A stretch of 64,000 nt of DNA from Butyrivibrio fibrisolvens (lineage in GTDB: Bacteria; Bacillota; Clostridia; Lachnospirales; Lachnospiraceae). A program made the translations under genes and the position numbers. The notes under the pieces are model-generated. The model was given only the letters and a program-made list of their open reading frames with translations, did no database searches and was not told where the DNA came from. The stretch is taken from positions 2,728,001 to 2,792,000 of the forward strand of contig NZ_CP065800.1 of the NCBI RefSeq assembly GCF_023206215.1, given 5' to 3'. This document shows positions 1 through 64,000 of this stretch, one piece after another (positions within the stretch are counted from its first letter, which is position 1; every line of letters begins with the position of its first letter).

Positions 1-43
1 CAACAAACATACTTCTAATAATAGGTAAGCTTGGCACGGAATG

Positions 44-1099
44 TTACCTGTTCCTGCTGGATGCAGACTCCTTTCGATAAGCGGAAGGAGTCATTTTTGT
101 GTGCTTTTTAAACTGGCGGATATAGTGCTCCGTGGTGTCATATCCAACAGCTTCAGCTATGGTGGCAACACTCATGGTAGAGTTGGCAAGAAGATCCTGA
201 CTCCGCTCTATTCGCACGGTCCTGAGGATCTCGGTGTAGGTCATGCCCGTCAGTTCTTTTATCAGCCTTGAAGTGTACTCGTTGGAATAATGGAATTTCT
301 CGGAAAGGTCTGAGAGAGTTACCTCCTTGTAATTCTCCTGAATATACTGGATAAGGGCATATCGCTGTACATCTATGCGGCTGTCAAACAGCGGCATCTG
401 AACTGATTCCGAGTAGTTCCTTATTATCAGATAAAAATCAAGAAGCAGGGTATTTGTAATGGCCTGGTAATGGTACTCCTGTCTGTTGAGGGATTCTGTC
501 AGCATCCAGATAAAGGAAGTGGCTATGTCCTCATCGGAGCCTGTGTGGAACATGATGTAGTCGTTGGCTTTCTTGGCATATATATTATTCAGGAAAAAAG
601 AACTGAGTATATTCGGGGTGTTCAGGAAGGAATAGAACATGGAATGTAAAGTATCCCTTCTAAGCATTATGTTTATGACTATGGTGTCGTCAAACACGCT
701 GATGGAGTGTTTGATCCCGGGAGGAATAACACAGAAATCTCCCGTACGCATCTCGATGGTCCTTCCGGAGATAGTCTGGGAGCACTTGCCGTCATAGACA
801 TAGCTCAGCTCAAAAAAGGTATGACTGTGCTCGATGGCCGGTGAATATCTCTCGTGCTTCTGTACCACTATACTGTCATTATTTGACAGGTCGAAAAAGA
901 AGGAATCTTCGAATACCTCTGGTATTGTCTCGGGCTTTTCCAGGATCAGAAGGTGTCTGTCTAGAACAAACTTCATATCAAGTCCATTAAGAAAAGCCTT
1001 CAGGCTGTCTTTGTCCATCCTGGCATAATAGTAGTCTCTGTAAAATTTCTCAACTTCAGTAATGTCGTATATGTGCTGCTTTACCGCTGTATGATCCAT
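44..1099 (-). CDS. AraC-family transcriptional regulator with cupin sensor domain
   Basis: A 351-residue protein. Residues about 90-160 have the cupin signature of sugar-sensing AraC regulators (HSHTFFELSYVYDG, then GDFCVIPPGIKHS). The last 100 residues form the double helix-turn-helix, ending in a VATIAEAVGYDTTEHYIRQFKKHTKM-like second HTH split by the usual GY and F positions, then TPSAYR. The start at 1099 has an AAGGGA about 12 bases upstream. It is transcribed divergently from the sugar ABC operon at 1328, so it most likely senses that operon's sugar and activates it; that link is inferred from position only. Confidence 0.9.
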   Translation of the reverse strand: MDHTAVKQHIYDITEVEKFYRDYYYARMDKDSLKAFLNGLDMKFVLDRHLLILEKPETIPEVFEDSFFFDLSNNDSIVVQKHERYSPAIEHSHTFFELSYVYDGKCSQTISGRTIEMRTGDFCVIPPGIKHSISVFDDTIVINIMLRRDTLHSMFYSFLNTPNILSSFFLNNIYAKKANDYIMFHTGSDEDIATSFIWMLTESLNRQEYHYQAITNTLLLDFYLIIRNYSESVQMPLFDSRIDVQRYALIQYIQENYKEVTLSDLSEKFHYSNEYTSRLIKELTGMTYTEILRTVRIERSQDLLANSTMSVATIAEAVGYDTTEHYIRQFKKHTKMTPSAYRKESASSRNR

Positions 1100-1327
1100 A
1101 TCCTTAAGTCCCTTATATATCTGAAATGAACGTCTGATTAAAACAGCTAAATAATACCCCTAATGAAGGTGAATGTCAAAAAAGATCATATTAGTATCCG
1201 AAAAAGTAGATTTGCATCATAATAAGTCAATAAAATTGAGCGATTATATGAATTATGTAAAAGCCATTTGCTCAATATAATGAATCCATAAACAAGCAAT
1301 GTCTCAGACAGAAAGGATTCATTGGTT
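1100..1327. promoter_or_regulatory. Divergent promoter region between AraC regulator and sugar ABC operon
   Basis: A 228-bp AT-rich spacer separates the two divergent start codons. A good minus-10 hexamer TATAAT lies at 1276-1281, facing the ABC operon, but no matching minus-35 stands out 17 bases upstream, which is common for activator-dependent promoters. The ribosome site AAAGGA is at 1312-1317. The AraC operator should lie in this spacer, but I cannot define it. Confidence 0.4.
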
Positions 1328-2827
1328 ATGAATACTCCGATTCTGGAAATGAAAAACATAACAAAAAAATTCGGAAGTGTGACTGCTCTAAACGGAGTAA
1401 ACCTTGAGGTTTACCCTGGAGAGATAAGAGGTCTCATAGGTGAGAACGGTTCGGGCAAATCCACCATATCTTCCATCGCGGCGGGAATGCAGAAGGCAAC
1501 CTCGGGGCAGATGTTGTATGAAGGAAAGGCCTGGGAACCCGAGAGCATGATCGATGCACTGAATAAAGGTATAGGAATGGTGGTTCAGGAGAGTGGAACA
1601 ATAACAGGGATCACCGTTGCGGAAAATATATTTCTGGCAGAGATGAAGAAGTTTAAAAAGGGCCTCCTTGTGGATAGAAAAAGACTCTTCGAGGAAGCGG
1701 ACAGAGCCCTTTCCAATATAGGAATAACCTCCATTTCCGGAAGAAATATGATGGACAGCCTTTCCTTCCAGGAGAGGAAGCTGGTGGAAATCGCCAAGGT
1801 CATACTTAAAAAGCCGAAGATCCTGGTGATAGATGAAACCAGCACGGCACTATCTCATGACGGAAGACAGATCATGTACGGCATCATGAAAAAGATGAAA
1901 AAAAAGGGCGGTTCAGTACTTTTTATCTCCCATGATCTTGAGGAAATAATGGAGGTCTGCGACACTCTGACAGTCCTTAGAGACGGTAATCTTATCAGGA
2001 CCTTCGCTAAAGAGGAATTTGATGAAGAACTTATAAGGACCAGCATGATAGGAAGAGAGATAGAGGGCGATTACTACAGACCGGACTTTAACTGCAGCTT
2101 CCTTGATGAAGAAGCCATTGTGGTAAAGAATCTGTGCTTTAATGACAAGCTTAAGGATGTGTCTCTTACACTTCACCGGGGAGAGATCCTGGGAATCGGA
2201 GGACTTGCGGACTGCGGGATGCATGAGCTTGGAGAGGCTATATTCGGAGCGCTTAAACCCGAGAGCGGCGCAGTCATATCCCCGAAAGGGCGGCATATAA
2301 AGTCTCCCCACATCGCAATGACTGACAAGATAGGATATGTATCCAAAGACAGAGACAGAAAATCCCTTTGTCTTGAGGCCAGCATCAAGGACAATATCGC
2401 GATTGCGGGAATGAACATATTCAAATCTGGGGCGGGACTAATAACCAGGTCCGCGGAAAGGAAATATGTAGACGAGCAGATAGATGCCCTGAGGATCAAA
2501 TGCTCGGGGAGGGATCAGGTAGTAGCACAGCTCTCCGGCGGCAACAAGCAAAAGGTAGTCTTTGGAAAATGGATAGGCTGCGGCAGTGAGATCCTGATAC
2601 TGGATTGTCCCACGAGAGGTGTGGACATCGGTGTCAAACAGGCAATGTATCAGCTTATGTCAAAGCTTAAGAGCGAAGGAAAAGCTATTCTCATGATAAG
2701 CGAAGAACTTCCTGAACTCATTGGGATGAGCGACAGGGTCCTTATTATGAAGAACGGTGAAATAACAGGAGAATTTAAGCGAAGTAAAGATCTGTCCGAG
2801 AGCGACATCATAGGATGCATGATCTAG
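1328..2827 (+). CDS. Sugar ABC transporter ATP-binding protein, duplicated (RbsA/MglA type)
   Basis: Two fused ABC ATPase domains, the arrangement of ribose/galactose-type importers (CUT2). Domain 1 has the Walker A GENGSGKST at residues about 38-46 and Walker B LVIDETS; its signature is degenerate (LSFQERKL). Domain 2 lacks a normal Walker A (GGLADCGMHELG, as usual in this family) but has the signature LSGGNKQK and Walker B LILDCPTRGVD. I chose ATG 1328 over the in-frame TTG at 1322 because AAAGGA at 1312-1317 is ten bases upstream of 1328. First gene of an operon with two permeases, a binding protein and a GH78-like hydrolase. Confidence 0.93.
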   Translation: MNTPILEMKNITKKFGSVTALNGVNLEVYPGEIRGLIGENGSGKSTISSIAAGMQKATSGQMLYEGKAWEPESMIDALNKGIGMVVQESGTITGITVAENIFLAEMKKFKKGLLVDRKRLFEEADRALSNIGITSISGRNMMDSLSFQERKLVEIAKVILKKPKILVIDETSTALSHDGRQIMYGIMKKMKKKGGSVLFISHDLEEIMEVCDTLTVLRDGNLIRTFAKEEFDEELIRTSMIGREIEGDYYRPDFNCSFLDEEAIVVKNLCFNDKLKDVSLTLHRGEILGIGGLADCGMHELGEAIFGALKPESGAVISPKGRHIKSPHIAMTDKIGYVSKDRDRKSLCLEASIKDNIAIAGMNIFKSGAGLITRSAERKYVDEQIDALRIKCSGRDQVVAQLSGGNKQKVVFGKWIGCGSEILILDCPTRGVDIGVKQAMYQLMSKLKSEGKAILMISEELPELIGMSDRVLIMKNGEITGEFKRSKDLSESDIIGCMI

Positions 2828-2839
2828 GAGGCAAAAGAA

Positions 2840-3817
2840 ATGAATATAAAGAAAAACATAAACAGGCAGAATATCATAGCTCTTTTGCCCCTGGCGGCGC
2901 TTGCGGTGCTCTTTTTGGTCTTCTGCACCGTGGTGAATGCAAAGGGTTACAGACTTGATATGTATCTGAAGATCGTGTTCAATGAGGCGCTGGTTCTGGC
3001 GATCGTAGCGACGGGAGCAACCTTCATCTATACCCTTGGAACCTTTGATATCAGTCTTGGCGCTTCCACGCTGTTTTCGGCAACTCTCGGAGTAATGGTC
3101 TACAACAAAACAGAGAATATAGCGCTGATGATGGCGGTGATACTACTTACGGGAATTGTGTGCTCGCTGCTCAATTCGGTGCTGGCCTCAATCTTCCACA
3201 TACCGGCCTTTGTAACCACGGTCGCGATGATGTCCGTACTGTCAGCTGTATCTGCGCAGATAATTACGGTAAACGGAGGAGCGCTGGGTGGGATAAGCAT
3301 TCCCAGCAGCGTAGTAAAGCCCTTTGACAATATGCCCTTCAAGATAGCGGTTCTTTTGTTGTTCTTTGCAATCTCAGTCTTTGTATTCGAGTTCACAAAG
3401 GCAGGAAGAAGGATGAAGTTTGTGGGAGGGAATCCCCTCTGTGCCTATCTTACAGGCATCAAAGCCGACAAGTACACGATACTGGCTTTTGTTATGGCGG
3501 GTATCGGTATAGGACTCGGAGCATTCCTTACTCTTGTGTATACCCCTTCGGTCACTACGACAACGGCTTCAAGTATAGGAATGAATATCTTTATAGCTAT
3601 AGTATTCGGAGGAATGCCAATATCGGGAGGCGCAAGATCCAGGATATACGCCGCACTGGTTGGAGGCTTCTCATATATGCTACTGAACGACATTCTGGAG
3701 ATAGTGATTGATTCCAGTGCAGCATACGGAATAACACAGGTGATCAGCGCAGTTTTCTTCCTGATAGTGGTCTATATCACAGGAATGAATTACAAAACCG
3801 CACTATTGCCAAGATAA
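2840..3817 (+). CDS. Sugar ABC transporter permease (RbsC-like, CUT2 family)
   Basis: A 325-residue integral membrane protein with about 8-10 hydrophobic segments. The stretch TLGTFDISLGAS near residues 70-80 matches the family motif usually read as GGIDLSVGS, and GGMPISGGARS near residue 255 matches the conserved cytoplasmic loop that contacts the ATPase. It starts 12 bases after the ATPase stop behind GGAGG. It should form the membrane channel together with the second permease at 5064; having two different permeases suggests a heterodimer. Confidence 0.9.
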   Translation: MNIKKNINRQNIIALLPLAALAVLFLVFCTVVNAKGYRLDMYLKIVFNEALVLAIVATGATFIYTLGTFDISLGASTLFSATLGVMVYNKTENIALMMAVILLTGIVCSLLNSVLASIFHIPAFVTTVAMMSVLSAVSAQIITVNGGALGGISIPSSVVKPFDNMPFKIAVLLLFFAISVFVFEFTKAGRRMKFVGGNPLCAYLTGIKADKYTILAFVMAGIGIGLGAFLTLVYTPSVTTTTASSIGMNIFIAIVFGGMPISGGARSRIYAALVGGFSYMLLNDILEIVIDSSAAYGITQVISAVFFLIVVYITGMNYKTALLPR

Positions 3818-3844
3818 AGAACTTATGAAAACGGAGGAAAAAAT

Positions 3845-5047
3845 ATGAACAGGAAAGTAACAAAGGTACTCGGACTTGCCATGGCAGCAGCCATGACCGT
3901 AATGACAGGATGCGGCAGCAGCGCACCTGCTGCGGTTTCAGACAAGGCAGATAACAGCGCTGATAATGCGGTTGCAAGTGAAGCTTCCGCAGATCAGGGT
4001 GAAACTCGTAAGATCGGTGTACTTGTTGCAGACGTCAGCGGCGAGGAAGCACTTGGATTCAGAAACTACTACGAGAAATATATTCAGAACAACTACAATG
4101 TAACCTTTGATTATACAGATGCTCTTGCAAGTGCTGAGGATGAGAAGGCAGCCATCGAGAAGTTTGCATCAAAGGGATATGACGCCGTTATCTCGCTCTC
4201 CAGCAGTGACAGAGCTCAGCAGATCGAGACCTGTGAAGAGTATGGCATCTACTATGCGATTGCATCCGGCGTACTTGATGAGAGTCAGTATGAGACCTAC
4301 AAGACTTATGAGCATTTTGTCGGCCAGGTTGGACCTTCAAACGAGACAGAGTTTGAAGCCGGCAAGGAGATGGGAAAGTACTTTAAGGATAAGGGAGTAA
4401 AGAGCGTTGCCATCTACGGAGCGTTTATCCCCAACCCCATGCACGTATACCGTGCAGCAGGTGTGATCGCCGGACTTGGTGATACCTACGGCGGAACAGA
4501 TGATATGAACGGTATGATCGGACAGATATTCCAGGATCAGGGTGTTGATCTTACAAAGGTTTCGGGAGATGTTGAAGTGGTAGCTTACCTCCAGGGATAT
4601 GGCGACACAACCACCGATGAGCTCAATGCAGCAATCCAGAAAGCTCCTGAGGCATTTATCTCAGTGGGAATGGCAACAACTTTCTTTGCTCAGACACTTA
4701 GCCAGGAGAACATCCCTTTCTCCGATATCGACTCTTTTACAGCCATGAACAGCGAATCAATGAAGAACGGCTCTCTTGAGTATCTTGCAGGCAAGTACTC
4801 TTCTTCCATCGGACCTGTATTCGCTTTGGTAATGGATGCGATTAACGGAAATGTTATAAGAGATCCCGAAGGAAATGCGGTCTCCTTTACTCAGGGCTAT
4901 CTTGTGGCAACAGATGCAGAATCCTTTGACCAGTACTATGTAAACGACAACGGTGATACACCTATTTTTGACAAGGCAAGTCTTGATGGCATTATCGGTC
5001 AGGATGTTACCTATGATGATGTAAAGGCACTTATCGAGAGTAAGTGA
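3845..5047 (+). CDS. Sugar-binding lipoprotein of ABC transporter (periplasmic-binding-protein type 1)
   Basis: A lipoprotein with a basic N-terminus, a hydrophobic core and a lipobox ending at Cys23 (MTGC). An Ala/Ser/Asp-rich linker follows, then a type-1 periplasmic binding domain (KIGVLVADVSGEEALGFRNYY onward in two lobes). The cysteine would anchor it to the outer face of the cytoplasmic membrane, where it delivers sugar to the permeases encoded on either side. It has its own strong ribosome site (GGAGG just before 3845), fitting high expression. The neighbouring rhamnosidase-type enzyme suggests rhamnosides or related deoxysugar glycosides as ligand, which is inference. Confidence 0.88.
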   Translation: MNRKVTKVLGLAMAAAMTVMTGCGSSAPAAVSDKADNSADNAVASEASADQGETRKIGVLVADVSGEEALGFRNYYEKYIQNNYNVTFDYTDALASAEDEKAAIEKFASKGYDAVISLSSSDRAQQIETCEEYGIYYAIASGVLDESQYETYKTYEHFVGQVGPSNETEFEAGKEMGKYFKDKGVKSVAIYGAFIPNPMHVYRAAGVIAGLGDTYGGTDDMNGMIGQIFQDQGVDLTKVSGDVEVVAYLQGYGDTTTDELNAAIQKAPEAFISVGMATTFFAQTLSQENIPFSDIDSFTAMNSESMKNGSLEYLAGKYSSSIGPVFALVMDAINGNVIRDPEGNAVSFTQGYLVATDAESFDQYYVNDNGDTPIFDKASLDGIIGQDVTYDDVKALIESK

Positions 5048-5063
5048 TGAATGGAGGCAGTTC

Positions 5064-6047
5064 ATGAGCACCCTTAAGAAGATTTTAAAGACATTGGCAA
5101 TCCCTGCGGCTGTGGCAGTGGTATTGGAAGGAATCTGCCTTGCAAACGGGCAGACCATCATATCGGGAGCAAAGAGCTTTGATAACTTTGTGGTGTATAC
5201 AGCCATCGTTATGATCACCACCATGGCGCTCTCCATAAACTTAAACAGCGGAAGATTTGATTTTTCCCTGGGGGCAATGGCAGGACTTTCATCTGTGATA
5301 GGTGCGAAGATCACATACGTTTTTTTCAAAGGGGGCTCTGGTTCTGCACTTCTTATGCTGATAATAACGGTTCTTGCGGGAGCACTGCTGGGACTTATAT
5401 CGGGAGCTTTGTACTGCGCTTTGAGGCTTCCGCCCATTATCGTCTCTCTTGGTGTGACCCTGGTATATGAGGGAATAATGTATACCATAACAGGCGGCAA
5501 ATACCTTATGAGTGAGGTTCAGAACAGATCCATGTCAGGCTTTGTTGGAACCTGGCTTTACGCAGCTGTTATCATTGCGGCGGTTCTTATCTTTATGATC
5601 ATTGTCTTTGAGCGGACCTCCTTCGGCTATGATTACAACGCCCTTAAGTCAGGGCAGAAGGTAGCAGTAGCCACCGGTATCAATGAGGTTAAAAACGCCC
5701 TTATCTGTTACACGATCTGCGGCGGCCTTATGGGACTTGTGGGTATGCTGAATGCCGCAAGAAATACCACTATAAACGGAGGTCAACTGAATTTCGGAAG
5801 TATAGCCATTATGTTCACGGCCTTCCTTCCGATGTTCATTGCAGGCTATATCGGAAGGTTCGGAAACGAGAAGGTGGGCTTTCTGCTTTCTGCCCTGTGT
5901 ATGTCCCTTCTGAATTCCACCTTTGCGGTTTTCTCAAACCAGATAAATGCCACGACTCAGTCGATCATAAACGCAGTACTGCTGGTGATCTTCTTAATCT
6001 ATTTAAACAATAATCATTTGATCAAGAGAATATTTGCACATGTATAA
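5064..6047 (+). CDS. Sugar ABC transporter permease, second subunit (RbsC-like)
   Basis: A 327-residue membrane protein with the same plan as the permease at 2840. NLNSGRFDFSLGAMAGLSS stands at the position of the family's substrate-channel motif. It begins 16 bases after the binding-protein stop, with GGAGG at 5053-5057 fixing ATG 5064. Its 3' end overlaps the start of the hydrolase gene, so translation is probably coupled. Gene order ATPase, permease, binding protein, permease is slightly unusual; most CUT2 operons have one permease. Confidence 0.9.
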   Translation: MSTLKKILKTLAIPAAVAVVLEGICLANGQTIISGAKSFDNFVVYTAIVMITTMALSINLNSGRFDFSLGAMAGLSSVIGAKITYVFFKGGSGSALLMLIITVLAGALLGLISGALYCALRLPPIIVSLGVTLVYEGIMYTITGGKYLMSEVQNRSMSGFVGTWLYAAVIIAAVLIFMIIVFERTSFGYDYNALKSGQKVAVATGINEVKNALICYTICGGLMGLVGMLNAARNTTINGGQLNFGSIAIMFTAFLPMFIAGYIGRFGNEKVGFLLSALCMSLLNSTFAVFSNQINATTQSIINAVLLVIFLIYLNNNHLIKRIFAHV

Positions 6048-7578
6048 CGAAAAATTATTACGGGAAGCGACAGCTCTTTTCCCTGAAATAAAGAAAAATA
6101 AGATAAACGAATGTAAGTGTATCGACTTAAAGAAGGATGGGGATGTCATAAAAAGAGATCCCCGTCCGGCATATGAGTCTATCGCACTGAAAAAAGACGA
6201 CTCCATCATCCTGGATTTTGAGGATCACTATGTGGGGTACCTGTCCCTGGACCTTGGCTATGAGGGTGCGCACCCAGATTCACCGGTTCTTCTGAGAATC
6301 CGTTTTGCGGAAAGAGAGATCGAGCTTTTTGAGGATGCCTCAGAATATAAGGGCTGGGTCTCACCGGCCTGGATTGAGGAGGAGCTTATCCATGTGGACA
6401 TAGTGCCGTCTGTTGTGGAACTGGACAGGAGATACTCCTTCAGATACGTGAGGATAGAGGTGGTTGATATCAGCTCCAGATTCTCCTTAAAGGTAAATGA
6501 TGCAGCGATCACAGCAGTATCCTCTGCCCCGGATGAAGCTCTTTTGCCCTTCTACAGCAGTGATGAGCTGGACATGGAGATTGACAGGGTGGCTGTAAAA
6601 ACACTCCATGACTGTATGCAGACAGTCTTTGAGGATGGCCCCAAAAGGGACAGAAGACTATGGATCGGAGACCTGCGAATTCAGGCTCTGGTGAACTATG
6701 TCACCTACAATATGAATGACATGGTAAAGTCAAATCTTTATCTGTTCGGGGCTCTGACCCAGGAGGACGGACGGGTGGGAGCATGTATCTTCCTTGATCC
6801 GAAACCTGAGGTCGATGACACGAACATGTTTGACTATTCCCTGTTCTTTATTGTGATACTTCTGGATTACTACAAAAAGACCGGGGATAAAAAAGCTGTG
6901 CTGGATCTTTTTGATGTATGCAAAAGACAGATTGAGCTGGCAAGGCAATGCCTGGATGAGCGGCATGTGGTAAGGGACTCGGATGTTCTTGGCTGGTGCT
7001 TTGTGGACTGGAATCTTGCCCTCAACAAACAGGCCTCCGCGCAGGGAATCTTCATGTATGCTCTTGAGGCAGCCATCGAGCTTGCCCAGTGCGTCGGAGA
7101 CGTTCTTGCGGAGGAGGAATATGCGCAGCTTTATCTCAAACTCAAGGAAGCTTCCAACAGATTCCTTTATGATGTTGAAAAGAAGCTCTATGTAAGCGGA
7201 GCGGAAAGCCAGATCTCTTTTGCCTCGCAGATATGGATGGTGCTTGGAGGAGCAATGGAGGGTAAGGCAGCAGAGCGGCTCTTTGACAGAATGGAGGCCT
7301 GCCCTGAAGCAGTGACCATGGTGACTCCCTACATGTACCATAACTACATAGATGCGCTTATTAAAATTGGAAAAAAAGATGTGGCTCACAGGAAAATGTC
7401 AAAGTACTGGGGAGGAATGGTGGCAAATTCCGCCGATACCTTCTGGGAACTGTACAATCCGGAAAATCCCAACGAGTCGCCCTACGGTGGGACCATTGTG
7501 AACAGCTATTGCCATGCATGGAGCTGCGGACCGGCATATTTTCTGAGAACCTATTTTAATGATACAAAGGATGAATAA
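6040..7578 (+). CDS. GH78-like alpha-L-rhamnosidase / sugar hydrolase, cytoplasmic
   Basis: About 512 residues. The N-terminal third is a beta-sandwich typical of rhamnosidase accessory domains; residues 199-211 read DGPKRDRRLWIGD, matching the GH78 catalytic motif usually seen as DCPQRxExxGWxGD. The rest is an alpha/alpha six-hairpin barrel ending in SYCHAWSCGPAYFL. There is no signal peptide, so it would cleave imported glycosides. The ATG at 6040 overlaps the permease stop by eight bases; an in-frame TTG at 6034 is a weaker alternative. It is shorter than full multidomain GH78 enzymes. Substrate is inferred from the family, and other glycosides are possible. Confidence 0.82.
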   Translation: MYNEKLLREATALFPEIKKNKINECKCIDLKKDGDVIKRDPRPAYESIALKKDDSIILDFEDHYVGYLSLDLGYEGAHPDSPVLLRIRFAEREIELFEDASEYKGWVSPAWIEEELIHVDIVPSVVELDRRYSFRYVRIEVVDISSRFSLKVNDAAITAVSSAPDEALLPFYSSDELDMEIDRVAVKTLHDCMQTVFEDGPKRDRRLWIGDLRIQALVNYVTYNMNDMVKSNLYLFGALTQEDGRVGACIFLDPKPEVDDTNMFDYSLFFIVILLDYYKKTGDKKAVLDLFDVCKRQIELARQCLDERHVVRDSDVLGWCFVDWNLALNKQASAQGIFMYALEAAIELAQCVGDVLAEEEYAQLYLKLKEASNRFLYDVEKKLYVSGAESQISFASQIWMVLGGAMEGKAAERLFDRMEACPEAVTMVTPYMYHNYIDALIKIGKKDVAHRKMSKYWGGMVANSADTFWELYNPENPNESPYGGTIVNSYCHAWSCGPAYFLRTYFNDTKDE

Positions 7579-7624
7579 AGTTAGCTGTTTTAACAGCTAT
7601 GTCATCGTTAATACCTTTAGCTTT

Positions 7625-7674
7625 AGCCCACAGCCTCGGCATCTTACGGTTGCCATACTGCTGGGCTTTTTTTA
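7625..7674 (+). terminator. Probable intrinsic terminator of the sugar ABC operon
   Basis: The arm AGCCCAcaGC pairs with GCTGGGCT (7660-7667) with a two-base bulge, and seven T residues follow. A second, smaller perfect hairpin (TAGCTGTT/AACAGCTA, 7582-7599) sits directly after the stop codon. Confidence 0.6.
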
Positions 7675-7898
7675 TACGGTTTACAGCATGGTTCAAACTT
7701 TTGTGAATATAATATTGACATGAAGTGCTGTAATAGAGGACTTTTTCTGTTATATTAAGATATGAGCAGGGATAAGTGTATATCGTCCTATTGGATAATA
7801 TATTTATTGAATAATATCCAGACGCCTGCTCATTTGCAGATATTTAGATGATAAGTTTTGCATTATACAACCAATAATATACAAGAAGGAGGAATTAT
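7675..7898 (+). other. Leader region of the Nif11-like gene with long stem-loop
   Basis: Non-coding stretch with very high AT. It contains a distant inverted repeat, ATGAGCAGG at 7762-7770 and CCTGCTCAT at 7825-7833, enclosing a partly complementary GGATAATAT/ATAATATCC pair. The ribosome site AAGGAGG of the next gene is at 7886-7892. A TTGACA at 7715-7720 has no good minus-10 partner. The paired arms suggest a structured leader RNA, but no known riboswitch class is recognised. Confidence 0.35.
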
Positions 7899-8192
7899 AT
7901 GACTATTAGCGAGAAACTTGATAAATTGTTTGAACAAGCAAAGTCTGATAATGATCTTAGAAATAAGCTTCTTAATACTAAAAGTTCAGCTAACCCGGTA
8001 TCAGATTTCTGTTCTATTGCTGCGGAGTATGGTATTTTCATTAATGTAATGGATCTGATAAATGAAGGAGAAGAGTTTTATGCCGAGATTAAAAGAAGCA
8101 CTAATGGCGGCGGTGAGAATTCTCCGGATCTTGACACCTGGAATGATGAGTATTCTGTGTTTATGATGAGGCTTGAGGCTATTAGTAATTAG
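7899..8192 (+). CDS. Nif11-like small protein (possible leader-peptide-type precursor)
   Basis: A 97-residue protein with an N-terminal half like Nif11 domains: KLDKLFEQAKSDNDLRNKLLNT, then a second helix with FCSIAAEYGIFINVMDLI. A GGG motif at residues about 71-73 follows, then a short acidic and aromatic tail (DTWNDEYSVFMM). In several RiPP systems Nif11 domains are leader peptides cut after GG, but there is no modifying enzyme, protease or transporter beside it and no Cys/Ser/Thr-rich core. It may instead be one of the stand-alone Nif11 proteins common in Lachnospiraceae. The start is firm: AAGGAGG seven bases upstream. Confidence 0.6.
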   Translation: MTISEKLDKLFEQAKSDNDLRNKLLNTKSSANPVSDFCSIAAEYGIFINVMDLINEGEEFYAEIKRSTNGGGENSPDLDTWNDEYSVFMMRLEAISN

Positions 8193-8406
8193 TCTTACAT
8201 TGGCGAGATTTTATGACGATGTAGATAAATTTATAGACAAGTAATTTGTTTAAATATGAATGAGCCAGTACACTAGCCTTGGTCATAGTAAGTTTGTTCT
8301 GATGATAGGATGTATACGCATGTGTTCTTGGGGATTCTTTATGCGTAGAAAAGCTATTATGCACTTTGTTTTTAATAATTCTTGATAAAGGAAAAATAGA
8401 AAAGAA

Positions 8407-8946
8407 ATGATAAGAAATGATTTTTACCTGAAAATGTATCATAAAATGCGAGGTGTACTGCTTGCATGTGCAATCTTTTTTGAAGGTGTATTTGGAACTA
8501 TAATGTGTGCATATATACAAGATTCGTCAGAAGTTGATCCCGTAGATTTGAAAATAGCGATATTTATATTTGTTTTTACAACACTGTATTGTTTATGGTT
8601 ATTAGCAGTAGTTACTGAGACTATCACGGTTAAAGAACGTCATGTTATCATCAGATATCTTTTCTTCTATAAAAAGACAATTTCTATAGATAGTATTACG
8701 GAAGTATTCATTAATACCATTAATGGTAGAAACGGTGTAATATGCAATCAATTAGGAATATATGTAGATGGGAAGAGAGTTGTTCTGCCTATGCAGCCAG
8801 ACCATAGATGGAAAGGGTACGATGAATGGGTTGCGTTTCTCTCTGCACTGGGACATGCGCCTATAGTATTTGAAGAAGATACCAATGAAATCTGGCCATT
8901 TGGCATTCTGGGGCGAAGAAAAATATCTGATGATAAAGACGATTGA
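8407..8946 (+). CDS. Small membrane protein with PH-like C-terminal domain, function unknown
   Basis: A 179-residue protein with two transmembrane helices (residues about 15-38 and 48-70). A soluble beta-rich region follows (TITVKERHVIIRYLFFYKKTISIDSITEVFI), which resembles bacterial PH-like domains of the YdbS/YdbT kind, and the tail is charged. The upstream AAAGGA lies 13 bases from ATG 8407, a long spacing, so the start is not certain. No operon partner is evident and the flanking DNA is AT-rich. I do not recognise a function. Confidence 0.55.
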   Translation: MIRNDFYLKMYHKMRGVLLACAIFFEGVFGTIMCAYIQDSSEVDPVDLKIAIFIFVFTTLYCLWLLAVVTETITVKERHVIIRYLFFYKKTISIDSITEVFINTINGRNGVICNQLGIYVDGKRVVLPMQPDHRWKGYDEWVAFLSALGHAPIVFEEDTNEIWPFGILGRRKISDDKDD

Positions 8947-9084
8947 TAACGATTATAGAAAAAATAATACAAAAAAGGATACATACCAATAATGCATAAA
9001 GCATTACATAGAAGTTCTTATAGAAAAATTACATAAAACATTAAATAATAACCTAAAAAGAACATAGGGAGGCAGTATAGCAAA

Positions 9085-11073
9085 ATGACTAGAAAGTATA
9101 GAATTGGTAATCCCATTGAGACAGACTCTGTTGTGCAGGATATCGAGGTTACCAAAGGGGAGATTCCATTTTTTAAGAAAGATGATGAAGAGGGGATGCT
9201 TTCAATATCTATGTCCAAGAAGGATATGGTCTTTGGACTTGGGGAGACAGTCCGTGGTATCAACAAAAGGGGCTGGATCTATACAAGCTTTAATTCAGAC
9301 GATCCCAATCATACAGAGGACAAGAGGTCTTTGTACGCATCACAGAACTTCCTGATCATAACATCTGATGACAGATCACTTGGAGTCTATGTCGATACAC
9401 CCGGAAGAGTTACATTTGATATAGGTTATAGTCAGCAGGACCAGCTTGTAATATCTTTTGAAGATTTCGATGCAGATATCTATCTGATAGAAGCTGAAGA
9501 ATCTGAAGCTTCTTTATCCAGATCAGAAAGTCTTAAGAATATAGTCAAAGAGTTCAGGCACCTCATTGGCAGAAGCTACATCCCTCCATACTGGGCATTT
9601 GGCTTTGGTCAGAGCAGGTGGAGCTATTATACAGAAGATGAAGTCAGGGAAGTAGCTGATAAGTATGACGAGCTTGGCATTCCTCTTGATATGATCTACC
9701 TTGATATTGACTATATGGAGAGATACAAGGACTTTACTGTAGATGACAAGGCTTTCCCGAATTTCCCGGATTTTGTTAATGAGATGAAGAATAGAGGCAT
9801 CCACCTTGTCCCTATCATAGATGCGGGCGTCAAGATTGAAGACGGGTATGATGTCTACGAAGAAGGCGTAGCAGGAGATTTTTTTGTCAAAAAAGATAAT
9901 GGAGAAAATCTGGTAGCAGCTGTATGGCCTGGACAGGTTCACTTCCCGGACTTTCTTAATGATAAGGCAAGAGAGTGGTTTGGCAACAAGTATAAAGTCC
10001 TTCTGGAACAGGGAATTGACGGCTTCTGGAATGATATGAACGAGCCTGCCATATTCTATACGCAGGATCATCTTAAGGAAGTATTTGATGCTATAGAGGA
10101 TTATAAAGGCAAGAATCTTGATATAAAGTCATTTTTTGCTTTCAAGGATCTTGTGGGATCTATCGACAATAATGAAGCTGATTACAAGAGGTTCTATCAT
10201 GAATACAAAGGCATGAAGATAAGGCATGACAAAGTCCACAACCTCTTTGGTTATAACATGACAAGGGCTGCCGGTGAAGCTTTTGAGAGATTATCTCCTG
10301 ACAAAAGAATCCTTATGTTCTCCAGATCCTCATATATAGGAATGCACAGATATGGCGGTATTTGGTGTGGTGACAATAAGTCCTGGTGGTCACACCTTCT
10401 TCTTAATATACAGCAGATGCCGGCTCTGTCTATGTGCGGCTTCTTGTATTCAGGTGCTGATGTATGCGGATTTGGTGCAGATACTACTGAGGATCTTGCT
10501 ATCAGATGGATATCTTTTGGCATATTCACACCTCTTTTCAGGAATCATGCTGCGGCAGGGACTAGGTATCAGGAACTATACCGATTTGAATCAAAAGATA
10601 CTTTTAAGAAACTAATAGATCTTCGATATGCTCTTATTCCATATCTGTATTCAGAATTCATGAAGGCTGCTCTTAACTATGAGATGCTCTTTAAGCCTCT
10701 GTGCTTTGAATATGATGATGACAGGAGCAGGGAAGTAGAAGATCAGCTCCTTGTAGGAGACAGTATCATGATAGCTCCTGTATACAAACAGAATACTACA
10801 GGCAGATACGTATACCTTCCGGAAGATATGAAGATGATCCGCTTCAGGGCATATGATGATTATGATGAGGAAGTCCTTCCTAAGGGAGATCATTATCTTA
10901 GAGCAGATCTTGGAGAAGTGCTGGTATTTATAAGAAAAGGACGAGTTCTTCCTATCACAGAGCCTGCAAACAGGACAGGAGCTCTTACTACAGATAACCT
11001 TACATATATATGTTACGAGGCAGATGCTAAGAGCTATGATATGTATACAGATGACGGTATAACAAGAATATAA
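9085..11073 (+). CDS. Glycoside hydrolase family 31 alpha-glucosidase, cytoplasmic
   Basis: A 662-residue GH31 enzyme that hydrolyses non-reducing alpha-glucosidic (or related) linkages with retention. An N-terminal beta-sandwich has the family's GLGE motif (VFGLGETVRGINKRG). The barrel carries the nucleophile motif WNDMNEP with Asp317, and the acid/base Asp430 in the WCGD motif after RSSYIGMHRYGG. PYLYSEF and the C-terminal beta domains are complete. No signal peptide, so it acts on imported sugars. GGGAGG at 9067-9072 precedes ATG 9085. It stands alone, next to a LysR regulator read from the other strand. Confidence 0.92.
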   Translation: MTRKYRIGNPIETDSVVQDIEVTKGEIPFFKKDDEEGMLSISMSKKDMVFGLGETVRGINKRGWIYTSFNSDDPNHTEDKRSLYASQNFLIITSDDRSLGVYVDTPGRVTFDIGYSQQDQLVISFEDFDADIYLIEAEESEASLSRSESLKNIVKEFRHLIGRSYIPPYWAFGFGQSRWSYYTEDEVREVADKYDELGIPLDMIYLDIDYMERYKDFTVDDKAFPNFPDFVNEMKNRGIHLVPIIDAGVKIEDGYDVYEEGVAGDFFVKKDNGENLVAAVWPGQVHFPDFLNDKAREWFGNKYKVLLEQGIDGFWNDMNEPAIFYTQDHLKEVFDAIEDYKGKNLDIKSFFAFKDLVGSIDNNEADYKRFYHEYKGMKIRHDKVHNLFGYNMTRAAGEAFERLSPDKRILMFSRSSYIGMHRYGGIWCGDNKSWWSHLLLNIQQMPALSMCGFLYSGADVCGFGADTTEDLAIRWISFGIFTPLFRNHAAAGTRYQELYRFESKDTFKKLIDLRYALIPYLYSEFMKAALNYEMLFKPLCFEYDDDRSREVEDQLLVGDSIMIAPVYKQNTTGRYVYLPEDMKMIRFRAYDDYDEEVLPKGDHYLRADLGEVLVFIRKGRVLPITEPANRTGALTTDNLTYICYEADAKSYDMYTDDGITRI

Positions 11074-11093
11074 GTAAAGAATATAACTTTGGT

Positions 11094-11131
11094 AAAAATC
11101 TGATTATATCAAGAATTGATATCAGGATTTT
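11094..11131. terminator. Bidirectional terminator between GH31 and LysR genes
   Basis: An imperfect inverted repeat: AAAATCTGAT-TATATCAA pairs with TTGATATCAG-GATTTT around the loop GAA. The ends are A-rich and T-rich, so it can work for both converging transcripts. It overlaps the last codons of the LysR gene. Confidence 0.5.
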
Positions 11132-11979
11132 AAAGCGGTAAGAAAACGTTCTGCAATATCTTTATCTGCAGAATCCTTCCGGTATATACCGTAAATGTCC
11201 CACGTATAGGCATCTTTTAGATTTACGGCACGGATATTATCATTGTCCTTTAGGAATCTTGGAGATATACCAATTCCTATGCAGTTCTCTACAAGCTTGT
11301 ACATGGCTTCACCTTCTTCAACGGTTGCAGCTATGTGCGGCTTGAAATCGCACATGTGGCAGGCATTAACAACATCATAGTATAAGTGATGCTTCTCGTT
11401 CATTAGAATAAGATTTTCATCACGAAGTTCTTTGATTTCAAGTGTGTTCTTTTCCCAGAATCTATGCATCTTGTGGATGTATACTACTAAATCAAGGGAC
11501 TGAACCAAAGTGGCAGTGATATTGCTCTGCGCGGGCTTACCTACTACAAAACCAAAGCTGATCTCATCATTAAGTACCTGGTCTATGACTTTGGCATTTT
11601 CATACTCTGACCAGCTTCCAAGGATCTCAGGGTTTTCTTCCATGAAACTTTTGACCTTTGGGATATCAATAGCACGTATAGTTCCTGCTGCGAATCCTAC
11701 TTTGAACCTCTTTTCTTTATCACCTATTGATTCGATGGACTGGAACATGTCGTTAAGACTTTGAACTATGACCTTGGACTTCTCATAGAAGACTTTGCCG
11801 CTTTCTGTAGGCACAAAGCCTTCTTTAGAGCGCACAAATAAAGCAGCTCCGCATTCATCTTCAAGGCTCTTTATGATCTTGCTAAGTCCCTGAGGAGACA
11901 GGAAGAGCTTACCTGCTGCTATCTGAAGGTTTCTTTCTTCATATACTGTTTGAAAACATTTTAAATTTCGAGTATTCAT
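11122..11979 (-). CDS. LysR-family transcriptional regulator
   Basis: A 285-residue regulator. Residues 1-60 form the winged HTH (NLKCFQTVYEERNLQIAAGKLF split by SPQGLSKIIKSLEDE), followed by the LysR effector-binding domain. I place the start at ATG 11979 because the canonical LysR N-terminus begins there; a longer reading frame extends to 12090 but its extra 37 residues come from an upstream direct repeat and are probably not translated. The ribosome site is weak. It lies downstream of an AraC gene on the same strand and converges on the GH31 gene, which it may control; that is inference. Confidence 0.88.
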   Translation of the reverse strand: MNTRNLKCFQTVYEERNLQIAAGKLFLSPQGLSKIIKSLEDECGAALFVRSKEGFVPTESGKVFYEKSKVIVQSLNDMFQSIESIGDKEKRFKVGFAAGTIRAIDIPKVKSFMEENPEILGSWSEYENAKVIDQVLNDEISFGFVVGKPAQSNITATLVQSLDLVVYIHKMHRFWEKNTLEIKELRDENLILMNEKHHLYYDVVNACHMCDFKPHIAATVEEGEAMYKLVENCIGIGISPRFLKDNDNIRAVNLKDAYTWDIYGIYRKDSADKDIAERFLTALKS

Positions 11980-12041
11980 AGGTTTATTGTAACATAAAAA
12001 CAGGCGTTCGTTTTGCTTATTGGTAATAGTGCTAACTAAAG

Positions 12042-12084
12042 TACCATGATTTGTTAACACTAAAATACCGTGTTCTGTTAACAC
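12042..12084. repeat. Two direct repeats in the LysR promoter region
   Basis: Two 19-bp units, TACCATGATTTGTTAACAC (12042-12060) and TACCGTGTTCTGTTAACAC (12066-12084), repeat with a period of 24 bp and differ at three positions. Each contains GTTAAC. They lie 60-105 bp upstream of the LysR start, a place where autoregulatory LysR sites are found, so they are operator candidates. Confidence 0.5.
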
Positions 12085-12128
12085 AGGCACCTCTTGACAT
12101 AATACCTGTATTTGCTATTGCTAAGATT

Positions 12129-12983
12129 TTATCTGCCAGCTCTAAATTCACGAGGAGACTTTCCGATGTGTTTATGGAATAATCTGCTAAAGTATAGGGC
12201 GTTATCGTAGCCAACGCTCATTGCTATGTCGTTAATGGTGTAATCTGTTTCTACTAATAATCTCTTGGCGGTAGAAAGTCTTATATCAAGAACATATTGA
12301 AGCGGTGTAACACCAGTGAAGACTTTAAACTTATGGAAGAAAGAATTCTTGCTAAGATTATTGTCTTTTAAATACTGTTCTATACAAATCTGATCATGAT
12401 AGTGTTCGTGAAAATAATCCATAGCATGTTCTATCTCAAGGCGAACTGTAGCAGGTATGCTCAGTTCCCTTTTTTCATGTATTCTTCCCATTAAAATAAT
12501 GATCTGCATAAAAAGAAGTGCTGAATCCGTGTCATAATGAGGCCTTTTAAGCTGGAGTTCCAATATGATCTTGTTAAAGAGGCGTATATAATCGCTACTT
12601 ACACCGACGGATAAAGTTCTATCGTCAGGATTAAGTCCATATTTTTTTAGTAGATATTCAAGATCAGCTCCGGAGAAATGAATCCAGTAAATAAGCGGCT
12701 CATCATCGCCATAATATATGTAGTTCTGAGTTTCATTGGGACGATATATCACAATGTTACCTGCAGGCACGACAATAGGTGAACTTTCATCGAAAATAAA
12801 ATGCCCGCAGCCGGAATGGATATATATGAGCTGGTAGTCAAGTCGCCCTTTTGGTCTGAATGTAGGCATTTCCTTTTTGGTAATGAGCTTATATGTACCG
12901 CAGCTGTTGATCCACAACGGAACGCTTTTGTTTATATATCCTTCCTGTATATCTTCCTGATAATTTCCATAGTTTATATACAT
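12129..12983 (-). CDS. AraC-family transcriptional regulator
   Basis: A 284-residue regulator: an N-terminal cupin arm (LDYQLIYIHSGCGHFIF, GNIVIYRPNETQNYIYYG) and a C-terminal AraC double HTH (ISV-type NNLSKNSFFHKFKVFTGVTP and IAMSVGYDNALYFSRLF), ending SPREFRAGR. I choose ATG 12983, preceded by GAGGT at the right distance, rather than the upstream in-frame ATG at 13025, which has no ribosome site. It is divergent from the GH53 galactanase gene at 13154 and so is the most likely controller of it. Confidence 0.88.
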   Translation of the reverse strand: MYINYGNYQEDIQEGYINKSVPLWINSCGTYKLITKKEMPTFRPKGRLDYQLIYIHSGCGHFIFDESSPIVVPAGNIVIYRPNETQNYIYYGDDEPLIYWIHFSGADLEYLLKKYGLNPDDRTLSVGVSSDYIRLFNKIILELQLKRPHYDTDSALLFMQIIILMGRIHEKRELSIPATVRLEIEHAMDYFHEHYHDQICIEQYLKDNNLSKNSFFHKFKVFTGVTPLQYVLDIRLSTAKRLLVETDYTINDIAMSVGYDNALYFSRLFHKHIGKSPREFRAGR

Positions 12984-13153
12984 TTTAAATACCTCGAACG
13001 GTAAGAATGTGCATATATTATACATCTTTGTTTATGTTTTTTGTGAGATGCAATTGATAAAATGACGTAAAAGATCAAGAAACATATAGATTCAGGTCTT
13101 ATCAAAATCCATATGTTTTTGCTGAATTTAATTGGGTTTAAGGGAGGTTAAAC

Positions 13154-14563
13154 ATGAAAAGAAGAGTAGGTTCACTTTTTATAGCAGCTATCCTGGGAAT
13201 AAGCGCTATAAGCGGATGCGGCAAAAGCGGTACTGTGGCAGATGCTAAGACAGATTCAGGTCAGGCGTCTACGCAGGATAGTAATGGAAATAATGTTGCT
13301 GACATTGCAGGTAAAAATGAGGAGGCAGAAGTGACAGAAAGCCAAAATACTGACGTGACAGAAGTAAATACTGAAGTATCGGGAAGTAGCGATACTGAAG
13401 ATGAAACATGGAAGGCGGCAATAGAGGGACTTTCTGATGATTTTATTTTCGGAATGGACGCTTCTTCACTTCTGGTGGAAGAAAATAGCGGTGTAAAATA
13501 TTACGATTTTAATGGAAATGAGCAGGATCCCCTAAAGACCTTTGCAGATTCAGGAATAAACTATATCCGACTTCGTGTATGGAATGATCCTTATGATGAG
13601 AATGGAAATGGATACGGAGGTGGCAATAATGATCTTCCTACTGCAATAGAACTTGGATCAAGAGCCACTGAATATGGAATGAGAGTTATGATCGATTTTC
13701 ACTATTCTGATTTTTGGGCTGATCCCAAAAGGCAGCATGCTCCAAAAGCATGGGAAGGAATGAGTGTAGATGAAAAGGCGTCGGCCCTTTATGATTACAC
13801 CAAGGATAGCCTGACTCAGCTCCTTGATGCGGGAGTTGATGTAGGTATGATACAGATTGGAAATGAGATCAATTATGGAATGGCTGGAGAATATAACCAG
13901 GATAATGTAATAGAGCTCTTAAAATCCGGAAGTAAGGCCATCCGTGAAGTATCTGAAGAGTATGGCAGGGATATTGATATAGTGGTTCACTATACAAGAA
14001 TTACAAGTAAAGGTGATGTCCTTGATCTTGTTGAAAGTCTTGTTGATGCACAACTTGATTTCGATATGATAGGAATGAGCTATTATCCTTTCTGGGATGG
14101 AGGAATGGATAATATGAGCCGTGTTCTTGAACTTATTCAGGAGCGTTATGAAAAAAAGGTATTTCTTGCAGAAACATCCTATTGTTATACAACAGAAGAT
14201 AGCGATGGTTCAGGTAACAGTCTGACAGAAAGTGATCTTGTAAATGGATATCCTGCAACGCCACAGGGACAGGCATCTATAATTCATGATATATGCCAGC
14301 ATGTAAGTGATGTTGGAGGAATAGGAGTTTTCTACTGGGAAGGAGCATGGATACCTGTTGGACCTGCCAGTGCTGATAACTCATCTATTTGGGAAAAATA
14401 TGGAAGCGGATGGGCCAGTAGTTTCGCATCAGACTATGATCCGGAAGATGCAGGTGTTTATTATGGTGGATGTTCATGGGATAACCAGGCATTCTTTGAC
14501 TTCGAAGGGCATCCGCTGGAATCTATAAATGTATTTAATTATATGAGATATGGCGAAAAATAG
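13154..14563 (+). CDS. GH53 arabinogalactan endo-beta-1,4-galactanase, secreted lipoprotein
   Basis: A 469-residue enzyme that cuts beta-1,4-galactan side chains of pectin. The N-terminus is a lipoprotein signal with lipobox ISGC, then an acidic linker to about residue 90. The catalytic barrel begins at FIFGMDASSL and has the GH53 hallmarks NYIRLRVWNDP and MIDFHYSDFWADP. The acid/base is Glu238 in IGNEINYG, and the nucleophile is Glu340 in FLAETSYCY. It ends with the usual NQAFFDFEGHPLES. GGGAGG precedes ATG 13154. The divergent AraC gene is its probable regulator. Confidence 0.94.
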   Translation: MKRRVGSLFIAAILGISAISGCGKSGTVADAKTDSGQASTQDSNGNNVADIAGKNEEAEVTESQNTDVTEVNTEVSGSSDTEDETWKAAIEGLSDDFIFGMDASSLLVEENSGVKYYDFNGNEQDPLKTFADSGINYIRLRVWNDPYDENGNGYGGGNNDLPTAIELGSRATEYGMRVMIDFHYSDFWADPKRQHAPKAWEGMSVDEKASALYDYTKDSLTQLLDAGVDVGMIQIGNEINYGMAGEYNQDNVIELLKSGSKAIREVSEEYGRDIDIVVHYTRITSKGDVLDLVESLVDAQLDFDMIGMSYYPFWDGGMDNMSRVLELIQERYEKKVFLAETSYCYTTEDSDGSGNSLTESDLVNGYPATPQGQASIIHDICQHVSDVGGIGVFYWEGAWIPVGPASADNSSIWEKYGSGWASSFASDYDPEDAGVYYGGCSWDNQAFFDFEGHPLESINVFNYMRYGEK

Positions 14564-14582
14564 AATATAGAAATATGGGTAC

Positions 14583-14634
14583 AAAAATAGAAATACAGGG
14601 TTCATTTTTGAACTCCGTATTTCTATTTTTATTA
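14583..14634 (+). terminator. Intrinsic terminator after the galactanase gene
   Basis: The arm AAAAATAGAAATACaGGGTTC pairs across a TTTTT loop with GAACTCCGTATTTCTATTTTT. The stem is long and ends in T5-ATT, with A5 on the left side, so it may also work on the minus strand. Confidence 0.8.
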
Positions 14635-14901
14635 AAAGTTGAGTATGTAATTTAAAGTATAAACTCATACATAAATATAAAGTGACAAAATATTGCAGAT
14701 ATGTGGAGCTGCCTGTTTAAAAGAGAATTTCCTGAATATGAGTTTCACATTGGAATAGGTTATAATGATGGGGACACAACAATAAGATATCATAGATATA
14801 GAAGAAGAGGGGACGATACTTGTAGAAGATGATCTGAACGGCTATAAGAGCGAAGCGATAGCAGTAATCGTAGTTTCAAGCTGAAGGGAGATTATGACAA
14901 T
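14635..14901. other. Intergenic region with a possible gene remnant
   Basis: No complete gene here. Between about 14786 and 14884 one plus frame stays open for 32 codons (containing EEEGTILVEDDLNGYKSEA) but has a stop just before it and no start codon. It could be the 3' scrap of a lost gene or chance. The ribosome site of the next gene, GAAGGGAG, lies at 14882-14889. Confidence 0.3.
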
Positions 14902-15372
14902 ATGGAAGAAAATATAGAACTCTGCCTTGTATCGGACAAAGAGATACATAATGATATCCTGCAAGCATTACTTAAATACATAAATCCGGAATACTATATT
15001 GATTCTATACAAGCTATGGATGACTGGACTTATAGCAATCTGGTTGATATCGATGATATTAATCTTGTTGATGACTATATAGCATTAAATAGGATTGTTA
15101 CCATAACATGTAGTGACTATTTTATGAACCGTGTTGGTGTGTCTGTTGAGAAAAAGAAAGATAAATATCATTACGATGGATGGTTTAAACTATCTGATGA
15201 ATGTAGCGAGGAAAAATACGCAAGAATACTGGAGGAGCTGGAGGCTGTAGTCAAAGAAATGAATCCTGATATATGCGCCATAGGGCGTGAAATGTATGTT
15301 GATCTTGATCTTCCGGTTAATGAGATTAAGTCGGATGCTTCCGGAGTGGATATATGGATCAGTAAAACCTAG
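14902..15372 (+). CDS. Hypothetical protein, 156 residues
   Basis: I do not recognise the family. The protein is acidic and soluble, with no signal peptide or membrane segment. It has an N-terminal helix-rich part (IHNDILQALLKYINPEYYIDSI), a middle strand-rich part with NRVGVSVEKKKDKYHYDGWF, and a C-terminal helix (SEEKYARILEELEAVVKEM). ATG 14902 follows GAAGGGAG with a spacing of 12. A strong terminator at 15415 makes it a single-gene unit. Confidence 0.55.
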   Translation: MEENIELCLVSDKEIHNDILQALLKYINPEYYIDSIQAMDDWTYSNLVDIDDINLVDDYIALNRIVTITCSDYFMNRVGVSVEKKKDKYHYDGWFKLSDECSEEKYARILEELEAVVKEMNPDICAIGREMYVDLDLPVNEIKSDASGVDIWISKT

Positions 15373-15414
15373 GTTCTATCTTACTCAATAAAGTGATCGG
15401 TGTAGACATAGAGA

Positions 15415-15448
15415 ATGGTCGGTATCTTCTGCCGACCATCTTTTCTTT
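15415..15448 (+). terminator. Intrinsic terminator
   Basis: A perfect 8-bp stem, ATGGTCGG (15415-15422) and CCGACCAT (15432-15439), with a nine-base loop, then CTTTTCTTTC. It closes the gene ending at 15372. Confidence 0.85.
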
Positions 15449-15528
15449 CGTAATTGATAAACTTATAGGAGGTTTGGAAGATTGAGAGCGAGATCATAAA
15501 CGTAAACATTTTCTGGTAAAAAACTCAA

Positions 15529-15558
15529 TTGACTTGAATATGAAGTTAATGATAATAA
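15529..15558 (+). promoter_or_regulatory. Probable promoter of the 117-residue protein gene
   Basis: TTGACT (15529-15534) is followed at 16 bp by GATAAT (15551-15556), or at 18 bp by TAATAA. Transcription would start about 25 bases before the ribosome site AAAGGAG at 15577. Confidence 0.5.
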
Positions 15559-15591
15559 TAGAAGATAGAGTATTCCAAAGGAGAGTTGATT

Positions 15592-15945
15592 ATGGGATTA
15601 TTTGATTTGTTTAAAAAGAAACGTAACGTGAGCTTTGCGGAAATAGATTCAATTGAAAAGGCAAAAGAGGAATGCAGAAAAGGCAATCTGGAGAGGATGC
15701 ACATCATGTCTCCGATCTTTGGTGGATCAGATGATGATTCAAATATTCTGTATGTACCTATAGGGATTAACAGAATCAAAGAAGGCTATGACGATATTCT
15801 TGCGGAACTCGTAAAACAAGGAAAAGCGCGATCATTTGATTGTACACCTGAGTATAAGGGAAATAGCGCAATACCAAGTAAGATTACTATCACTTCAGGT
15901 AAAGATGGAGTGGAAGTGTTCAAGCAAACCATCAATGTATGGTGA
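15592..15945 (+). CDS. Hypothetical protein, 117 residues
   Basis: Unknown family. A short basic amphipathic N-terminus (GLFDLFKKKRN) precedes an alpha/beta domain with SPIFGGSDDDSNILYVPIGINR and a C-terminal strand (FKQTINVW). No signal peptide. ATG 15592 is chosen over the in-frame TTG at 15586 because AAAGGAG (15577-15583) is eight bases upstream. The GLFDLFKKK start is frequent in small Firmicute proteins of unknown role and is not diagnostic. Confidence 0.55.
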   Translation: MGLFDLFKKKRNVSFAEIDSIEKAKEECRKGNLERMHIMSPIFGGSDDDSNILYVPIGINRIKEGYDDILAELVKQGKARSFDCTPEYKGNSAIPSKITITSGKDGVEVFKQTINVW

Positions 15946-16110
15946 TTCCGATAAATCTGAATCCAAGGCTTTCTGAATATCAGCTTTTGCTTGATGTTTA
16001 GCTTCAAGATAAAAACGAAATATTGATTATTAATTGACAATAACTTACACTAAATAATGGAACTATTTTTCTCATTTTTTCAAAATCGAAGTTAAGTGTG
16101 AGGAAACTAT

Positions 16111-17655
16111 ATGGGTAATAACAGGATGCGTAAGTTATTGTCAATAACCATGTCTATGTTCATGGCGTGTTCTCTTACTACAGGCTGTGGCAAGTTGTTA
16201 ACAAGAGGCGGTGGTGCAGATTCTGATGATACCAGCGTATCTGATTCCACTACAAAAGATTCTGAAGCTAATCTATCTGAAAACAAATCTATAGGATCTG
16301 AGGAAGTTCCAAAAGCTGATGGAACATCAGATCCTTCTGATAATATCCCGATTCTTTTACTTCATACAGATTCCGACTACGCTGTGAACAGCAAGAATAA
16401 TCCGGCGATCCATGTTAATTATAACTATCTGACTCTGGACAAAGAATATGCCCAAAGACATGAAGCTCTTGATAAAGCACTTAAAAGTGCAAATGAAGAG
16501 ATATTAGCGCTTGAAAGCGAATGTTTTGACCAAGCTAAGGAAGATTTATCAGGAAGCGATGATTATACATTTGATGCTAATTACTATACATTCTTTAGAA
16601 GAGCTGATTGCAAATATTTTAGTTTTATAAATGAATGTTGTACTTTCGGTACATTTGACTTTGACTATTATTCATTCATAGCCCATTCTTACTACGTAGA
16701 AAGTGGTAAGGAGATAGAACTTTCTGACATTGTGGCAGATGAAGATGCTTTTTATGCCATTCTATCTGAGAAGGTCAAAGCCGTCGTAGATGATGATCTC
16801 TTTATTTATATGGGCGAATATTCAAACAAGGACGCAGAGGATTTTGTAAAAGAGATCAAAGATAGCCTTGAAGACGGCAAATGTTCTTTTACTCTGGACC
16901 CTCAGGGCGTAACTTTCTGGTTTGATTCTAATGTATTTTCACCTATGTGCGCCAGCGCTACAGTTTTATTCTGTGAAGATGCAGACAATACTATTTTTAA
17001 CGAAGAGTTTTCAAAAGATATACCTGATGAATGGGTCATGCAGATGCCTACAGGAGATCGGACCTATTTTGATGCAAATGGCGATGGAGAAGAAAATAGC
17101 GTAATAGCATCAGTTACATATAGTTTTAACACCGGCGGTGAGTACGAGTATTTGTACGTTTCAGGATTTCATTTGGCATACGAAGAAGACAGCAAGTCAT
17201 ATAGCCCTGAATATGAAGGCAGCGCCAGCGATTACAATTTTTTCCTATATCATAAGGGTGATAAAAATCTGATCATCGAAGACCATGACGAATTCGGTTA
17301 TGGGGAGATGAGCTGTTATATTCTTGAAGATGGAAGGATAAAAGATGGTGATGGCATAAACGCAGGACTTGCCTATTCATGGGATAATGCAGAAGATTCT
17401 GAAGATATTGCACCGGTATTCCTTCCTGTAAATATGAATAAAGTTTTGGTAATAGAAGAAGTCGGCGGCGAAGAAGGAGAGTCGATCGCTTGTTATTTAA
17501 GCGTTTCTGAAGATGGTAAACTTACTCTTACTGAAATAGATGAAGATGGTGACGAAGATAGTGAAGAAGCAGATAATAAAGGTGGCAAGTCTGATGATAA
17601 AGAAGTATATGGAGTGAGGTTGTCGAGGGGATTCCTGCGGGCTGACAGTTTATAA
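16111..17655 (+). CDS. Lipoprotein with DUF3298/RsiV-like domain
   Basis: A 514-residue secreted protein. Lipobox TTGC is at residues about 23-26, then a Ser/Asp/Lys-rich linker to about residue 75. Residues about 85-300 resemble the DUF4163 plus DUF3298 pair of RsiV/PdaC-type proteins: NYNYLTLDK at the start, SYYVESGKEIELSDIV in the middle, and CSFTLDPQGVTFWFDSNVFSP near the end, where the family ends in a conserved Phe/Tyr-Pro segment. A second acidic region follows, with EEVGGEEGESIACYLSVSEDG. First of three adjacent lipoprotein genes read in the same direction. Role unknown; RsiV relatives sense or bind cell-wall ligands. Confidence 0.7.
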   Translation: MGNNRMRKLLSITMSMFMACSLTTGCGKLLTRGGGADSDDTSVSDSTTKDSEANLSENKSIGSEEVPKADGTSDPSDNIPILLLHTDSDYAVNSKNNPAIHVNYNYLTLDKEYAQRHEALDKALKSANEEILALESECFDQAKEDLSGSDDYTFDANYYTFFRRADCKYFSFINECCTFGTFDFDYYSFIAHSYYVESGKEIELSDIVADEDAFYAILSEKVKAVVDDDLFIYMGEYSNKDAEDFVKEIKDSLEDGKCSFTLDPQGVTFWFDSNVFSPMCASATVLFCEDADNTIFNEEFSKDIPDEWVMQMPTGDRTYFDANGDGEENSVIASVTYSFNTGGEYEYLYVSGFHLAYEEDSKSYSPEYEGSASDYNFFLYHKGDKNLIIEDHDEFGYGEMSCYILEDGRIKDGDGINAGLAYSWDNAEDSEDIAPVFLPVNMNKVLVIEEVGGEEGESIACYLSVSEDGKLTLTEIDEDGDEDSEEADNKGGKSDDKEVYGVRLSRGFLRADSL

Positions 17656-17685
17656 ATGGATTATCAAGAGGAGGTTTAGCATATT

Positions 17686-19596
17686 ATGAAAAGAAAAATA
17701 GTTGCACTGTTTATGACATGTACACTAGGAGCTACGCTTCTTACAGGATGTGGTGATATAGCTTCTGCATTTTCTTCGGATGATAAGGAAGAAGATGTTG
17801 ATGAGGATGCAGATGATGAGTCAGATAAAAAAGATTCGGATAAGGATGCAAAAGATGGTAAAACTGATGATTCATCATCAAAAGCTTCTGATGAAAAAGA
17901 AGATGATTCAAAGGATAATGACAACTCTGACGCTGAAGGCTTAAAGGTACCTGAGTCTGAAGAGGAGCTTTTTGCATTCATGGAGGGAGAATGGGATTTT
18001 GTAAATCCGGTTACGTTGGAAGATTATGCTCATATGGAGATTGATGATAAGGGCTCTTTTGTCTATGGGTATACGGGGAGTAAAGAAAGCTGTACTGGGG
18101 AGTTTGTGGCTAATCATTTATATGTAGAAGAGGATGTGCCGCTGACGTTTACGGTGAATGTATCAGGGCTTGATGGGATGACATTTGAATATAGTGGCTA
18201 TGTGGTAGAAGACGAGGATTCGTCTGATGGCAAGATCTATTATGGAAGCTGTGATGGCGAAGACTATATTTATATGGAGGAAACAGGGAACGGCGATACA
18301 TTTGCGGGTAGCGTGCTGTTCCAGGTTCCAGGTACAGTAGATGGATCTTTTCATATGGGGGCCAATTCTTATATCATGCACAGAAAAAGCGATGCGGATA
18401 CAGAGGCAGAGATTAAAGACGGCGAGTTCTATGCATGGGTATGGAAGGCTGATGATAAGGGACTTTGGGCTCAGGAGATGAAGCCGCTTACGTGGGATGA
18501 TGAGAATGAGTATACATGTAATCGATATACAGCGGCTGCATTTATGCCAGAGGAAATGGGATCTGCTTATTATGAGTATTCAAAAGATATAGACAAAAAG
18601 CTTCTCTTAAACGGTCGGAGACTTGATATGGAAAATCCAAGATATATGTGCCTTCTTAAGGTTTCATCTGATGGTGTTATCGAGGATATTCAGGAAGTTG
18701 ATGACGCTTTCTACGGAATGTATGATCTTGGCGATCTTGATCCGGAAGTATCTTTTGAAGGAGAGACATTTACTTATAATGGTATTGATATAGATGTCTC
18801 AGATCTTGGCGGAGGCATGAAGATCAATAATTTATACAGCGCTTATGGCAAAATAATAATAGAGTGCTATATATCACATCATGAGAATTCATATCTTGTT
18901 TTCGACAAATTCAGGGGTGAAATAGGTCAGGAATATTTTAATGGAAATAACCTCATATGGATTGGCGACGACTTTACAACTGCTATATATTCAGATGGAA
19001 ATGAAATAAGAGACCTGTGCGGGGATCTTATGTACTACATCGATTGTGAAGAGATCGAAAGTCTTGAATTTACAGATGATGGCAAGAGTGTAAAGTGTAC
19101 ATATGTTATATGGGATGATAAAAAACAAGATGAAGAGACCAAGGAAGAAACTTTTGAACTGCCTGAAAGACGTGACGGCGCTATGAATGCATACAGCGAT
19201 TATATGGATTCAGGAAGGGCAAGTGACTATAGAAGATTTATGGAATATGCTCCTGATGATGCAAAGTTCTTTATATTAACAGATCCGCAGATTTGGACTG
19301 GTGATATGTTTTATGTTATGGGGGCACTTGACAAAAGTGCTGTTAATAAGGTGATGATCGTTGCTCTGTCAGATAATACTTATTTTGAAATAAAAGATGC
19401 TGATGGGGATATCGTAGCATATGACTATTTAGACAAAGGCAGAGGCAGGGCATATCTTATGACAGTATCTGAAGGAATGCCGCTTTATACAGTTTATGTT
19501 ACGACTTATGATGATAATTTCAAAGAAGTTGTATCAACGTGGGACGTAACCATGATCAGCGGCGAAACATATCAGCACTGCTTGTTTGTAGAGTGA
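17686..19596 (+). CDS. Large acidic lipoprotein, function unknown
   Basis: A 636-residue lipoprotein: MKRKIVALFMTCTLGA followed by lipobox LTGC, then about 60 residues almost wholly Asp/Ser/Lys/Glu (a surface spacer), then a globular part with repeated beta strands. Residues about 90-220 resemble a lipocalin-like or 'cell surface' beta domain (EGEWDFVNPVTLEDYAHMEI). The C-terminal 130 residues begin MNAYSDYMDSGRASDYRRFM and form a separate domain. I do not recognise a named family. It starts 30 bp after the previous lipoprotein's stop, behind GAGGAGG, so the two are likely co-transcribed. Confidence 0.65.
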   Translation: MKRKIVALFMTCTLGATLLTGCGDIASAFSSDDKEEDVDEDADDESDKKDSDKDAKDGKTDDSSSKASDEKEDDSKDNDNSDAEGLKVPESEEELFAFMEGEWDFVNPVTLEDYAHMEIDDKGSFVYGYTGSKESCTGEFVANHLYVEEDVPLTFTVNVSGLDGMTFEYSGYVVEDEDSSDGKIYYGSCDGEDYIYMEETGNGDTFAGSVLFQVPGTVDGSFHMGANSYIMHRKSDADTEAEIKDGEFYAWVWKADDKGLWAQEMKPLTWDDENEYTCNRYTAAAFMPEEMGSAYYEYSKDIDKKLLLNGRRLDMENPRYMCLLKVSSDGVIEDIQEVDDAFYGMYDLGDLDPEVSFEGETFTYNGIDIDVSDLGGGMKINNLYSAYGKIIIECYISHHENSYLVFDKFRGEIGQEYFNGNNLIWIGDDFTTAIYSDGNEIRDLCGDLMYYIDCEEIESLEFTDDGKSVKCTYVIWDDKKQDEETKEETFELPERRDGAMNAYSDYMDSGRASDYRRFMEYAPDDAKFFILTDPQIWTGDMFYVMGALDKSAVNKVMIVALSDNTYFEIKDADGDIVAYDYLDKGRGRAYLMTVSEGMPLYTVYVTTYDDNFKEVVSTWDVTMISGETYQHCLFVE

Positions 19597-19604
19597 GCTG
19601 GCAT

Positions 19605-19859
19605 AAAGTGTCGTGATAGGACGGAAGATGCCGCTGATATAATCCTCGGGCTACCTTGCCATTCGTCGTAGGGGCTGTGGCAGTTCGCACTGAAGCGTTT
19701 ATTTAGGTAATAGTTTTTGTTGCACAAGACCGGCAAGCGAATGGATGCTTGCATACAAATTCATTTGCCGGTCGTAAGAACATGGAGCACTAAGTGCGGA
19801 ATGTTCGTGTGCGAAATCGAGTAGGAGTCAGCCTACTCGATTAATGAAGGGGTAATGAG
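19605..19859 (+). ncRNA. Structured leader region upstream of the discoidin-type lipoprotein
   Basis: This spacer is visibly more GC-rich than its surroundings and has two clear stem-loops. The first pairs GACCGGCAA..AATG (19728-19743) with CATTTGCCGGTC (19762-19773). The second is a perfect 11-bp stem, AATCGAGTAGG (19815-19825) and CCTACTCGATT (19832-19842), with loop AGTCAG. The second ends four bases before the ribosome site GAAGGGG (19846-19852), so it could gate translation. No T-run follows either stem, so these are not simple terminators. It matches no riboswitch class I know; a dispersed repeat is another possibility. Confidence 0.4.
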
Positions 19860-21980
19860 ATGAAGAAAAAAAGTGAATTGATGAAAATGGTAGCAATAAT
19901 TTCCTTCACGTCACTTGTGACTAATGCAGTTGCGTGTGGGAGTTCACTTAGTTTAAGCGAGACTTCTAACGAGGAATCGTCCGGAACGGAAGGTGAGGAT
20001 AGCAGTCAGGATGGTAAAAGCGGAGCTGCCGGACAGCAGAAGAATAATAGTAAAAATAAGACTTCTGATTCAGATAGTAAAGATGAAGTATCAATAGAAG
20101 AGATCACAGAAAAGTTTATAGAAGAAGTGGCTTCAAGCGCGGAGAGTGATGAGGAGGAAGTCAGGTACTATCTTGTAGATGATTTTGATGATGACGGCGC
20201 GTATGAAGGTTTTATGTTTGTAGGCAGCGAAGCAGATCCTGATTGGGGATCTTGTGATGGTACGGTGTGGTTTGTTAATGAATCTGGATGTGAGAAGATT
20301 CATGATGAGTTTAGCTTTTTAGTTGGTGAGAACGAGAATATTTTTTCCATACTTCAGGAAGAGGATAGAAATTTCGTTGTCTTCAGGGATCTGTATGCAA
20401 CAGCAGATGTATCAAATATTTATTATGTGGATGGTGAGAAGTGCATAGAATCAAGAGTATCGTATCTTGGATCATCTTATGTTGGCAAGGAAAAGGGTGA
20501 TCTTAATATAACGGTCAGTGCATATGACATGTACTGCGATTTTGAGGGCGATGCAGAAGAAGGTACATGGACCGGACATACCTGGAAGCCGTATTACTTT
20601 TATTACAGTAGTGAGACAGGTGACTTTGAAGAGTACGGAGCGGTTGAGATCAGTGAAGATGAGCTTTCAAAACTGATTGAGAATGACCCTATTATAGAAA
20701 TCAAGGAAGAAGGATATGCCATTGACCAGATCATCAAGAGAGATAATGGGATAATCAATATCAATTATCACATGGAAACTGAAGGATCAGGAAGAAATTA
20801 TGAATATAAAAATGCAACGTATGATCTAAATACAGGACTGTACGTTAACGTCTGGGGTGATAGCGAAGCGGGAGTGTTTGATTCTGACTACGGCGGTATC
20901 TATTATCTGCAGCTTCTTGATAGTGATGATAAGGATTCAGAATCTGCATCAAGTGGTGATGCCCATACTTATGAAGAGAAGATATATGAGCTTAGATCTT
21001 CTGAACCTGTGATTCCTGATAACGAAGATATTCTTAAGGAAATGGCAGAGTGCGTTACGTTTTCCTGTATTCTTGATTACGAAGGCATAACCTTTGCTGA
21101 TATGGACAATAGTGATAAGGTATCTCTTCGCTACCACATTGTGGATTATGTAACCTGGGATCAGAAGGGTATCTATGAAGATGTCTGCGAGACTGTTAAT
21201 GACAAAACGGCAATTCCTTTGGATATTGCATTGGATATATTCAAAGATTTCTATGGTGAAGATAACTTTACTCCAGGCGAACATGAGGATGTAGACGATG
21301 AGTATTATTATCCTCTTTATGCTGATGGAGAAGCCTGGGAACTTGTTGAGCATATGCAGTTTTTTGAAGATGATGACTATATCCTTTACACAGGCCCCGG
21401 ATTTTATGAAAGTAATGGAGGCGATGAAGCTTTTGTAGGCTATGCGGATATTCTTTTTGCCAAGAATAAGGACAGCAGATTTGGCGTGACGGTTGTATTT
21501 GGATGGTATCGCGAAGATACTATAGATGTTTCTTCTGTAGAGGCGTCTTCGATACTTTCTTCGCAAGGCGGCAATGATTATTCCGCTGATAACCTTATCG
21601 ACGGCGACTATACAACAATTTGGGCTGAAGGCGCAAAGGGTACAGGCGTAGGCGAGACTATTACAATCCATTTGGAAAAAGAGCAGCTCGTATACGGCGT
21701 ACTTATCTGCAACGGATATACTGCAAGCTACGAGCAGTACAATAATAACGGACGTCTGACTCAGGTAAGCGTTGATTTTGGCGGTGGAAACGTGGTTAAA
21801 GGTGACGTAGATGGCTATGGCTATGAGGGATTTAGCTCAGATAATCTTGCTGATAGTAACAGGACCAAGATCGAGCTTGATGAGCCTGTTATGACAGATA
21901 CGATAGTTGTTACGATCACAGGTGCAGAGAAAGGTGCCAAGTACGATGATACCTGCGTTAGCGAACTGCTGGTTTATTGA
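19860..21980 (+). CDS. Lipoprotein with C-terminal discoidin/NADase-type glycan-binding domain
   Basis: A 706-residue protein with an N-terminal signal ending at a lipobox-like AVAC near residue 26, then an acidic linker. Residues about 100-360 (YYLVDDFDDDGAYEGFMFVG .. RDNGIININYHME) are clearly paralogous to the lipoprotein at 47376. The last 150 residues match the discoidin-like domain often found as NADase-type glycan-binding domain: SSILSSQGGNDYSADNLIDG, DYTTIWAEG, GVLICNGYTAS, DTIVVTITG. It probably holds a surface glycan or cell-wall ligand. Its ribosome site follows a perfect 11-bp hairpin. Confidence 0.72.
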   Translation: MKKKSELMKMVAIISFTSLVTNAVACGSSLSLSETSNEESSGTEGEDSSQDGKSGAAGQQKNNSKNKTSDSDSKDEVSIEEITEKFIEEVASSAESDEEEVRYYLVDDFDDDGAYEGFMFVGSEADPDWGSCDGTVWFVNESGCEKIHDEFSFLVGENENIFSILQEEDRNFVVFRDLYATADVSNIYYVDGEKCIESRVSYLGSSYVGKEKGDLNITVSAYDMYCDFEGDAEEGTWTGHTWKPYYFYYSSETGDFEEYGAVEISEDELSKLIENDPIIEIKEEGYAIDQIIKRDNGIININYHMETEGSGRNYEYKNATYDLNTGLYVNVWGDSEAGVFDSDYGGIYYLQLLDSDDKDSESASSGDAHTYEEKIYELRSSEPVIPDNEDILKEMAECVTFSCILDYEGITFADMDNSDKVSLRYHIVDYVTWDQKGIYEDVCETVNDKTAIPLDIALDIFKDFYGEDNFTPGEHEDVDDEYYYPLYADGEAWELVEHMQFFEDDDYILYTGPGFYESNGGDEAFVGYADILFAKNKDSRFGVTVVFGWYREDTIDVSSVEASSILSSQGGNDYSADNLIDGDYTTIWAEGAKGTGVGETITIHLEKEQLVYGVLICNGYTASYEQYNNNGRLTQVSVDFGGGNVVKGDVDGYGYEGFSSDNLADSNRTKIELDEPVMTDTIVVTITGAEKGAKYDDTCVSELLVY

Positions 21981-22023
21981 GTTTAGTTTAAGAAAAGTTA
22001 GATACATTGTAACATTTGATAAA

Positions 22024-22064
22024 ACCAAAAAGCTCTCACCAGAAGTTACATCTGATGAGAGCTT
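22024..22064 (-). terminator. Terminator of the flavin oxidoreductase gene
   Basis: On the minus strand AAGCTCTCATCA pairs with TGGTGAGAGCTT and is followed by TTTTTGGTTTT. The same stem lies after the plus-strand lipoprotein stop, but the U-run is only on the minus side. Confidence 0.65.
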
Positions 22065-22087
22065 ATATATATTAAAAAAGGGAGGTT

Positions 22088-22144
22088 ATGAAAAAAATTT
22101 CAGCTATATACAAAGCTGTAGTAGTGGTTATTTTGGGGGATTAG
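22088..22144 (+). pseudogene. 18-codon open frame resembling a truncated signal peptide
   Basis: Directly behind a perfect ribosome site (GGGAGG, 22080-22085) there is ATG and a hydrophobic 18-residue peptide, MKKISAIYKAVVVVILGD, then TAG. It overlaps the end of the opposite-strand oxidoreductase gene. It looks like the start of a lipoprotein or secreted protein whose remainder has been lost, consistent with the row of lipoprotein genes upstream. A functional micropeptide cannot be excluded. Confidence 0.3.
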
Positions 22145-24132
22145 ATGTGGTTAGCAACTTCGAATGCATCCCAGATACCATACATGATGTTGGATACCTG
22201 CTTAGCATCGCCAAGAAGATAGATCTCGTCTACATCATTCTTGTACTGGTTGTAGAGTGTATTCTCGCTTGCATAACCTACGCAAAGTACTACGCTGTCA
22301 GCTTCAAGCTCTTTAGTTCCTTCGCCTACAGATGCCTTTAATACGCCGTCCTTGTATTCTGTAACTTTAGCACCTGTAACAACGTCGATTCCGTTGAATG
22401 GAATGAGTTTTTCAAGCATTTCCTTATTAGCTGAGCAGAGAGGTCCGTTAACTGCCATGAGCTTATCAAGAGCTTCTACGATAGTTACCTTTTTGCCCTT
22501 CTGAGCAAGGTCAAGTGCAAGTTCGCATCCTACAAGACCGCCGCCGACTACAACTACCTTGTCTCCGGCATCTTTCTTGCCAAGAAGTACCTGCTCTGCA
22601 GAGTAAACCTTGTCATCATCGCCAAGTGAGAACATCTTAGGACGAGAACCTGTAGCAAGGATAACAGCATCATACTGACTATCAAGGATCTCCTTCTCAG
22701 TAGCCTTAGTATTCATATGAACTTCTACATTAAGGCGTACCATTTCATCTTCGTACCACTTAGCAAGTGCGATATCGTCTTCCTTGAATGCTGGAGCACC
22801 GCCAGGGATGAGGTTGCCGCCAAGTCTGTCTGATGCTTCATAAAGGACAGGCTCATGACCTCTTTCTGCAAGTACGCGTGCAGCTTCACAACCTGCAACA
22901 CCGCCGCCTACTACGAGGACTTTTTTCTTCTTAACAACAGGGTTGTACTTGTTAAGTCTCTCTTTGCCTGCCTGAGGGTTAACTGCGCAGTTGATGAGAG
23001 AGTAAGTCTGGATACGACCCATGCATCCTTCCTGACAGCTGATACATGGACGGATCTGTGAGAGGTTACCTCTGCGGATCTTGTTTACAATATCAGGATC
23101 AGCAAGTGTAGGACGACCAAGGGAGATCATGTCGCAGATATTCTTGTTAAGACAGTCAATCGCTGTATCAGGGTTATCTACACGACCTGCCATGATAACA
23201 GGGATGTTTACATTCTCCTTAGTGATACGTGCAAATTCCTTGTAAGGAGCCTTCTCCATGTACATCGGAGGGTGATTCCACCACCATGCATCGTATGTTC
23301 CTGCGTCTACGTCAAGAGCGTCATAGCCGAACTTCTCAAGAAGCTTTGCTGCCTCGATACCTTCTTCGATATCACGGCCTTTTTCTTCGAATTCTTCGCC
23401 CGGAAGAGCACCTTCACGGAAGTCCTTGACCATGCTCTTAAGTGAGAATCTCATTGCAACAGGGAAGTCCCAGCCACAAGTCTTAGCGATCTCTTCACGG
23501 ATCTCTTTAGCAAATCTGAGTCTGTTCTCAAGTGATCCGCCGTATTCATCTTCTCTGTGATTGAAGAAGGAGATAGCAAACTGGTCGATAAGGTATCCTT
23601 CGTGTACAGCGTGGATCTCAACGCCGTCGAAACCTGCACGCTTAGCATTGTAAGCACCCTTACCAAAGCTCTCTACGATTCCGTGGATCTCTTCTACAGT
23701 AAGTGGACGGCAAGTCTTGTCAAGCCATCTGTGTGGGATAGCAGAAGCAGATACAGGAGGGAACTCTCCAAGGTTTGTAGGTATAGTAACACGTCCGAAT
23801 CCACCGCTCATCTGCAGGAATATCTTAGAACCGTAAGCGTGTACACGCTCTGTCATCTCACGGCTTGTTCTTACGAACTGAACCGGATTGTAAGTTGAGT
23901 TAGGTGTATTAGGGAAAGAAGGCTTCTCAACCTCAGTGTCTGAGAATGTTACACCTGTGATGATAAGACCGATACCGCCCTTGGCACGTCTTGTGTAGTA
24001 ATCAATACCTCTGTCATTCCAGCCGCCTTCGCAGTCGCCAAGACCAAGTGGTCCCATGGGTGCCATAGCGTAGCGGTTCTTGATTTCGAGCTTACCGATC
24101 TTGATAGGCTCAAAAAGTCCCTGATACTTCAT
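22141..24132 (-). CDS. NADH:flavin oxidoreductase with Fe-S cluster (enoate / 2,4-dienoyl-CoA reductase type)
   Basis: A 663-residue multidomain enzyme. Residues 1-350 are an Old-Yellow-Enzyme FMN barrel (FEPIKIGKLEIKNRYAMAPMG, GFDGVEIHAVHEGYLIDQF, IMAGRVDNP). A [4Fe-4S] motif CISCQEGC plus a Cys twelve residues on (CAVNP) follows. The C-terminal half has two dinucleotide folds (VLVVGGGVAGCEAARVLAERG; VVVVGGGLVGCELALDLA). This is the plan of 2,4-dienoyl-CoA reductase, enoate reductases and bile-acid BaiCD/BaiH enzymes, which reduce alpha,beta-unsaturated bonds in the cytoplasm. The substrate cannot be told from the sequence. AGGAGG precedes ATG 24132. Confidence 0.9.
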   Translation of the reverse strand: MKYQGLFEPIKIGKLEIKNRYAMAPMGPLGLGDCEGGWNDRGIDYYTRRAKGGIGLIITGVTFSDTEVEKPSFPNTPNSTYNPVQFVRTSREMTERVHAYGSKIFLQMSGGFGRVTIPTNLGEFPPVSASAIPHRWLDKTCRPLTVEEIHGIVESFGKGAYNAKRAGFDGVEIHAVHEGYLIDQFAISFFNHREDEYGGSLENRLRFAKEIREEIAKTCGWDFPVAMRFSLKSMVKDFREGALPGEEFEEKGRDIEEGIEAAKLLEKFGYDALDVDAGTYDAWWWNHPPMYMEKAPYKEFARITKENVNIPVIMAGRVDNPDTAIDCLNKNICDMISLGRPTLADPDIVNKIRRGNLSQIRPCISCQEGCMGRIQTYSLINCAVNPQAGKERLNKYNPVVKKKKVLVVGGGVAGCEAARVLAERGHEPVLYEASDRLGGNLIPGGAPAFKEDDIALAKWYEDEMVRLNVEVHMNTKATEKEILDSQYDAVILATGSRPKMFSLGDDDKVYSAEQVLLGKKDAGDKVVVVGGGLVGCELALDLAQKGKKVTIVEALDKLMAVNGPLCSANKEMLEKLIPFNGIDVVTGAKVTEYKDGVLKASVGEGTKELEADSVVLCVGYASENTLYNQYKNDVDEIYLLGDAKQVSNIMYGIWDAFEVANHI

Positions 24133-24490
24133 TAAATTGTCCTCCTACCTGTTTATTATTTGTATATAATGGTAAAAAAATATCGAAACATGCGTATGTA
24201 GCATGCTTCATAAGCCGGGCGAAAAAGATTAACTTGCCTTTGTTAAACTTTTATCATATGCATTAATTTTATATTATTCACGTGCTATGAGCCATCAACA
24301 AAAGGTTGATAGAGATAAACAAAACATTTCGGTTATTGACTCATATAGCTAAAAAGTGCTAGGATTAAGTGAAAATAATATTGTAGTAGGGCTGGCATTG
24401 CTGGCCACGGTTAGGAAATCCATAATCCATCTCGGGTCATGGATTATTTTTTTGCTCAAAAAGATAATATGTTGGAAAGGATATAAAACA
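24133..24490. other. Divergent intergenic region with leader of the MATE gene
   Basis: 358 bp between the divergent oxidoreductase and MATE genes. It holds an inverted repeat ATCAAC/GTTGAT around AAAAG (24295-24311) and a terminator-like hairpin at 24422-24453, listed separately. The segment before that hairpin (about 24385-24420, with GGGCTGGCATTGCTGGCC) is relatively GC-rich and could fold. I recognise no known riboswitch consensus. Confidence 0.35.
24422..24453 (+). terminator. Terminator-like hairpin (possible attenuator) before the MATE gene
   Basis: A perfect 9-bp stem, ATAATCCAT (24422-24430) and ATGGATTAT (24439-24447), followed directly by seven T. It lies 38 bp before the MATE start codon, between the probable promoter and the ribosome site, so it could stop transcription unless a leader RNA or ribosome prevents its folding. 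Confidence 0.65.
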
Positions 24491-25819
24491 ATGCAAAACG
24501 AATTATTTGAAAAAACATCGATTCCCAAGGCTTATATGAAGATGGCGCTGCCTGTTGTTATGGGTATGGTAGTTACTCTTATTTATAATCTTGTGGATAC
24601 TTATTTTATCGCGCTGACAGGTAATACGGATCTTATTGCAGGAGTATCTTTGTGCGCACCTTTATTTACGCTGCTTCTGGCAATAGGAGATATATTTGGA
24701 ATTGGCGGAAGCTCTGTGATCTCAAGAGTTCTTGGATCACATGACAGAGATGGAGCAAGGAGTAAGAGTACATTTTGTATATATACTTCTATTATCACAG
24801 GTATTATTTTTACTATACTTATGCTGGTATTTAAAAAGCAGGTAGTTATGCTCCTTGGAGCTACTGATAATACTTATGATTATGCGCAGCAGTACTATAC
24901 ATGGCTTATTCTTGCTTCAACTTTTGTCATCTTTTCACTGGTTCCTTCTAACCTTTTAAGAGCAGAAGGTAAGGCTATGGAATCGATGGTAGGATCTGTT
25001 GTTGGAACTGTTGTTAATATAATCCTTGATCCTATCTTCATCTTTGGACTTGGACTTGGCGCTGCTGGTGCGGCTATGGCAACTGCTATAGGTTATGTTG
25101 TCACCTCAGTATTTTTTGTCATAATCATTGTCCAAAAGAGTGATGTGCTCTCTATAGATCCGAAAGGCCTTAGCTTTGACGCGCAGACATTCTCTGGAGT
25201 TCTGGCTATAGGACTTCCTTCAAGTATTACGAATCTGATGCAGACAGTTGGTATTACCCTCACCAATAGATACCTGCAACCTTACGGCGATGACAATATC
25301 GCCATTATGGGTATTGTCCTTAAGATCGTTAACATTGCTGTACTTGTTATCGTGGGTCTTGCTTTTGGCGGTCAGCCTCTTATCGGATACTGCTATGGAG
25401 CAAAGCTTAAGGACAGGCTTAAGAAGATCATGGGATTTGGAATGGCTCTTACAGGTGGAACAGGACTTGCAGCACTTTTTCTTCTGTCTCTTTTTTCAAA
25501 AGTCATACTTGGAAGATTTCTGACTGACCCTGATATGATAGATATGGGTGCGAGGATGCTTATATTCCAGCTTCTTGGTATGCCGCTCATGGGGATATGT
25601 CTTATTGTTATCTGTACATTTCAGGCAACAGGTAAGGCGGCAGGTGCGTTTATCTTATCATCCTGCAGACAGGGGATAGCTTTTTGGCCTGCACTTATAA
25701 TTCTATCTATGACTGCAGGACTTAACGGTGTTATTGCAGCGCAGGTTACTGCTGATATAATCACTACAGTTGTTGCCTTTTTGCTGTTTAGAGTCTTTCT
25801 TTGGAAAGAAATAGTGTGA
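24491..25819 (+). CDS. MATE-family multidrug/cation efflux protein
   Basis: A 442-residue membrane protein with about 12 helices in two homologous halves, the MATE arrangement: MALPVVMGMVVTLIYNLVDTYFIALTG at the start, VPSNLLRAEGKAMESM in the first half, and IGLPSSITNLMQTVG opening the second. It would export cationic compounds in exchange for Na+ or H+. The start is ATG 24491, with GAAAGGA at 24475-24481; a longer frame to 24356 would pass through the terminator hairpin and is unlikely to be translated. Confidence 0.9.
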   Translation: MQNELFEKTSIPKAYMKMALPVVMGMVVTLIYNLVDTYFIALTGNTDLIAGVSLCAPLFTLLLAIGDIFGIGGSSVISRVLGSHDRDGARSKSTFCIYTSIITGIIFTILMLVFKKQVVMLLGATDNTYDYAQQYYTWLILASTFVIFSLVPSNLLRAEGKAMESMVGSVVGTVVNIILDPIFIFGLGLGAAGAAMATAIGYVVTSVFFVIIIVQKSDVLSIDPKGLSFDAQTFSGVLAIGLPSSITNLMQTVGITLTNRYLQPYGDDNIAIMGIVLKIVNIAVLVIVGLAFGGQPLIGYCYGAKLKDRLKKIMGFGMALTGGTGLAALFLLSLFSKVILGRFLTDPDMIDMGARMLIFQLLGMPLMGICLIVICTFQATGKAAGAFILSSCRQGIAFWPALIILSMTAGLNGVIAAQVTADIITTVVAFLLFRVFLWKEIV

Positions 25820-25835
25820 GTAACAGAAATATATA

Positions 25836-25876
25836 ATGAGGCAGGTGTCAAAAGTTCCTTTTGACCCTTACGTCAT
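25836..25876. repeat. Dispersed 41-bp palindromic repeat, copy 1
   Basis: An imperfect inverted repeat with the left arm ATGAGGCAGGTGTCAAAAG, centre TTC and right arm CTTTTGACCCTTACGTCAT. The same element occurs at 26395, 51240, 54845 and 57533. It sits between the MATE gene and its terminator. Confidence 0.75.
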
Positions 25877-25935
25877 ACAATGCAAGACCTGTAAAGTGAT
25901 TTTGGCCTATGGTTTTATTTCGTAAGCAAAGTTTA

Positions 25936-25972
25936 AAAATCCGACTCCTTAGTGGATGTCGGATTTTTTTAT
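25936..25972 (+). terminator. Intrinsic terminator after the MATE gene
   Basis: A perfect 10-bp stem AAAATCCGAC (25936-25945) and GTCGGATTTT (25958-25967) with extra T residues and ATTTA. Confidence 0.85.
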
Positions 25973-26086
25973 TTATTAAGTTATTAAAAATATATTTTTT
26001 TCCAAATGCATTAGTTATAATGATACATGAGAATAATGAGATTTATGTAAATGATTATAACTATCAATAGAAAGGAAATAACACTT

Positions 26087-26389
26087 ATGGTAAAGCATGT
26101 GATCTTGTGGACATTAAAGGATGAGCTTTCTGATTCTGAGAAGGCTGATATCAAAAAGAATATCAAGGAAGGTCTTGAGGGACTAAAGGGTAAAGTTCCG
26201 GGGATTGTGGAGATCAAGGTTAATATAGAAGGTCTTCCTTCTTCTAATGCTGATCTGATGCTTGATTCAACTTTTGAAAGCGAAGATGCGCTTAAAAATT
26301 ATGCGACTCATCCTGAACATGTGGCTGTAGCTGATACTAAGGTGAGGCCTTATACCAAGCTTAGAAGCTGTCTGGATTATATAGTATAA
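26087..26389 (+). CDS. Dabb-family (stress-responsive A/B barrel) protein
   Basis: A 100-residue protein of the dimeric alpha/beta-barrel Dabb family: MVKHVILWTLKDE at the N-terminus with the conserved His and Trp/Phe, the middle GKVPGIVEIKVNIEG, and the end DALKNYATHPEHVAVADTKVRPYTKLRSCLDY. These small proteins are found in stress responses and as ligand-binding or cyclase-like enzymes; the exact role here is unknown. ATG 26087 is chosen because AAAGGAA (26071-26077) precedes it and the family's N-terminus starts there. Confidence 0.9.
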   Translation: MVKHVILWTLKDELSDSEKADIKKNIKEGLEGLKGKVPGIVEIKVNIEGLPSSNADLMLDSTFESEDALKNYATHPEHVAVADTKVRPYTKLRSCLDYIV

Positions 26390-26394
26390 TAAGT

Positions 26395-26435
26395 GGTTTT
26401 TAGGTGTCAAAAGGAACTTTTTACACTTACCTCAT
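26395..26435. repeat. Dispersed palindromic repeat, copy 2
   Basis: GTTTTTAGGTGTCAAAAG, centre GAA, then CTTTTTACACTTACCTCAT. The centre is inverted relative to copy 1. Located directly after the Dabb gene. Confidence 0.7.
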
Positions 26436-26551
26436 ATTATAAGCTATTATTCTGAATGCCATTATCTTTGGGAGATGAGGAGTACAGAATGATGAGTCAT
26501 ATCGTAAAATAAGAACATAATAAGATCTCTATGAGACAGGAGGACTAGAAG

Positions 26552-27064
26552 ATGGAATTTAAAGATGTAATTCAGAATCGTTATTCATGCAAAAAGTACA
26601 GTGACAGAAAGGTCAACAAGGCTAGCCTTCAGCATATCCTTGAAGCCGGAAGACTTGCTCCTACTGCCAAGAATCTTCAGGAGCAGCATATCTATGTGCT
26701 CGAATCAGAAGATGCACTTTCCAAGGTTGATAAGGCTACACCTTGCAGATACGGTGCGCCTACAGTTATAGCTGTAGCTTTTGACAAGAACAATGTATTT
26801 ACTTATCCGGGTGGAAAGAGAGATTCTGGCGTTGAAGATGCAACTATAGTTGCAACTCACATGATCCTGGCTGCGGCTGATGAAAGTGTTGACAGCTGCT
26901 GGATCAACTTCTTTGATCCTGATGAACTTGCCAAGGAACTTGGACTTCCTGACAATGAAGAGATCCTAATGCTCCTTGACCTTGGATTTGCAGCAGAGGG
27001 AGCTGGTCCACTTGAGAATCATGGTAAGAGAAAAGATCTGTCTGAAACTGTAAGCTATCTGTAA
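26552..27064 (+). CDS. Nitroreductase-family FMN protein
   Basis: A 170-residue protein of the short nitroreductase branch: VIQNRYSCKKYSDRKV for FMN phosphate binding, LEAGRLAPTAKNLQEQHIYVL, and a C-terminal GFAAEGAGPLENHGKRKDL in place of the usual GYP motif. It would be a homodimeric flavin enzyme using NAD(P)H to reduce nitro groups, quinones or similar substrates. GGAGGA is just before ATG 26552. Two very short open frames and an AraC regulator follow in the same direction. Confidence 0.88.
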   Translation: MEFKDVIQNRYSCKKYSDRKVNKASLQHILEAGRLAPTAKNLQEQHIYVLESEDALSKVDKATPCRYGAPTVIAVAFDKNNVFTYPGGKRDSGVEDATIVATHMILAAADESVDSCWINFFDPDELAKELGLPDNEEILMLLDLGFAAEGAGPLENHGKRKDLSETVSYL

Positions 27065-27108
27065 TCAGGCGGGTTATGGGGTTCTATAACTTAATATTGG
27101 AGGTGTGT

Positions 27109-27159
27109 ATGGCTGGTAACAACGATTCCAACAAGATAACAAGGAGATTAATTCCATGA
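27109..27159 (+). CDS. Possible 16-residue micropeptide, overlapping the next small frame
   Basis: ATG 27109 follows GGAGG with good spacing and codes for MAGNNDSNKITRRLIP, then TGA. The last codons contain the AAGGAG ribosome site of the next small frame and the stop overlaps its start (ATGA). The arrangement suggests translational coupling, but the peptide is too short to judge by composition. Confidence 0.25.
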   Translation: MAGNNDSNKITRRLIP

Positions 27160-27242
27160 CAGCTGAGCTTGTGTCTATCATGGGACGCTGCAGCTTTGCA
27201 ACATCTGATTCAATCAATGATTCTGTATTATGGAGCCGCTAA
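27156..27242 (+). CDS. Possible 28-residue micropeptide upstream of the AraC gene
   Basis: ATG 27156 is preceded by AAGGAG and the frame runs for 28 codons (MTAELVSIMGRCSFATSDSI then NDSVLWSR) to TAA. It ends 23 bp before the AraC start. It could be a leader peptide or the remains of a decayed gene. Confidence 0.3.
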   Translation: MTAELVSIMGRCSFATSDSINDSVLWSR

Positions 27243-27265
27243 ATATTTATTAAGAAGGAACTTAT

Positions 27266-28459
27266 ATGGAAAAGGAACTTGACAAGTTAACAGTAACAAT
27301 GAATCTTATTCATGATATTTTTAATATAGATTATACGACTTTTGATAGATATGAAGATATCGAAAGATTCTGCAGTAACAATAGAGTAATAGATGCACAG
27401 TCATGGCTTACAGAAGATGCTCTTAAACTGATACTTGATAAGAGTCACCATGATAATGTTAACTATTTCGAAGACATTCTCCATGTAAGGATCATCCTTT
27501 TTTACTATGAAGATAAACCTGTAATACTAGGTCCTTATCTTGCAGAAGAGATGACGATCGGGCGGAGCATCCAGATCTGCAATAAGATAGACAGAAAGAA
27601 TATGGATGCTCAGAACCTCCTTATCTATTATGGCCGATATCCTGTGATACATGAGAGTATTATGGAGAAGATACTCCGCGGAATACTGAGAAGTCTTGAT
27701 CTTGAGAATCTTACTGAACATTATACCAGATATAAGGATGACAGCAGCGAAGATATCCATGACAATGAGCTGGTGAAGCTTAGTAATGCCAATCTTGAAA
27801 CTCACTATATGACTGAAAGACAGTATATGGATGCCATCAAACGCGGCAATACTCAGGAGGTGCTGCATTATAGAAAACTTTTGTCTGAGAATGCTTCCGG
27901 AATGTGGACCAAGAAGTTCAATATGGAAGACCAAAGACTGGGACTTGCTGTTAACAGAGCTATGAGTAGGATAGCAGCTTATGAAGCGGGAGTTCCTGCA
28001 CCTATCATACATAAGATCACAACCAAGGAATCTAAAGCAATAGCTGCTGCGCAGAGTGAGAAGCAGATGATAGATGCCTGTGAGACTATGTTAAAAGAGT
28101 TCTGTGAGATGGTGAGATCTATTAAGAACGAGAAATACTCTGCGATGACTCAGAGTATCATGTATTCTATCAATCAAAATTATATGAATGAGCTTACTAT
28201 CAAGGATATTGCCAAAGAGCTAAATATCACAGAAAGTTACATGATCGCACAGTTTAAAGAAGAAACAGGTATTACTCCGGCTGTGTATCTTAGAAAAGTA
28301 AGACTAAAAAAAGCCGCCGGTCTTCTTATCTCTACAAGCGATGAGATTCAGAAGATCAGCGGCAGTGTTGGCATTCCTGATGCCAATTATTTTGTCAAAC
28401 TATTTAAGGCTGAATTTCAAATGACGCCAGGGGCGTATCGTAAGAGCTACAAGATATAA
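27266..28459 (+). CDS. AraC-family regulator with large N-terminal sensor domain
   Basis: A 397-residue protein. Residues 1-290 hold an unrecognised, probably ligand-binding region (it includes VNYFEDILHVRIILFYYEDKPVILGPYLAEE split across two strands, similar to sensor domains of other Lachnospiraceae AraC proteins). The last 100 residues are an AraC HTH pair: ELTIKDIAKELNITESYMIAQF, then a second helix pair ending TPGAYRKSY. The 3' end overlaps the convergent carboxylesterase gene by 56 bp. It may regulate that esterase and the GPH symporter, which is inference. Confidence 0.88.
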   Translation: MEKELDKLTVTMNLIHDIFNIDYTTFDRYEDIERFCSNNRVIDAQSWLTEDALKLILDKSHHDNVNYFEDILHVRIILFYYEDKPVILGPYLAEEMTIGRSIQICNKIDRKNMDAQNLLIYYGRYPVIHESIMEKILRGILRSLDLENLTEHYTRYKDDSSEDIHDNELVKLSNANLETHYMTERQYMDAIKRGNTQEVLHYRKLLSENASGMWTKKFNMEDQRLGLAVNRAMSRIAAYEAGVPAPIIHKITTKESKAIAAAQSEKQMIDACETMLKEFCEMVRSIKNEKYSAMTQSIMYSINQNYMNELTIKDIAKELNITESYMIAQFKEETGITPAVYLRKVRLKKAAGLLISTSDEIQKISGSVGIPDANYFVKLFKAEFQMTPGAYRKSYKI

Positions 28460-29663
28460 GCCCTGTATTTGCAAATTCGCAGATCATATCTACCAGCTTA
28501 TCGGATAGATCAAAGTCTTCCTGTGTCATAGGACGCCAGCACTTTCGTATGGATCCTATCGTATACCAAAGCTCTGCTGAGTGGAAAGCTCCCTTGTCAT
28601 CTCCGGGGAGTTTTCTTGAGAAGTAGAAGTAGTAGGCTCTGCCTCCGTTCCTATTTACAGTATTGCAGAAGTCTTTGCTCATCTGATGCAGGAACTGCGG
28701 CGCCATATCTTCTGAGTTTGTGCTAAGAAGATATGGAACATCTGCGTAGTCCTTGTCTTCTAATGACTGTGCAGGATCTTTGGGTATGATAAGTCCGTCT
28801 ATATGCGGGCAGCAATGTGACATAAGATCTCTGTCTATCACGCTCTGGAACTTTTCTATAAGTTCTTTGACAGGAACCTGTCTAAAGTCTTCAGGCTCAT
28901 CTCCAAGAAGGCTTGTAAGTCTTTCAAAATAGTCATAACTGTCTTCTACAGGACTTACACCTGCAAATTCTTTGCCGATTCCTGCGCCGCTTGCCATATA
29001 TACCTTTTGAATATAAGGCTTAGTAAGAGGGGAGAAGCAGTGCTGCTGTATGCTCATAGCTCCTGCTGACTGGCCAAAGAGTGTTATATTGGACTTATCA
29101 CCGCCAAAATTCTCTATATGATCATGAACCCATTTGATAGCTTCAAGCTGGTCATATAAGCCGTAGTTGCCGCTATGACCTGATTCCTTGGTAAGCTTTC
29201 GGTCACACAGAAAACCAAGTACGCCAAGTCTATAGTTTATAGATACGAATATGATACCTTTACGGGCATAGGCTGTACCGTCCATATGATTCTCATTGCC
29301 GCATCCGCCAAGGAAGGCACCGCCGTGGATGTAGATGATAACAGGGGCTTTCTTGGCATCCTTTGGTGCATATATATTAAGAAAAAGACAATCCTCATCA
29401 TAAGTAAACTCTGCACCTTCTCTAAACTCCTTGTAATAGAAAGGAGCAGGATCCTTCTGATCTTCCGGATCGTAGGTTCTAAACTGTGGGCAGGCATTGC
29501 CGAATCTGGTAGCATCATAGATGCCATCAAAACTCGTCACAGGCTCTGGATAAGCAAATCTTCTGGCAGTAGCATATCTGATGCCTCTAAACTGGACTGT
29601 ATTATCATCAAGTTCAAGTCCCTTGATCTGTCCAAGGTCTGTATCGCGGATGATAGTATTCAT
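28404..29663 (-). CDS. Type-B carboxylesterase (alpha/beta hydrolase), shortened C-terminus
   Basis: A 419-residue esterase. The oxyanion-hole HGGAFLGG, the nucleophile Ser199 in LFGQSAGAMS and the catalytic His region GAFHSAELWY are all present; an acidic residue in STNSEDM is the likely Glu. It has no signal peptide. Type-B esterases usually run to 480-550 residues with a Trp-rich end after FANTG; here the frame turns into unrelated SCSSYDTPLASFEIQP where it overlaps the AraC gene, so the natural end seems lost. AGGAGA precedes ATG 29663. It lies downstream of the GPH symporter, probably in one operon for an esterified sugar. Confidence 0.82.
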   Translation of the reverse strand: MNTIIRDTDLGQIKGLELDDNTVQFRGIRYATARRFAYPEPVTSFDGIYDATRFGNACPQFRTYDPEDQKDPAPFYYKEFREGAEFTYDEDCLFLNIYAPKDAKKAPVIIYIHGGAFLGGCGNENHMDGTAYARKGIIFVSINYRLGVLGFLCDRKLTKESGHSGNYGLYDQLEAIKWVHDHIENFGGDKSNITLFGQSAGAMSIQQHCFSPLTKPYIQKVYMASGAGIGKEFAGVSPVEDSYDYFERLTSLLGDEPEDFRQVPVKELIEKFQSVIDRDLMSHCCPHIDGLIIPKDPAQSLEDKDYADVPYLLSTNSEDMAPQFLHQMSKDFCNTVNRNGGRAYYFYFSRKLPGDDKGAFHSAELWYTIGSIRKCWRPMTQEDFDLSDKLVDMICEFANTGLISCSSYDTPLASFEIQP

Positions 29664-29707
29664 GCTGTTTCTCCTTATATTGCTATGTATGATTTAATGC
29701 TTGTACA

Positions 29708-29740
29708 TTCAGAAATCCGCAATAGCTACGGATTTCTGAA
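29708..29740 (-). other. Intercistronic hairpin between symporter and esterase genes
   Basis: A perfect 12-bp stem TTCAGAAATCCG (29708-29719) and CGGATTTCTGAA (29729-29740) without a T-run on the minus strand. It may shield the symporter part of the transcript or lower esterase expression. Confidence 0.5.
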
Positions 29741-29763
29741 GTTATGTTTAGTAGCTCATATTT

Positions 29764-31191
29764 TTAGTTCTTCGATTCATGCATTTCATGAAGTTTTGCA
29801 TACATCTCATCGGACTTATTCTTAGTAAGAGGGTAGATGAGAAGGATACTTACAAGGATCACGACTGCGCCCAATAAAGGCATAAGGATTACAAGTTTTC
29901 TTATGTTCTCGCCAAATTCCGGGATCTGCTCTTTGGCACCAGCTACAAATCCGGCTGTTCCAATGAGGGCTGTTGAGATAGAAGCTGCGGCTGCGGAACC
30001 TATTTTTCTGGAGAATGTATAAATAGAATACATAGTTCCATCTGAGCGCTCGCCGGTCTTATATTCCTGGTAATCGATTGATTCTGTTACAAGTGCCCAT
30101 ACGAGCATTGTGAAGGTTGTAAGTCCGAGGTTTGCAACAGTATTTACAAACATGAATACATAGCAGTTAGGGATCCTTATGAAGAATAAGATACCGAATG
30201 CGATGATACTGTAAAATGCTGAGTAGATAATGAGCTTCCTGTTACCTACGATCTTAGCAAGACGTGGTACTGCAAAGAATGCCACGAACATCATAGGAAG
30301 GCTGATCATTGAAGATGCTGCCATTGCTTTGGGCATATGATAGTACTCTTTGTAAAGGAAGTTGTTCATGCTCTGTGCACTTGCGAACATGCTGCCGATA
30401 GACGCGATCATAACTGCAATAAGGGCTCTGTTAGTGAAGGCTTCCTTAACAACATGTGTAAGGCTGTACTTGCGGGCAGATGCACCTGCGAATCTGTGTT
30501 CCTGATGGATTCTTTCCTTGGTAAGACCAAGAAGGATAAGATAGAAGATCACTGACAATACGCCTGCTACGATCGCCATAAGGAAATATCCCTTTGCATT
30601 TGGATTACCTGCTTCGTCCCAGATAGCAAGAGATACAAGAGGGATGAAAAGGATACCAACGCCCATTCCGCCGAAAGCTCTTGCTCTTGAAAGCTTGGTC
30701 CTTTCTACAGGTGAGTCTGTGATAACAGAAGCCATAGCGCCGTAAGGCATTGATACACCTGTATATGCCATTCCATAGAGAATGTAGGATACAGCGACCC
30801 ATGCATGCTTGATAATATCAGGCATAGAAGTTGTATTAGTAAAGCACATAAGGCCTGTAAGCGCCAGAGGCACCATGAACAATTTGATCCAGGGCTTGAA
30901 CTTGTCTGTGCCCTTGCCAATCTTGAATCTGTCAGGTAGTGAACCGATCATAGGATCGTTGATGGCATCCCATATCTTGGCGACGAAGATAAGTGTTGCC
31001 ATCCATGCAGGACTGATGCCAAGAACGTATGTACAGAATGTAACATAGAAGGCACTTATGTAGAGGTTTACAAGACTACCTCCAAAGTCGCCACTAAAAT
31101 ATCCAAACTGTTCCAGAAAGGAAAGTTTTGTTTCTTTTCGTGAAGCTGATGATGCTTCGGTTGGTATTTCTTTTTTTTGCTGCGTTTTCAT
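29764..31191 (-). CDS. GPH-family sugar:cation symporter (MelB/XylP-like)
   Basis: A 475-residue membrane protein with 12 helices. FLEQFGYFSGDFGGSL at the start and WDAINDPMIGSLPDR are the typical GPH motifs, and TYSIDYQEYKTGERSDG-like residues (ESIDYQEYKTGERSDGTMYS) mark helix 10 and the loop of this family. It imports glycosides or uronides with a cation. ATG 31191 has AAGGAGC upstream; the longer frame to 31251 lacks support. Probably co-transcribed with the esterase, suggesting uptake and de-esterification of an acylated oligosaccharide. Confidence 0.9.
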   Translation of the reverse strand: MKTQQKKEIPTEASSASRKETKLSFLEQFGYFSGDFGGSLVNLYISAFYVTFCTYVLGISPAWMATLIFVAKIWDAINDPMIGSLPDRFKIGKGTDKFKPWIKLFMVPLALTGLMCFTNTTSMPDIIKHAWVAVSYILYGMAYTGVSMPYGAMASVITDSPVERTKLSRARAFGGMGVGILFIPLVSLAIWDEAGNPNAKGYFLMAIVAGVLSVIFYLILLGLTKERIHQEHRFAGASARKYSLTHVVKEAFTNRALIAVMIASIGSMFASAQSMNNFLYKEYYHMPKAMAASSMISLPMMFVAFFAVPRLAKIVGNRKLIIYSAFYSIIAFGILFFIRIPNCYVFMFVNTVANLGLTTFTMLVWALVTESIDYQEYKTGERSDGTMYSIYTFSRKIGSAAAASISTALIGTAGFVAGAKEQIPEFGENIRKLVILMPLLGAVVILVSILLIYPLTKNKSDEMYAKLHEMHESKN

Positions 31192-31598
31192 TACAATTGC
31201 TCCTTTTGTTAAAAGTATATTTAGTACGCTAATTATATTTTTAACAAGCAACTGTAAATAGAAAAAAATGAGACAGAATATAACAATATATTATATAGTG
31301 TATATCATGTTATGCATAATACTTTGTGTCAGAATCTGCTAAATAGCAAGAAAAGAATATTTTTGGCAGTAGACATTCATAACCAAGAAATCATGATTTC
31401 TTGTGGCCAAAGGGAAAAACGCAAGAATCCAGCAAAGCAGAATTTTTTATGAATCAGATATGACAATTGTCATTATAAATGATGACGATGTTCACTGGTT
31501 TATAAGTACTGCTATATGTATTATAGTCTCATAACAAGTCATCCACGAGACAATGGATAAAAAGGTATATAACTAACTAATCATAAAGGGAGAAGAAT
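31192..31598. promoter_or_regulatory. Divergent regulatory region with two perfect palindromes
   Basis: 407 bp between the GPH symporter and the ABC exporter operon. It holds the perfect 20-bp palindrome CAAGAAATCATGATTTCTTG (31384-31403) and the perfect 14-bp palindrome ATGACAATTGTCAT (31460-31473). Both are good candidates for dimeric regulator sites. No coding potential is seen. Confidence 0.55.
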
Positions 31599-32540
31599 AT
31601 GAGTACTAGCGTAGTAGCAATCGATAATCTGGTAAAAAGATACGGAGACAAAGTTGCAGTTGACCACTTTTCACTTAATGTACAGGAAGGAGAGATATTA
31701 GGACTTCTTGGACCAAACGGGTCAGGCAAGACCACAACGATCAACTGCCTGTTATCACTACTTCAATATGATAAGGGGACAGTCACTATTTTTGACAAAG
31801 AGATGAAGCCTGAGGCTTACGATATCAAGTCACAGATTGGCGTAGTAATGCAGAATGTAGCAGTTGTTGATACCTTGAATGTATATGAGAATGTAGACTT
31901 TTTCTGCGGATTATATATTAAAAATAAAGCCTTAAGAAAACAATATGTAGAGGAAGCTCTTGAGTTTACAGGTCTTACAGAGTACAAGAAGTACAAGCCT
32001 CAAAAGCTCTCAGGAGGACTTCTCAGAAGACTTAACATAGCCTGCGGTATCGCTCATAAGCCAAAGCTTATCATCTTCGATGAGCCGACAGTTGCTGTTG
32101 ATCCCCAGTCAAGAAATGCGATCCTTGAAGGAATCAGGAAGATGAATAAGGCAGGAGCTACGATCATCTATACATCCCACTATATGGAAGAAGTTGAAGA
32201 GCTCTGTACCAGAGTAGTCATCATGGATCATGGCAGAAACGTAGCAAGCGGCACTTCACAAGAGCTCAAGTCATCTCTTATAAGTCGTGAGACGATAAGG
32301 GTCGGCCTTCCTGACAGATCAGACAAGATCATAGGTGATATCAAAGAGATAAATCATGTATATAAGGTCAAAGAGGATGGTGATGATCTTGTGATCAAGT
32401 GCGATGGCGGAGAACACAACCTTGTACACATCCTTGGATATCTTACTGATAATCATATCCCATTTGGACATGTATCAACACAGCTTCCATCACTTAATGA
32501 CGTATTCCTTGAGATAACAGGAAAGGAGCTTAGAGACTGA
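31599..32540 (+). CDS. ABC exporter ATP-binding protein (ABC-2 type, drug/peptide exporter class)
   Basis: A 313-residue ATPase: Walker A GPNGSGKTT at residues 38-46, signature LSGGLLRRLNIA and Walker B LIIFDEPTVAVDP, then the H-loop TIIYTSHYMEEVE. A C-terminal extension (EELCTRVVIMDHGR onward) is typical of CcmA/DrrA-like exporters. It heads an operon with two permeases and a NarL-type two-component system. Such sets in Firmicutes usually confer resistance to membrane-active antibiotics or bacteriocins, or export them; this is family knowledge, not visible here. GGGAGAAG precedes ATG 31599. Confidence 0.92.
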   Translation: MSTSVVAIDNLVKRYGDKVAVDHFSLNVQEGEILGLLGPNGSGKTTTINCLLSLLQYDKGTVTIFDKEMKPEAYDIKSQIGVVMQNVAVVDTLNVYENVDFFCGLYIKNKALRKQYVEEALEFTGLTEYKKYKPQKLSGGLLRRLNIACGIAHKPKLIIFDEPTVAVDPQSRNAILEGIRKMNKAGATIIYTSHYMEEVEELCTRVVIMDHGRNVASGTSQELKSSLISRETIRVGLPDRSDKIIGDIKEINHVYKVKEDGDDLVIKCDGGEHNLVHILGYLTDNHIPFGHVSTQLPSLNDVFLEITGKELRD

Positions 32541-33688
32541 TGTTTGGACGTATTTATATATACAAACTAAAAGAGCTTGCAAGAAACAGATATCTTGTTG
32601 GATGGAACTTCTTGTTCCCGATCGTTCTGGCAACAGCTTTTTATATGGGATTTGGAAATATGATCGCAGAAGATCCAGATACATTTAAAGCAATAGATGT
32701 TGGATATGTTAATACAGGAGACGTTGATACAAGCTTTACTTTGATGCTGGATGAGCTTTCTAAAGAAAATGACGATCATGAGAAGATACTTAATGTACAT
32801 GAATATCCATCCAAAGAGGAAGCACTAAAGGACCTAAAAGGAGAAGATGGTCTGTATGGAATATATGTTGATGATAACGGCGATGTAGAGACGATCGTTC
32901 CTTTTAACGGATATAAGACGACAACTCTTAATCAGATAGTAAGAGAGTATGAGAACAAAGTAACACTTATAGAAAATATAGCCAAAGACCATCCTGATAA
33001 GCTTGAAAGTTCTATGGAGATGATATCCGGTGATCTTAAAGTCCTTAAAGAACACGAATTTGGCAATAATACTTCCCAGTACCTTCAATACTTCTTTGCT
33101 CTTATAGCGATGGCTTCACTTTTTAGTTCCTGGATAAGTACGGCGATGCTGGAAGGAATGTGTGCCAATCTGACTGAGCGAGGCAAGCGTTTTGAGTGTT
33201 CACCGGCAAGTAAGCTTTTGTCAATTGCGGCAGGAATCTTAGCAGGTCTTACACTGCAAGCTGTCTCTAATGCAATAGTTGTTGTATATGTTGAGTATAT
33301 CTTGAAGATACATCTTGGAGCTCCGCTTCTTAACATAATCTTCCTGACTACTCTTGGAAGCGGACTTGGAATATCAGCAGGTGTACTTATGGGCTCTTTG
33401 ATCAGAAATGAAAGGCTGCTTGTAGTAGTGCCTCTTGCTTTTACTATGACATGCTCTTTTTGCAGCGGCCTTATGTGGCACCAGATAAGGCAGCTTATTG
33501 AAGCGAACTTCCCTATACTAAATAAGATCAATCCCGCAGCGCTTCTTGTAGACTGTCTGTATACAAGAGCTGCTTATGGCAAAACAGATATATACTATCA
33601 GGATATTTATATTATGAGTGGTATGATCGCCGGATGTCTTATCATCAGTGCATTCCTTTTAAGGAGGAGAAAATATGTCAGTCTTTAA
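32540..33688 (+). CDS. ABC-2 exporter permease, first subunit
   Basis: A 382-residue membrane protein: one N-terminal helix (YLVGWNFLFPIVLATAFYMGF), an external domain of about 150 residues, then five C-terminal helices of the ABC2_membrane type (QYFFALIAMASLFSSWISTAM onward). Its ATG overlaps the TGA of the ATPase gene (TGATG), giving coupled translation. It pairs with the related subunit downstream. Confidence 0.88.
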   Translation: MFGRIYIYKLKELARNRYLVGWNFLFPIVLATAFYMGFGNMIAEDPDTFKAIDVGYVNTGDVDTSFTLMLDELSKENDDHEKILNVHEYPSKEEALKDLKGEDGLYGIYVDDNGDVETIVPFNGYKTTTLNQIVREYENKVTLIENIAKDHPDKLESSMEMISGDLKVLKEHEFGNNTSQYLQYFFALIAMASLFSSWISTAMLEGMCANLTERGKRFECSPASKLLSIAAGILAGLTLQAVSNAIVVVYVEYILKIHLGAPLLNIIFLTTLGSGLGISAGVLMGSLIRNERLLVVVPLAFTMTCSFCSGLMWHQIRQLIEANFPILNKINPAALLVDCLYTRAAYGKTDIYYQDIYIMSGMIAGCLIISAFLLRRRKYVSL

Positions 33689-34838
33689 TGCGATACTTAA
33701 ATCTCTTAAATCCAATATAATGACCATAATAGTCTATTTTTCCATATTTGCAGTATTTGGAAATATGCAGGCAAGAGCTACGGTTACTACAAAAGAAGAT
33801 GTCTTTGAAGAAGTAACTGTCAAAGTGGCTGTAACAGACAAGGATAACTCTAAACTAAGCAGAGCTCTTGTAAGCTATCTTGAAAGCACTCAGGAAGTTG
33901 TAGATCCAAAGACCGATGATCCTCAGACTATGAATGATAATGTAAGATTCCTTATCTATGAATATGCTCTTATAATTCCTGAGGGGTTCGAAGAAAATAT
34001 TTTATCCGGTAATACGGAAGGTGCTCTTACATATATAGCACCGGGTACCACCGCATCACAGTTCCTATTAACCCAAAAGCTTGATGACTATCTGCAGGAC
34101 GTTGTGATATATTTAAATAGTGGTTATAGCGAGGATGAGGCTATAAGACTTACGTATGATCAGATGTTAGAGCTTAGTGGTACTAAGGCATCTGTACTTG
34201 ATACATCTGATGATAACCATCGTTCTTTTTATACATCCATGTTCACATTTAACGGATACACACTTATGATGCTCCTGTGCATCTGCTGTGCAAGTACTCT
34301 GACTTTTATGAAGAACAAAGATGTCAAAAAGCGTATCTCAGTTAGTGGAATGCACTTTATGACCAGAAATGCAGCAACTATCGGAGGCGTAACCTTCGTG
34401 GGCTTTGCGATCACTTCTTTTGTAATTCTGGTCATCCAGCTTATGGGCCTTGAATATGCTAATGAAAAGCTCCTATACTATGCACTTGATACCTACGCTC
34501 TGATGCTGGTGGGACTTGGAATGGCATATTTTATCTGCTCGATATCATCCAGCGAGAATCTTATCAACATGATATCCAATATGCTGGTATTGTCCATGAG
34601 TTTTCTATGCGGAGTGTTTATTGATAAAGAGCTTCTGTCTGACGGTATTGTCAAGGCAGCTCACTTCATGCCTCTTTACTGGTATACAAGAGCTTTGGAT
34701 TTTATCAATGACACGCCGGTTGACAGCATTATGGGACGACGTTTTGGAACATATCTTCTTATAGAAGTTCTCTTTGGCCTTACTTTCTTAGCAGCAGGCA
34801 TGATCATTACAAGGAAAAAGGAACAATATGCTCTATGA
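33675..34838 (+). CDS. ABC-2 exporter permease, second subunit
   Basis: A 387-residue protein with the same topology as its neighbour: one N-terminal helix, a large external loop (EDVFEEVTVKVAVTDKDNSK .. LTYDQMLELSG), then five helices. It overlaps the first permease by 14 bp and has AAGGAGG upstream. The two likely form a heterodimeric channel. Its end overlaps the ATG of the histidine kinase gene. Confidence 0.88.
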   Translation: MSVFNAILKSLKSNIMTIIVYFSIFAVFGNMQARATVTTKEDVFEEVTVKVAVTDKDNSKLSRALVSYLESTQEVVDPKTDDPQTMNDNVRFLIYEYALIIPEGFEENILSGNTEGALTYIAPGTTASQFLLTQKLDDYLQDVVIYLNSGYSEDEAIRLTYDQMLELSGTKASVLDTSDDNHRSFYTSMFTFNGYTLMMLLCICCASTLTFMKNKDVKKRISVSGMHFMTRNAATIGGVTFVGFAITSFVILVIQLMGLEYANEKLLYYALDTYALMLVGLGMAYFICSISSSENLINMISNMLVLSMSFLCGVFIDKELLSDGIVKAAHFMPLYWYTRALDFINDTPVDSIMGRRFGTYLLIEVLFGLTFLAAGMIITRKKEQYAL

Positions 34839-35837
34839 TGTGATTATCCGCCTTCTGGCGGCGGCAGGACTTATTACTATAGCAAATGCAAATGGCATTA
34901 CAACCTCTTCGGTTGTAGTGTCTGTTTGCATTTTTTTGATACTTGAAGTAAGTCTTCTTTTAATGATAAAAGAGTTTACAGTTTTGTTACCTTGATCCCT
35001 TTTGCGATAGCAGGTGCGTATGTTTGGGGAAATCCTTATGACACGTTAAAGCTATGGGCAATCGTGATACTTGGAGCCTTTACAGTTGTCTCTATCATCT
35101 TGTATGAGATCATGATGAAATACAAGACACTTCTTTTTAGGACAAGAGATGACAGCAAGGAACTGGAAGATATGCTTGAAGACAAGAATAGACGCCTTAT
35201 GTCAGAGCAGGACCAGCAGGTACACCTTGCTACACTTGCTGAGCGCAACAGGATAGCAAGAGAGATCCATGACAATGTAGGCCACCTTCTGTCAAGAGCA
35301 ATCCTTCTACTTGGAGCTATCAAGACTGTCAACAAGGATGCTTCTATAAGTTCGCAGCTTGAGATGCTGGCAGGAACTCTGGATGAGTCTATGGAGAAGA
35401 TGAGAGCCTCAGTTCATGATCTTCACGACGATTCTATAGACCTTAAGAAGAACTTTGATGATATAATAGGAGAACTTAAAGACTATAAAGTCCTTGCAGA
35501 TCTTGATCTTGACGAGTCTGTTCCTACAAAGATAAAGCTGTCTCTGATCGGTATACTAAAAGAAGCAGTTACTAACATATTAAAGCATTCAAGTGCAGAC
35601 ACTGTCTCCATCATACTTCAGAGGAACTATAGCTTTTGTAGCCTTTCTGTCACTGATAATGGACATCTGTCTGATGCTCAGAAAGAAAAGATCTCATCCG
35701 GCACTCTTGACGGTATAGGACTTGAGAATATCAGAAACAGGGCAAGAAGTCTTGGCGGCGATGCCTACTTCTATACAAACGACGGCTTCACAGTCTTTGC
35801 GCGCCTCCCCATAAATGATCCCCAGAGACCAAAATGA
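34828..35837 (+). pseudogene. NarL-type sensor histidine kinase, interrupted by a one-base frameshift
   Basis: The gene begins at ATG 34828 (AAAGGAA just upstream) with 55 codons of membrane segment, MLYDVIIRLLAAAGLITIAN to LILEVSLLLMIK, then meets TGA at 34993. The next frame continues with NDKRVYSFVTLIPFAIAGAYVW, another helix, and the full kinase: His at about 35268 in ERNRIAREIHDNVGH (HisKA_3) and an ATPase domain (LKEAVTNILKHS, VTDNG, GIGLENIRNRA). One extra T in the TTTT run at 34958-34961 would join both. The downstream frame alone could start at TTG 34992 (281 residues) and lack the first helices. Real mutation, sequencing error and programmed -1 shift are all possible. Confidence 0.75.
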
Positions 35838-35928
35838 CCCCTGGGGATGGAGTTAAGGAACCATTTTCAAGAACATAGAGATACAAATAAAGATATAAAA
35901 TTAAACATAGAAATAAGGATTACGTACT

Positions 35929-36579
35929 ATGCCGGCAGAAGATAAAAAGATACTATTAGTAGATGATGATGAACTTATCACAATGTCACTTGAGATGATC
36001 ATAAATGCAGAAGAAGGCTTTAACGTCGTCGGTAAGGGTGGCAGCGGACGAGAAGGTATAGATTTATATGACAAGCTAAGCCCGGACCTTCTTCTTATGG
36101 ATATCAGAATGGCCGATATGAATGGACTTGAAGCTGCAGAAGAGATATTAAAAAGGCACAAGGACGCTGTGATACTTTTTTTGACAACATTCTCTGATGA
36201 TGAATATATTGTGAAAGCTCTAAAACTTGGCGTTAGAGGATATCTTCTGAAGCAGGACTATAAATCACTTCCGGCTGCGATCAAAGCTGCATTAAATGGC
36301 CAGAGCGTATTCGGAGGAGCTGTTGTAGACAAGCTTCCTGCGCTTATGAACGAGGCTCAATCCAGAGAATCAGGATTTGATTATGAGTCCAAAGATATTA
36401 CAGAAAAAGAGTTTGAGGTTATCCAGCTGGTAGCAGAGGGATATTCTAATAAAGAGATTGCCGGAAAGCTCTTTTTGTCAGAAGGTACAGTCAGGAACTA
36501 TCTGTCTACTATACTTGAAAAGCTGGAACTGCGTGACAGGACACAGCTTGCGATTTTTTATCTCAAAAATCATCAGTGA
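35929..36579 (+). CDS. NarL/FixJ-family response regulator
   Basis: A 216-residue regulator: receiver domain with the acidic pocket VDDDE and phosphoacceptor Asp58 in LLMDIRM, then a LuxR-type HTH (ITEKEFEVIQLVAEGYSNKEIAGKLFLSEGTVRNYL split over two lines of helices). It is the natural partner of the kinase at 34828 and likely controls the exporter operon. It is followed by a strong terminator. Confidence 0.93.
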   Translation: MPAEDKKILLVDDDELITMSLEMIINAEEGFNVVGKGGSGREGIDLYDKLSPDLLLMDIRMADMNGLEAAEEILKRHKDAVILFLTTFSDDEYIVKALKLGVRGYLLKQDYKSLPAAIKAALNGQSVFGGAVVDKLPALMNEAQSRESGFDYESKDITEKEFEVIQLVAEGYSNKEIAGKLFLSEGTVRNYLSTILEKLELRDRTQLAIFYLKNHQ

Positions 36580-36603
36580 CAATATTGATATGTATATAGA
36601 TTT

Positions 36604-36629
36604 GGGGGCTTATACAGCCCCCGTTTTTT
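36604..36629 (+). terminator. Strong intrinsic terminator of the exporter/two-component operon
   Basis: A perfect 7-bp GC stem GGGGGCT and AGCCCCC around TATAC, followed by G and six T. Confidence 0.92.
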
Positions 36630-36694
36630 GAAAATTGCGGCGGCGCATTCTCGTGACTTTAGTCGTGAGTTCATTAGAAAAGCTTCCCATCTCA

Positions 36695-36722
36695 TTGACA
36701 TAAGAACTTTGAATATTATAAA
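36695..36722 (+). promoter_or_regulatory. Promoter of the DUF4261 gene
   Basis: TTGACA (36695-36700), a 16-bp spacer and TATAAA (36717-36722), about 50 bp before ATG 36775. This is one of the best sigma-A matches in the window. Confidence 0.7.
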
Positions 36723-36774
36723 GTAGAGGAATATGAAAAAGTTTCATACAACAAAGAAAGGGAGAAGAGTTTAA

Positions 36775-37665
36775 ATGTTATTTTTTAAGAAAAAGAAAAA
36801 AGAAGAAAAACAGGATTCTGAGCAGAAATATATTGGGCCGGATCCTGTTTTTATAATTCATCTTCTGATGGAAGATAAGTGTGTTATTCCTGAAAAGGAA
36901 TCTATGGTAAAAATCATGGAAAAGCACCTTGGAGATGTGCAGTGTAATAAATTTGAAAATAATATGACAGGTTTTCTTGCTTTAAATTATACAACGCATT
37001 TTAAAGATGCTGAGGATGCTCCGCCTCAATTAATGATTACAGAATGTCAGAAGATAGAAAAGCCTTTATTGGATGATGTTTCCAGAAGTCAGTTGTGGGA
37101 TTGTGAAGATTCCGAACAGATTCTAAACACATGTAAATATCAGGTTATTGCTAATGATATGATGGCAGTTGGAATGTATTATAAAGATCGTGCCGATATG
37201 CTTGTTAATTATGCAGAAGCATTAGTTGAAATGTTCCCATCTTGTAAAGCAGTTCTTTTTGAGAATTCCAAGAAGATGATGACAAGAGAAGAAATTCTTA
37301 ATAATTCATATCCAAAAGAAACAAAATTCATATACTATGCTGTACATGCAAGATATTTTAAGAATCAGGACTCAGATGATTATTTAGTAGATACATTGGG
37401 AATGAGTACATTTTTTATGCCGGATCTTCAATATTATTTCCATGGAATGAATCCGAATAATGCAATTCAAAGTGCTTACAGCCTTCTCTGTTATATGTTC
37501 GAAAATGAAAATCCTATAAAATCGGGTGATACTGTTAATGGAAATGTTGATGGTGAGATAAATCCTGACGTTAAATGGAAGGTTTATTATACGGATGCAA
37601 TGATGAAACCTGAAAGAGCAGTAATTGATGTAAATACAGGAGAATTTGCATCAGGTAAGCGTTAA
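36775..37665 (+). CDS. DUF4261-domain protein
   Basis: A 296-residue soluble protein. After a very basic N-terminus (MLFFKKKKKEEKQ) there is an alpha/beta region, and residues about 215-275 match DUF4261: DTLGMSTFFMPDLQYYFHGM, then YSLLCYMFENENPIKSGDTVNG. The domain's function is not known. A gene fragment that does not belong to it follows immediately. Confidence 0.8.
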   Translation: MLFFKKKKKEEKQDSEQKYIGPDPVFIIHLLMEDKCVIPEKESMVKIMEKHLGDVQCNKFENNMTGFLALNYTTHFKDAEDAPPQLMITECQKIEKPLLDDVSRSQLWDCEDSEQILNTCKYQVIANDMMAVGMYYKDRADMLVNYAEALVEMFPSCKAVLFENSKKMMTREEILNNSYPKETKFIYYAVHARYFKNQDSDDYLVDTLGMSTFFMPDLQYYFHGMNPNNAIQSAYSLLCYMFENENPIKSGDTVNGNVDGEINPDVKWKVYYTDAMMKPERAVIDVNTGEFASGKR

Positions 37666-37838
37666 TTGTATGGCTTGGTGTTGAACTTGAGATTGACGGT
37701 GAAGACTATGTTATGTTTGTTGATGCGATCCAATATGATGAAAAATGGTATATCTTAGCTCCTCATGGAACCGGTGCTTCTATTGCAGGATTGGATGTAT
37801 ACAGCGGAGGCATCTGTGAACTAGATCTGCTTGATTAA
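37656..37838 (+). pseudogene. 3' fragment of a lost gene
   Basis: Right at and after the DUF4261 stop another frame stays open for about 58 codons to TAA 37836-37838, reading LGVELEIDGEDYVMFVDAI .. YDEKWYILAPHG .. YSGGICELDLLD. It has no start codon in a sensible place but clear coding composition and a normal-looking end, like the C-terminus of a secreted or DUF-type protein. I take it as the remnant left by a deletion that fused the DUF4261 region to it. Confidence 0.5.
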
Positions 37839-37880
37839 TGTTTTAAAGAATAAATCTATTTACTATTCATAAAACTTTAA

Positions 37881-37914
37881 GGCGTATGGGATTTTTGTTT
37901 CATACGTCTTTTTT
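37881..37914 (+). terminator. Intrinsic terminator
   Basis: GGCGTATG (37881-37888) pairs with CATACGTC (37901-37908), then TTTTTT. It probably served the gene whose 3' end remains at 37838. Confidence 0.7.
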
Positions 37915-37927
37915 ATCCACTAATTTT

Positions 37928-38218
37928 TTATACAGAGGCTTCAAATGATGAACTGTTAATCTGTTCTTTTTGCGCTTCCTTGTTGTAGATATAACGATCC
38001 AGTGCTTCTTTTTCTTTGATTCGTTTTATTACATAAGCGTTATTTGAAGAGACTACTGACGCAAGATTGCTCTGTACTGAAGTATATTGCTGTTTCAGTG
38101 ATGATGCCAGTGAAATTGAAGAGCTATCATCTTTTTTACGTAACTCGTTTATCTTACTGCTGTATGATTGAAGCTGCATCTGGTAGCTGCTTGTGCCTTG
38201 AATATTTAGGGCTGACAT
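37928..38218 (-). CDS. Small coiled-coil-like hypothetical protein, 96 residues
   Basis: A Ser/Lys-rich helical protein: MSALNIQGTSSYQMQLQSYS, then KINELRKKDDSSSISLASSL and a charged C-terminal helix (VIKRIKEKEALDRYIYNKEAQK). No Cys, no signal peptide. Composition resembles small flagellar or secretion chaperone-like proteins, but I cannot assign a family. AAAGGAAAT lies upstream of ATG 38218 on the minus strand. It is divergent from enolase. Confidence 0.6.
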   Translation of the reverse strand: MSALNIQGTSSYQMQLQSYSSKINELRKKDDSSSISLASSLKQQYTSVQSNLASVVSSNNAYVIKRIKEKEALDRYIYNKEAQKEQINSSSFEASV

Positions 38219-38396
38219 TGTATTTCCTTTCTTGTGTGATCAAATATTACGAGGATACGATATAATACGGAACTAAAAATATCCTAAAGAAATTTAAATA
38301 ATATATTGAAATAATTGTTAGCTAATGCTAATGTTATATGGTTAGCAGAAGCTAACTCTAAACAATTCATAAACACTTACGCCAAAGAAGCGTTAA

Positions 38397-39749
<1,353 letters not shown>

Positions 39750-39847
39750 TATAGCTATTTTGTAAAAAACAATAAATATTTTTTTGCGTCAATAACAGAC
39801 ACTTAACAAGACATTACCACGTATAATTTTTGATAAAAATATCCCGT

Positions 39848-39889
39848 AAAAAATCCCGTAGCTTTTCTGGTATTAGCTACGGGATTTTG
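39848..39889. terminator. Bidirectional terminator after enolase
   Basis: A perfect 13-bp stem AAAATCCCGTAGC (39850-39862) and GCTACGGGATTTT (39876-39888). A partial copy of the left arm (ATCCCGTAAA) precedes it. Confidence 0.88.
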
Positions 39890-39970
39890 ATAGTTTAAAC
39901 TTTTGATATCAATATCTACTTCAAGATAAGAATTTAAGCACTTACCAAACATATTATCGATAATTATATA

Positions 39971-39999
39971 TTGACCTTGCCCTTAGGGCATCCTTTATA
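39971..39999 (+). promoter_or_regulatory. Candidate promoter of the phospholipase-like fragment
   Basis: TTGACC (39971-39976), 17 bp, TTTATA (39994-39999). The spacer contains the small palindrome TGCCCTTAGGGCA. The rest of 39890-40090 shows no other feature. Confidence 0.4.
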
Positions 40000-40090
40000 T
40001 TAAAAAAGCATGAACTTATCATGCAAAATCTATACAAATAGCAACTAGACATATTATACTTTAAAGGATTGTAATTAAGGGAGGAACCAT

Positions 40091-40318
40091 ATGGCATCTT
40101 GGATGGTACACTTGCGTATCGCAGACGAACTTCTAACAAGAATCAAGGGGCTTAATGAAGAGACATTTATACTTGGCAATATAGCCCCTGATAGCGGTGT
40201 TCCAAATAAGGACTGGTCAAGTTTTACACCACCAGGCAATGTAACTCATTATAGAGATAATGATGAGGACAAGACACATATCAATATAGATAAGTATGTC
40301 AGCGTAAGAGGATATTAA
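40091..40318 (+). pseudogene. 5' fragment of a zinc-dependent phospholipase C-like gene
   Basis: 75 codons with a perfect start (GGGAGG, ATG 40091). MASWMVHLRIADELLTRI, FILGNIAPDSGVPNKDWSSF and THYRDN are the N-terminal hallmarks of the phospholipase C/D-like hydrolase family, which usually has 200-280 residues. The frame breaks off into DKYVSVRGY and stops; nothing further of the family is found before the VanZ gene that begins directly at the stop. The rest has been deleted. The short product would lack most metal-binding residues. Confidence 0.7.
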
Positions 40319-40879
40319 ATGTATATAGTGATCAGATTCCATGTGATGATGCTATTGGTAACCATCGCATGGATTTTATTCAGATTTATTATAGGAATAA
40401 AGAACCAAAAAGTAAGTATAAAAAGAGAAATCCAGCTACTGGCTGTATATATCTGTATTATATTTATATGCAGATTTGTATACTTTCCCTTGGAGCATGA
40501 TATATATGGGATTGCTCCACTTGTATTTGTAAAGAACCTGATGTTTCCTCCTAGAATCAATCTGATTCCTTTTAATTTTCTGACAGATGTATATCCGGGA
40601 TGGCAGATCAATATCATAGGCAATATACTCATGTTCGTTCCGGTGGGAATTGTCTGGCCGATATGCTTTAAAGAACTTGATAACATAAAAAAGACCGTTC
40701 TTGCAGGTTTTGGCTTTACGCTTCTGATAGAGCTTAGCCAGCTTCCATTTTTTGACAGATGCAGCGATGTTGATGATCTTATCCTTAATACAACGGGGGC
40801 TGCGATAGGAGCAGTTATATATTTTGGAATACGAAGAATAAAGCGTGCTTACGCATCAAGGAGACAACGTGCTACATGA
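40319..40879 (+). CDS. VanZ-family membrane protein
   Basis: A 186-residue protein with about five hydrophobic segments and the VanZ hallmarks: NLIPFNFL, NIIGNILMFVPVGIVWP, LLIELSQLPFFDRCSDVDDLILNTTGAAIG. VanZ relatives give low-level teicoplanin resistance or have unknown envelope roles. ATG 40319 follows the stop of the truncated gene with no spacer and has AGAGGA upstream. Confidence 0.88.
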   Translation: MYIVIRFHVMMLLVTIAWILFRFIIGIKNQKVSIKREIQLLAVYICIIFICRFVYFPLEHDIYGIAPLVFVKNLMFPPRINLIPFNFLTDVYPGWQINIIGNILMFVPVGIVWPICFKELDNIKKTVLAGFGFTLLIELSQLPFFDRCSDVDDLILNTTGAAIGAVIYFGIRRIKRAYASRRQRAT

Positions 40880-41040
40880 GCTTTGAAAGTGGAGTTTGAT
40901 CCTGGTTGTAGTGGTCCATATGATCTAACAATAGAGTATCTGGTTTTAGAGAATTTATGTTTTGTACTAAAGGGCTTTGCTATAAGGCGTCAGTTGTCGT
41001 ATACTTATTAGTCAGAAGATTTGTTTTGGAGGAGAATTAT

Positions 41041-41394
41041 ATGTCAAAAAAAACACTTGGATGGGCTCTTGTTATTATCGGCTTATTTATGTTATTTAAA
41101 ATGGTAAGGGTATCATCCTTTGGATTCTATAGATTTGGAAGGATGAGTACTTCAGCTATTGTTCTGGTTCTTCTTTTGCTATCTGCAATTGCAGTGGTAG
41201 TTAATAAGAATAAGTTTACAGTTGGATGCTTTATCTTTTCGCTTGCACTTCTTGTGATATCACTTATCATGGGCACTGAACTATACTTTGCATATGTGTC
41301 GCTTACAGATATTCTGCTGGTACTTGTACCTGTTGTTTTGGGAACAGGGCTCATACTTCAAAGTGTATTTCACAAAAGAAAAGAAGCATATTGA
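41041..41394 (+). CDS. Small membrane protein with four helices
   Basis: A 117-residue protein made almost wholly of four transmembrane helices (TLGWALVIIGLFMLF, SAIVLVLLLLSAIAVVV, TVGCFIFSLALLVISLIM, TDILLVLVPVVLGTGLIL), with a short basic tail. It resembles the membrane part of LiaF-like proteins but lacks their C-terminal domain. TTGGAGGAG precedes ATG 41041; the longer frame from 40957 is not supported. Confidence 0.65.
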   Translation: MSKKTLGWALVIIGLFMLFKMVRVSSFGFYRFGRMSTSAIVLVLLLLSAIAVVVNKNKFTVGCFIFSLALLVISLIMGTELYFAYVSLTDILLVLVPVVLGTGLILQSVFHKRKEAY

Positions 41395-41416
41395 TAGTCT
41401 TGAAGATTACATAATA

Positions 41417-41452
41417 ATAAAAGCCCTGCGATTTAAAGCTGCAGGGCTTTTA
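41417..41452 (+). terminator. Intrinsic terminator
   Basis: A perfect 11-bp stem AAAAGCCCTGC (41419-41429) and GCAGGGCTTTT (41441-41451). A-rich and T-rich flanks make it usable in both directions. Confidence 0.88.
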
Positions 41453-41576
41453 CTATTATCTACTAATTTTTATGCACCTGCCATATCGCTATGAAGCATA
41501 GGTGCAAGCATTTCTGTAAGGCCATCTACCTGGGTAAAAGGGCATCTGGAATAATCAAGTCGAAGGGAGATATATT

Positions 41577-42296
41577 TTGGTTCTTTGGATCGTTGCTACG
41601 TTTACAGCTTTTTTTATAAAGGGGCTGTGCGGATTTGCTAATACGCTTATATTTACATCAATAATGGGATTTGGAGCTGCGAATGTCAGTATATCGCCTG
41701 TAGAACTACTTCTTGGATATCCTGCCAATATCATCCTTACTTTTAAAAACAGGAAGAAGTTTAAAATATCAGTTTTTGCGCCTCTTGCGCTACTTGTGAT
41801 TGTAGGTAGTATTCCGGGAGCACTGCTTTTAAAAAGTATAGATGTTAGATATCTTAAGATAATATGCGGATTTGTCATTGTACTTATCGGAGCAGAGATG
41901 TTCTATAGAGAATTTAGAACTTCTAAAGTACGCGAGTCTAAAATTGTATTGACTATAATAGGTCTTTTATCAGGTATGCTGTGCGGCCTCTTTGGAATAG
42001 GTGCGTTACTGGCAGCCTATGTAGGAAGAGTTACAGAATCGTCAGATGAATTTAAGGCTAATATAAGCGCTGTATTTATAGTAGATAACACCTTCAGAGT
42101 GATCCTGTACAGCCTTCTGGGCGTTATAACCCGGGAGACACTAATAAGTGCAGCAGTGCTGATGCCTGTCGTCTTGTTGGGGCTGTTTTTGGGTATGAAG
42201 AGTGCTCAGATACTAAATGATAGGATTGTAAAAAAGTGCGTGATAGTACTTCTCATTATTTCCGGCATTGCTCTTATAGTTAATAATATGATATGA
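41577..42296 (+). CDS. TauE/SafE-family sulfite/anion exporter-like protein
   Basis: A 239-residue membrane protein with about eight helices. FIKGLCGFANTLIFTSIMGF near the start and GLLSGMLCGLFGIGALLAAYVG in the middle are the two repeated TauE/SafE motifs. The family moves sulfite, sulfonates or other anions. The start is taken as TTG 41577, with AAGGGAGA seven bases upstream; no ATG fits the family's N-terminus. Confidence 0.8.
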   Translation: MVLWIVATFTAFFIKGLCGFANTLIFTSIMGFGAANVSISPVELLLGYPANIILTFKNRKKFKISVFAPLALLVIVGSIPGALLLKSIDVRYLKIICGFVIVLIGAEMFYREFRTSKVRESKIVLTIIGLLSGMLCGLFGIGALLAAYVGRVTESSDEFKANISAVFIVDNTFRVILYSLLGVITRETLISAAVLMPVVLLGLFLGMKSAQILNDRIVKKCVIVLLIISGIALIVNNMI

Positions 42297-42309
42297 CGTA
42301 TGGACCAAA

Positions 42310-42349
42310 ATTCATTTCGATTCGAGCTTGCTCGAAATCGAATATGAAT
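42310..42349. repeat. Long inverted repeat after the TauE gene
   Basis: ATTCATTTCGATTCGAGC and GCTCGAAATCGAATATGAAT face each other around TT, an almost perfect 18-20 bp stem without T-run. It may terminate transcription weakly or protect the mRNA end. Confidence 0.55.
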
Positions 42350-42400
42350 TTATCTGCTTAAAAAGTCCTTTTTAATAAGCCCAAAATATTAAATGTATAT

Positions 42401-42478
42401 AAAATCTCTTGAAATCAGAATATGCTATGATACTATTGTATTGTGCAAAATATATCTGATTTTTCAAGAGATTTTTTA
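42401..42478 (+). terminator. Long hairpin with T-run upstream of flavodoxin
   Basis: AAAATCTCTTGAAATCAGA (from 42402) pairs with TCTGATTTTTCAAGAGATTT (42456 on) with a two-base bulge, enclosing about 35 bases, and TTTTTTATT follows. The stem is unusually long for a terminator. Confidence 0.6.
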
Positions 42479-42532
42479 TTAGATATTGTACTAATATCAG
42501 AATAATTCGATATAAAGAAGGAGGACATATTT

Positions 42533-42979
42533 ATGAGTACATTGGTTACATTTTTTAGCGTAGGGGGAAGAACTGGTCAGGTCGCCAAGGACTTTGCCAA
42601 GAGCATAGGGGCGGATGTATTTGAGATAGCACCTGTAGAGCCTTATTCCAAGGCTGATATCAATTATCTTAATCCACTTTCAAGATGTAACAAGGAACAG
42701 ATTGGAAGTAAGGATGTTCCTGTTGCAGGGAAGGTTGCAGATTTTGATAAGTATGATACAGTTTATGTCGGATTCCCGATATGGTACGCAGCTGCTCCAA
42801 GAGTAGTTTACACTTTCTGCAAGGACTATAACTGGGAAGGTAAGAAAGTATATGCATTTGCAACATCAGGTGGAAGCGGTATCGGTAAGACTGCAGAGAA
42901 GCTCTCTGAATATGTTAAGGGTGCATCATCTGTAGAAGCTAAGCTTGTACACAATGCTGACGAAGTACAGAACTGGTAA
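42533..42979 (+). CDS. Flavodoxin-like protein
   Basis: A 148-residue protein of the flavodoxin type used with NAD(P)H:quinone or anaerobic redox chemistry: TFFSVGGRTGQVAKDFAKSIGAD (phosphate loop with an unusual SVGGRT instead of SxTGNT), EIAPVEPYS, YVGFPIWYAAAPRVVYTF and FATSGGSGIGKT. It would bind FMN and shuttle electrons in the cytoplasm. Start fixed by AAGGAGGA just upstream. The product ends slightly early (VQNW) compared with relatives that have a final helix. Confidence 0.88.
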   Translation: MSTLVTFFSVGGRTGQVAKDFAKSIGADVFEIAPVEPYSKADINYLNPLSRCNKEQIGSKDVPVAGKVADFDKYDTVYVGFPIWYAAAPRVVYTFCKDYNWEGKKVYAFATSGGSGIGKTAEKLSEYVKGASSVEAKLVHNADEVQNW

Positions 42980-43063
42980 TGTGATTGCAAGATTCACACC
43001 AACAGCTGATGCAGCAGATGCTTAAGCTTGCATCAAGTCACTTCTATGATCTGAATTAAACGG

Positions 43064-43101
43064 GGGCCAATCAGTACTAGTTAGTTACAGTGCTGATTGG
43101 C
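43064..43101. repeat. Inverted repeat between flavodoxin and Pr6Pr genes
   Basis: GGCCAATCAGTA pairs with GTGCTGATTGGCC around a 13-base loop. No T-run follows, so it is at best a weak terminator. Confidence 0.5.
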
Positions 43102-43165
43102 CACAATTGTATCCGGATTTATCAAAGGTAACAAGTATAAAAAGGTAATAATAATTAATAGAATT

Positions 43166-43888
43166 ATGAGTACGAAAAGAACAGTAAAATCAACTTATTA
43201 TAAAGATGAACAGTATAAGAGCCTTAAGCCCATAACTAAGAGCATAAGCCTTGTTTTTAAGATTATCGTTATATTATCTGCGTTAGTAGGAATATTTTTA
43301 AGCTACTATGCAGGCCGTGATTCCTTCATGGGCGGAAGCGTTGTATTTATGTATTTTACTATACAGTCTAATATTGCAATAGCTTTGATCAGTGTTATAG
43401 GAGCATATTTTTTATATACAAATAAAAGAATCAGTAAACTCTGGTACATTATCAAATTCGTTGGAACAGTATCGATCACTCTTACAGGAGTTGTATTTGG
43501 GCTTGTACTTGCGCCTACTCTTGGTGCACAGGCCTGGAATATTCAAAATACATTGACTCATCTTGTAGTGCCTGTTGCCGCTGTTATCGATTTCTTCGTA
43601 ACAAGTAGTGTTCTTAACATTAAGAAAAGCTGTGTCTTTTATGTTACGATTCCGCCGGTTTTATATGCAATCTATGCCGGAGTCGGTTACGTAAGGGGAT
43701 GGGAATTTGCAAACGGCATTAACTATCCATATTTTTTTCTTAACTGGGGAAGTAATGCCGGAGCTTTTGGATTTACCGACGAACTGCCGTTTATGGGAAG
43801 TGCGTGGTGGATACTGTTACTATTAGTCTTTTTATTAATAGTAGGGTACTGCTATCTGACAATAGCTGATTATATCAGAAATAAGTAA
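43166..43888 (+). CDS. Pr6Pr-family membrane protein
   Basis: A 240-residue protein with six helices. FTIQSNIAIALISVIGA, ITLTGVVFGLVLAP, LTHLVVPVAAVIDFF and YPYFFLNW are typical of the Pr6Pr family, whose function is unknown. The start at ATG 43166 fits the domain but has no good ribosome site near it (AAAGG is 20 bases off); a TTG-initiated longer form from 43097 is possible. Confidence 0.78.
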   Translation: MSTKRTVKSTYYKDEQYKSLKPITKSISLVFKIIVILSALVGIFLSYYAGRDSFMGGSVVFMYFTIQSNIAIALISVIGAYFLYTNKRISKLWYIIKFVGTVSITLTGVVFGLVLAPTLGAQAWNIQNTLTHLVVPVAAVIDFFVTSSVLNIKKSCVFYVTIPPVLYAIYAGVGYVRGWEFANGINYPYFFLNWGSNAGAFGFTDELPFMGSAWWILLLLVFLLIVGYCYLTIADYIRNK

Positions 43889-44292
43889 TGAGAGGGTGTG
43901 TAGATCGTAGTATTGGAAATAATCGCCGCTGCACTTAATGGCAAATATATAAAGCGGTAATAACGATAATGCAATGCCGCGAAACGAGATACTGTAGTCA
44001 GATAATTGTTGATGGATATTGACTTGATCGGACATAACGCGAAAAGTTATAACTAAAACGCGTATTCGAAAACAAGATACATATTAGCGATTGTAAATAA
44101 ATTATATTAAATATAAACTGACTAAGTCGGTTCTTGGTATACTATAAATATACAATGCGGATAAACGTTCACGCGAAAAGATGCGTTTTTAATGCTATAA
44201 TTATTGATAGCGACTCAGAAAACATCTTATGTCATAGATGACAAAATGAGAAAATGACTTATCTAAAGTTGTATAGTTAGTAGGAGCTTTTT
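43889..44292 (+). other. Intergenic region, no gene seen
   Basis: 404 bp without coding potential on either strand. It has an extended minus-10-like TTGGTATACT (44134-44143) that may drive the next gene, and a small stem with T5 (GCGAAAAGATGCGTTTTT, near 44173-44190). The ribosome site of the next gene is TAGTAGGAG before ATG 44293. Confidence 0.3.
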
Positions 44293-45060
44293 ATGTCAGT
44301 AGAAAATGGTGAGTGGATCATGCATGGGGTATCATGGAATGATCCTGATTGCATACACACGGTGAGCGATCTTGAGAACTATATAGAGGAGATTGGATTC
44401 CTGCCGCTTTTTGGTAATGAAGTTGCGGGATTCTCTGTAGAGGAATGGACTGATCCTAAGTACTGGTGGACTGATATCGAAGCCAAGGATCCATGGAAGT
44501 GGCGTGAGATAATCGCAAGGCGCGGCAAGATTGCTTATGGCAAGTTTTTTGATAAAAAAGCCGGGTTCATCAGTCTTAAGTGGCTCCCTTATTTTGTAAA
44601 CTATAGAAGGTCCGGATATGATTTTGATGCAAGATGGGAAGATGGCATGGCCAATCGCAGGGAGAAGTCTATCATGGATGTATATGTCTATGAGGATGAA
44701 AATGGCGATACTGTTTATAGTAACGAAAAGATTCTTTCCACAGAGCTTAAGAAAAGATGCGGTTTTGGCAAGGAAGGAAGTAAGAACTATCCTGGAATCG
44801 TAACAGGACTTCAGATGCAGACTTATCTTGTTATCACGGATTTTATCCGTAGGAAGAATAAGCGCGGAGAAGAATATGGAATGCCTGTATCTGTCATGAT
44901 GAGCCCTGAGGCTGTATGGGGTAGGAATGTTGTGACGGCTGCCTATAAGGAAAAACCAGATGAGTCCTGGATGCGGATATTCGAGCATATCAAAGAGCTA
45001 TATGGTGAATCTGATGATGCAGCAATAATTAAGATTATTGGCAAAAAGCCTTTATTCTGA
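44293..45060 (+). CDS. AlkZ-related protein
   Basis: A 255-residue soluble protein: FLPLFGNEVAGFSVEEWT, DPWKWREIIARRGKIAYGKFF, GFISLKWLPYFVNYRRSGYDFD and a second half with winged-helix-like pieces (TELKKRCGFGKEGSKNYPGIVTGLQMQTYLVITDF across a break). I recall this as the family named AlkZ-related in Clostridia, distantly like DNA glycosylases that unlink DNA crosslinks; activity here is unproven. The last residues (IIGKKPLF) lie in the overlap with a truncated ATPase frame, so the natural C-terminus may have been replaced. Confidence 0.65.
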   Translation: MSVENGEWIMHGVSWNDPDCIHTVSDLENYIEEIGFLPLFGNEVAGFSVEEWTDPKYWWTDIEAKDPWKWREIIARRGKIAYGKFFDKKAGFISLKWLPYFVNYRRSGYDFDARWEDGMANRREKSIMDVYVYEDENGDTVYSNEKILSTELKKRCGFGKEGSKNYPGIVTGLQMQTYLVITDFIRRKNKRGEEYGMPVSVMMSPEAVWGRNVVTAAYKEKPDESWMRIFEHIKELYGESDDAAIIKIIGKKPLF

Positions 45061-45739
45061 CGAAGCTACACTTTCCAAGATGATTGCAGCAGCCAATAAA
45101 AAGAAATATAAAGTTCTGGTTGCTATTGATGATATCTCTAAAACGCCTGAAATGGTAAAACTACTTTCGATGATAGGTTCTATGATACTTGAGGGAATGC
45201 AGATCTATCTGCTGGTGACAGGTCTATCAGAAAACATCGAAGAATTTTCATCCGAGAAAAATCAGACATTTTTTAAAAGAGCCGATTCCATTGAGATTAA
45301 GGCACTTAATAAATACGATATAACTGCGATGTATCAAAAGCTCTTAAAAGTAGATGCGCTGGAAGCCAAAAAGTTAGAGGAAGAAACAAATGGATACGCA
45401 TATGCCTATCAGGTGCTTGGATCTTTATATTTTGTTAAAGCAAAAGAAGAAACAATAGATGATCTTATCCCGGAATATGAGAGGATTCTATTCAGGGATT
45501 CCTATGACCTTGTGTGGAAGTCTCTTAGCAAAGGAGAGAAAGAAGTCATCAGGTGCATATGCAGATCTAAAGATGGTAAAGCTGAGAATATCAAGAACCT
45601 GATGAAAAACAAATCAACTTATCCGGTGTATCGTAGCAGACTTCTAAATAAACACATAGTTGATGCTGAAGAAAGAGGATATATAAAGATCAGATTGCCA
45701 AGATTTGAAAGATTCGTAGAAATATGGGGCAACGAGTGA
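45038..45739 (+). pseudogene. AAA-type ATPase lacking its N-terminal Walker A part
   Basis: The frame from TTG 45038 encodes about 233 residues. KKYKVLVAIDDISKTPEMVKLL is a Walker B strand with sensor-1-like IYLLVTGLSENI, and DSIEIKALNKYDITAMYQKLL, NGYAYAYQVLG and a winged-helix tail follow, the order seen in MalT/ORC-like ATP-binding proteins. The Walker A and the first 80 or so residues are missing; the frame runs straight into the preceding gene. This is a 3' remnant left after a deletion fused it to the AlkZ-related gene. Confidence 0.7.
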
Positions 45740-45834
45740 TCATCACCTAAATGATAACTATTATCAATTAGATGATGATTAATGTTTTTGCGGTTTCGTG
45801 GGGATTTTGCTATTGTATAATAATGATGGCAATG

Positions 45835-45888
45835 GTATAAGTGATAACTTTAATATAAATGATATCTTTAGTATAAGTAATAGCGCTA
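45835..45888. repeat. Three 18-bp tandem repeats
   Basis: GTATAAGTGATAACTTTA (45835-45852), ATATAAATGATATCTTTA (45853-45870) and GTATAAGTAATAGCGCTA (45871-45888). They lie 107-160 bp upstream of the YGP lipoprotein gene and may be binding sites of a regulator. Confidence 0.55.
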
Positions 45889-45994
45889 CAATATCATGGA
45901 TTATTTAAGTACATCCGTGTGTTTTTACATTTTTTTGAAATCCTTACGACTTTATATAATAAGGCTATAGGCCAGGATACTTGGGAGATCGTAT

Positions 45995-46255
45995 ATGAAA
46001 AAGATGAATAAGAAAGTTGTTATTGCCACAACTCTTGGTATAGCAAGCATGGTACTTACAGCAGCCTGCGGTTATGGGCCGGCTACATATGAACCGGATG
46101 AGGACGATAGTTCTTACGAGACCACTGCCGATGATGATACAGATAGTATAAATAGTAAGAATAGTGGTAATGATGAGTCTTCACTGGACTACACCAAGGA
46201 AGATTATCCTGAACCCGAACCTGAAGACGTATATGGACCTCCGCTAGCGTACTGA
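45995..46255 (+). CDS. Small lipoprotein with N- and C-terminal YGP motifs, candidate radical SAM substrate
   Basis: An 86-residue lipoprotein. The signal ends at lipobox TAAC with Cys25. The mature part starts CGYGPATYEP, runs through an acidic, disordered Asp/Glu/Ser spacer, and ends PEPEPEDVYGPPLAY. So a YGP-plus-Tyr motif stands at both ends (Tyr27 and Tyr80). It is 24 bp upstream of the radical SAM/SPASM gene and surely co-transcribed. Small lipoproteins paired with radical SAM enzymes are known in Bacteroidetes and Firmicutes (rSAM/lipoprotein systems); the modified residue here would be in the YGP motifs, which is my inference. Confidence 0.75.
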   Translation: MKKMNKKVVIATTLGIASMVLTAACGYGPATYEPDEDDSSYETTADDDTDSINSKNSGNDESSLDYTKEDYPEPEPEDVYGPPLAY

Positions 46256-46279
46256 ATCAATAACTTAAGGAACTGTTTT

Positions 46280-47359
46280 ATGAATAAGAATAAAATGAAA
46301 CTATCCCACCTTGATCTGCAGCACGATCTGCGACTTAAGTTCTTTGAAAAGCCTATACTAAGACAGCTTTTCTTTGAACTTACACTAAATTGCAACGAGC
46401 ACTGCTGGCACTGCGGATCAAGATGCGGTGATGTGCACTCAGATGAGATGCCACCGCAGCAGTGGAAAGAGATACTGGATCAGTTAAAAGAAGATTATGA
46501 AGGCGCTCTTCCACAGATCAATGTAACAGGAGGAGAGCCTTTATTATATTCAGGATTTGAAGAAGTTATGAGTTATGCTCATTCTTTGGGTTTTAAGTGG
46601 GGCATGACATCTAATGCTATCCTCATAACTCCGGAAGTTGCCCGGATGCTTAAAAGATGTGGCATGAACACGATCTCTGTAAGTATAGACGGCCTTCCTG
46701 AAACTCACGACAGGATCAGAGGCCTTAAAGGTGCTTATAAAAGAGCAATGGAGGGCATACAGAATCTCATAGATCTTCACTGCTTTGATAATATCATGGT
46801 TACAACTGTTGTAAATCATGAGACCATAGGAGAGTTAGAATCTCTATATAAGATCATGTGCGGCGTTGATATCGACTCCTGGCGTGTTATGGGCATAGAG
46901 CCAATAGGAAGAGCTCTAGAGCATCCAGAGCTTCTTCTTACAGATGATGATCATCGCACCATTATGGATTTTATACGCAGCAAAAGAGCTGATAACGATC
47001 CTGTAAGTTATGGCTGTTGCCACTATCTTGGCCTTGAATACGAAAGAGAAGTCAGGGACTGGTACTTTTTCTGCATGGCAGGAGTTACCGTGGCCAGTAT
47101 CACTTCCACAGGTGATGTCTACGGATGCCTTGATATCGATAGATCTCAGCCCGGTATCATACAGGGCAATATCCACGAGAGAAGATTTTCAGATATCTGG
47201 AAAAATGAGTTTAAAGCATTCCGCTATGATAAGGGCATAGAGGATGAAAAATGTGCAAACTGCGCAGATCGTAAGTACTGTATGGGTGGAGCTTTCCATA
47301 CCTGGGATTATGTATCTAAAACTCAGCGACTATGTCTTAAAAATGCATTGTTTCCATAA
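46280..47359 (+). CDS. Radical SAM/SPASM-domain peptide-modifying enzyme
   Basis: A 359-residue enzyme. The radical SAM cluster motif CNEHCWHC is at residues 38-45, followed by VTGGEPLL (SAM-binding GGE) and SVSIDGLPETHDRIRG. The C-terminus is a SPASM-type region: FFCMAG, YGCLDI, then CANCADRKYCMGG and a last Cys (RLCLKN) for auxiliary [4Fe-4S] clusters. SPASM enzymes modify peptides or proteins (AlbA, anSME, MftC, PqqE). The partner is probably the small YGP lipoprotein just upstream; the acidic lipoprotein downstream is an alternative. No protease or exporter is adjacent. Confidence 0.9.
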   Translation: MNKNKMKLSHLDLQHDLRLKFFEKPILRQLFFELTLNCNEHCWHCGSRCGDVHSDEMPPQQWKEILDQLKEDYEGALPQINVTGGEPLLYSGFEEVMSYAHSLGFKWGMTSNAILITPEVARMLKRCGMNTISVSIDGLPETHDRIRGLKGAYKRAMEGIQNLIDLHCFDNIMVTTVVNHETIGELESLYKIMCGVDIDSWRVMGIEPIGRALEHPELLLTDDDHRTIMDFIRSKRADNDPVSYGCCHYLGLEYEREVRDWYFFCMAGVTVASITSTGDVYGCLDIDRSQPGIIQGNIHERRFSDIWKNEFKAFRYDKGIEDEKCANCADRKYCMGGAFHTWDYVSKTQRLCLKNALFP

Positions 47360-47375
47360 AAACATGAGGTTAAAC

Positions 47376-48566
47376 ATGAAAAAAAGAATTATTGGATCTA
47401 TATTATTAGGAACAATTGTACTATCAGCCTGCTCTTCACCAAGTATGACCGATAGTTCTACAAGTGAATTCACAGAAAGCAGCTTAGATACTGCAAAAGA
47501 GTCTACAGAAGATTCGGGAAAATCTACAGAAGAACTATCTGCATCAGATAATTCTGCGTCTGATGATCGAGATGCATCTAATGATAGTTCTGATGAAAGC
47601 TTGACTGAAGCATCGAATAAAGCTTCAAATAAAGCTTCAAATGAATCATCAAGTGATATGCCTGAAGAAGATTCTAATACTACTGATGATGCAAAAGAAA
47701 CTAAGAGAGCTGCTGCCAAAGAAGCTTCGAGCAGAGATAAAGACAGACTTATGAATAAAGCTGCTTTAGAAGCAGGAGCTTCAGGTGATGATTCTATAAC
47801 ATATCTAATAGCTGATTATGATGGCGACGGATCTGCAGAAGGTTTTGTGTACGTTGGAGAAGACGCTGATGAATATTCTGAGTGCTATGGCACAGTATAT
47901 TATGTAGATGATGATGAATGTGATGTTGTAAAAAACGGCTATTTTAGCGGAGCTGATGTTCGGGATATTTTTAAAGAATACACAGTAGAAGACAGAGTTT
48001 TTATATGTCTGGAGGAGTCTTATACAACTTCTGTTAACTCCCTGATCTATTATATAGAAGATGGTACTTATAAAGAATCCTGCATATCAGGCCTTGGCTA
48101 TTTCTATGAGAATACAGATATTGACGGATATTGTATTATTTATAATGTATATGACTATTTTTATGATTATGAAGCCGGACATGAATCTGAGGGAGTTTTT
48201 ACAGGTCATACCTATAAAGACTATTACTTCTACTATGATCAAAAATCAGGAGATTTCAAAGAATATGTTGGCACTTTGATATCAGAAAAGGATCTTGCAA
48301 AGGCTTGCGGATTCGATCTTGCAGCACAGATTAAAAGTGAAGGATATGAGATAGGTGATATCTATAAGAGAGATAACGGTATCATCAATGTTAATTATTC
48401 CAAGACTACTCAGAATGATGATGGCAGCGGCACGATAGAATATCACAATGCAACTTTTGATGAAAACACCCAAAAGTTCGTTCCTTATGAAGGCTCTGAT
48501 GAGACATGGCAGGAATCTGATTCTGGCGGAACATATGATGATTCTATTACAAAGTACAGGCAGTAA
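47376..48566 (+). CDS. Acidic lipoprotein, paralogue of the 19860 protein
   Basis: A 396-residue lipoprotein with lipobox LSAC (Cys19) and a Ser/Asp/Glu linker of about 90 residues that includes the duplicated SNKASNKAS. From residue about 135, YLIADYDGDGSAEGFVYVGE onward, it parallels the lipoprotein at 19860 block by block (YGTVYYVDD; GVFTGHTYKDYYFYYDQKSGDF; IYKRDNGIINVNYS). It lacks that protein's discoidin-like end. ATG 47376 with GAGGT upstream is chosen; the longer frame overlaps the radical SAM gene. It starts 16 bp after the radical SAM stop, so the three genes form one operon. Confidence 0.78.
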   Translation: MKKRIIGSILLGTIVLSACSSPSMTDSSTSEFTESSLDTAKESTEDSGKSTEELSASDNSASDDRDASNDSSDESLTEASNKASNKASNESSSDMPEEDSNTTDDAKETKRAAAKEASSRDKDRLMNKAALEAGASGDDSITYLIADYDGDGSAEGFVYVGEDADEYSECYGTVYYVDDDECDVVKNGYFSGADVRDIFKEYTVEDRVFICLEESYTTSVNSLIYYIEDGTYKESCISGLGYFYENTDIDGYCIIYNVYDYFYDYEAGHESEGVFTGHTYKDYYFYYDQKSGDFKEYVGTLISEKDLAKACGFDLAAQIKSEGYEIGDIYKRDNGIINVNYSKTTQNDDGSGTIEYHNATFDENTQKFVPYEGSDETWQESDSGGTYDDSITKYRQ

Positions 48567-48578
48567 TAAGATACTCAA

Positions 48579-48618
48579 ACTTCCCCCTTTGGGGATACCG
48601 GTCCGTTCAAGTGGGAAG
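48579..48618 (+). repeat. Degenerate repeat B, copy 1
   Basis: ACTTCCCCCTTTGGGGATAC then CGGTCCGTTCAAGTGGGAAG. Related sequence occurs at 57468 (TTTCCCATTTAGTGATGCC then GGTCC) and, reversed, at 62169-62198. It folds on itself through CTTCCC and GGGAAG. Confidence 0.4.
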
Positions 48619-48660
48619 AATGAGTAAGATTTAAAAAACGTCGGGTATTAGGTAGTTAAC

Positions 48661-48713
48661 TACAAAAACACTTCTTTCTTGGACAGAGCATCCAATAAAG
48701 AAGTGTTTTTGTA
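48661..48713. terminator. Bidirectional terminator
   Basis: A long inverted repeat, TACAAAAACACTTCTTTcTTGGA on the left (one insertion) and TCCAATAAAGAAGTGTTTTTGTA on the right, with GTTTTTG at its end. Confidence 0.88.
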
Positions 48714-48930
48714 TTTATAATATCTTTTGTATTGCCAAAATCATTATATAGCATGATAAAATAGATAATGTGAATATAATTATATGACTTCTTGAATATA
48801 TATCAGAAACACGCATTTACTGCGTTGTTCGTCAGTCAAAAACATATTACTATCTATTGTCATAGTGTTTCAATGTATTGATGATCATGAAATCATCGTT
48901 GCAAAAATGAATAGTTTTAGGAGGTACAAT

Positions 48931-49923
48931 ATGTCGGATGGATCTAAGTATATTCCCTATGAATCAAGAACAGGTGCTGAATCTGTAGTTTATTTTACCA
49001 GAGATTTATCAGCTGAAGGTATCAAGAAGGCTTATGAAAGGGTCAATCAGAATATTACAGGTAAGATAGCTATAAAGCTTCATACAGGAGAGCCTAAAGG
49101 ACCCAATATCATACCTTCTTCCTGGGTCAAAGAAGTGCTTGAAACCGAGGAAAGTCTTAAGAATGCAACAATTGTAGAGACCAACACTTTCTATAAGGGT
49201 GACAGATATACAACAGAAGATCATAGAAAGACTCTGTCTGTTAACGGATGGGACTTCACAACTGTTGATATTATGGATGAAGATGGCACTATCACACTTC
49301 CTGTTAAGGGTGGTAAGTGGTTCAAAGAGATGAGCCACGGTTCTCATATGACAGATTATGACTCTATGTTCGTCCTGACTCACTTCAAAGGCCATACAAT
49401 GGGCGGTTTTGGCGGAAGTAATAAGAATATCGGCATTGGCTGCGCAGACGGTCGTGTGGGCAAGATGTGGATACATGCCAAGGATGGTAATGACTGGGGT
49501 GTTAATACAGAAGAACTCATGGAGAAGATAACAGAGTCTACAAAGGCTACGATAGACTATTTTGGCAAGCATATTACCTATGTCAATGTCATGAGGAATA
49601 TGAGCGTATCCTGCGACTGTGAAGGTGTCGAGGCTATGCCTGTAGTTACTCCTGACGTTGGTATTCTGGCATCAACAGATATCTTGGCTGTAGATCAGGC
49701 CTGCGTAGATCTCATTTATGCCATGACAGAAGATGAGCACAGGGACATGATCGAGAGAATCGAGACAAGACATGGTCACAGACAGCTATCTTACATGAAA
49801 GAACTTGGCATGGGCAATGACAGGTACAAGCTGATCGATATCGATAACGGTGATGTAGAGATAAGCCGCGCTGATGCTGTGAAGGATCTCAAGCCATTTG
49901 TAAGGATGGATCCCAGGAAGTAA
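48931..49923 (+). CDS. DUF362-family protein
   Basis: A 330-residue protein of the DUF362 family: NITGKIAIKLHTGEPKGPNIIP near the start, then ATIVETNTFYKGDRYTTEDH and LTHFKGHTMGGFGGSNKNIGIGC, and DILAVDQACVDLIYAM. Relatives are linked with iron-sulfur proteins and are of unknown activity; this copy has no ferredoxin domain. TTAGGAGG (48917-48924) precedes ATG 48931; the longer frame is not supported. Confidence 0.85.
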   Translation: MSDGSKYIPYESRTGAESVVYFTRDLSAEGIKKAYERVNQNITGKIAIKLHTGEPKGPNIIPSSWVKEVLETEESLKNATIVETNTFYKGDRYTTEDHRKTLSVNGWDFTTVDIMDEDGTITLPVKGGKWFKEMSHGSHMTDYDSMFVLTHFKGHTMGGFGGSNKNIGIGCADGRVGKMWIHAKDGNDWGVNTEELMEKITESTKATIDYFGKHITYVNVMRNMSVSCDCEGVEAMPVVTPDVGILASTDILAVDQACVDLIYAMTEDEHRDMIERIETRHGHRQLSYMKELGMGNDRYKLIDIDNGDVEISRADAVKDLKPFVRMDPRK

Positions 49924-49947
49924 GACTTTATAGCTACTCTAAGCGCT

Positions 49948-50017
49948 ACTTGGATGTTGCGGTATCATTTTACTGAGACGAACAGTATATTCCTTAATGA
50001 TACTACAACATCCAAGT
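49948..50017. repeat. Large two-part stem-loop
   Basis: ACTTGGATGTTG (49948-49959) pairs with CAACATCCAAGT (50006-50017), and inside it TATCAT (49963-49968) pairs with ATGATA (49997-50002). No T-run follows. It lies between the DUF362 gene and a 49-residue gene. Confidence 0.5.
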
Positions 50018-50063
50018 GTGAAGTTTTAGAACTTGATGCATTTTTTAGAAAGAGGCATCTACT

Positions 50064-50213
50064 ATGGATAAGAAAACCACTTCTTCGAAGGATCAGGGAT
50101 TGCAAGATTTAAAAGTAAAAAAGAGCCCAAAAGCTAAGGCTCTTGAAAATGCTTCGGAAGAAGTTTTGGCCAAGGCTATAAGGGATGCTATGGCAAAAGA
50201 TAAAAGCAAATAA
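50064..50213 (+). CDS. Small basic hypothetical protein, 49 residues
   Basis: ATG 50064 follows AAAGAGG and codes for a Lys/Ala/Ser-rich helix-forming peptide: MDKKTTSSKDQGLQDLKVKK, then a second helix with ALENASEEVLAKAIRDAMAK, and TAA. Composition and the good ribosome site support a real gene. Its family is unknown to me. Confidence 0.55.
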   Translation: MDKKTTSSKDQGLQDLKVKKSPKAKALENASEEVLAKAIRDAMAKDKSK

Positions 50214-50316
50214 CGATATTATACTGTAAATGTAGGACTTGTTACGCAGTCTCGTATTTTTGTTCTGTAAGGCTTTACTTAAACTTAAGTCATAAATACT
50301 AAGGAGGACATGGGAA

Positions 50317-50535
50317 ATGGCAGACATTGCAGCAATCATCAAAAAGGTTAGTGAGAACAAGGAGCTTATGGCTCAGATAGCAAAAGCTGATGCTAAGCAG
50401 GCCAAGGATCTTCTTAAAAAGGCAAATATCGATGTTGCAGAAGAAGATATCAAGAAAGTTCAGGCTGCTGTAGCAGATGGAAAGCTTGATCTTGGCGATC
50501 TTAAAGACCTTGCAGGGGGACTATTCAAAAAGTAA
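50317..50535 (+). CDS. Small helical protein ending in a GG motif
   Basis: A 72-residue, Ala/Lys/Asp-rich protein: IIKKVSENKELMAQIAKADA, KDLLKKANIDVAEEDIKKV and the end DLKDLAGGLFKK. The layout (two helices, then a Leu-Ala-Gly-Gly near the C-terminus) resembles double-glycine leader peptides or Nif11-like leaders, but only four residues follow the GG, so there is no obvious core peptide. ATG 50317 has a strong AAGGAGG. It may be a regulatory small protein instead. Confidence 0.6.
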   Translation: MADIAAIIKKVSENKELMAQIAKADAKQAKDLLKKANIDVAEEDIKKVQAAVADGKLDLGDLKDLAGGLFKK

Positions 50536-50669
50536 TATAAATCTAGTGGGCGGCATCGACGATGTCGCCTTTAGATTGTTTGTAAATCAGAGGAGTTTTC
50601 TAAGTTATAGCGAATGGATGTACTTCTTGACGTAAATGTTATTGCGAGTTGACCACCAAAGGAGTTTGT

Positions 50670-51227
50670 ATGCTTCTATATCATACCGGTTTTAGTGAGA
50701 TTCAAAATCCTGATATACATATTGGAAGAAAAAATGCTGATTTTGGCCAAGGTTTTTACTTGAGTCCTGACCTTGATTTTACACGCCGCTGGTCAAGGAT
50801 ACGTAATGATAGGAATACTTATATCAATACATATGAGCTTGATACGACAGATCTTAATGTCTTAAAGCTTGATCGTGACAGCAAGTGGTATGAGTATATC
50901 AATGCTAATAGAAATCATAAAGCTGATATATATTCCGAATATGATGTTATACAAGGTCCTATTGCTATAGATACTATATATGATATGTTCGGCATCACAA
51001 CCAGCGGATATGTAGATTCTGATGCTGCGCTTAAGCTGCTATCTATAGGCCCGGTTTATACTCAGGTGACCATCAAAACAGAAAAAGGAGCTACCGCTCT
51101 TAAGTTCTTGTCATCTGAGATCATAGATGCGGCATTAGTTGAAAGATACAGAGATGTAGTCAAAAAGGAAGAAACGGCATTTCAGACAGAATTTGCAAAG
51201 GTGATGAACGAAGTATTGCCTTCATGA
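50670..51227 (+). CDS. DUF3990-domain protein (ADP-ribosyltransferase-like fold)
   Basis: A 185-residue protein with the DUF3990 start LLYHTGFSEIQNPDIHIGRKN and DFGQGFYLSPDLDFTRRW, followed by a strand-rich body and VIQGPIAIDTIYDMF. The family is distantly related to ADP-ribosyltransferases and often appears in toxin or defence settings, or as a stand-alone gene. AAAGGAG precedes ATG 50670; a TTG 21 bases upstream is less likely. No antitoxin-like gene is adjacent except the small genes upstream, so pairing is unclear. Confidence 0.82.
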   Translation: MLLYHTGFSEIQNPDIHIGRKNADFGQGFYLSPDLDFTRRWSRIRNDRNTYINTYELDTTDLNVLKLDRDSKWYEYINANRNHKADIYSEYDVIQGPIAIDTIYDMFGITTSGYVDSDAALKLLSIGPVYTQVTIKTEKGATALKFLSSEIIDAALVERYRDVVKKEETAFQTEFAKVMNEVLPS

Positions 51228-51239
51228 ACCATATATTAT

Positions 51240-51280
51240 ATGACGTAAGGGTCAAAAGGGACTTTTGACACCTACATCAT
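51240..51280. repeat. Dispersed palindromic repeat, copy 3
   Basis: ATGACGTAAGGGTCAAAAG, centre GGA, then CTTTTGACACCTACATCAT. It is the reverse-complement orientation of copy 1. It lies just after the DUF3990 gene. Confidence 0.75.
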
Positions 51281-51398
51281 TATATAAATATGTCACAAAA
51301 GTATAAATTAATGTTTCCAAATGAATATTTTTATAAGAACACTTACTATATCCTTTATTTATCGAGAGAAGTTACAATTAACTTTGGAGGGTAAATAT

Positions 51399-52895
51399 AT
51401 GAAGAAAAAATTAGTAAGTGTTTTTTTGTCTGCTGCCATGACAATGGGGATCCTGGCAGGATGCGGTTCATCTGACACGACCGGCACAAACGCAAATGAC
51501 AAGACGCAGTCTGAAACAGAAGATTCACAGTCAGGCGAAGTCGAGAGGATCAAGATATATCTTCCAACTTCCGGCAAATCTGATGATCTTGAAAATGTAA
51601 CAGCAGCTGTCAATGAGATCACAAGGCAGGAGATTGGTGTAGAAGTTGAATTTCATGTCTATGAATTCGGTCAGTGGTTCCAGCAGTATTCTCTTTTCCT
51701 AAGTGGGACTGAAGATGTTGATATACTTGCTAACTACGGCGGATATCTAAATGCAGTATCACAGGGGGCTGCATATGATCTGACAGATCTGGTTCAGCAG
51801 TATGGTCAGGATATCATCGCTATGGAAGGTGACTTCTTAAAGAGTGGTGAAGTAAATGGTGTACAGTATGCGATTCCTATCTATGCTTCATATGCATGGA
51901 CCATGGGTATCCTCTATAGAAGCGATGTTGTAGAAGAGCTTGGACTTCAGGACATGGTTGCCAATGTGAAGTCTCTCGAAGACTGGGGAGAGGTTTTGGA
52001 AGTTGTCAAAGAGAAAAAGCCTGAGATGACTCCTTTTGTAACCAACAATGGTAATTCAGCTCCTAACTTCCAGTATGGTACTTGGGATGATCTTGGCAAT
52101 AACTACGGCGTACTCATGAACGGCGGTGAAGGATCTGAAGTAACTAACCTGTTCGAAACAGATGAATACGCACAGCTTTGCACAATCATGCATGATTGGT
52201 ACAACAAGGGCTACACAAGTAAGGATATCCAGACACAGACAGATGGATTCCCTACCCTTACAAGGAACGATGCAGCATTTTCAACTCTGGGTCAGACAGA
52301 TTTTAATACAAGTTTCTATCAGTCTACTACATGCGGTAAGCCTATCGATATCGTAATGCTTGGAACACCCGCTGCCAGAACTTATAACAATGTAACATAT
52401 ACTGTAATGTCCAATTCAGAACATGCAGAAGCTTGCATGAAGTTCCTTAACTTCTGGTTCTCAAATGAAGAGATTGGAACACTTATTGCATATGGCATCG
52501 AGGGAACACATTATAAACTTGATGAAAACGGAATGGGTGATTATATAGACGGACAGGATTCCTCTACATGTACATATCACCTTGGAAGTGGTATCTCCAA
52601 TACTAACAGGATCCGCTGGAATACAGAAAATCCAGATTATGCTCAGCTCCTTATTGATAGCAATAACTCTGCTTTGAAGTCTTCAGCGCTTGGTTTTGCT
52701 TTTGACACATCATCTGTAGAAAACGAGATCACTCAGCTTGATAATGTATGCAGCAAATATCAGATTGGTCTTGAATGCGGAGCATTAGATCCGGCTACTG
52801 CACTTGAAGAGTTCAACAAAGAGCTTAAGGATGCAGGCCTTGACACAGTTATCGCTGAGAAACAGCGCCAGCTTGATGAGTTTTTAGCTAATTGA
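51399..52895 (+). CDS. Extracellular solute-binding lipoprotein (oligosaccharide ABC transporter)
   Basis: A 498-residue binding protein: signal MKKKLVSVFLSAAMTMGILA with lipobox Cys, Thr/Ser/Glu linker, then a two-lobed family-1-type (LipO-like) solute-binding domain (RIKIYLPTSGKSDDLENVTAAVNEITRQEIG across a break; FEFGQWF-type YEFGQWFQQYSLFLSG; WTMGILYRSDVVEELGL). GGAGG (51386-51390) fixes ATG 51399. It delivers an oligosaccharide to the two permeases downstream. No ATPase gene is in this cassette, which is normal for LplB/YtcP systems that use a shared ATPase encoded elsewhere. Confidence 0.9.
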   Translation: MKKKLVSVFLSAAMTMGILAGCGSSDTTGTNANDKTQSETEDSQSGEVERIKIYLPTSGKSDDLENVTAAVNEITRQEIGVEVEFHVYEFGQWFQQYSLFLSGTEDVDILANYGGYLNAVSQGAAYDLTDLVQQYGQDIIAMEGDFLKSGEVNGVQYAIPIYASYAWTMGILYRSDVVEELGLQDMVANVKSLEDWGEVLEVVKEKKPEMTPFVTNNGNSAPNFQYGTWDDLGNNYGVLMNGGEGSEVTNLFETDEYAQLCTIMHDWYNKGYTSKDIQTQTDGFPTLTRNDAAFSTLGQTDFNTSFYQSTTCGKPIDIVMLGTPAARTYNNVTYTVMSNSEHAEACMKFLNFWFSNEEIGTLIAYGIEGTHYKLDENGMGDYIDGQDSSTCTYHLGSGISNTNRIRWNTENPDYAQLLIDSNNSALKSSALGFAFDTSSVENEITQLDNVCSKYQIGLECGALDPATALEEFNKELKDAGLDTVIAEKQRQLDEFLAN

Positions 52896-52908
52896 TAATT
52901 TGCTTATA

Positions 52909-52937
52909 TGAGCGCGCATCCATAAGATGTGCGCTCA
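52909..52937 (+). other. Hairpin between binding protein and permease genes
   Basis: TGAGCGCGCATC pairs with GATGTGCGCTCA around CATAA (one G-T pair). There is no T-run, so partial readthrough or mRNA stabilisation is likely, which would raise binding-protein levels over the permeases. Confidence 0.6.
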
Positions 52938-52986
52938 ATTTAAAAAGTGGCAATTGTCACAATAATCATCCGAAAATGGAGATAAC

Positions 52987-53907
52987 ATGAACAAGAAAAA
53001 AGTACTTAAATTAAGGCGATTCATTCCGTTTTATATAATGGCACTTCCTGCTATGATATATTTTTTTATAAACAATTACATACCGATGGGTGGTCTTATA
53101 CTTGCATTTGAACACTATACAGTTAAGGGCGGAATCTTTGGAAGCCCTAAGGTAGGACTTTCCAACTTCAAGTTCCTGTTTCAAAGCTCTGACGCTTTTA
53201 TAATGACAAGAAATACCATCCTGTACAATCTAAGTTTTATTATCCTTGGAACATGTCTGTCAATTCTGGTTGCATACCTTTTGCATGAACTCAAGAATAG
53301 TGTCTCCAGAAAAATATATCAGACAGTTATCCTGTTCCCAAGCCTTCTGTCCATCATCATCGTATCATATCTTGCAAATTCACTTCTGGCTGGTGACTCC
53401 GGATTTATCAATACTCATATTCTTATGCCACTGGGCTTTGAGAGCATATCTTTTTACAGCGAGCAGAAATGGTGGCCTTTCATATTGATATTCGTTCATA
53501 TGTGGCAGATGATAGGAACCAACTGTATCTTATATCTTGCTAATATGTCTGCAATAGATCCCGGTTTATATGAGGCAGCAAGTCTTGACGGCGCCGGCAG
53601 GTTCCAGTGCTTTATAAAGATAACAGTTCCGTGCCTTATCCCTACCATCATCACGCTTACAATCCTTGCTGTAGGCAAGATCTTCAATTCAGATTTCGGC
53701 CTTTTCTATCAGGTGCCGATGAACAGCGGAGCTATAATTAATGTAACTCAGACCATTGATACCTACGTGTACAGAGGTCTTATGAATACCGCTAATATGG
53801 GTATGAGCGCAGCAGCATGTTTCTACCAGTCTGTAGTTGGATTTTGTCTTGTAATGCTTACCAATACGCTTGTTCGTAAGATCAGCAAAGAGAATGCGAT
53901 GTTCTAG
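52987..53907 (+). CDS. Oligosaccharide ABC transporter permease (LplB-like)
   Basis: A 306-residue membrane protein with six helices. LMALPAMIYFF-type start, KVGLSNFKFLFQSSDAF, and the ATPase-contacting loop YEAASLDGAGRFQCFIKITVPCLIPT (EAA motif) mark the LplB family. Starts behind GGAGAT at 52987 within a likely operon with the binding protein and the YtcP-like permease. Confidence 0.92.
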   Translation: MNKKKVLKLRRFIPFYIMALPAMIYFFINNYIPMGGLILAFEHYTVKGGIFGSPKVGLSNFKFLFQSSDAFIMTRNTILYNLSFIILGTCLSILVAYLLHELKNSVSRKIYQTVILFPSLLSIIIVSYLANSLLAGDSGFINTHILMPLGFESISFYSEQKWWPFILIFVHMWQMIGTNCILYLANMSAIDPGLYEAASLDGAGRFQCFIKITVPCLIPTIITLTILAVGKIFNSDFGLFYQVPMNSGAIINVTQTIDTYVYRGLMNTANMGMSAAACFYQSVVGFCLVMLTNTLVRKISKENAMF

Positions 53908-53932
53908 GAATCATCAAGGGGAGGTTATATTA

Positions 53933-54817
53933 ATGGTCAAAAAAGATACATCTTTTCAGGTAATTGACAATATCATCATGATAATAATGTGTTTACTGGT
54001 ATTGTTCCCTATAGGACTTCTTATCATGTCTTCGATGTTAGCAGAAAGTGATGTCATCAAATACGGATATTCACTATTGCCAAGGCAGTTTGACTTTACA
54101 GCATATAAATATATATTCGGTGAGGGCAGTATATTCCACTCATATTTTATAACTGTATCTGTTACAGTGATCGGTACTGTATTAAGCGTTATCATGACCA
54201 CTATGATAGCATATACTCTTACAGTTCCGGGGCTTCCAGGCAAGAAAATAATCAGCTTCTATGTGCTTTTCACAATGCTGTTTTCCGGAGGACTTGTTCC
54301 AAGCTATATGATGTGGAGTAATATTTTCCATATCAAGAACACATATGGAGCGCTTATTTTTCCTTCGCTTCTATGCAGTGCTTTCCATATCATGATCACA
54401 AGGTCTTATTTCCAGAATAATATTCCGGGAGAGATTCTTGAAAGTGCCAGAATTGACGGCATGACAGAATTCGGTATTTTCTTTAAGATAGTTCTGCCTC
54501 TTAGTACACCAATAATCGCTACTATCGGATTCATGCGTGCTCTGATGTATTGGAACGACTGGACGAATAGTTTATACTATATTACAGACAAAAATCTTGT
54601 AAGTATTCAGGCTCTTCTTAATAATATGCTCACTAATGCTCAGTATCTGGCTCAGTCGATGGATGCTTCTATGGTTGCCACCGACTCGGCCAACGTACCA
54701 TCGCTTACACTTAGAATGGCAGTAGCGGTTGTTGGAATGCTTCCTATGATCGCTCTGTATCCTTTCTTCCAGAAGTATTATATGAAAGGTCTCACAGTAG
54801 GAGCTGTTAAGGGGTAA
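53933..54817 (+). CDS. Oligosaccharide ABC transporter permease (YtcP-like)
   Basis: A 294-residue membrane protein with six helices. It shows NLLPRQFDFTAYKYIF-type wording (YSLLPRQFDFTAYKYIF), PSYMMWSNIF and the EAA loop LESARIDGMTEFGIFFKIVLPLSTP, then ending MKGLTVGAVKG, which is the typical YtcP C-terminus. GGGGAGG precedes ATG 53933. Forms the channel with the LplB-like subunit. Confidence 0.92.
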   Translation: MVKKDTSFQVIDNIIMIIMCLLVLFPIGLLIMSSMLAESDVIKYGYSLLPRQFDFTAYKYIFGEGSIFHSYFITVSVTVIGTVLSVIMTTMIAYTLTVPGLPGKKIISFYVLFTMLFSGGLVPSYMMWSNIFHIKNTYGALIFPSLLCSAFHIMITRSYFQNNIPGEILESARIDGMTEFGIFFKIVLPLSTPIIATIGFMRALMYWNDWTNSLYYITDKNLVSIQALLNNMLTNAQYLAQSMDASMVATDSANVPSLTLRMAVAVVGMLPMIALYPFFQKYYMKGLTVGAVKG

Positions 54818-54844
54818 TTGCCGGCTTATAAGGAAAATATAGAT

Positions 54845-54874
54845 TTAGGTGTCAAATAAGTTTTTGACACCTAA
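54845..54874. repeat. Dispersed palindromic repeat, copy 4 (core only)
   Basis: TTAGGTGTCAAA, centre TAAG, then TTTTTGACACCTAA, a shorter but very symmetrical version. It sits 20 bp before the sensor kinase start, within the operon. Confidence 0.7.
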
Positions 54875-54893
54875 TGGTATTTTAGGGGTTTAT

Positions 54894-56621
54894 ATGTTCA
54901 AAGAGGGTAGGACTTTTTCATTTAAGAAGATGGTCAGCAGTTTCTGGCTGATCGTATATCTTGTGACTGTTCTGATCTATGTTTTTACACAGATAGTCAT
55001 CACAAGACAGTATACCAATAATATAGAAAAAAATATTAAGCTAAGCGTATCAGCCAGTGAAAAGGCCATAGAGAACTCTCTTGAAATGATAGATATGTAT
55101 CTGTATCAGAGTTATTATATTAGAACTCCGGGCTCCATCTTCCAGTTATGTAATACCTATCTTAATGATGAAGATTATGTTGACAGACATGCCGCTTTGC
55201 AGGCACTAAGTCATATAGTGCAGGGAGTACAGTCGTGGACTGATAATGTATCTTTTGACATGCTCTATATAACATCAGAGGACAATGGTACATGGCTGGA
55301 AGCCGGAGATAATGAAAGCTTTACTGTTCGTGAAGCTTTAAAACAAGAATTATCAACAGATTCTGTATATCTTAGTGATTCAAGCCTTGGAAGATATATG
55401 GTATATGAAAGTGGTGATTCCAAATATCTTCTAAGAGTTATGAAATTTGACAGATGCTACTGCATAATAGGTCTTTCACAAAAGTCTATACTTGATATCC
55501 TGGCCAATGCAAGATATAACCAGAATGATATATGCTTTGCATCAGATGAAAATGGTGATCTTATATTTGCATCATCCAAGATATCCGATGCGCTTATAAA
55601 ACCTGAAAACGATGGGGAGTATGTGTCAATTGGGGACAGTTCCTATCTGCAGGTTGGATATCAGTCCGAAAGCACAGGGTATTATTTTGGTATACTTACT
55701 TCGCGAAGCGCCATAGAAGGTGAGCTTCTTGGAACAAGGATTCTGTTTATGGTGATACTTGTCATCACTACGATACTACTTTTTACATCACGTCTTTTTG
55801 TAAAAAGATTCGTGGAAGATCCCATAACAGGCGGCATTAGAACCATGCATGAGATTGAGCAGGGAGATTTTGAATCATCTATAAATGTTAAAACTCCGAT
55901 TACGGATTTCAGGATCCTTGCAGATTCATTCAATCATATGATCGACAAGATCAAAGCATTGAAGATCGAGAAGTATGAATCAGAGCTTGACGGCCAGAAA
56001 GCTACTATGCAGTATCTGCAGCTTCAGATCAAGCCGCATTTTTATGCCAATATGATGAATATCATATATTCACTGGCTCAGGCAGGGAACTTTGAGATGA
56101 TACAGCACGTATCAAGAGCTATAGTCAATTATTCAAGGTACATGTTCACTGATGCTACCGATATGGTAGAACTGAGAAGAGAGCTGGAATTTCTTGACAG
56201 TTATATGGACATTCAGGAGATAAGATACAAGAAGCAGATAAAACTTGAAAAAGATATACCTGATGAACTTATAGAATCTCTGATTCCGCCTTTTATCATT
56301 CAGACATTTGTGGAAAATAGTGTTAAATATGCATTTAGCACAAAGAAGAGTTGTCTTATAAAGGTAAAAGTTAAACTAAGCGATGATAAGGAAAGCATGA
56401 TCCTGACTATTCATGATAATGGAGAGGGGTATCCCGAAAGTTTACTTGATAATAGTTATAAGAATATGCATATAGAGGGTCATGTCGGACTTGTTAATGT
56501 CTATAGAAGATTGCAGATCATATATGATGACAAAGCTGATCTTAGGCTATGTAACGACAATGGCGCTCTTACGATCATTACGATTCCGTATATTGATCTA
56601 GGGAGTCATGATTATATCTGA
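54894..56621 (+). CDS. Sensor histidine kinase, YesM family
   Basis: A 575-residue membrane kinase. Helix 1 is at residues about 17-38 (FWLIVYLVTVLIYVFTQIVI), an external sensing domain reaches to about 275, helix 2 (ILFMVILVITTILLFTS) and a HAMP segment follow. The phosphoacceptor is in LQLQIKPHFYANMMN, a variant of the usual NPHFLYN box. The C-terminal ATPase has IPPFIIQTFVENSVKYAF and HDNGEGYP. It probably detects the sugar handled by the preceding transporter and signals to the regulator at 56682. ATG 54894 follows AGGGG; the upstream longer frame runs into the palindromic repeat. Confidence 0.92.
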   Translation: MFKEGRTFSFKKMVSSFWLIVYLVTVLIYVFTQIVITRQYTNNIEKNIKLSVSASEKAIENSLEMIDMYLYQSYYIRTPGSIFQLCNTYLNDEDYVDRHAALQALSHIVQGVQSWTDNVSFDMLYITSEDNGTWLEAGDNESFTVREALKQELSTDSVYLSDSSLGRYMVYESGDSKYLLRVMKFDRCYCIIGLSQKSILDILANARYNQNDICFASDENGDLIFASSKISDALIKPENDGEYVSIGDSSYLQVGYQSESTGYYFGILTSRSAIEGELLGTRILFMVILVITTILLFTSRLFVKRFVEDPITGGIRTMHEIEQGDFESSINVKTPITDFRILADSFNHMIDKIKALKIEKYESELDGQKATMQYLQLQIKPHFYANMMNIIYSLAQAGNFEMIQHVSRAIVNYSRYMFTDATDMVELRRELEFLDSYMDIQEIRYKKQIKLEKDIPDELIESLIPPFIIQTFVENSVKYAFSTKKSCLIKVKVKLSDDKESMILTIHDNGEGYPESLLDNSYKNMHIEGHVGLVNVYRRLQIIYDDKADLRLCNDNGALTIITIPYIDLGSHDYI

Positions 56622-56681
56622 TAATTATAACCACAGGCCCAAAAATTTCCGGGAAGTTGTGGATTATCACGAAGGTGTTAT

Positions 56682-57449
56682 ATGAGAGAATTTAGTGTAC
56701 TTCTAGTTGATGATGAAGAGCCGGCTCTTGAAGGTCTTGAAAAAGGCGTAGATTGGAAGAAGGTCGGTATATCAAAAATATATAAGTGTCATAGCAAGGA
56801 TACTGCCATTAGAATGCTCAAGACTTATTCTATAGATATGGTGGTAACTGATATAGAAATGCCGGGAGGAAGCGGTATAGAACTGATCAGATGGGTTCAT
56901 GAGAACAAAAACTATGTAGAATCAGTTTTCTATACAGGTCATGCTGAGTTCGAGTTCGTTCACGAGGCACTTCGTCTTGGAGTTACAGATTATCTTCTTA
57001 AACCTGTAGAATATGACACTTTGGAAAATATTCTTTTTGAAATGGAGAAGAAGATCTACGAAAGAGAGAAGTCGGTAGATCTTAAGGATATCGTTGAGGA
57101 TCTTACTGATGAATCACAGATAGAAGTTGTCGATCAGGTCAAAAAGCTTATTGCAGAAAATATATCAGTCGGCAATCTGCAAAGAGAAGAGCTTGCCAAT
57201 ATGGTTCACATAAGTCCTGGTTATCTTAGCAGAATATTCAAAAAAGAGACCGGTATGTCTCTTTCTGATTATATTATCCAAAAGCGCATTACAATAGCCA
57301 AGCAGCTTCTTGCAAAAACTAATCTCCCTGTCACTACAATTGCGCAGAAGATTGGTCTTTCTTATGCGTCATATTTTACCAAACTTTTCAAAGAAAAAGT
57401 AAACATGACGCCGCAGGAATACAGGCAGAGCCAAAAAGCAAAAATATGA
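56682..57449 (+). CDS. Response regulator with AraC-type output domain, YesN family
   Basis: A 255-residue regulator: receiver (LLVDDEEPALEGL, phosphoacceptor Asp57 in VVTDIEMPGGSG, FYTGHAEFEF, DYLLKPVEY) joined to an AraC double HTH (REELANMVHISPGYLSRIFKKETG-like helix and TTIAQKIGLSYASYFTKLFKEKV, ending TPQEYR). It is the partner of the YesM-like kinase and likely activates the oligosaccharide ABC cassette upstream of them. Confidence 0.94.
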   Translation: MREFSVLLVDDEEPALEGLEKGVDWKKVGISKIYKCHSKDTAIRMLKTYSIDMVVTDIEMPGGSGIELIRWVHENKNYVESVFYTGHAEFEFVHEALRLGVTDYLLKPVEYDTLENILFEMEKKIYEREKSVDLKDIVEDLTDESQIEVVDQVKKLIAENISVGNLQREELANMVHISPGYLSRIFKKETGMSLSDYIIQKRITIAKQLLAKTNLPVTTIAQKIGLSYASYFTKLFKEKVNMTPQEYRQSQKAKI

Positions 57450-57467
57450 ACTCTAATTAACTAAAAT

Positions 57468-57508
57468 TTCCCATTTAGTGATGCCGGTCCATGATTGTGA
57501 GAGTTTTG
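57468..57508 (+). repeat. Degenerate repeat B, copy 2
   Basis: AATTTCCCATTTAGTGATGC then CGGTCCATGATTGTGAGAG. Aligns with the element at 48579, including the block GATrCCGGTCC. Confidence 0.35.
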
Positions 57509-57532
57509 AAGAAACGGAACAATCCTGTAGTC

Positions 57533-57569
57533 ATATGGTATCAAAAGGAACTTTTGACACCTGCTTCAT
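57533..57569. repeat. Dispersed palindromic repeat, copy 5
   Basis: ATATGGTATCAAAAG, centre GAA, then CTTTTGACACCTGCTTCAT. Left arm is more decayed. It lies in the 314-bp gap between the YesN-like gene and the iron-type binding protein. Confidence 0.7.
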
Positions 57570-57763
57570 ATTATTTATATAAATATCCGATATATTAGTA
57601 TTAATGCCTAAATTGTGATATCATGAATGTAGTACCGCACAATACATATCACAATACCGTATTATATTCATTGTCTTTTTTGTTTTGCTTCACAAGATAA
57701 TTCCTTTCCCAAGGTTCGACCGGGAAAGCTGAGTTATACATTCATTTTGAAAGGAGAAGGAAT
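57570..57763 (+). promoter_or_regulatory. Upstream region of the ferric-type ABC operon
   Basis: The rest of the 314-bp gap is AT-rich. A 5' UTR hairpin, CTTTCCC (57704-57710) and GGGAAAG (57722-57728), sits before the ribosome site GAAAGGAGAAGG. A TTGTCT (57671) and GATAAT (57696) pair has a 19-bp spacer, so the promoter is only tentative. I see no clear Fur box. Confidence 0.35.
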
Positions 57764-58942
57764 ATGAAAAAGAAACTGGCATTAGTACTTGCGGGACTTC
57801 TGACATGTAGTCTTATCGGCTGTGGGGGATCAACAGATTCCGGAACAGATACACCCTCTGATGATACCCAGACCGGGAATACTCCTTCGCAGGAAGCTAC
57901 CATGGAACTGGACGGAGATGATGTAGAAGATACTTCCGGCCTTGATGCTCTTATTGAAGCTGCAAAGGCTGAAGGCGAGCTTATCGTCTATGGTTCCTGC
58001 GAAGAAGAATATCTGGCTGCAGCCTGCGAACACTTCCAGGAACTTTACGGAATAACTGTTTCTTATCAGCGTCTGTCTACAGGCGAAGTTCAGAGTAAGA
58101 TTGAAGAAGAAAACGGCAATCCATCAGGTGATGTATGGTTTGGCGGCACTACAGATCCTTATAACGTTGCTGCAGGAGAAGGCCTTCTAGAAGCTTATGA
58201 AGCTACAAATGCAAGCCATCTTATAAGCGATACCTACCGCGATGCAGACGGATACTGGTATGGCATCTACAAAGGAATCCTTGGATTTATGGTCAATAAT
58301 GATGAGCTGGAACGTATGGGCCTTGATGCTCCTACTGACTGGCAGGATCTTCTTGATGAGAAATATCAGGGTCTTATCTGGCTTTCTAACTATAATACTG
58401 CCGGTACAGCCAAGCTTGTAGTTAACACAATGATCCAGAAATACGGTCATGACGAAGGTATTCAGTATCTTGTTGATCTTGATAAGAATATCGAAGTTTA
58501 TACCAAATCAGGTTCCGGACCATCCAAGAATGTTGGTACAGGTGAATGCGTTATAGGTATTGGATTCTTACATGATGGTATCACTCAGATCGTTGATAAC
58601 GGCTATGGCAATATCGGACTTGTTATCCCTTCATCCGGCACATCATTTGAAGTTGGTGCTACAGCTATTTTCAAGGGATGCGCTCATCCAAATGCAGCCA
58701 AGCTGTGGATCGAATATGCTCTTAGCCCTGAATGCGTAGAACTTGCAGCTCAGAACGGTTCTTATCAGTTCCTGGTACTTGATAATGTTGACCAGCCTGC
58801 AGTTGCTGCAGAGTTCGGTCTTGATCCTGAGAATGTCATGGATTATGACTTTGCAGATGCCAAAGAGAATACTACAACTTATGTAGAAGAAGTTATGGCA
58901 GCTCTAGGCAGCGCAGCAGATGATCGTTTCCAGACGGAATGA
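57764..58942 (+). CDS. ABC transporter substrate-binding lipoprotein, ferric (AfuA/FbpA-like) family
   Basis: A 392-residue lipoprotein, lipobox SLIGC at Cys20, acidic linker to about residue 60, then a type-2 binding domain: LIVYGSCEEEYLAAACEHFQELYGI, SGDVWFGGTTDPYNVAAGEGLLEAY, GILGFMVN and GVGATAIFKGC-like (EVGATAIFKGCAHPNAAKLWIEYALSPEC). The family carries ferric iron but also sulfate, putrescine, phosphonate-type and other anionic ligands; I cannot tell which here. A terminator between it and the permease suggests higher expression of this subunit. Confidence 0.88.
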   Translation: MKKKLALVLAGLLTCSLIGCGGSTDSGTDTPSDDTQTGNTPSQEATMELDGDDVEDTSGLDALIEAAKAEGELIVYGSCEEEYLAAACEHFQELYGITVSYQRLSTGEVQSKIEEENGNPSGDVWFGGTTDPYNVAAGEGLLEAYEATNASHLISDTYRDADGYWYGIYKGILGFMVNNDELERMGLDAPTDWQDLLDEKYQGLIWLSNYNTAGTAKLVVNTMIQKYGHDEGIQYLVDLDKNIEVYTKSGSGPSKNVGTGECVIGIGFLHDGITQIVDNGYGNIGLVIPSSGTSFEVGATAIFKGCAHPNAAKLWIEYALSPECVELAAQNGSYQFLVLDNVDQPAVAAEFGLDPENVMDYDFADAKENTTTYVEEVMAALGSAADDRFQTE

Positions 58943-59018
58943 TAGATATGTAAATGCAATTGATAAAAGAATCTTTTTATATCTAACCAAATCTATTTTT
59001 AGTATTGTAAAAGTATAT

Positions 59019-59051
59019 GGCGGATGTTTCATAACAGCATCCGCCTTTTTA
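59019..59051 (+). terminator. Terminator between binding protein and permease genes
   Basis: A perfect 8-bp stem GGCGGATG (59019-59026) and CATCCGCC (59038-59045) followed by T5. Since the permease and ATPase have no other promoter that stands out, partial readthrough is the likely arrangement. Confidence 0.85.
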
Positions 59052-59145
59052 AATAATGACATTATGCAAAGTGCCATGCTTGAATTGCTGTTTTTAACAC
59101 AATAGACCTATCATTCATTTGCTAATGGGGCAAGGAGGACTTGAG

Positions 59146-60855
59146 ATGGCAAAAAGTCAAAGTGCCAGCCTTGATAGAAAAAAGCTGTTGGGCGATCCTA
59201 TAATGGTTATGACCATTATTCTACTTATAGTATTTCTTACTGTGTTCATTCTATATCCGCTTGCAATCCTTCTGGTTGACAGCTTTATCTCTGAAGAAGG
59301 ATTTACCCTTGAGATATTTAAAAGAATAATGGCTCTTGCGAATTTCAGAAGAGCTATAACCAATACATTAAAGGTGGGATTTCTGGTTGGAATAGCATCA
59401 GCTCTTATCGGACTTTTGTTTGCCTATGTCGAAGTATATGTCAAACTTCGTACAAGATTCATGGAAGTTTTGTTCAGGCTTGTATCGCTTCTTCCAGTAG
59501 TATCACCGCCTTTTGTCTTATCACTTTCTATGATCATGCTCTTTGGCAAAGCGGGTATTATCACAAGATTTCTTTTGAAAATATATGACAACAGCGTCTA
59601 TGGCTTCTGGGGGATTGTTATAGTTCAGACTCTGACTTTTTTCCCGGTGTGTTATATGATGCTCAAGGGTCTTTTGAAAAATATAGATCCGTCTCTTGAA
59701 GAAGCTGCAAGAGATATGGGCGCTTCAAGATTTAAGGTATTCATGACTGTAACACTGCCTCTGGTACTTCCGGGGCTTGGAAATGCCTTTCTTGTTACTT
59801 TCATAGAGTCTATAGCTGACTTTGCAAATCCTATGATCATCGGAGGCTCTTATGATACTCTTGCAACAACTATCTATCTGCAGATAACCGGGGCTTATGA
59901 CAAAGAGGGCGCCGCAGCTATGGCGGTAGTACTACTTACTATAACGCTTCTCATGTTTGTGGTTCAGAAATATTATCTTGAAGCTAAGAGCACAGCTACG
60001 CTTTCTGGTAAGGCATCAAGGCAGAGGATGCTCATAACAGAAAGGAGCGTGACTGTGCCGCTTTCTATCTTGTGCAGCGCTCTTGCTATTTTTGTAATCC
60101 TTATGTATATATGTGTTCCTTTTGGGGCTATGTTCCGTACTTGGGGATATGATTTTCATCTGACTTTTAAGTGGTTTGGACAGGTATTTAGTAAGTATAA
60201 AGGCTTTAAAGCTTTTAAGGACAGCTTCATCTTATCTCTTATATCGGCGCCGATCACAGCTCTTTTGTCCATGATAATATCTTATCTTGTTGTTAAGAGG
60301 AAATTTATAGCCAAGGGCTTTATAGAAGCTGTATCCATGCTTGCTATGGCAGTACCCGGCACTGTTCTTGGTATAGGTTACATAAGAGGCTTTTCAGGAG
60401 GACTTTTCGGAAGTGGTATACTGCAGGGACTGTATGGGACAGGCGCTATACTTGTGATCGTTTTTATAGTTCGAAGCCTTCCGACAGGCACCAGAAGCGG
60501 AATATCAGCCCTTCGCCAGATAGACAAAAGTATAGAAGAGTCTGCTTATGATATGGGTGCAGACAGCTTCAAAGTTTTTATGACTGTGACACTTCCTCTT
60601 ATTAAGGACAGCTTCCTGAGCGGATTCGTTACATCTTTTGTAAGGAGTATAACAGCAATTAGTGCGATCATCCTTCTGGTTACGCCTTCGTATCTGCTTA
60701 TCACAGTTCAGATCAATGAATTCGCAGAAAAGGGTTCCTATGGAATCGCCTGTGCATTTGCTTCAATCCTGATATTCATCACATACAGTTCTGTTCTTAT
60801 CATGAACCTTGTGATTAAGCGATTCGGTACCAGCAGAAATGTAAACCTTGAATAA
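59146..60855 (+). CDS. ABC transporter permease, duplicated (ferric/anion type)
   Basis: A 569-residue membrane protein made of two fused permease halves, each with an EAA loop: SLEEAARDMGASRFKVFMTVTLP near residue 190 and SIEESAYDMGADSFKVFMTVTLP near residue 455. This fused form is usual for FbpB/AfuB-type importers. AAGGAGG (59132-59138) sets ATG 59146; an upstream in-frame ATG overlaps the ribosome site. Works with the lipoprotein at 57764 and the ATPase at 60981. Confidence 0.9.
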   Translation: MAKSQSASLDRKKLLGDPIMVMTIILLIVFLTVFILYPLAILLVDSFISEEGFTLEIFKRIMALANFRRAITNTLKVGFLVGIASALIGLLFAYVEVYVKLRTRFMEVLFRLVSLLPVVSPPFVLSLSMIMLFGKAGIITRFLLKIYDNSVYGFWGIVIVQTLTFFPVCYMMLKGLLKNIDPSLEEAARDMGASRFKVFMTVTLPLVLPGLGNAFLVTFIESIADFANPMIIGGSYDTLATTIYLQITGAYDKEGAAAMAVVLLTITLLMFVVQKYYLEAKSTATLSGKASRQRMLITERSVTVPLSILCSALAIFVILMYICVPFGAMFRTWGYDFHLTFKWFGQVFSKYKGFKAFKDSFILSLISAPITALLSMIISYLVVKRKFIAKGFIEAVSMLAMAVPGTVLGIGYIRGFSGGLFGSGILQGLYGTGAILVIVFIVRSLPTGTRSGISALRQIDKSIEESAYDMGADSFKVFMTVTLPLIKDSFLSGFVTSFVRSITAISAIILLVTPSYLLITVQINEFAEKGSYGIACAFASILIFITYSSVLIMNLVIKRFGTSRNVNLE

Positions 60856-60980
60856 CTCCAAAATAGTCCCTCGGGACGTAAACAAGGGACCAAAATTTTG
60901 CAAGAATGATTCCTGGGAACGGAGACAAGGGATCACTAATTCACTTAACTGGAAAATCAACGACTCAAGGGGGAAATAAC

Positions 60981-62045
60981 ATGGCAAAAGAAAAGAAAGG
61001 TGTTCGTTTAGAACATATATCAAAAATATACAAAGATCCAAAGACCGGTAAGAACTTCTATGCTGTCAAAGATGCGGATCTTACGATCGAGCCCGGAAGC
61101 TTCGTAACACTCCTTGGTCCATCCGGATGTGGTAAGACTACGACTCTTCGTATGATCGCAGGTTTTGAAAGTCCTGATGAGGGTGAGATATATCTTGGAG
61201 ATGAGCCTATCAATGCACTTACTCCCAATAAGAGAGATACTGCGATGGTATTCCAAAGCTATGCGCTTCTTCCTCACTACAATATCTTTGATAATGTAGC
61301 TTATGGACTTAAGCTTCGCAAACTCGATAAAGCTGTAATCAAAGAGAAAGTAACTGATATTCTAAAACTTGTAGGTCTTGAAGGTATGGAGAACAGGATG
61401 ACCAACCAGCTATCCGGAGGTCAGCAGCAAAGAGTCGCTCTTGCAAGAGCTCTTGTAATAGAACCTGGAGTATTGCTATTCGATGAGCCCTTATCAAATC
61501 TTGATGCCAAGCTCAGAGTATCCATGAGAACAGAGATCAGAAGGATACAGCAAAAATCCGGGATCACAGCCATATATGTAACACATGACCAGTCAGAAGC
61601 CATGGCCATCTCAGATAAGGTCATCATCATGAATAGCGGAATCGTAGAGCAGGTATCAACGCCAAAGGAGGCATATTATTATCCAAACAGCAGATTTGTT
61701 GCTGACTTTATTGGTGAAGCCAATTTCCTGAATGGCACTGTAAAAAGTAAGGACGTGGTAGTTATAGACGGGGCAGAAGTTGCATGTGCTACATCTGATA
61801 TAGCGCCCGGCTCAAACTGCGATGTCGTTCTAAGACCTGAAGGCGCAGTACTTGGAGATAATGGCGTTATCAAAGGTATTGTCAGGTATTCCTGCTTCAT
61901 GGGAGCTTATCAGGATTATCATGTTGAGATAGGCGGATCTCTTATCAAGATTCAGGAGTACAACCCTCGCAACAAGAAGATATACAATGTCGGAGACGAA
62001 GTGTTCCTTAATTTTGAGGAAAATACGCTGTATGCACTGCAATAA
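60981..62045 (+). CDS. ABC transporter ATP-binding protein (FbpC/PotA-like)
   Basis: A 354-residue ATPase: Walker A GPSGCGKTT, Q-loop AMVFQSYALLPHYNIFDNVAYGL, signature QLSGGQQQRVALARAL, Walker B LLFDEPLSNLDAKLR and H-loop YVTHDQSEAMA. A C-terminal TOBE-like regulatory domain has FIGEANFLNG and VVLRPEGAVL. ATG 60981 follows AAGGGGG. Third gene of the ferric-type cassette. Confidence 0.94.
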   Translation: MAKEKKGVRLEHISKIYKDPKTGKNFYAVKDADLTIEPGSFVTLLGPSGCGKTTTLRMIAGFESPDEGEIYLGDEPINALTPNKRDTAMVFQSYALLPHYNIFDNVAYGLKLRKLDKAVIKEKVTDILKLVGLEGMENRMTNQLSGGQQQRVALARALVIEPGVLLFDEPLSNLDAKLRVSMRTEIRRIQQKSGITAIYVTHDQSEAMAISDKVIIMNSGIVEQVSTPKEAYYYPNSRFVADFIGEANFLNGTVKSKDVVVIDGAEVACATSDIAPGSNCDVVLRPEGAVLGDNGVIKGIVRYSCFMGAYQDYHVEIGGSLIKIQEYNPRNKKIYNVGDEVFLNFEENTLYALQ

Positions 62046-62087
62046 GACTTAAGCTCAGATATAAAACTAAAAATTATTAAATCTATG

Positions 62088-62130
62088 AAGAAGTGGCTTT
62101 CGACATAATCCGTAAGCCGCTTCTTTATAT
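62088..62130 (+). terminator. Intrinsic terminator of the ferric-type ABC operon
   Basis: AAGAAGTGGCTT (62088-62099) pairs with AAGCCGCTTCTT (62114-62125) with one G-T pair, then TTATATTT. Confidence 0.7.
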
Positions 62131-62256
62131 TTATAACTCAAATTTTTCGCCTGCCTTGGAGGAATTTTTCGGACATGGCACCGGCCAAGTGAGAAGTTTG
62201 ACTACATAACAAAAATGCTTTTCGTCGGGCCAAAATGACGTTCTGTCCAAAATCGG
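62131..62256. repeat. Intergenic stretch with reversed repeat B element
   Basis: Holds, on the minus strand at 62169-62198, AAACTTCTCACTTGGCCGGT then GCCATGTCCG, which resembles the repeat at 48579. Otherwise nothing recognised. Confidence 0.3.
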
Positions 62257-62284
62257 TTTACAATAGGTGCTTTACGTATATACT
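62257..62284 (+). promoter_or_regulatory. Candidate promoter of the helicase-fragment gene
   Basis: TTTACA (62257-62262), 16 bp, TATACT (62279-62284). This would give a leader of about 140 bases with a nested hairpin: AGGGCA (62296-62301) with TGCCCT (62328-62333), enclosing GTCAT and ATGAC. Confidence 0.55.
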
Positions 62285-62428
62285 TTGTAAGTGACAGGGC
62301 AAAAGTCATGTAAATATGACGATCAAGTGCCCTTCATGATCCTATAGAGCTGATAGGTATTAGTTCTTTTTCCTGGAAAAATATAAACAGATGATCAAAA
62401 TAAATTCGCAATTACAAGGGGGATAATC

Positions 62429-63109
62429 ATGTCAGTAAAAATATGGCCACTTGAGTTTAATAAAGAAGATTATATAGAACTTTTCAAAGAAGCAGTAAAC
62501 GATGATGTAGCACTTAATGTTGTAACCGGTATAAAAAGAAACAATATCGTGAAAGAAACTGTAAAAGCTGTAAAAGAGATTGCTGCAACTTACAAACTGG
62601 ATTATTCAGACATAGCAATCCTATATCCCAATAAAGATAATAAAGGTCTTAGATATTACATCCAGCACTGGGTCAAAATGATGCTTGATGAAAATAATAT
62701 CCCATATGCCATCACACAGGAAAAAGAAGATGGTATGGGCGTTACAATCAGTAATAATAAGGGCGTTGTAGTAGCACCTATAGATGCAATCGCCGGTCTT
62801 GAGTTCAAGGCTGTGATACTTACAGGACTCTATCCTTGTTCTTATGCTTTTGATGGCAATGAACACAGGATCAAGTTAAAAGACTGGGAGTCAGCCTGTG
62901 AGCTTCGTGAAGAAGAAAGAGCCGTTGTTGAGGATCAGATTGCAAAGATCTATAAAGCATATTGCAGAGCCAATGAAGTTCTGTATGTACTAAGCGATGC
63001 AGAAACAGGTACTATCATAGACGATATCGTTGTTAGCAGCGAAGAGAAGCAGATAGATCAATATGTTGACTCGATATTTGATGATATCCTTAAGTATGTT
63101 GCTATATAA
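62429..63109 (+). CDS. Orphan UvrD/RecB-type helicase C-terminal domain protein
   Basis: A 226-residue protein matching only the C-terminal RecA-like half of superfamily-1 helicases: SDIAILYPNKDNKGLRYYIQ, the motif-V-like PIDAIAGLEFKAVILTG (residues 117-133) and the motif-VI-like IYKAYCRANEVLYVL (174-188). Walker A and motifs I-III are absent, so it cannot be an ATPase by itself. It nevertheless has its own ribosome site (AAGGGGG), a candidate promoter and a structured leader, and its N-terminus MSVKIWPLEF looks natural. It is either an N-terminally deleted helicase that gained a start or a stand-alone domain with a regulatory role. Confidence 0.75.
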   Translation: MSVKIWPLEFNKEDYIELFKEAVNDDVALNVVTGIKRNNIVKETVKAVKEIAATYKLDYSDIAILYPNKDNKGLRYYIQHWVKMMLDENNIPYAITQEKEDGMGVTISNNKGVVVAPIDAIAGLEFKAVILTGLYPCSYAFDGNEHRIKLKDWESACELREEERAVVEDQIAKIYKAYCRANEVLYVLSDAETGTIIDDIVVSSEEKQIDQYVDSIFDDILKYVAI

Positions 63110-63203
63110 TGCCTGCTCATATTACTATAGCTTATCCACATTATTTTTACATTTTTACTTGTATTATTTATATTCTAGTAGTATAGTTATTCTGACAATT
63201 GAA

Positions 63204-63292
63204 CAGACGGGAGCTTTTGTAAAAGGCTGAGAGGAAGGTAAGACCTTCGACCGAGAACCTGATTTGGATAATGCCAACGTAGGGATGCCCAT
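63204..63292 (+). ncRNA. TPP (THI-box) riboswitch
   Basis: The conserved THI elements are all present in order: GGGAGC at the 5' side, GGCTGAGAGGAAGG (from 63225), AGACCTTCGACC, GAACCTGATTTGGATAATGCC and CAACGTAGGGATG (to about 63287). It should bind thiamine pyrophosphate and switch off the thiamine synthesis genes that follow. Confidence 0.95.
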
Positions 63293-63376
63293 TTAGTCAT
63301 GTATTATGGCTTATAACTATGGGAGAGCAATTTATTATAATTAGTATTGCTTATGATTACTCGATAAATAGACCAT

Positions 63377-63414
63377 AAAAGCTACCGATTGATTTCGGTA
63401 GCTTTTATTTTTCC
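63377..63414 (+). terminator. Rho-independent terminator of the TPP riboswitch
   Basis: AAAAGCTACCGA (63377-63388) pairs with TCGGTAGCTTTT (63395-63406), then ATTTTT. Located between the aptamer and thiS, it is the likely expression platform for transcriptional control. Confidence 0.88.
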
Positions 63415-63521
63415 ATTAAATCGGATCAATTAACGATGATCATCCATATGTCTAAGTCTTTTTGAGCAAAGATCGTTGCACTATTCCCAATCACTTTTAT
63501 ACAAAAACAGGAGGAGAGATT

Positions 63522-63716
63522 ATGGTTACTGTAAATGGTGAAAACTGCCAGCTGGACGGCCTTGATGTACTAACTATGTTAAGTCAAAAAGGTTATGCAC
63601 TTACACGAGTAGTTACTGAGTTAAATGGGCAGATAGTCCCTAAGGCCGCTTATGAAAAGACAATTTTAAAAAGTGGTGATGTTGTAGAAGTTGTCAGCTT
63701 TGTTGGTGGTGGCTGA
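63522..63716 (+). CDS. thiS: Sulfur carrier protein ThiS
   Basis: A 64-residue ubiquitin-like protein: MVTVNGENCQLDGLDVLTML, VVTELNGQIVPKAAYEK and the end GDVVEVVSFVGGG with the terminal Gly-Gly that is adenylated and loaded with sulfur for thiazole synthesis. GGAGGAG precedes ATG 63522; the longer frame to 63462 is not needed. It is under the TPP riboswitch and followed by thiF. The C-terminus has three glycines, one more than usual is harmless. Confidence 0.95.
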   Translation: MVTVNGENCQLDGLDVLTMLSQKGYALTRVVTELNGQIVPKAAYEKTILKSGDVVEVVSFVGGG

Positions 63717-63746
63717 GTCGTAGTTTTTACATGGAATGAGGTTAAT

Positions 63747-64000
63747 ATGATCGTTAATAATGAATCACAAATAGCATTTGGTTATGAGCTAAGAAAAGCT
63801 CAGGAAGAAAAAGAGAGTAAAGAAGTTGTTGATGCGCTTGCAGGGTCTACAGTTGCTATATGCGGCCTCGGAGGACTCGGCTCTAACATAGCGATGATGC
63901 TGTCAAGAGCAGGTGTTGGAAGGCTTATACTAACAGATTTTGATACAGTTAATATTACAAATCTTCACAGACAGTTCTATAAGACAAGTCAGCTTGACAT
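63747..64000 (+). CDS. thiF: Sulfur carrier protein adenylyltransferase ThiF (cut by window end)
   Basis: ATG 63747 with GAGGTT upstream opens a frame that runs off the window. The 84 visible codons contain the nucleotide-binding AICGLGGLGSNIAMMLSRAGVGR and LILTDFDTVNITNLHRQFY, diagnostic of the E1-like ThiF/MoeB family. The helical N-terminal extension (IAFGYELRKAQEEKES) is typical of the clostridial ThiF that activates ThiS. The rest of the thiamine operon probably continues beyond the window. Confidence 0.93.
   Translation, partial: MIVNNESQIAFGYELRKAQEEKESKEVVDALAGSTVAICGLGGLGSNIAMMLSRAGVGRLILTDFDTVNITNLHRQFYKTSQLD

What the first reader, a model, noticed from the sequence alone, without database searches (positions are those of the whole stretch)
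45995..47359. Radical SAM/SPASM enzyme paired with a tiny lipoprotein carrying YGP motifs at both ends
Seen: an 86-residue lipoprotein (Cys25) with CGYGPATY directly after the lipid anchor and VYGPPLAY at the very C-terminus, separated by a disordered acidic spacer, 24 bp upstream of a 359-residue radical SAM enzyme with CxxxCxxC and SPASM cysteines. Known: SPASM enzymes mostly modify peptides or proteins, and small lipoproteins next to radical SAM genes are recorded as rSAM/lipoprotein systems with no known product. Inference: the Tyr/Gly/Pro residues of one or both YGP motifs are the modification site, making a surface-anchored modified peptide. The acidic lipoprotein at 47376 is co-transcribed and could be a third part.
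Basis: partly seen in the sequence, partly recalled or inferred. Interest (0 to 1): 0.8.

Follow-up and report, generated by a model that had tools for sequence, protein, structure and literature searches.

The report
Surface YGPP proteins and radical enzyme
A Butyrivibrio-like gut bacterium carries a two-gene unit in which a radical enzyme most likely rewrites the Tyr-Gly of short "VYGPP" tags on a small surface protein; relatives put the same tag on quite different proteins, including likely parts of cellulose-digesting complexes, so it may be a widespread protein modification whose chemistry nobody has yet read.

Summary
In detail: an 86-aa lipoprotein (45995-46255; Cys25, CGYGPATY, C-terminal VYGPPLAY) lies 24 nt upstream of a 359-aa radical SAM/SPASM gene (46280-47359). 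The pairing is general: of 80 enzyme loci chosen by enzyme similarity alone, 74 have a YGP[PAS] frame within 700 nt and one more 1.3 kb away; two contigs are cut short, three have none. The tag, not the lipoprotein, is constant: 124 distinct partner ORFs (chosen for the tag) hold 319 YGPP (0.44 expected), 97 hold two or more tags, and scaffolds include lipoproteins, dockerin type I proteins (33 of 124), DUF805 membrane proteins and zinc-ribbon proteins. Tyr-Gly is nearly fixed while the preceding residue varies. No other conserved neighbour was found; the lipoprotein at 47376 is not part of it. [quoted passage not shown] The nearest named system is TIGR04133/TIGR04134 (rSAM plus lipoprotein); the window's proteins fall below both cut-offs. 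The closest prior paper (Scott et al. 2022) could not be read.

The parts
45995..46255 (+). 86-aa lipoprotein, the presumed substrate; signal peptide with lipobox Cys25
   Evidence: relatives P0003-P0009
46067..46090 (+). first motif, C-G-Y-G-P-A-T-Y (residues 25-32), X-Tyr-Gly with X = Gly
   Evidence: sequence; CGYGPP or CAYGPP in many close relatives
46229..46252 (+). second motif, V-Y-G-P-P-L-A-Y (residues 79-86), X-Tyr-Gly with X = Val, C-terminal
   Evidence: sequence; VYGPP is the commonest form, 218 of 319 YGPP copies
46280..47359 (+). 359-aa radical SAM/SPASM enzyme, presumed maturase of the XYG(P)P motif
   Evidence: AlphaFold2 model mean pLDDT 94.1, pTM 0.91

Best explanation
A two-component protein-modification system. 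Shown by sequence: one radical SAM/SPASM enzyme subfamily travels with proteins that share only the tag X-Tyr-Gly-Pro-Pro (X mostly Val or Leu) in flexible acidic or Thr-rich segments, often in several copies, mostly on scaffolds with a signal or membrane segment. Inferred: the enzyme acts in the cytosol, without a leader peptide or dedicated RRE protein, on the tag before export, and the modified protein stays whole and is displayed by its lipid, membrane or dockerin anchor. [quoted passage not shown] Speculative: the electrophilic ketoamides shield the surface or the cellulosome from proteases. My split: Tyr-Gly of the tag is the enzyme's target 0.9; tyramine excision 0.4; protease shielding given that 0.4.
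For: Co-occurrence in loci picked by enzyme alone: 74 of 80 within 700 nt plus 1 at 1.3 kb. Among 99 near genomes, the 12 strong relatives of the lipoprotein all lie in genomes that have the enzyme, on the same contig beside it. Motif: 319 YGPP in 19,960 aa against 0.44 expected; of Y?PP 319 of 319 are G; of ?GPP 319 of 320 are Y; no FGPP, WGPP or HGPP (the ORFs were chosen for the tag, so only extra copies are a fair test). A look that uses the upstream context and not the tag, in the same ORFs: of 105 places 93 have Tyr in register, and 91 of these Gly (the other two read YEAP), while the prolines vary more (YGIK, YGIA, YGIS, YGAP, YGPA). So Tyr-Gly is the core and X varies, as reported for the XYG target of PlpXY (passages of PMC10533398, and PMC10373908); one reported tag, ending LYGLPI, has Pro at the same +2 place after Gly. 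Scaffolds change under a constant tag: dockerin 33 of 124, DUF805 2, zinc ribbon 2, TIGR04134 1. No other recurrent neighbour: the commonest other family is in 7 of 80 loci. Protease idea: spliceotide products are reported protease inhibitors (passages of PMC11117315, and PMC10373908), and dockerin-bearing serpins are listed for R. flavefaciens (passages of PMC2930009).
Against: The enzyme scores 110.5 bits against the 725-bit cut-off of TIGR04103 (the PlpX-type family; that PlpX belongs to it is recalled), no better than against heme b synthase AhbD (129.3), NirJ2 (119.8) or mycofactocin MftC (119.4). PlpX is reported to work with the RRE protein PlpY (passage of PMC11002830); no such partner is conserved here (though a small divergent one could be missed), and in the model the barrel starts at about residue 29 with no N-terminal RRE domain. 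The other reported tag, with GYGVVFP, lacks Pro at +2, and many tag insertions were not accepted by PlpXY, so the likeness of the tags is limited; PP dominates here. Three untruncated loci (L040, L088, L112) have no visible tagged partner. No experiment on any member was found or is known to me.
Confidence: 0.42

Rival explanations
1. The enzyme joins the Tyr ring to a nearby residue, for example a three-residue cyclophane from Tyr to the C-beta of the Pro two places on (Y-G-P), giving small rigid loops on the surface protein.
Against: The residue after Gly varies in natural copies (Ala, Ile, Val, Ser, His seen) while Gly hardly does; aromatic-x-x chemistry might be expected to tolerate Phe, Trp or His, and none is seen in place of Tyr before GPP. 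A shared fold shows no function.
Confidence: 0.2
2. A mycofactocin-like reaction: oxidation of Tyr and a Val-Tyr carbon-carbon bond, without loss of the tyramine unit.
For: MftC acts on a Tyr and an adjacent Val (passage of PMC8326336); Val-Tyr is the commonest pair here (218 of 319); TIGR03962 is among the better matches, 119.4 bits.
Against: Below the TIGR03962 cut-off of 265. The MftC decarboxylation needs a C-terminal Tyr (recalled), and here Tyr is followed by Gly. X is not always Val; Gly and Ala occur.
Confidence: 0.12
3. Another modification of the tag: epimerisation, a change at Gly or Pro, or a new reaction.
For: The SPASM superfamily does many reactions; nothing here measures chemistry.
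Against: Invariance centres on Tyr-Gly rather than on the prolines, which argues for Tyr-centred chemistry.
Confidence: 0.2
4. YGPP is only a docking or display motif, and the enzyme acts elsewhere or on something else.
For: YGPP by itself also occurs in two P-loop ATPase-like ORFs of the host genome.
Against: Unrelated scaffolds beside this one enzyme share nothing else that I could find, and copies are multiplied within proteins.
Confidence: 0.06

Closest known systems
rSAM/lipoprotein system TIGR04133 (rSAM_w_lipo) with TIGR04134 (lipo_with_rSAM)
   Same: TIGR04133 is the best NCBIfam match of the enzyme (258 bits, E 1.1e-76). A relative's partner lipoprotein in L033 passes the TIGR04134 cut-off (52.3 against 39.8) and carries CGMYGPP; a second one in the same genome carries MYGPP (L141).
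   Different: The window's enzyme is below the 425-bit cut-off, and its lipoprotein does not match TIGR04134. The partners here are short and acidic, often with repeated tags, and include dockerin, DUF805 and zinc-ribbon scaffolds.
PlpXY splicease (spliceotides)
   Same: Radical SAM/SPASM enzyme; X-Tyr-Gly target with variable X; several sites per protein; leader not needed (passages of PMC10533398, PMC11002830 and PMC10373908).
   Different: Far below the TIGR04103 cut-off, no PlpY-like neighbour seen, no family match for a Nif11-type leader in the partners, PP after YG.
Mycofactocin maturase MftC (TIGR03962)
   Same: Radical SAM enzyme acting on adjacent Val and Tyr (passage of PMC8326336).
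   Different: Below cut-off (119.4 against 265); Tyr is followed by Gly here.
Anaerobic sulfatase-maturating enzyme anSME
   Different: Different motif and target residue (recalled CxPxR against XYGPP).

Membership tests
Radical SAM/SPASM enzymes | Radical SAM domain with CxxxCxxC and SPASM domain | tested here: met
   Pfam PF04055 E 5.4e-26 and PF13186 E 2.3e-10; Cys38/42/45 invariant in 63 rows. Six, not seven, SPASM Cys invariant.
TIGR04133 rSAM_w_lipo | Score at or above the curated 425 bits | tested here: not met
   258 bits; the eight relatives tested scored 259-386, none at the cut-off.
TIGR04134 lipo_with_rSAM | Partner lipoprotein at or above 39.8 bits | tested here: not met
   No match for the window's lipoprotein; met by the partner in L033.
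PlpX spliceases (TIGR04103; assignment of PlpX to it recalled) | Score at or above 725 bits | tested here: not met
   110.5 bits; 91-127 in eight relatives.
PlpX spliceases (TIGR04103; assignment of PlpX to it recalled) | RRE partner PlpY with the enzyme | tested here: inconclusive
   No other neighbour family in more than 7 of 80 loci (ATG-started ORFs of 60 aa or more, blastp E 1e-8), so a small divergent RRE, or one encoded elsewhere, could be missed; none is fused to the enzyme.
PlpX spliceases (TIGR04103; assignment of PlpX to it recalled) | X-Tyr-Gly site in the substrate | tested here: met
   GYG and VYG here; XYG in the 124 partner ORFs, which were chosen for the tag.
PlpX spliceases (TIGR04103; assignment of PlpX to it recalled) | Tyramine excision, -135.0757 Da | not testable with these tools
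   Needs mass spectrometry.
Mycofactocin maturase TIGR03962 | Score at or above 265 bits | tested here: not met
   119.4 bits.
Three-residue cyclophane (triceptide) maturases | Ring to C-beta cross-link at an aromatic-x-x motif | not testable with these tools
   Spacing Y-G-P is compatible; no product data.

The most novel reading that the evidence does not exclude
Gut and rumen Bacillota and some Actinomycetota tag flexible, surface-displayed proteins with arrays of enzymatically made backbone ketoamides (or another Tyr-Gly-derived group) at XYGPP, using a stand-alone, leader-free radical SAM enzyme outside the known splicease family. In Ruminococcus the tagged proteins plug into the cellulosome through dockerins, giving a covalent, electrophilic protease shield or linker on the cell surface and on the fibre-degrading complex.
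Probability: 0.2. Interest if true: 0.9.

Novelty: new variant of a known kind. Interest (0 to 1): 0.72.

Why it matters
It turns a named but unexplained pairing (rSAM plus lipoprotein) into one with a defined target motif and a testable chemistry. The same tag on dockerin proteins would mean that cellulosomes carry an enzyme-made modification for which I found no report (four papers hold both 'dockerin' and 'radical SAM'; I saw only the listing, and no title speaks of such a link). A leader-free, short-tag enzyme would also be a useful labelling tool.

Tried and rejected
The lipoprotein at 47376 as a third component: tblastn at E 1e-3 matched only loci of the window's own genome among the 142 loci held; many of those hold only 1.5 kb beyond the enzyme.

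Further substrates elsewhere: in the host genome the DNA pattern TAYGGNCCNCC has 11 matches against 20 for the reversed control. In frames over 100 codons only the lipoprotein, two P-loop ATPase-like ORFs (LYGPPGTGKT, FYGPPGLGKT) and one 108-codon frame hold YGPP. In five other enzyme-bearing genomes there is no clear genome-wide excess either (17 against 14, 10 against 10, 17 against 43, 17 against 47, 6 against 4). So YGPP alone is not diagnostic; the setting beside the enzyme is.

A tree of 96 enzymes with scaffold labels was not used to count scaffold switches: 15 rows were labelled 'none', several only because identical partner ORFs had been merged before labelling, and the lipobox rule missed some lipoproteins. 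It does put all nine loci labelled dockerin in one branch of 24 rows.

TIGR04103 was sought in 398 genomes of the phylum with no match at E 1e-80, but its control rang nowhere, so this says nothing about absence. TIGR04134: 1 of 391 class genomes. Sequence matches in PDB are remote (SkfB E 1.5e-18). I had no PlpX sequence, so no direct enzyme tree against it was made. L044 and L102 have only 75 and 134 nt upstream and were kept in the 80. Five of the 80 named loci show the same enzyme stretch as loci of the earlier genome searches, so the sets are not independent. In one search seven weak matches (E 1.1e-4 to 9.1e-4) lie in open frames of 303-798 aa and were taken as low-complexity chance without being read.

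Papers: none found with 'TIGR04133', 'TIGR04134' or the phrases tried; 'YGPP' only in papers unrelated by title (listing). Scott et al. 2022 (Chem, doi 10.1016/j.chempr.2022.09.017), on splicease use in 'peptides and proteins', is not held and may already contain part of this.

Full report
What is there. The window (Butyrivibrio or close to it, going by named relatives) holds an 86-aa lipoprotein at 45995-46255 and a 359-aa radical SAM/SPASM enzyme at 46280-47359, 24 nt apart on the + strand. The lipoprotein has Cys25, then GYGPATY, an acidic spacer, and ends in VYGPPLAY. The enzyme has Cys38, 42, 45 and six further Cys invariant over 63 aligned relatives. Pfam gives Radical_SAM and SPASM for the enzyme and nothing for the lipoprotein. 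The best NCBIfam match of the enzyme is TIGR04133 rSAM_w_lipo at 258 bits, under its 425-bit cut-off. An AlphaFold2 model from 63 sequences has mean pLDDT 94.1 and pTM 0.91; the nearest solved folds are SPASM-type enzymes such as SuiB, anSME, ChlB and SkfB, which fits the class but shows no function.

Is the pairing real? In 99 near genomes 18 have the enzyme (19 copies, E at most 1e-40). All 19 loci have a neighbouring ORF with an XYG tag: strict YGPP in 15, and YGSP, YGPS, YGPA or YGAP in L002, L012, L016 and L019 (counted from the printed ORFs). In 393 class genomes 18 have it (E at most 1e-50); of the 14 new loci 11 have YGPP, two (L030, L031) YGVP or YGSP, and L032 none. In the named genome collection the best 80 of 577 relatives, chosen by the enzyme alone, gave 73 of 80 with a same-strand YGP[PAS] ORF within 700 nt, strict YGPP in 72, upstream in 70 of these. 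Of the seven others L109 has an open frame with five YGPP just upstream that lacks an ATG, L104 has a CAYGPP lipoprotein 1.3 kb downstream, L044 and L102 hold only 75 and 134 nt upstream, and L040, L088 and L112 have none. Five of the 80 repeat loci of the earlier sets. Conversely the 12 strong relatives of the window's lipoprotein in the 99 genomes all lie beside the enzyme.

The tag is the constant part. From the loci up to L113, 124 distinct partner ORFs were collected, chosen for holding YGPP or two YGP[PAS]. They hold 319 YGPP, against 0.44 expected from their own composition. Copies of YGP[PAS] per ORF: one in 27, two in 42, three in 22, four in 18, five in 8, six in 5, seven in 2. X before YGPP: V 218, L 65, A 10, G 6, I 5, M 5, T 5, S 2, E 2, D 1. 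Y?PP is always G (319); ?GPP is Y in 319 of 320; FGPP, WGPP and HGPP are absent. Because the ORFs were chosen for the tag, the fair part of this is the extra copies. A look that fixes only the upstream context, in the same ORFs, found 105 places, of which 93 have Tyr in register and 91 of these Gly; the prolines are replaced more often. In many ORFs the last tag ends three to five residues before the C-terminus.

Scaffolds differ. Of the 124 ORFs 33 match Dockerin type I at E at most 0.001, two DUF805, two zinc ribbons, one a carboxypeptidase-regulatory-like domain, one a bacterial Ig-like domain; some of these loci are near-copies of one another (L055 and L061, L069 and L070). L055 and L061 have six tagged ORFs each in a row. 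One partner (L033) is a TIGR04134 member above cut-off and carries MYGPP, as does a second in the same genome, which ties the tag to the named but unexplained rSAM/lipoprotein system. No other gene recurs widely: the commonest other neighbour family is in 7 of 80 loci.

How it most likely works. A stand-alone enzyme recognises a short tag in a flexible segment before export and changes its Tyr-Gly. [quoted passage not shown]). This enzyme is far below the cut-off of TIGR04103, the family to which PlpX belongs (recalled): 110.5 bits against 725. No PlpY-like partner is seen, and one of the two reported kinds of tag lacks the Pro at +2. So I hold this as 'works like', at about 0.4. A Tyr-Pro cross-link, a mycofactocin-like Val-Tyr reaction and other chemistries remain open.

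What it might do. Spliceotide products are reported protease inhibitors (passages), and for the R. flavefaciens cellulosome dockerin-bearing serpins are listed, with 118 dockerin proteins holding regions of unknown function (passages of PMC2930009). A dockerin- or lipid-anchored array of ketoamides would fit a protease shield. This is speculation.

Novelty. The class of enzyme and the rSAM/lipoprotein pairing are known. I found no report of the target tag, its repetition, its spread over unrelated scaffolds or the cellulosome link in the keyword searches made (mostly listings, with passages of eight papers read), but the library is partial and the nearest paper, Scott et al. 2022, could not be read.

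Noticed in passing
window 47376-48566 (+): A 396-aa Ser/Asp-rich lipoprotein 16 nt after the enzyme; no Pfam match at E 1 and no relative in the loci of other genomes held, so it may be strain-specific.
   Followed up: partly
window 44293-45739 (+): A 255-aa AlkZ-related ORF (PF24741, E 1.7e-81) overlaps a TTG-started 233-aa ORF that to my eye reads like part of an ATPase without its N-terminal half; possibly a remnant (no family match supports this).
   Followed up: no
L055:77-3988 and L061:82-3907: Six consecutive tagged ORFs upstream of one enzyme gene in each of two closely related Ruminococcus-type loci, at least one with dockerin-like repeats.
   Followed up: partly
L112:5374-7254 (+): An enzyme relative without a YGPP partner sits beside an ORF that looks like a protein kinase and whose N-terminus has a CxxC...CxxC ribbon, recalling the zinc-ribbon partners of L017 and L018.
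   Followed up: no
L048, L057, L060 (Coriobacteriaceae MAGs) and L108 (Eggerthellaceae MAG): The system also occurs in Actinomycetota by record title; the partners in L048 and L057 begin with a twin-arginine-like signal (KLTRRxFTAAG), suggesting export by Tat.
   Followed up: no
L110:3237-3935 and L113:3293-3940: DUF805 membrane proteins carry four YGPP tags each in a C-terminal tail.
   Followed up: partly
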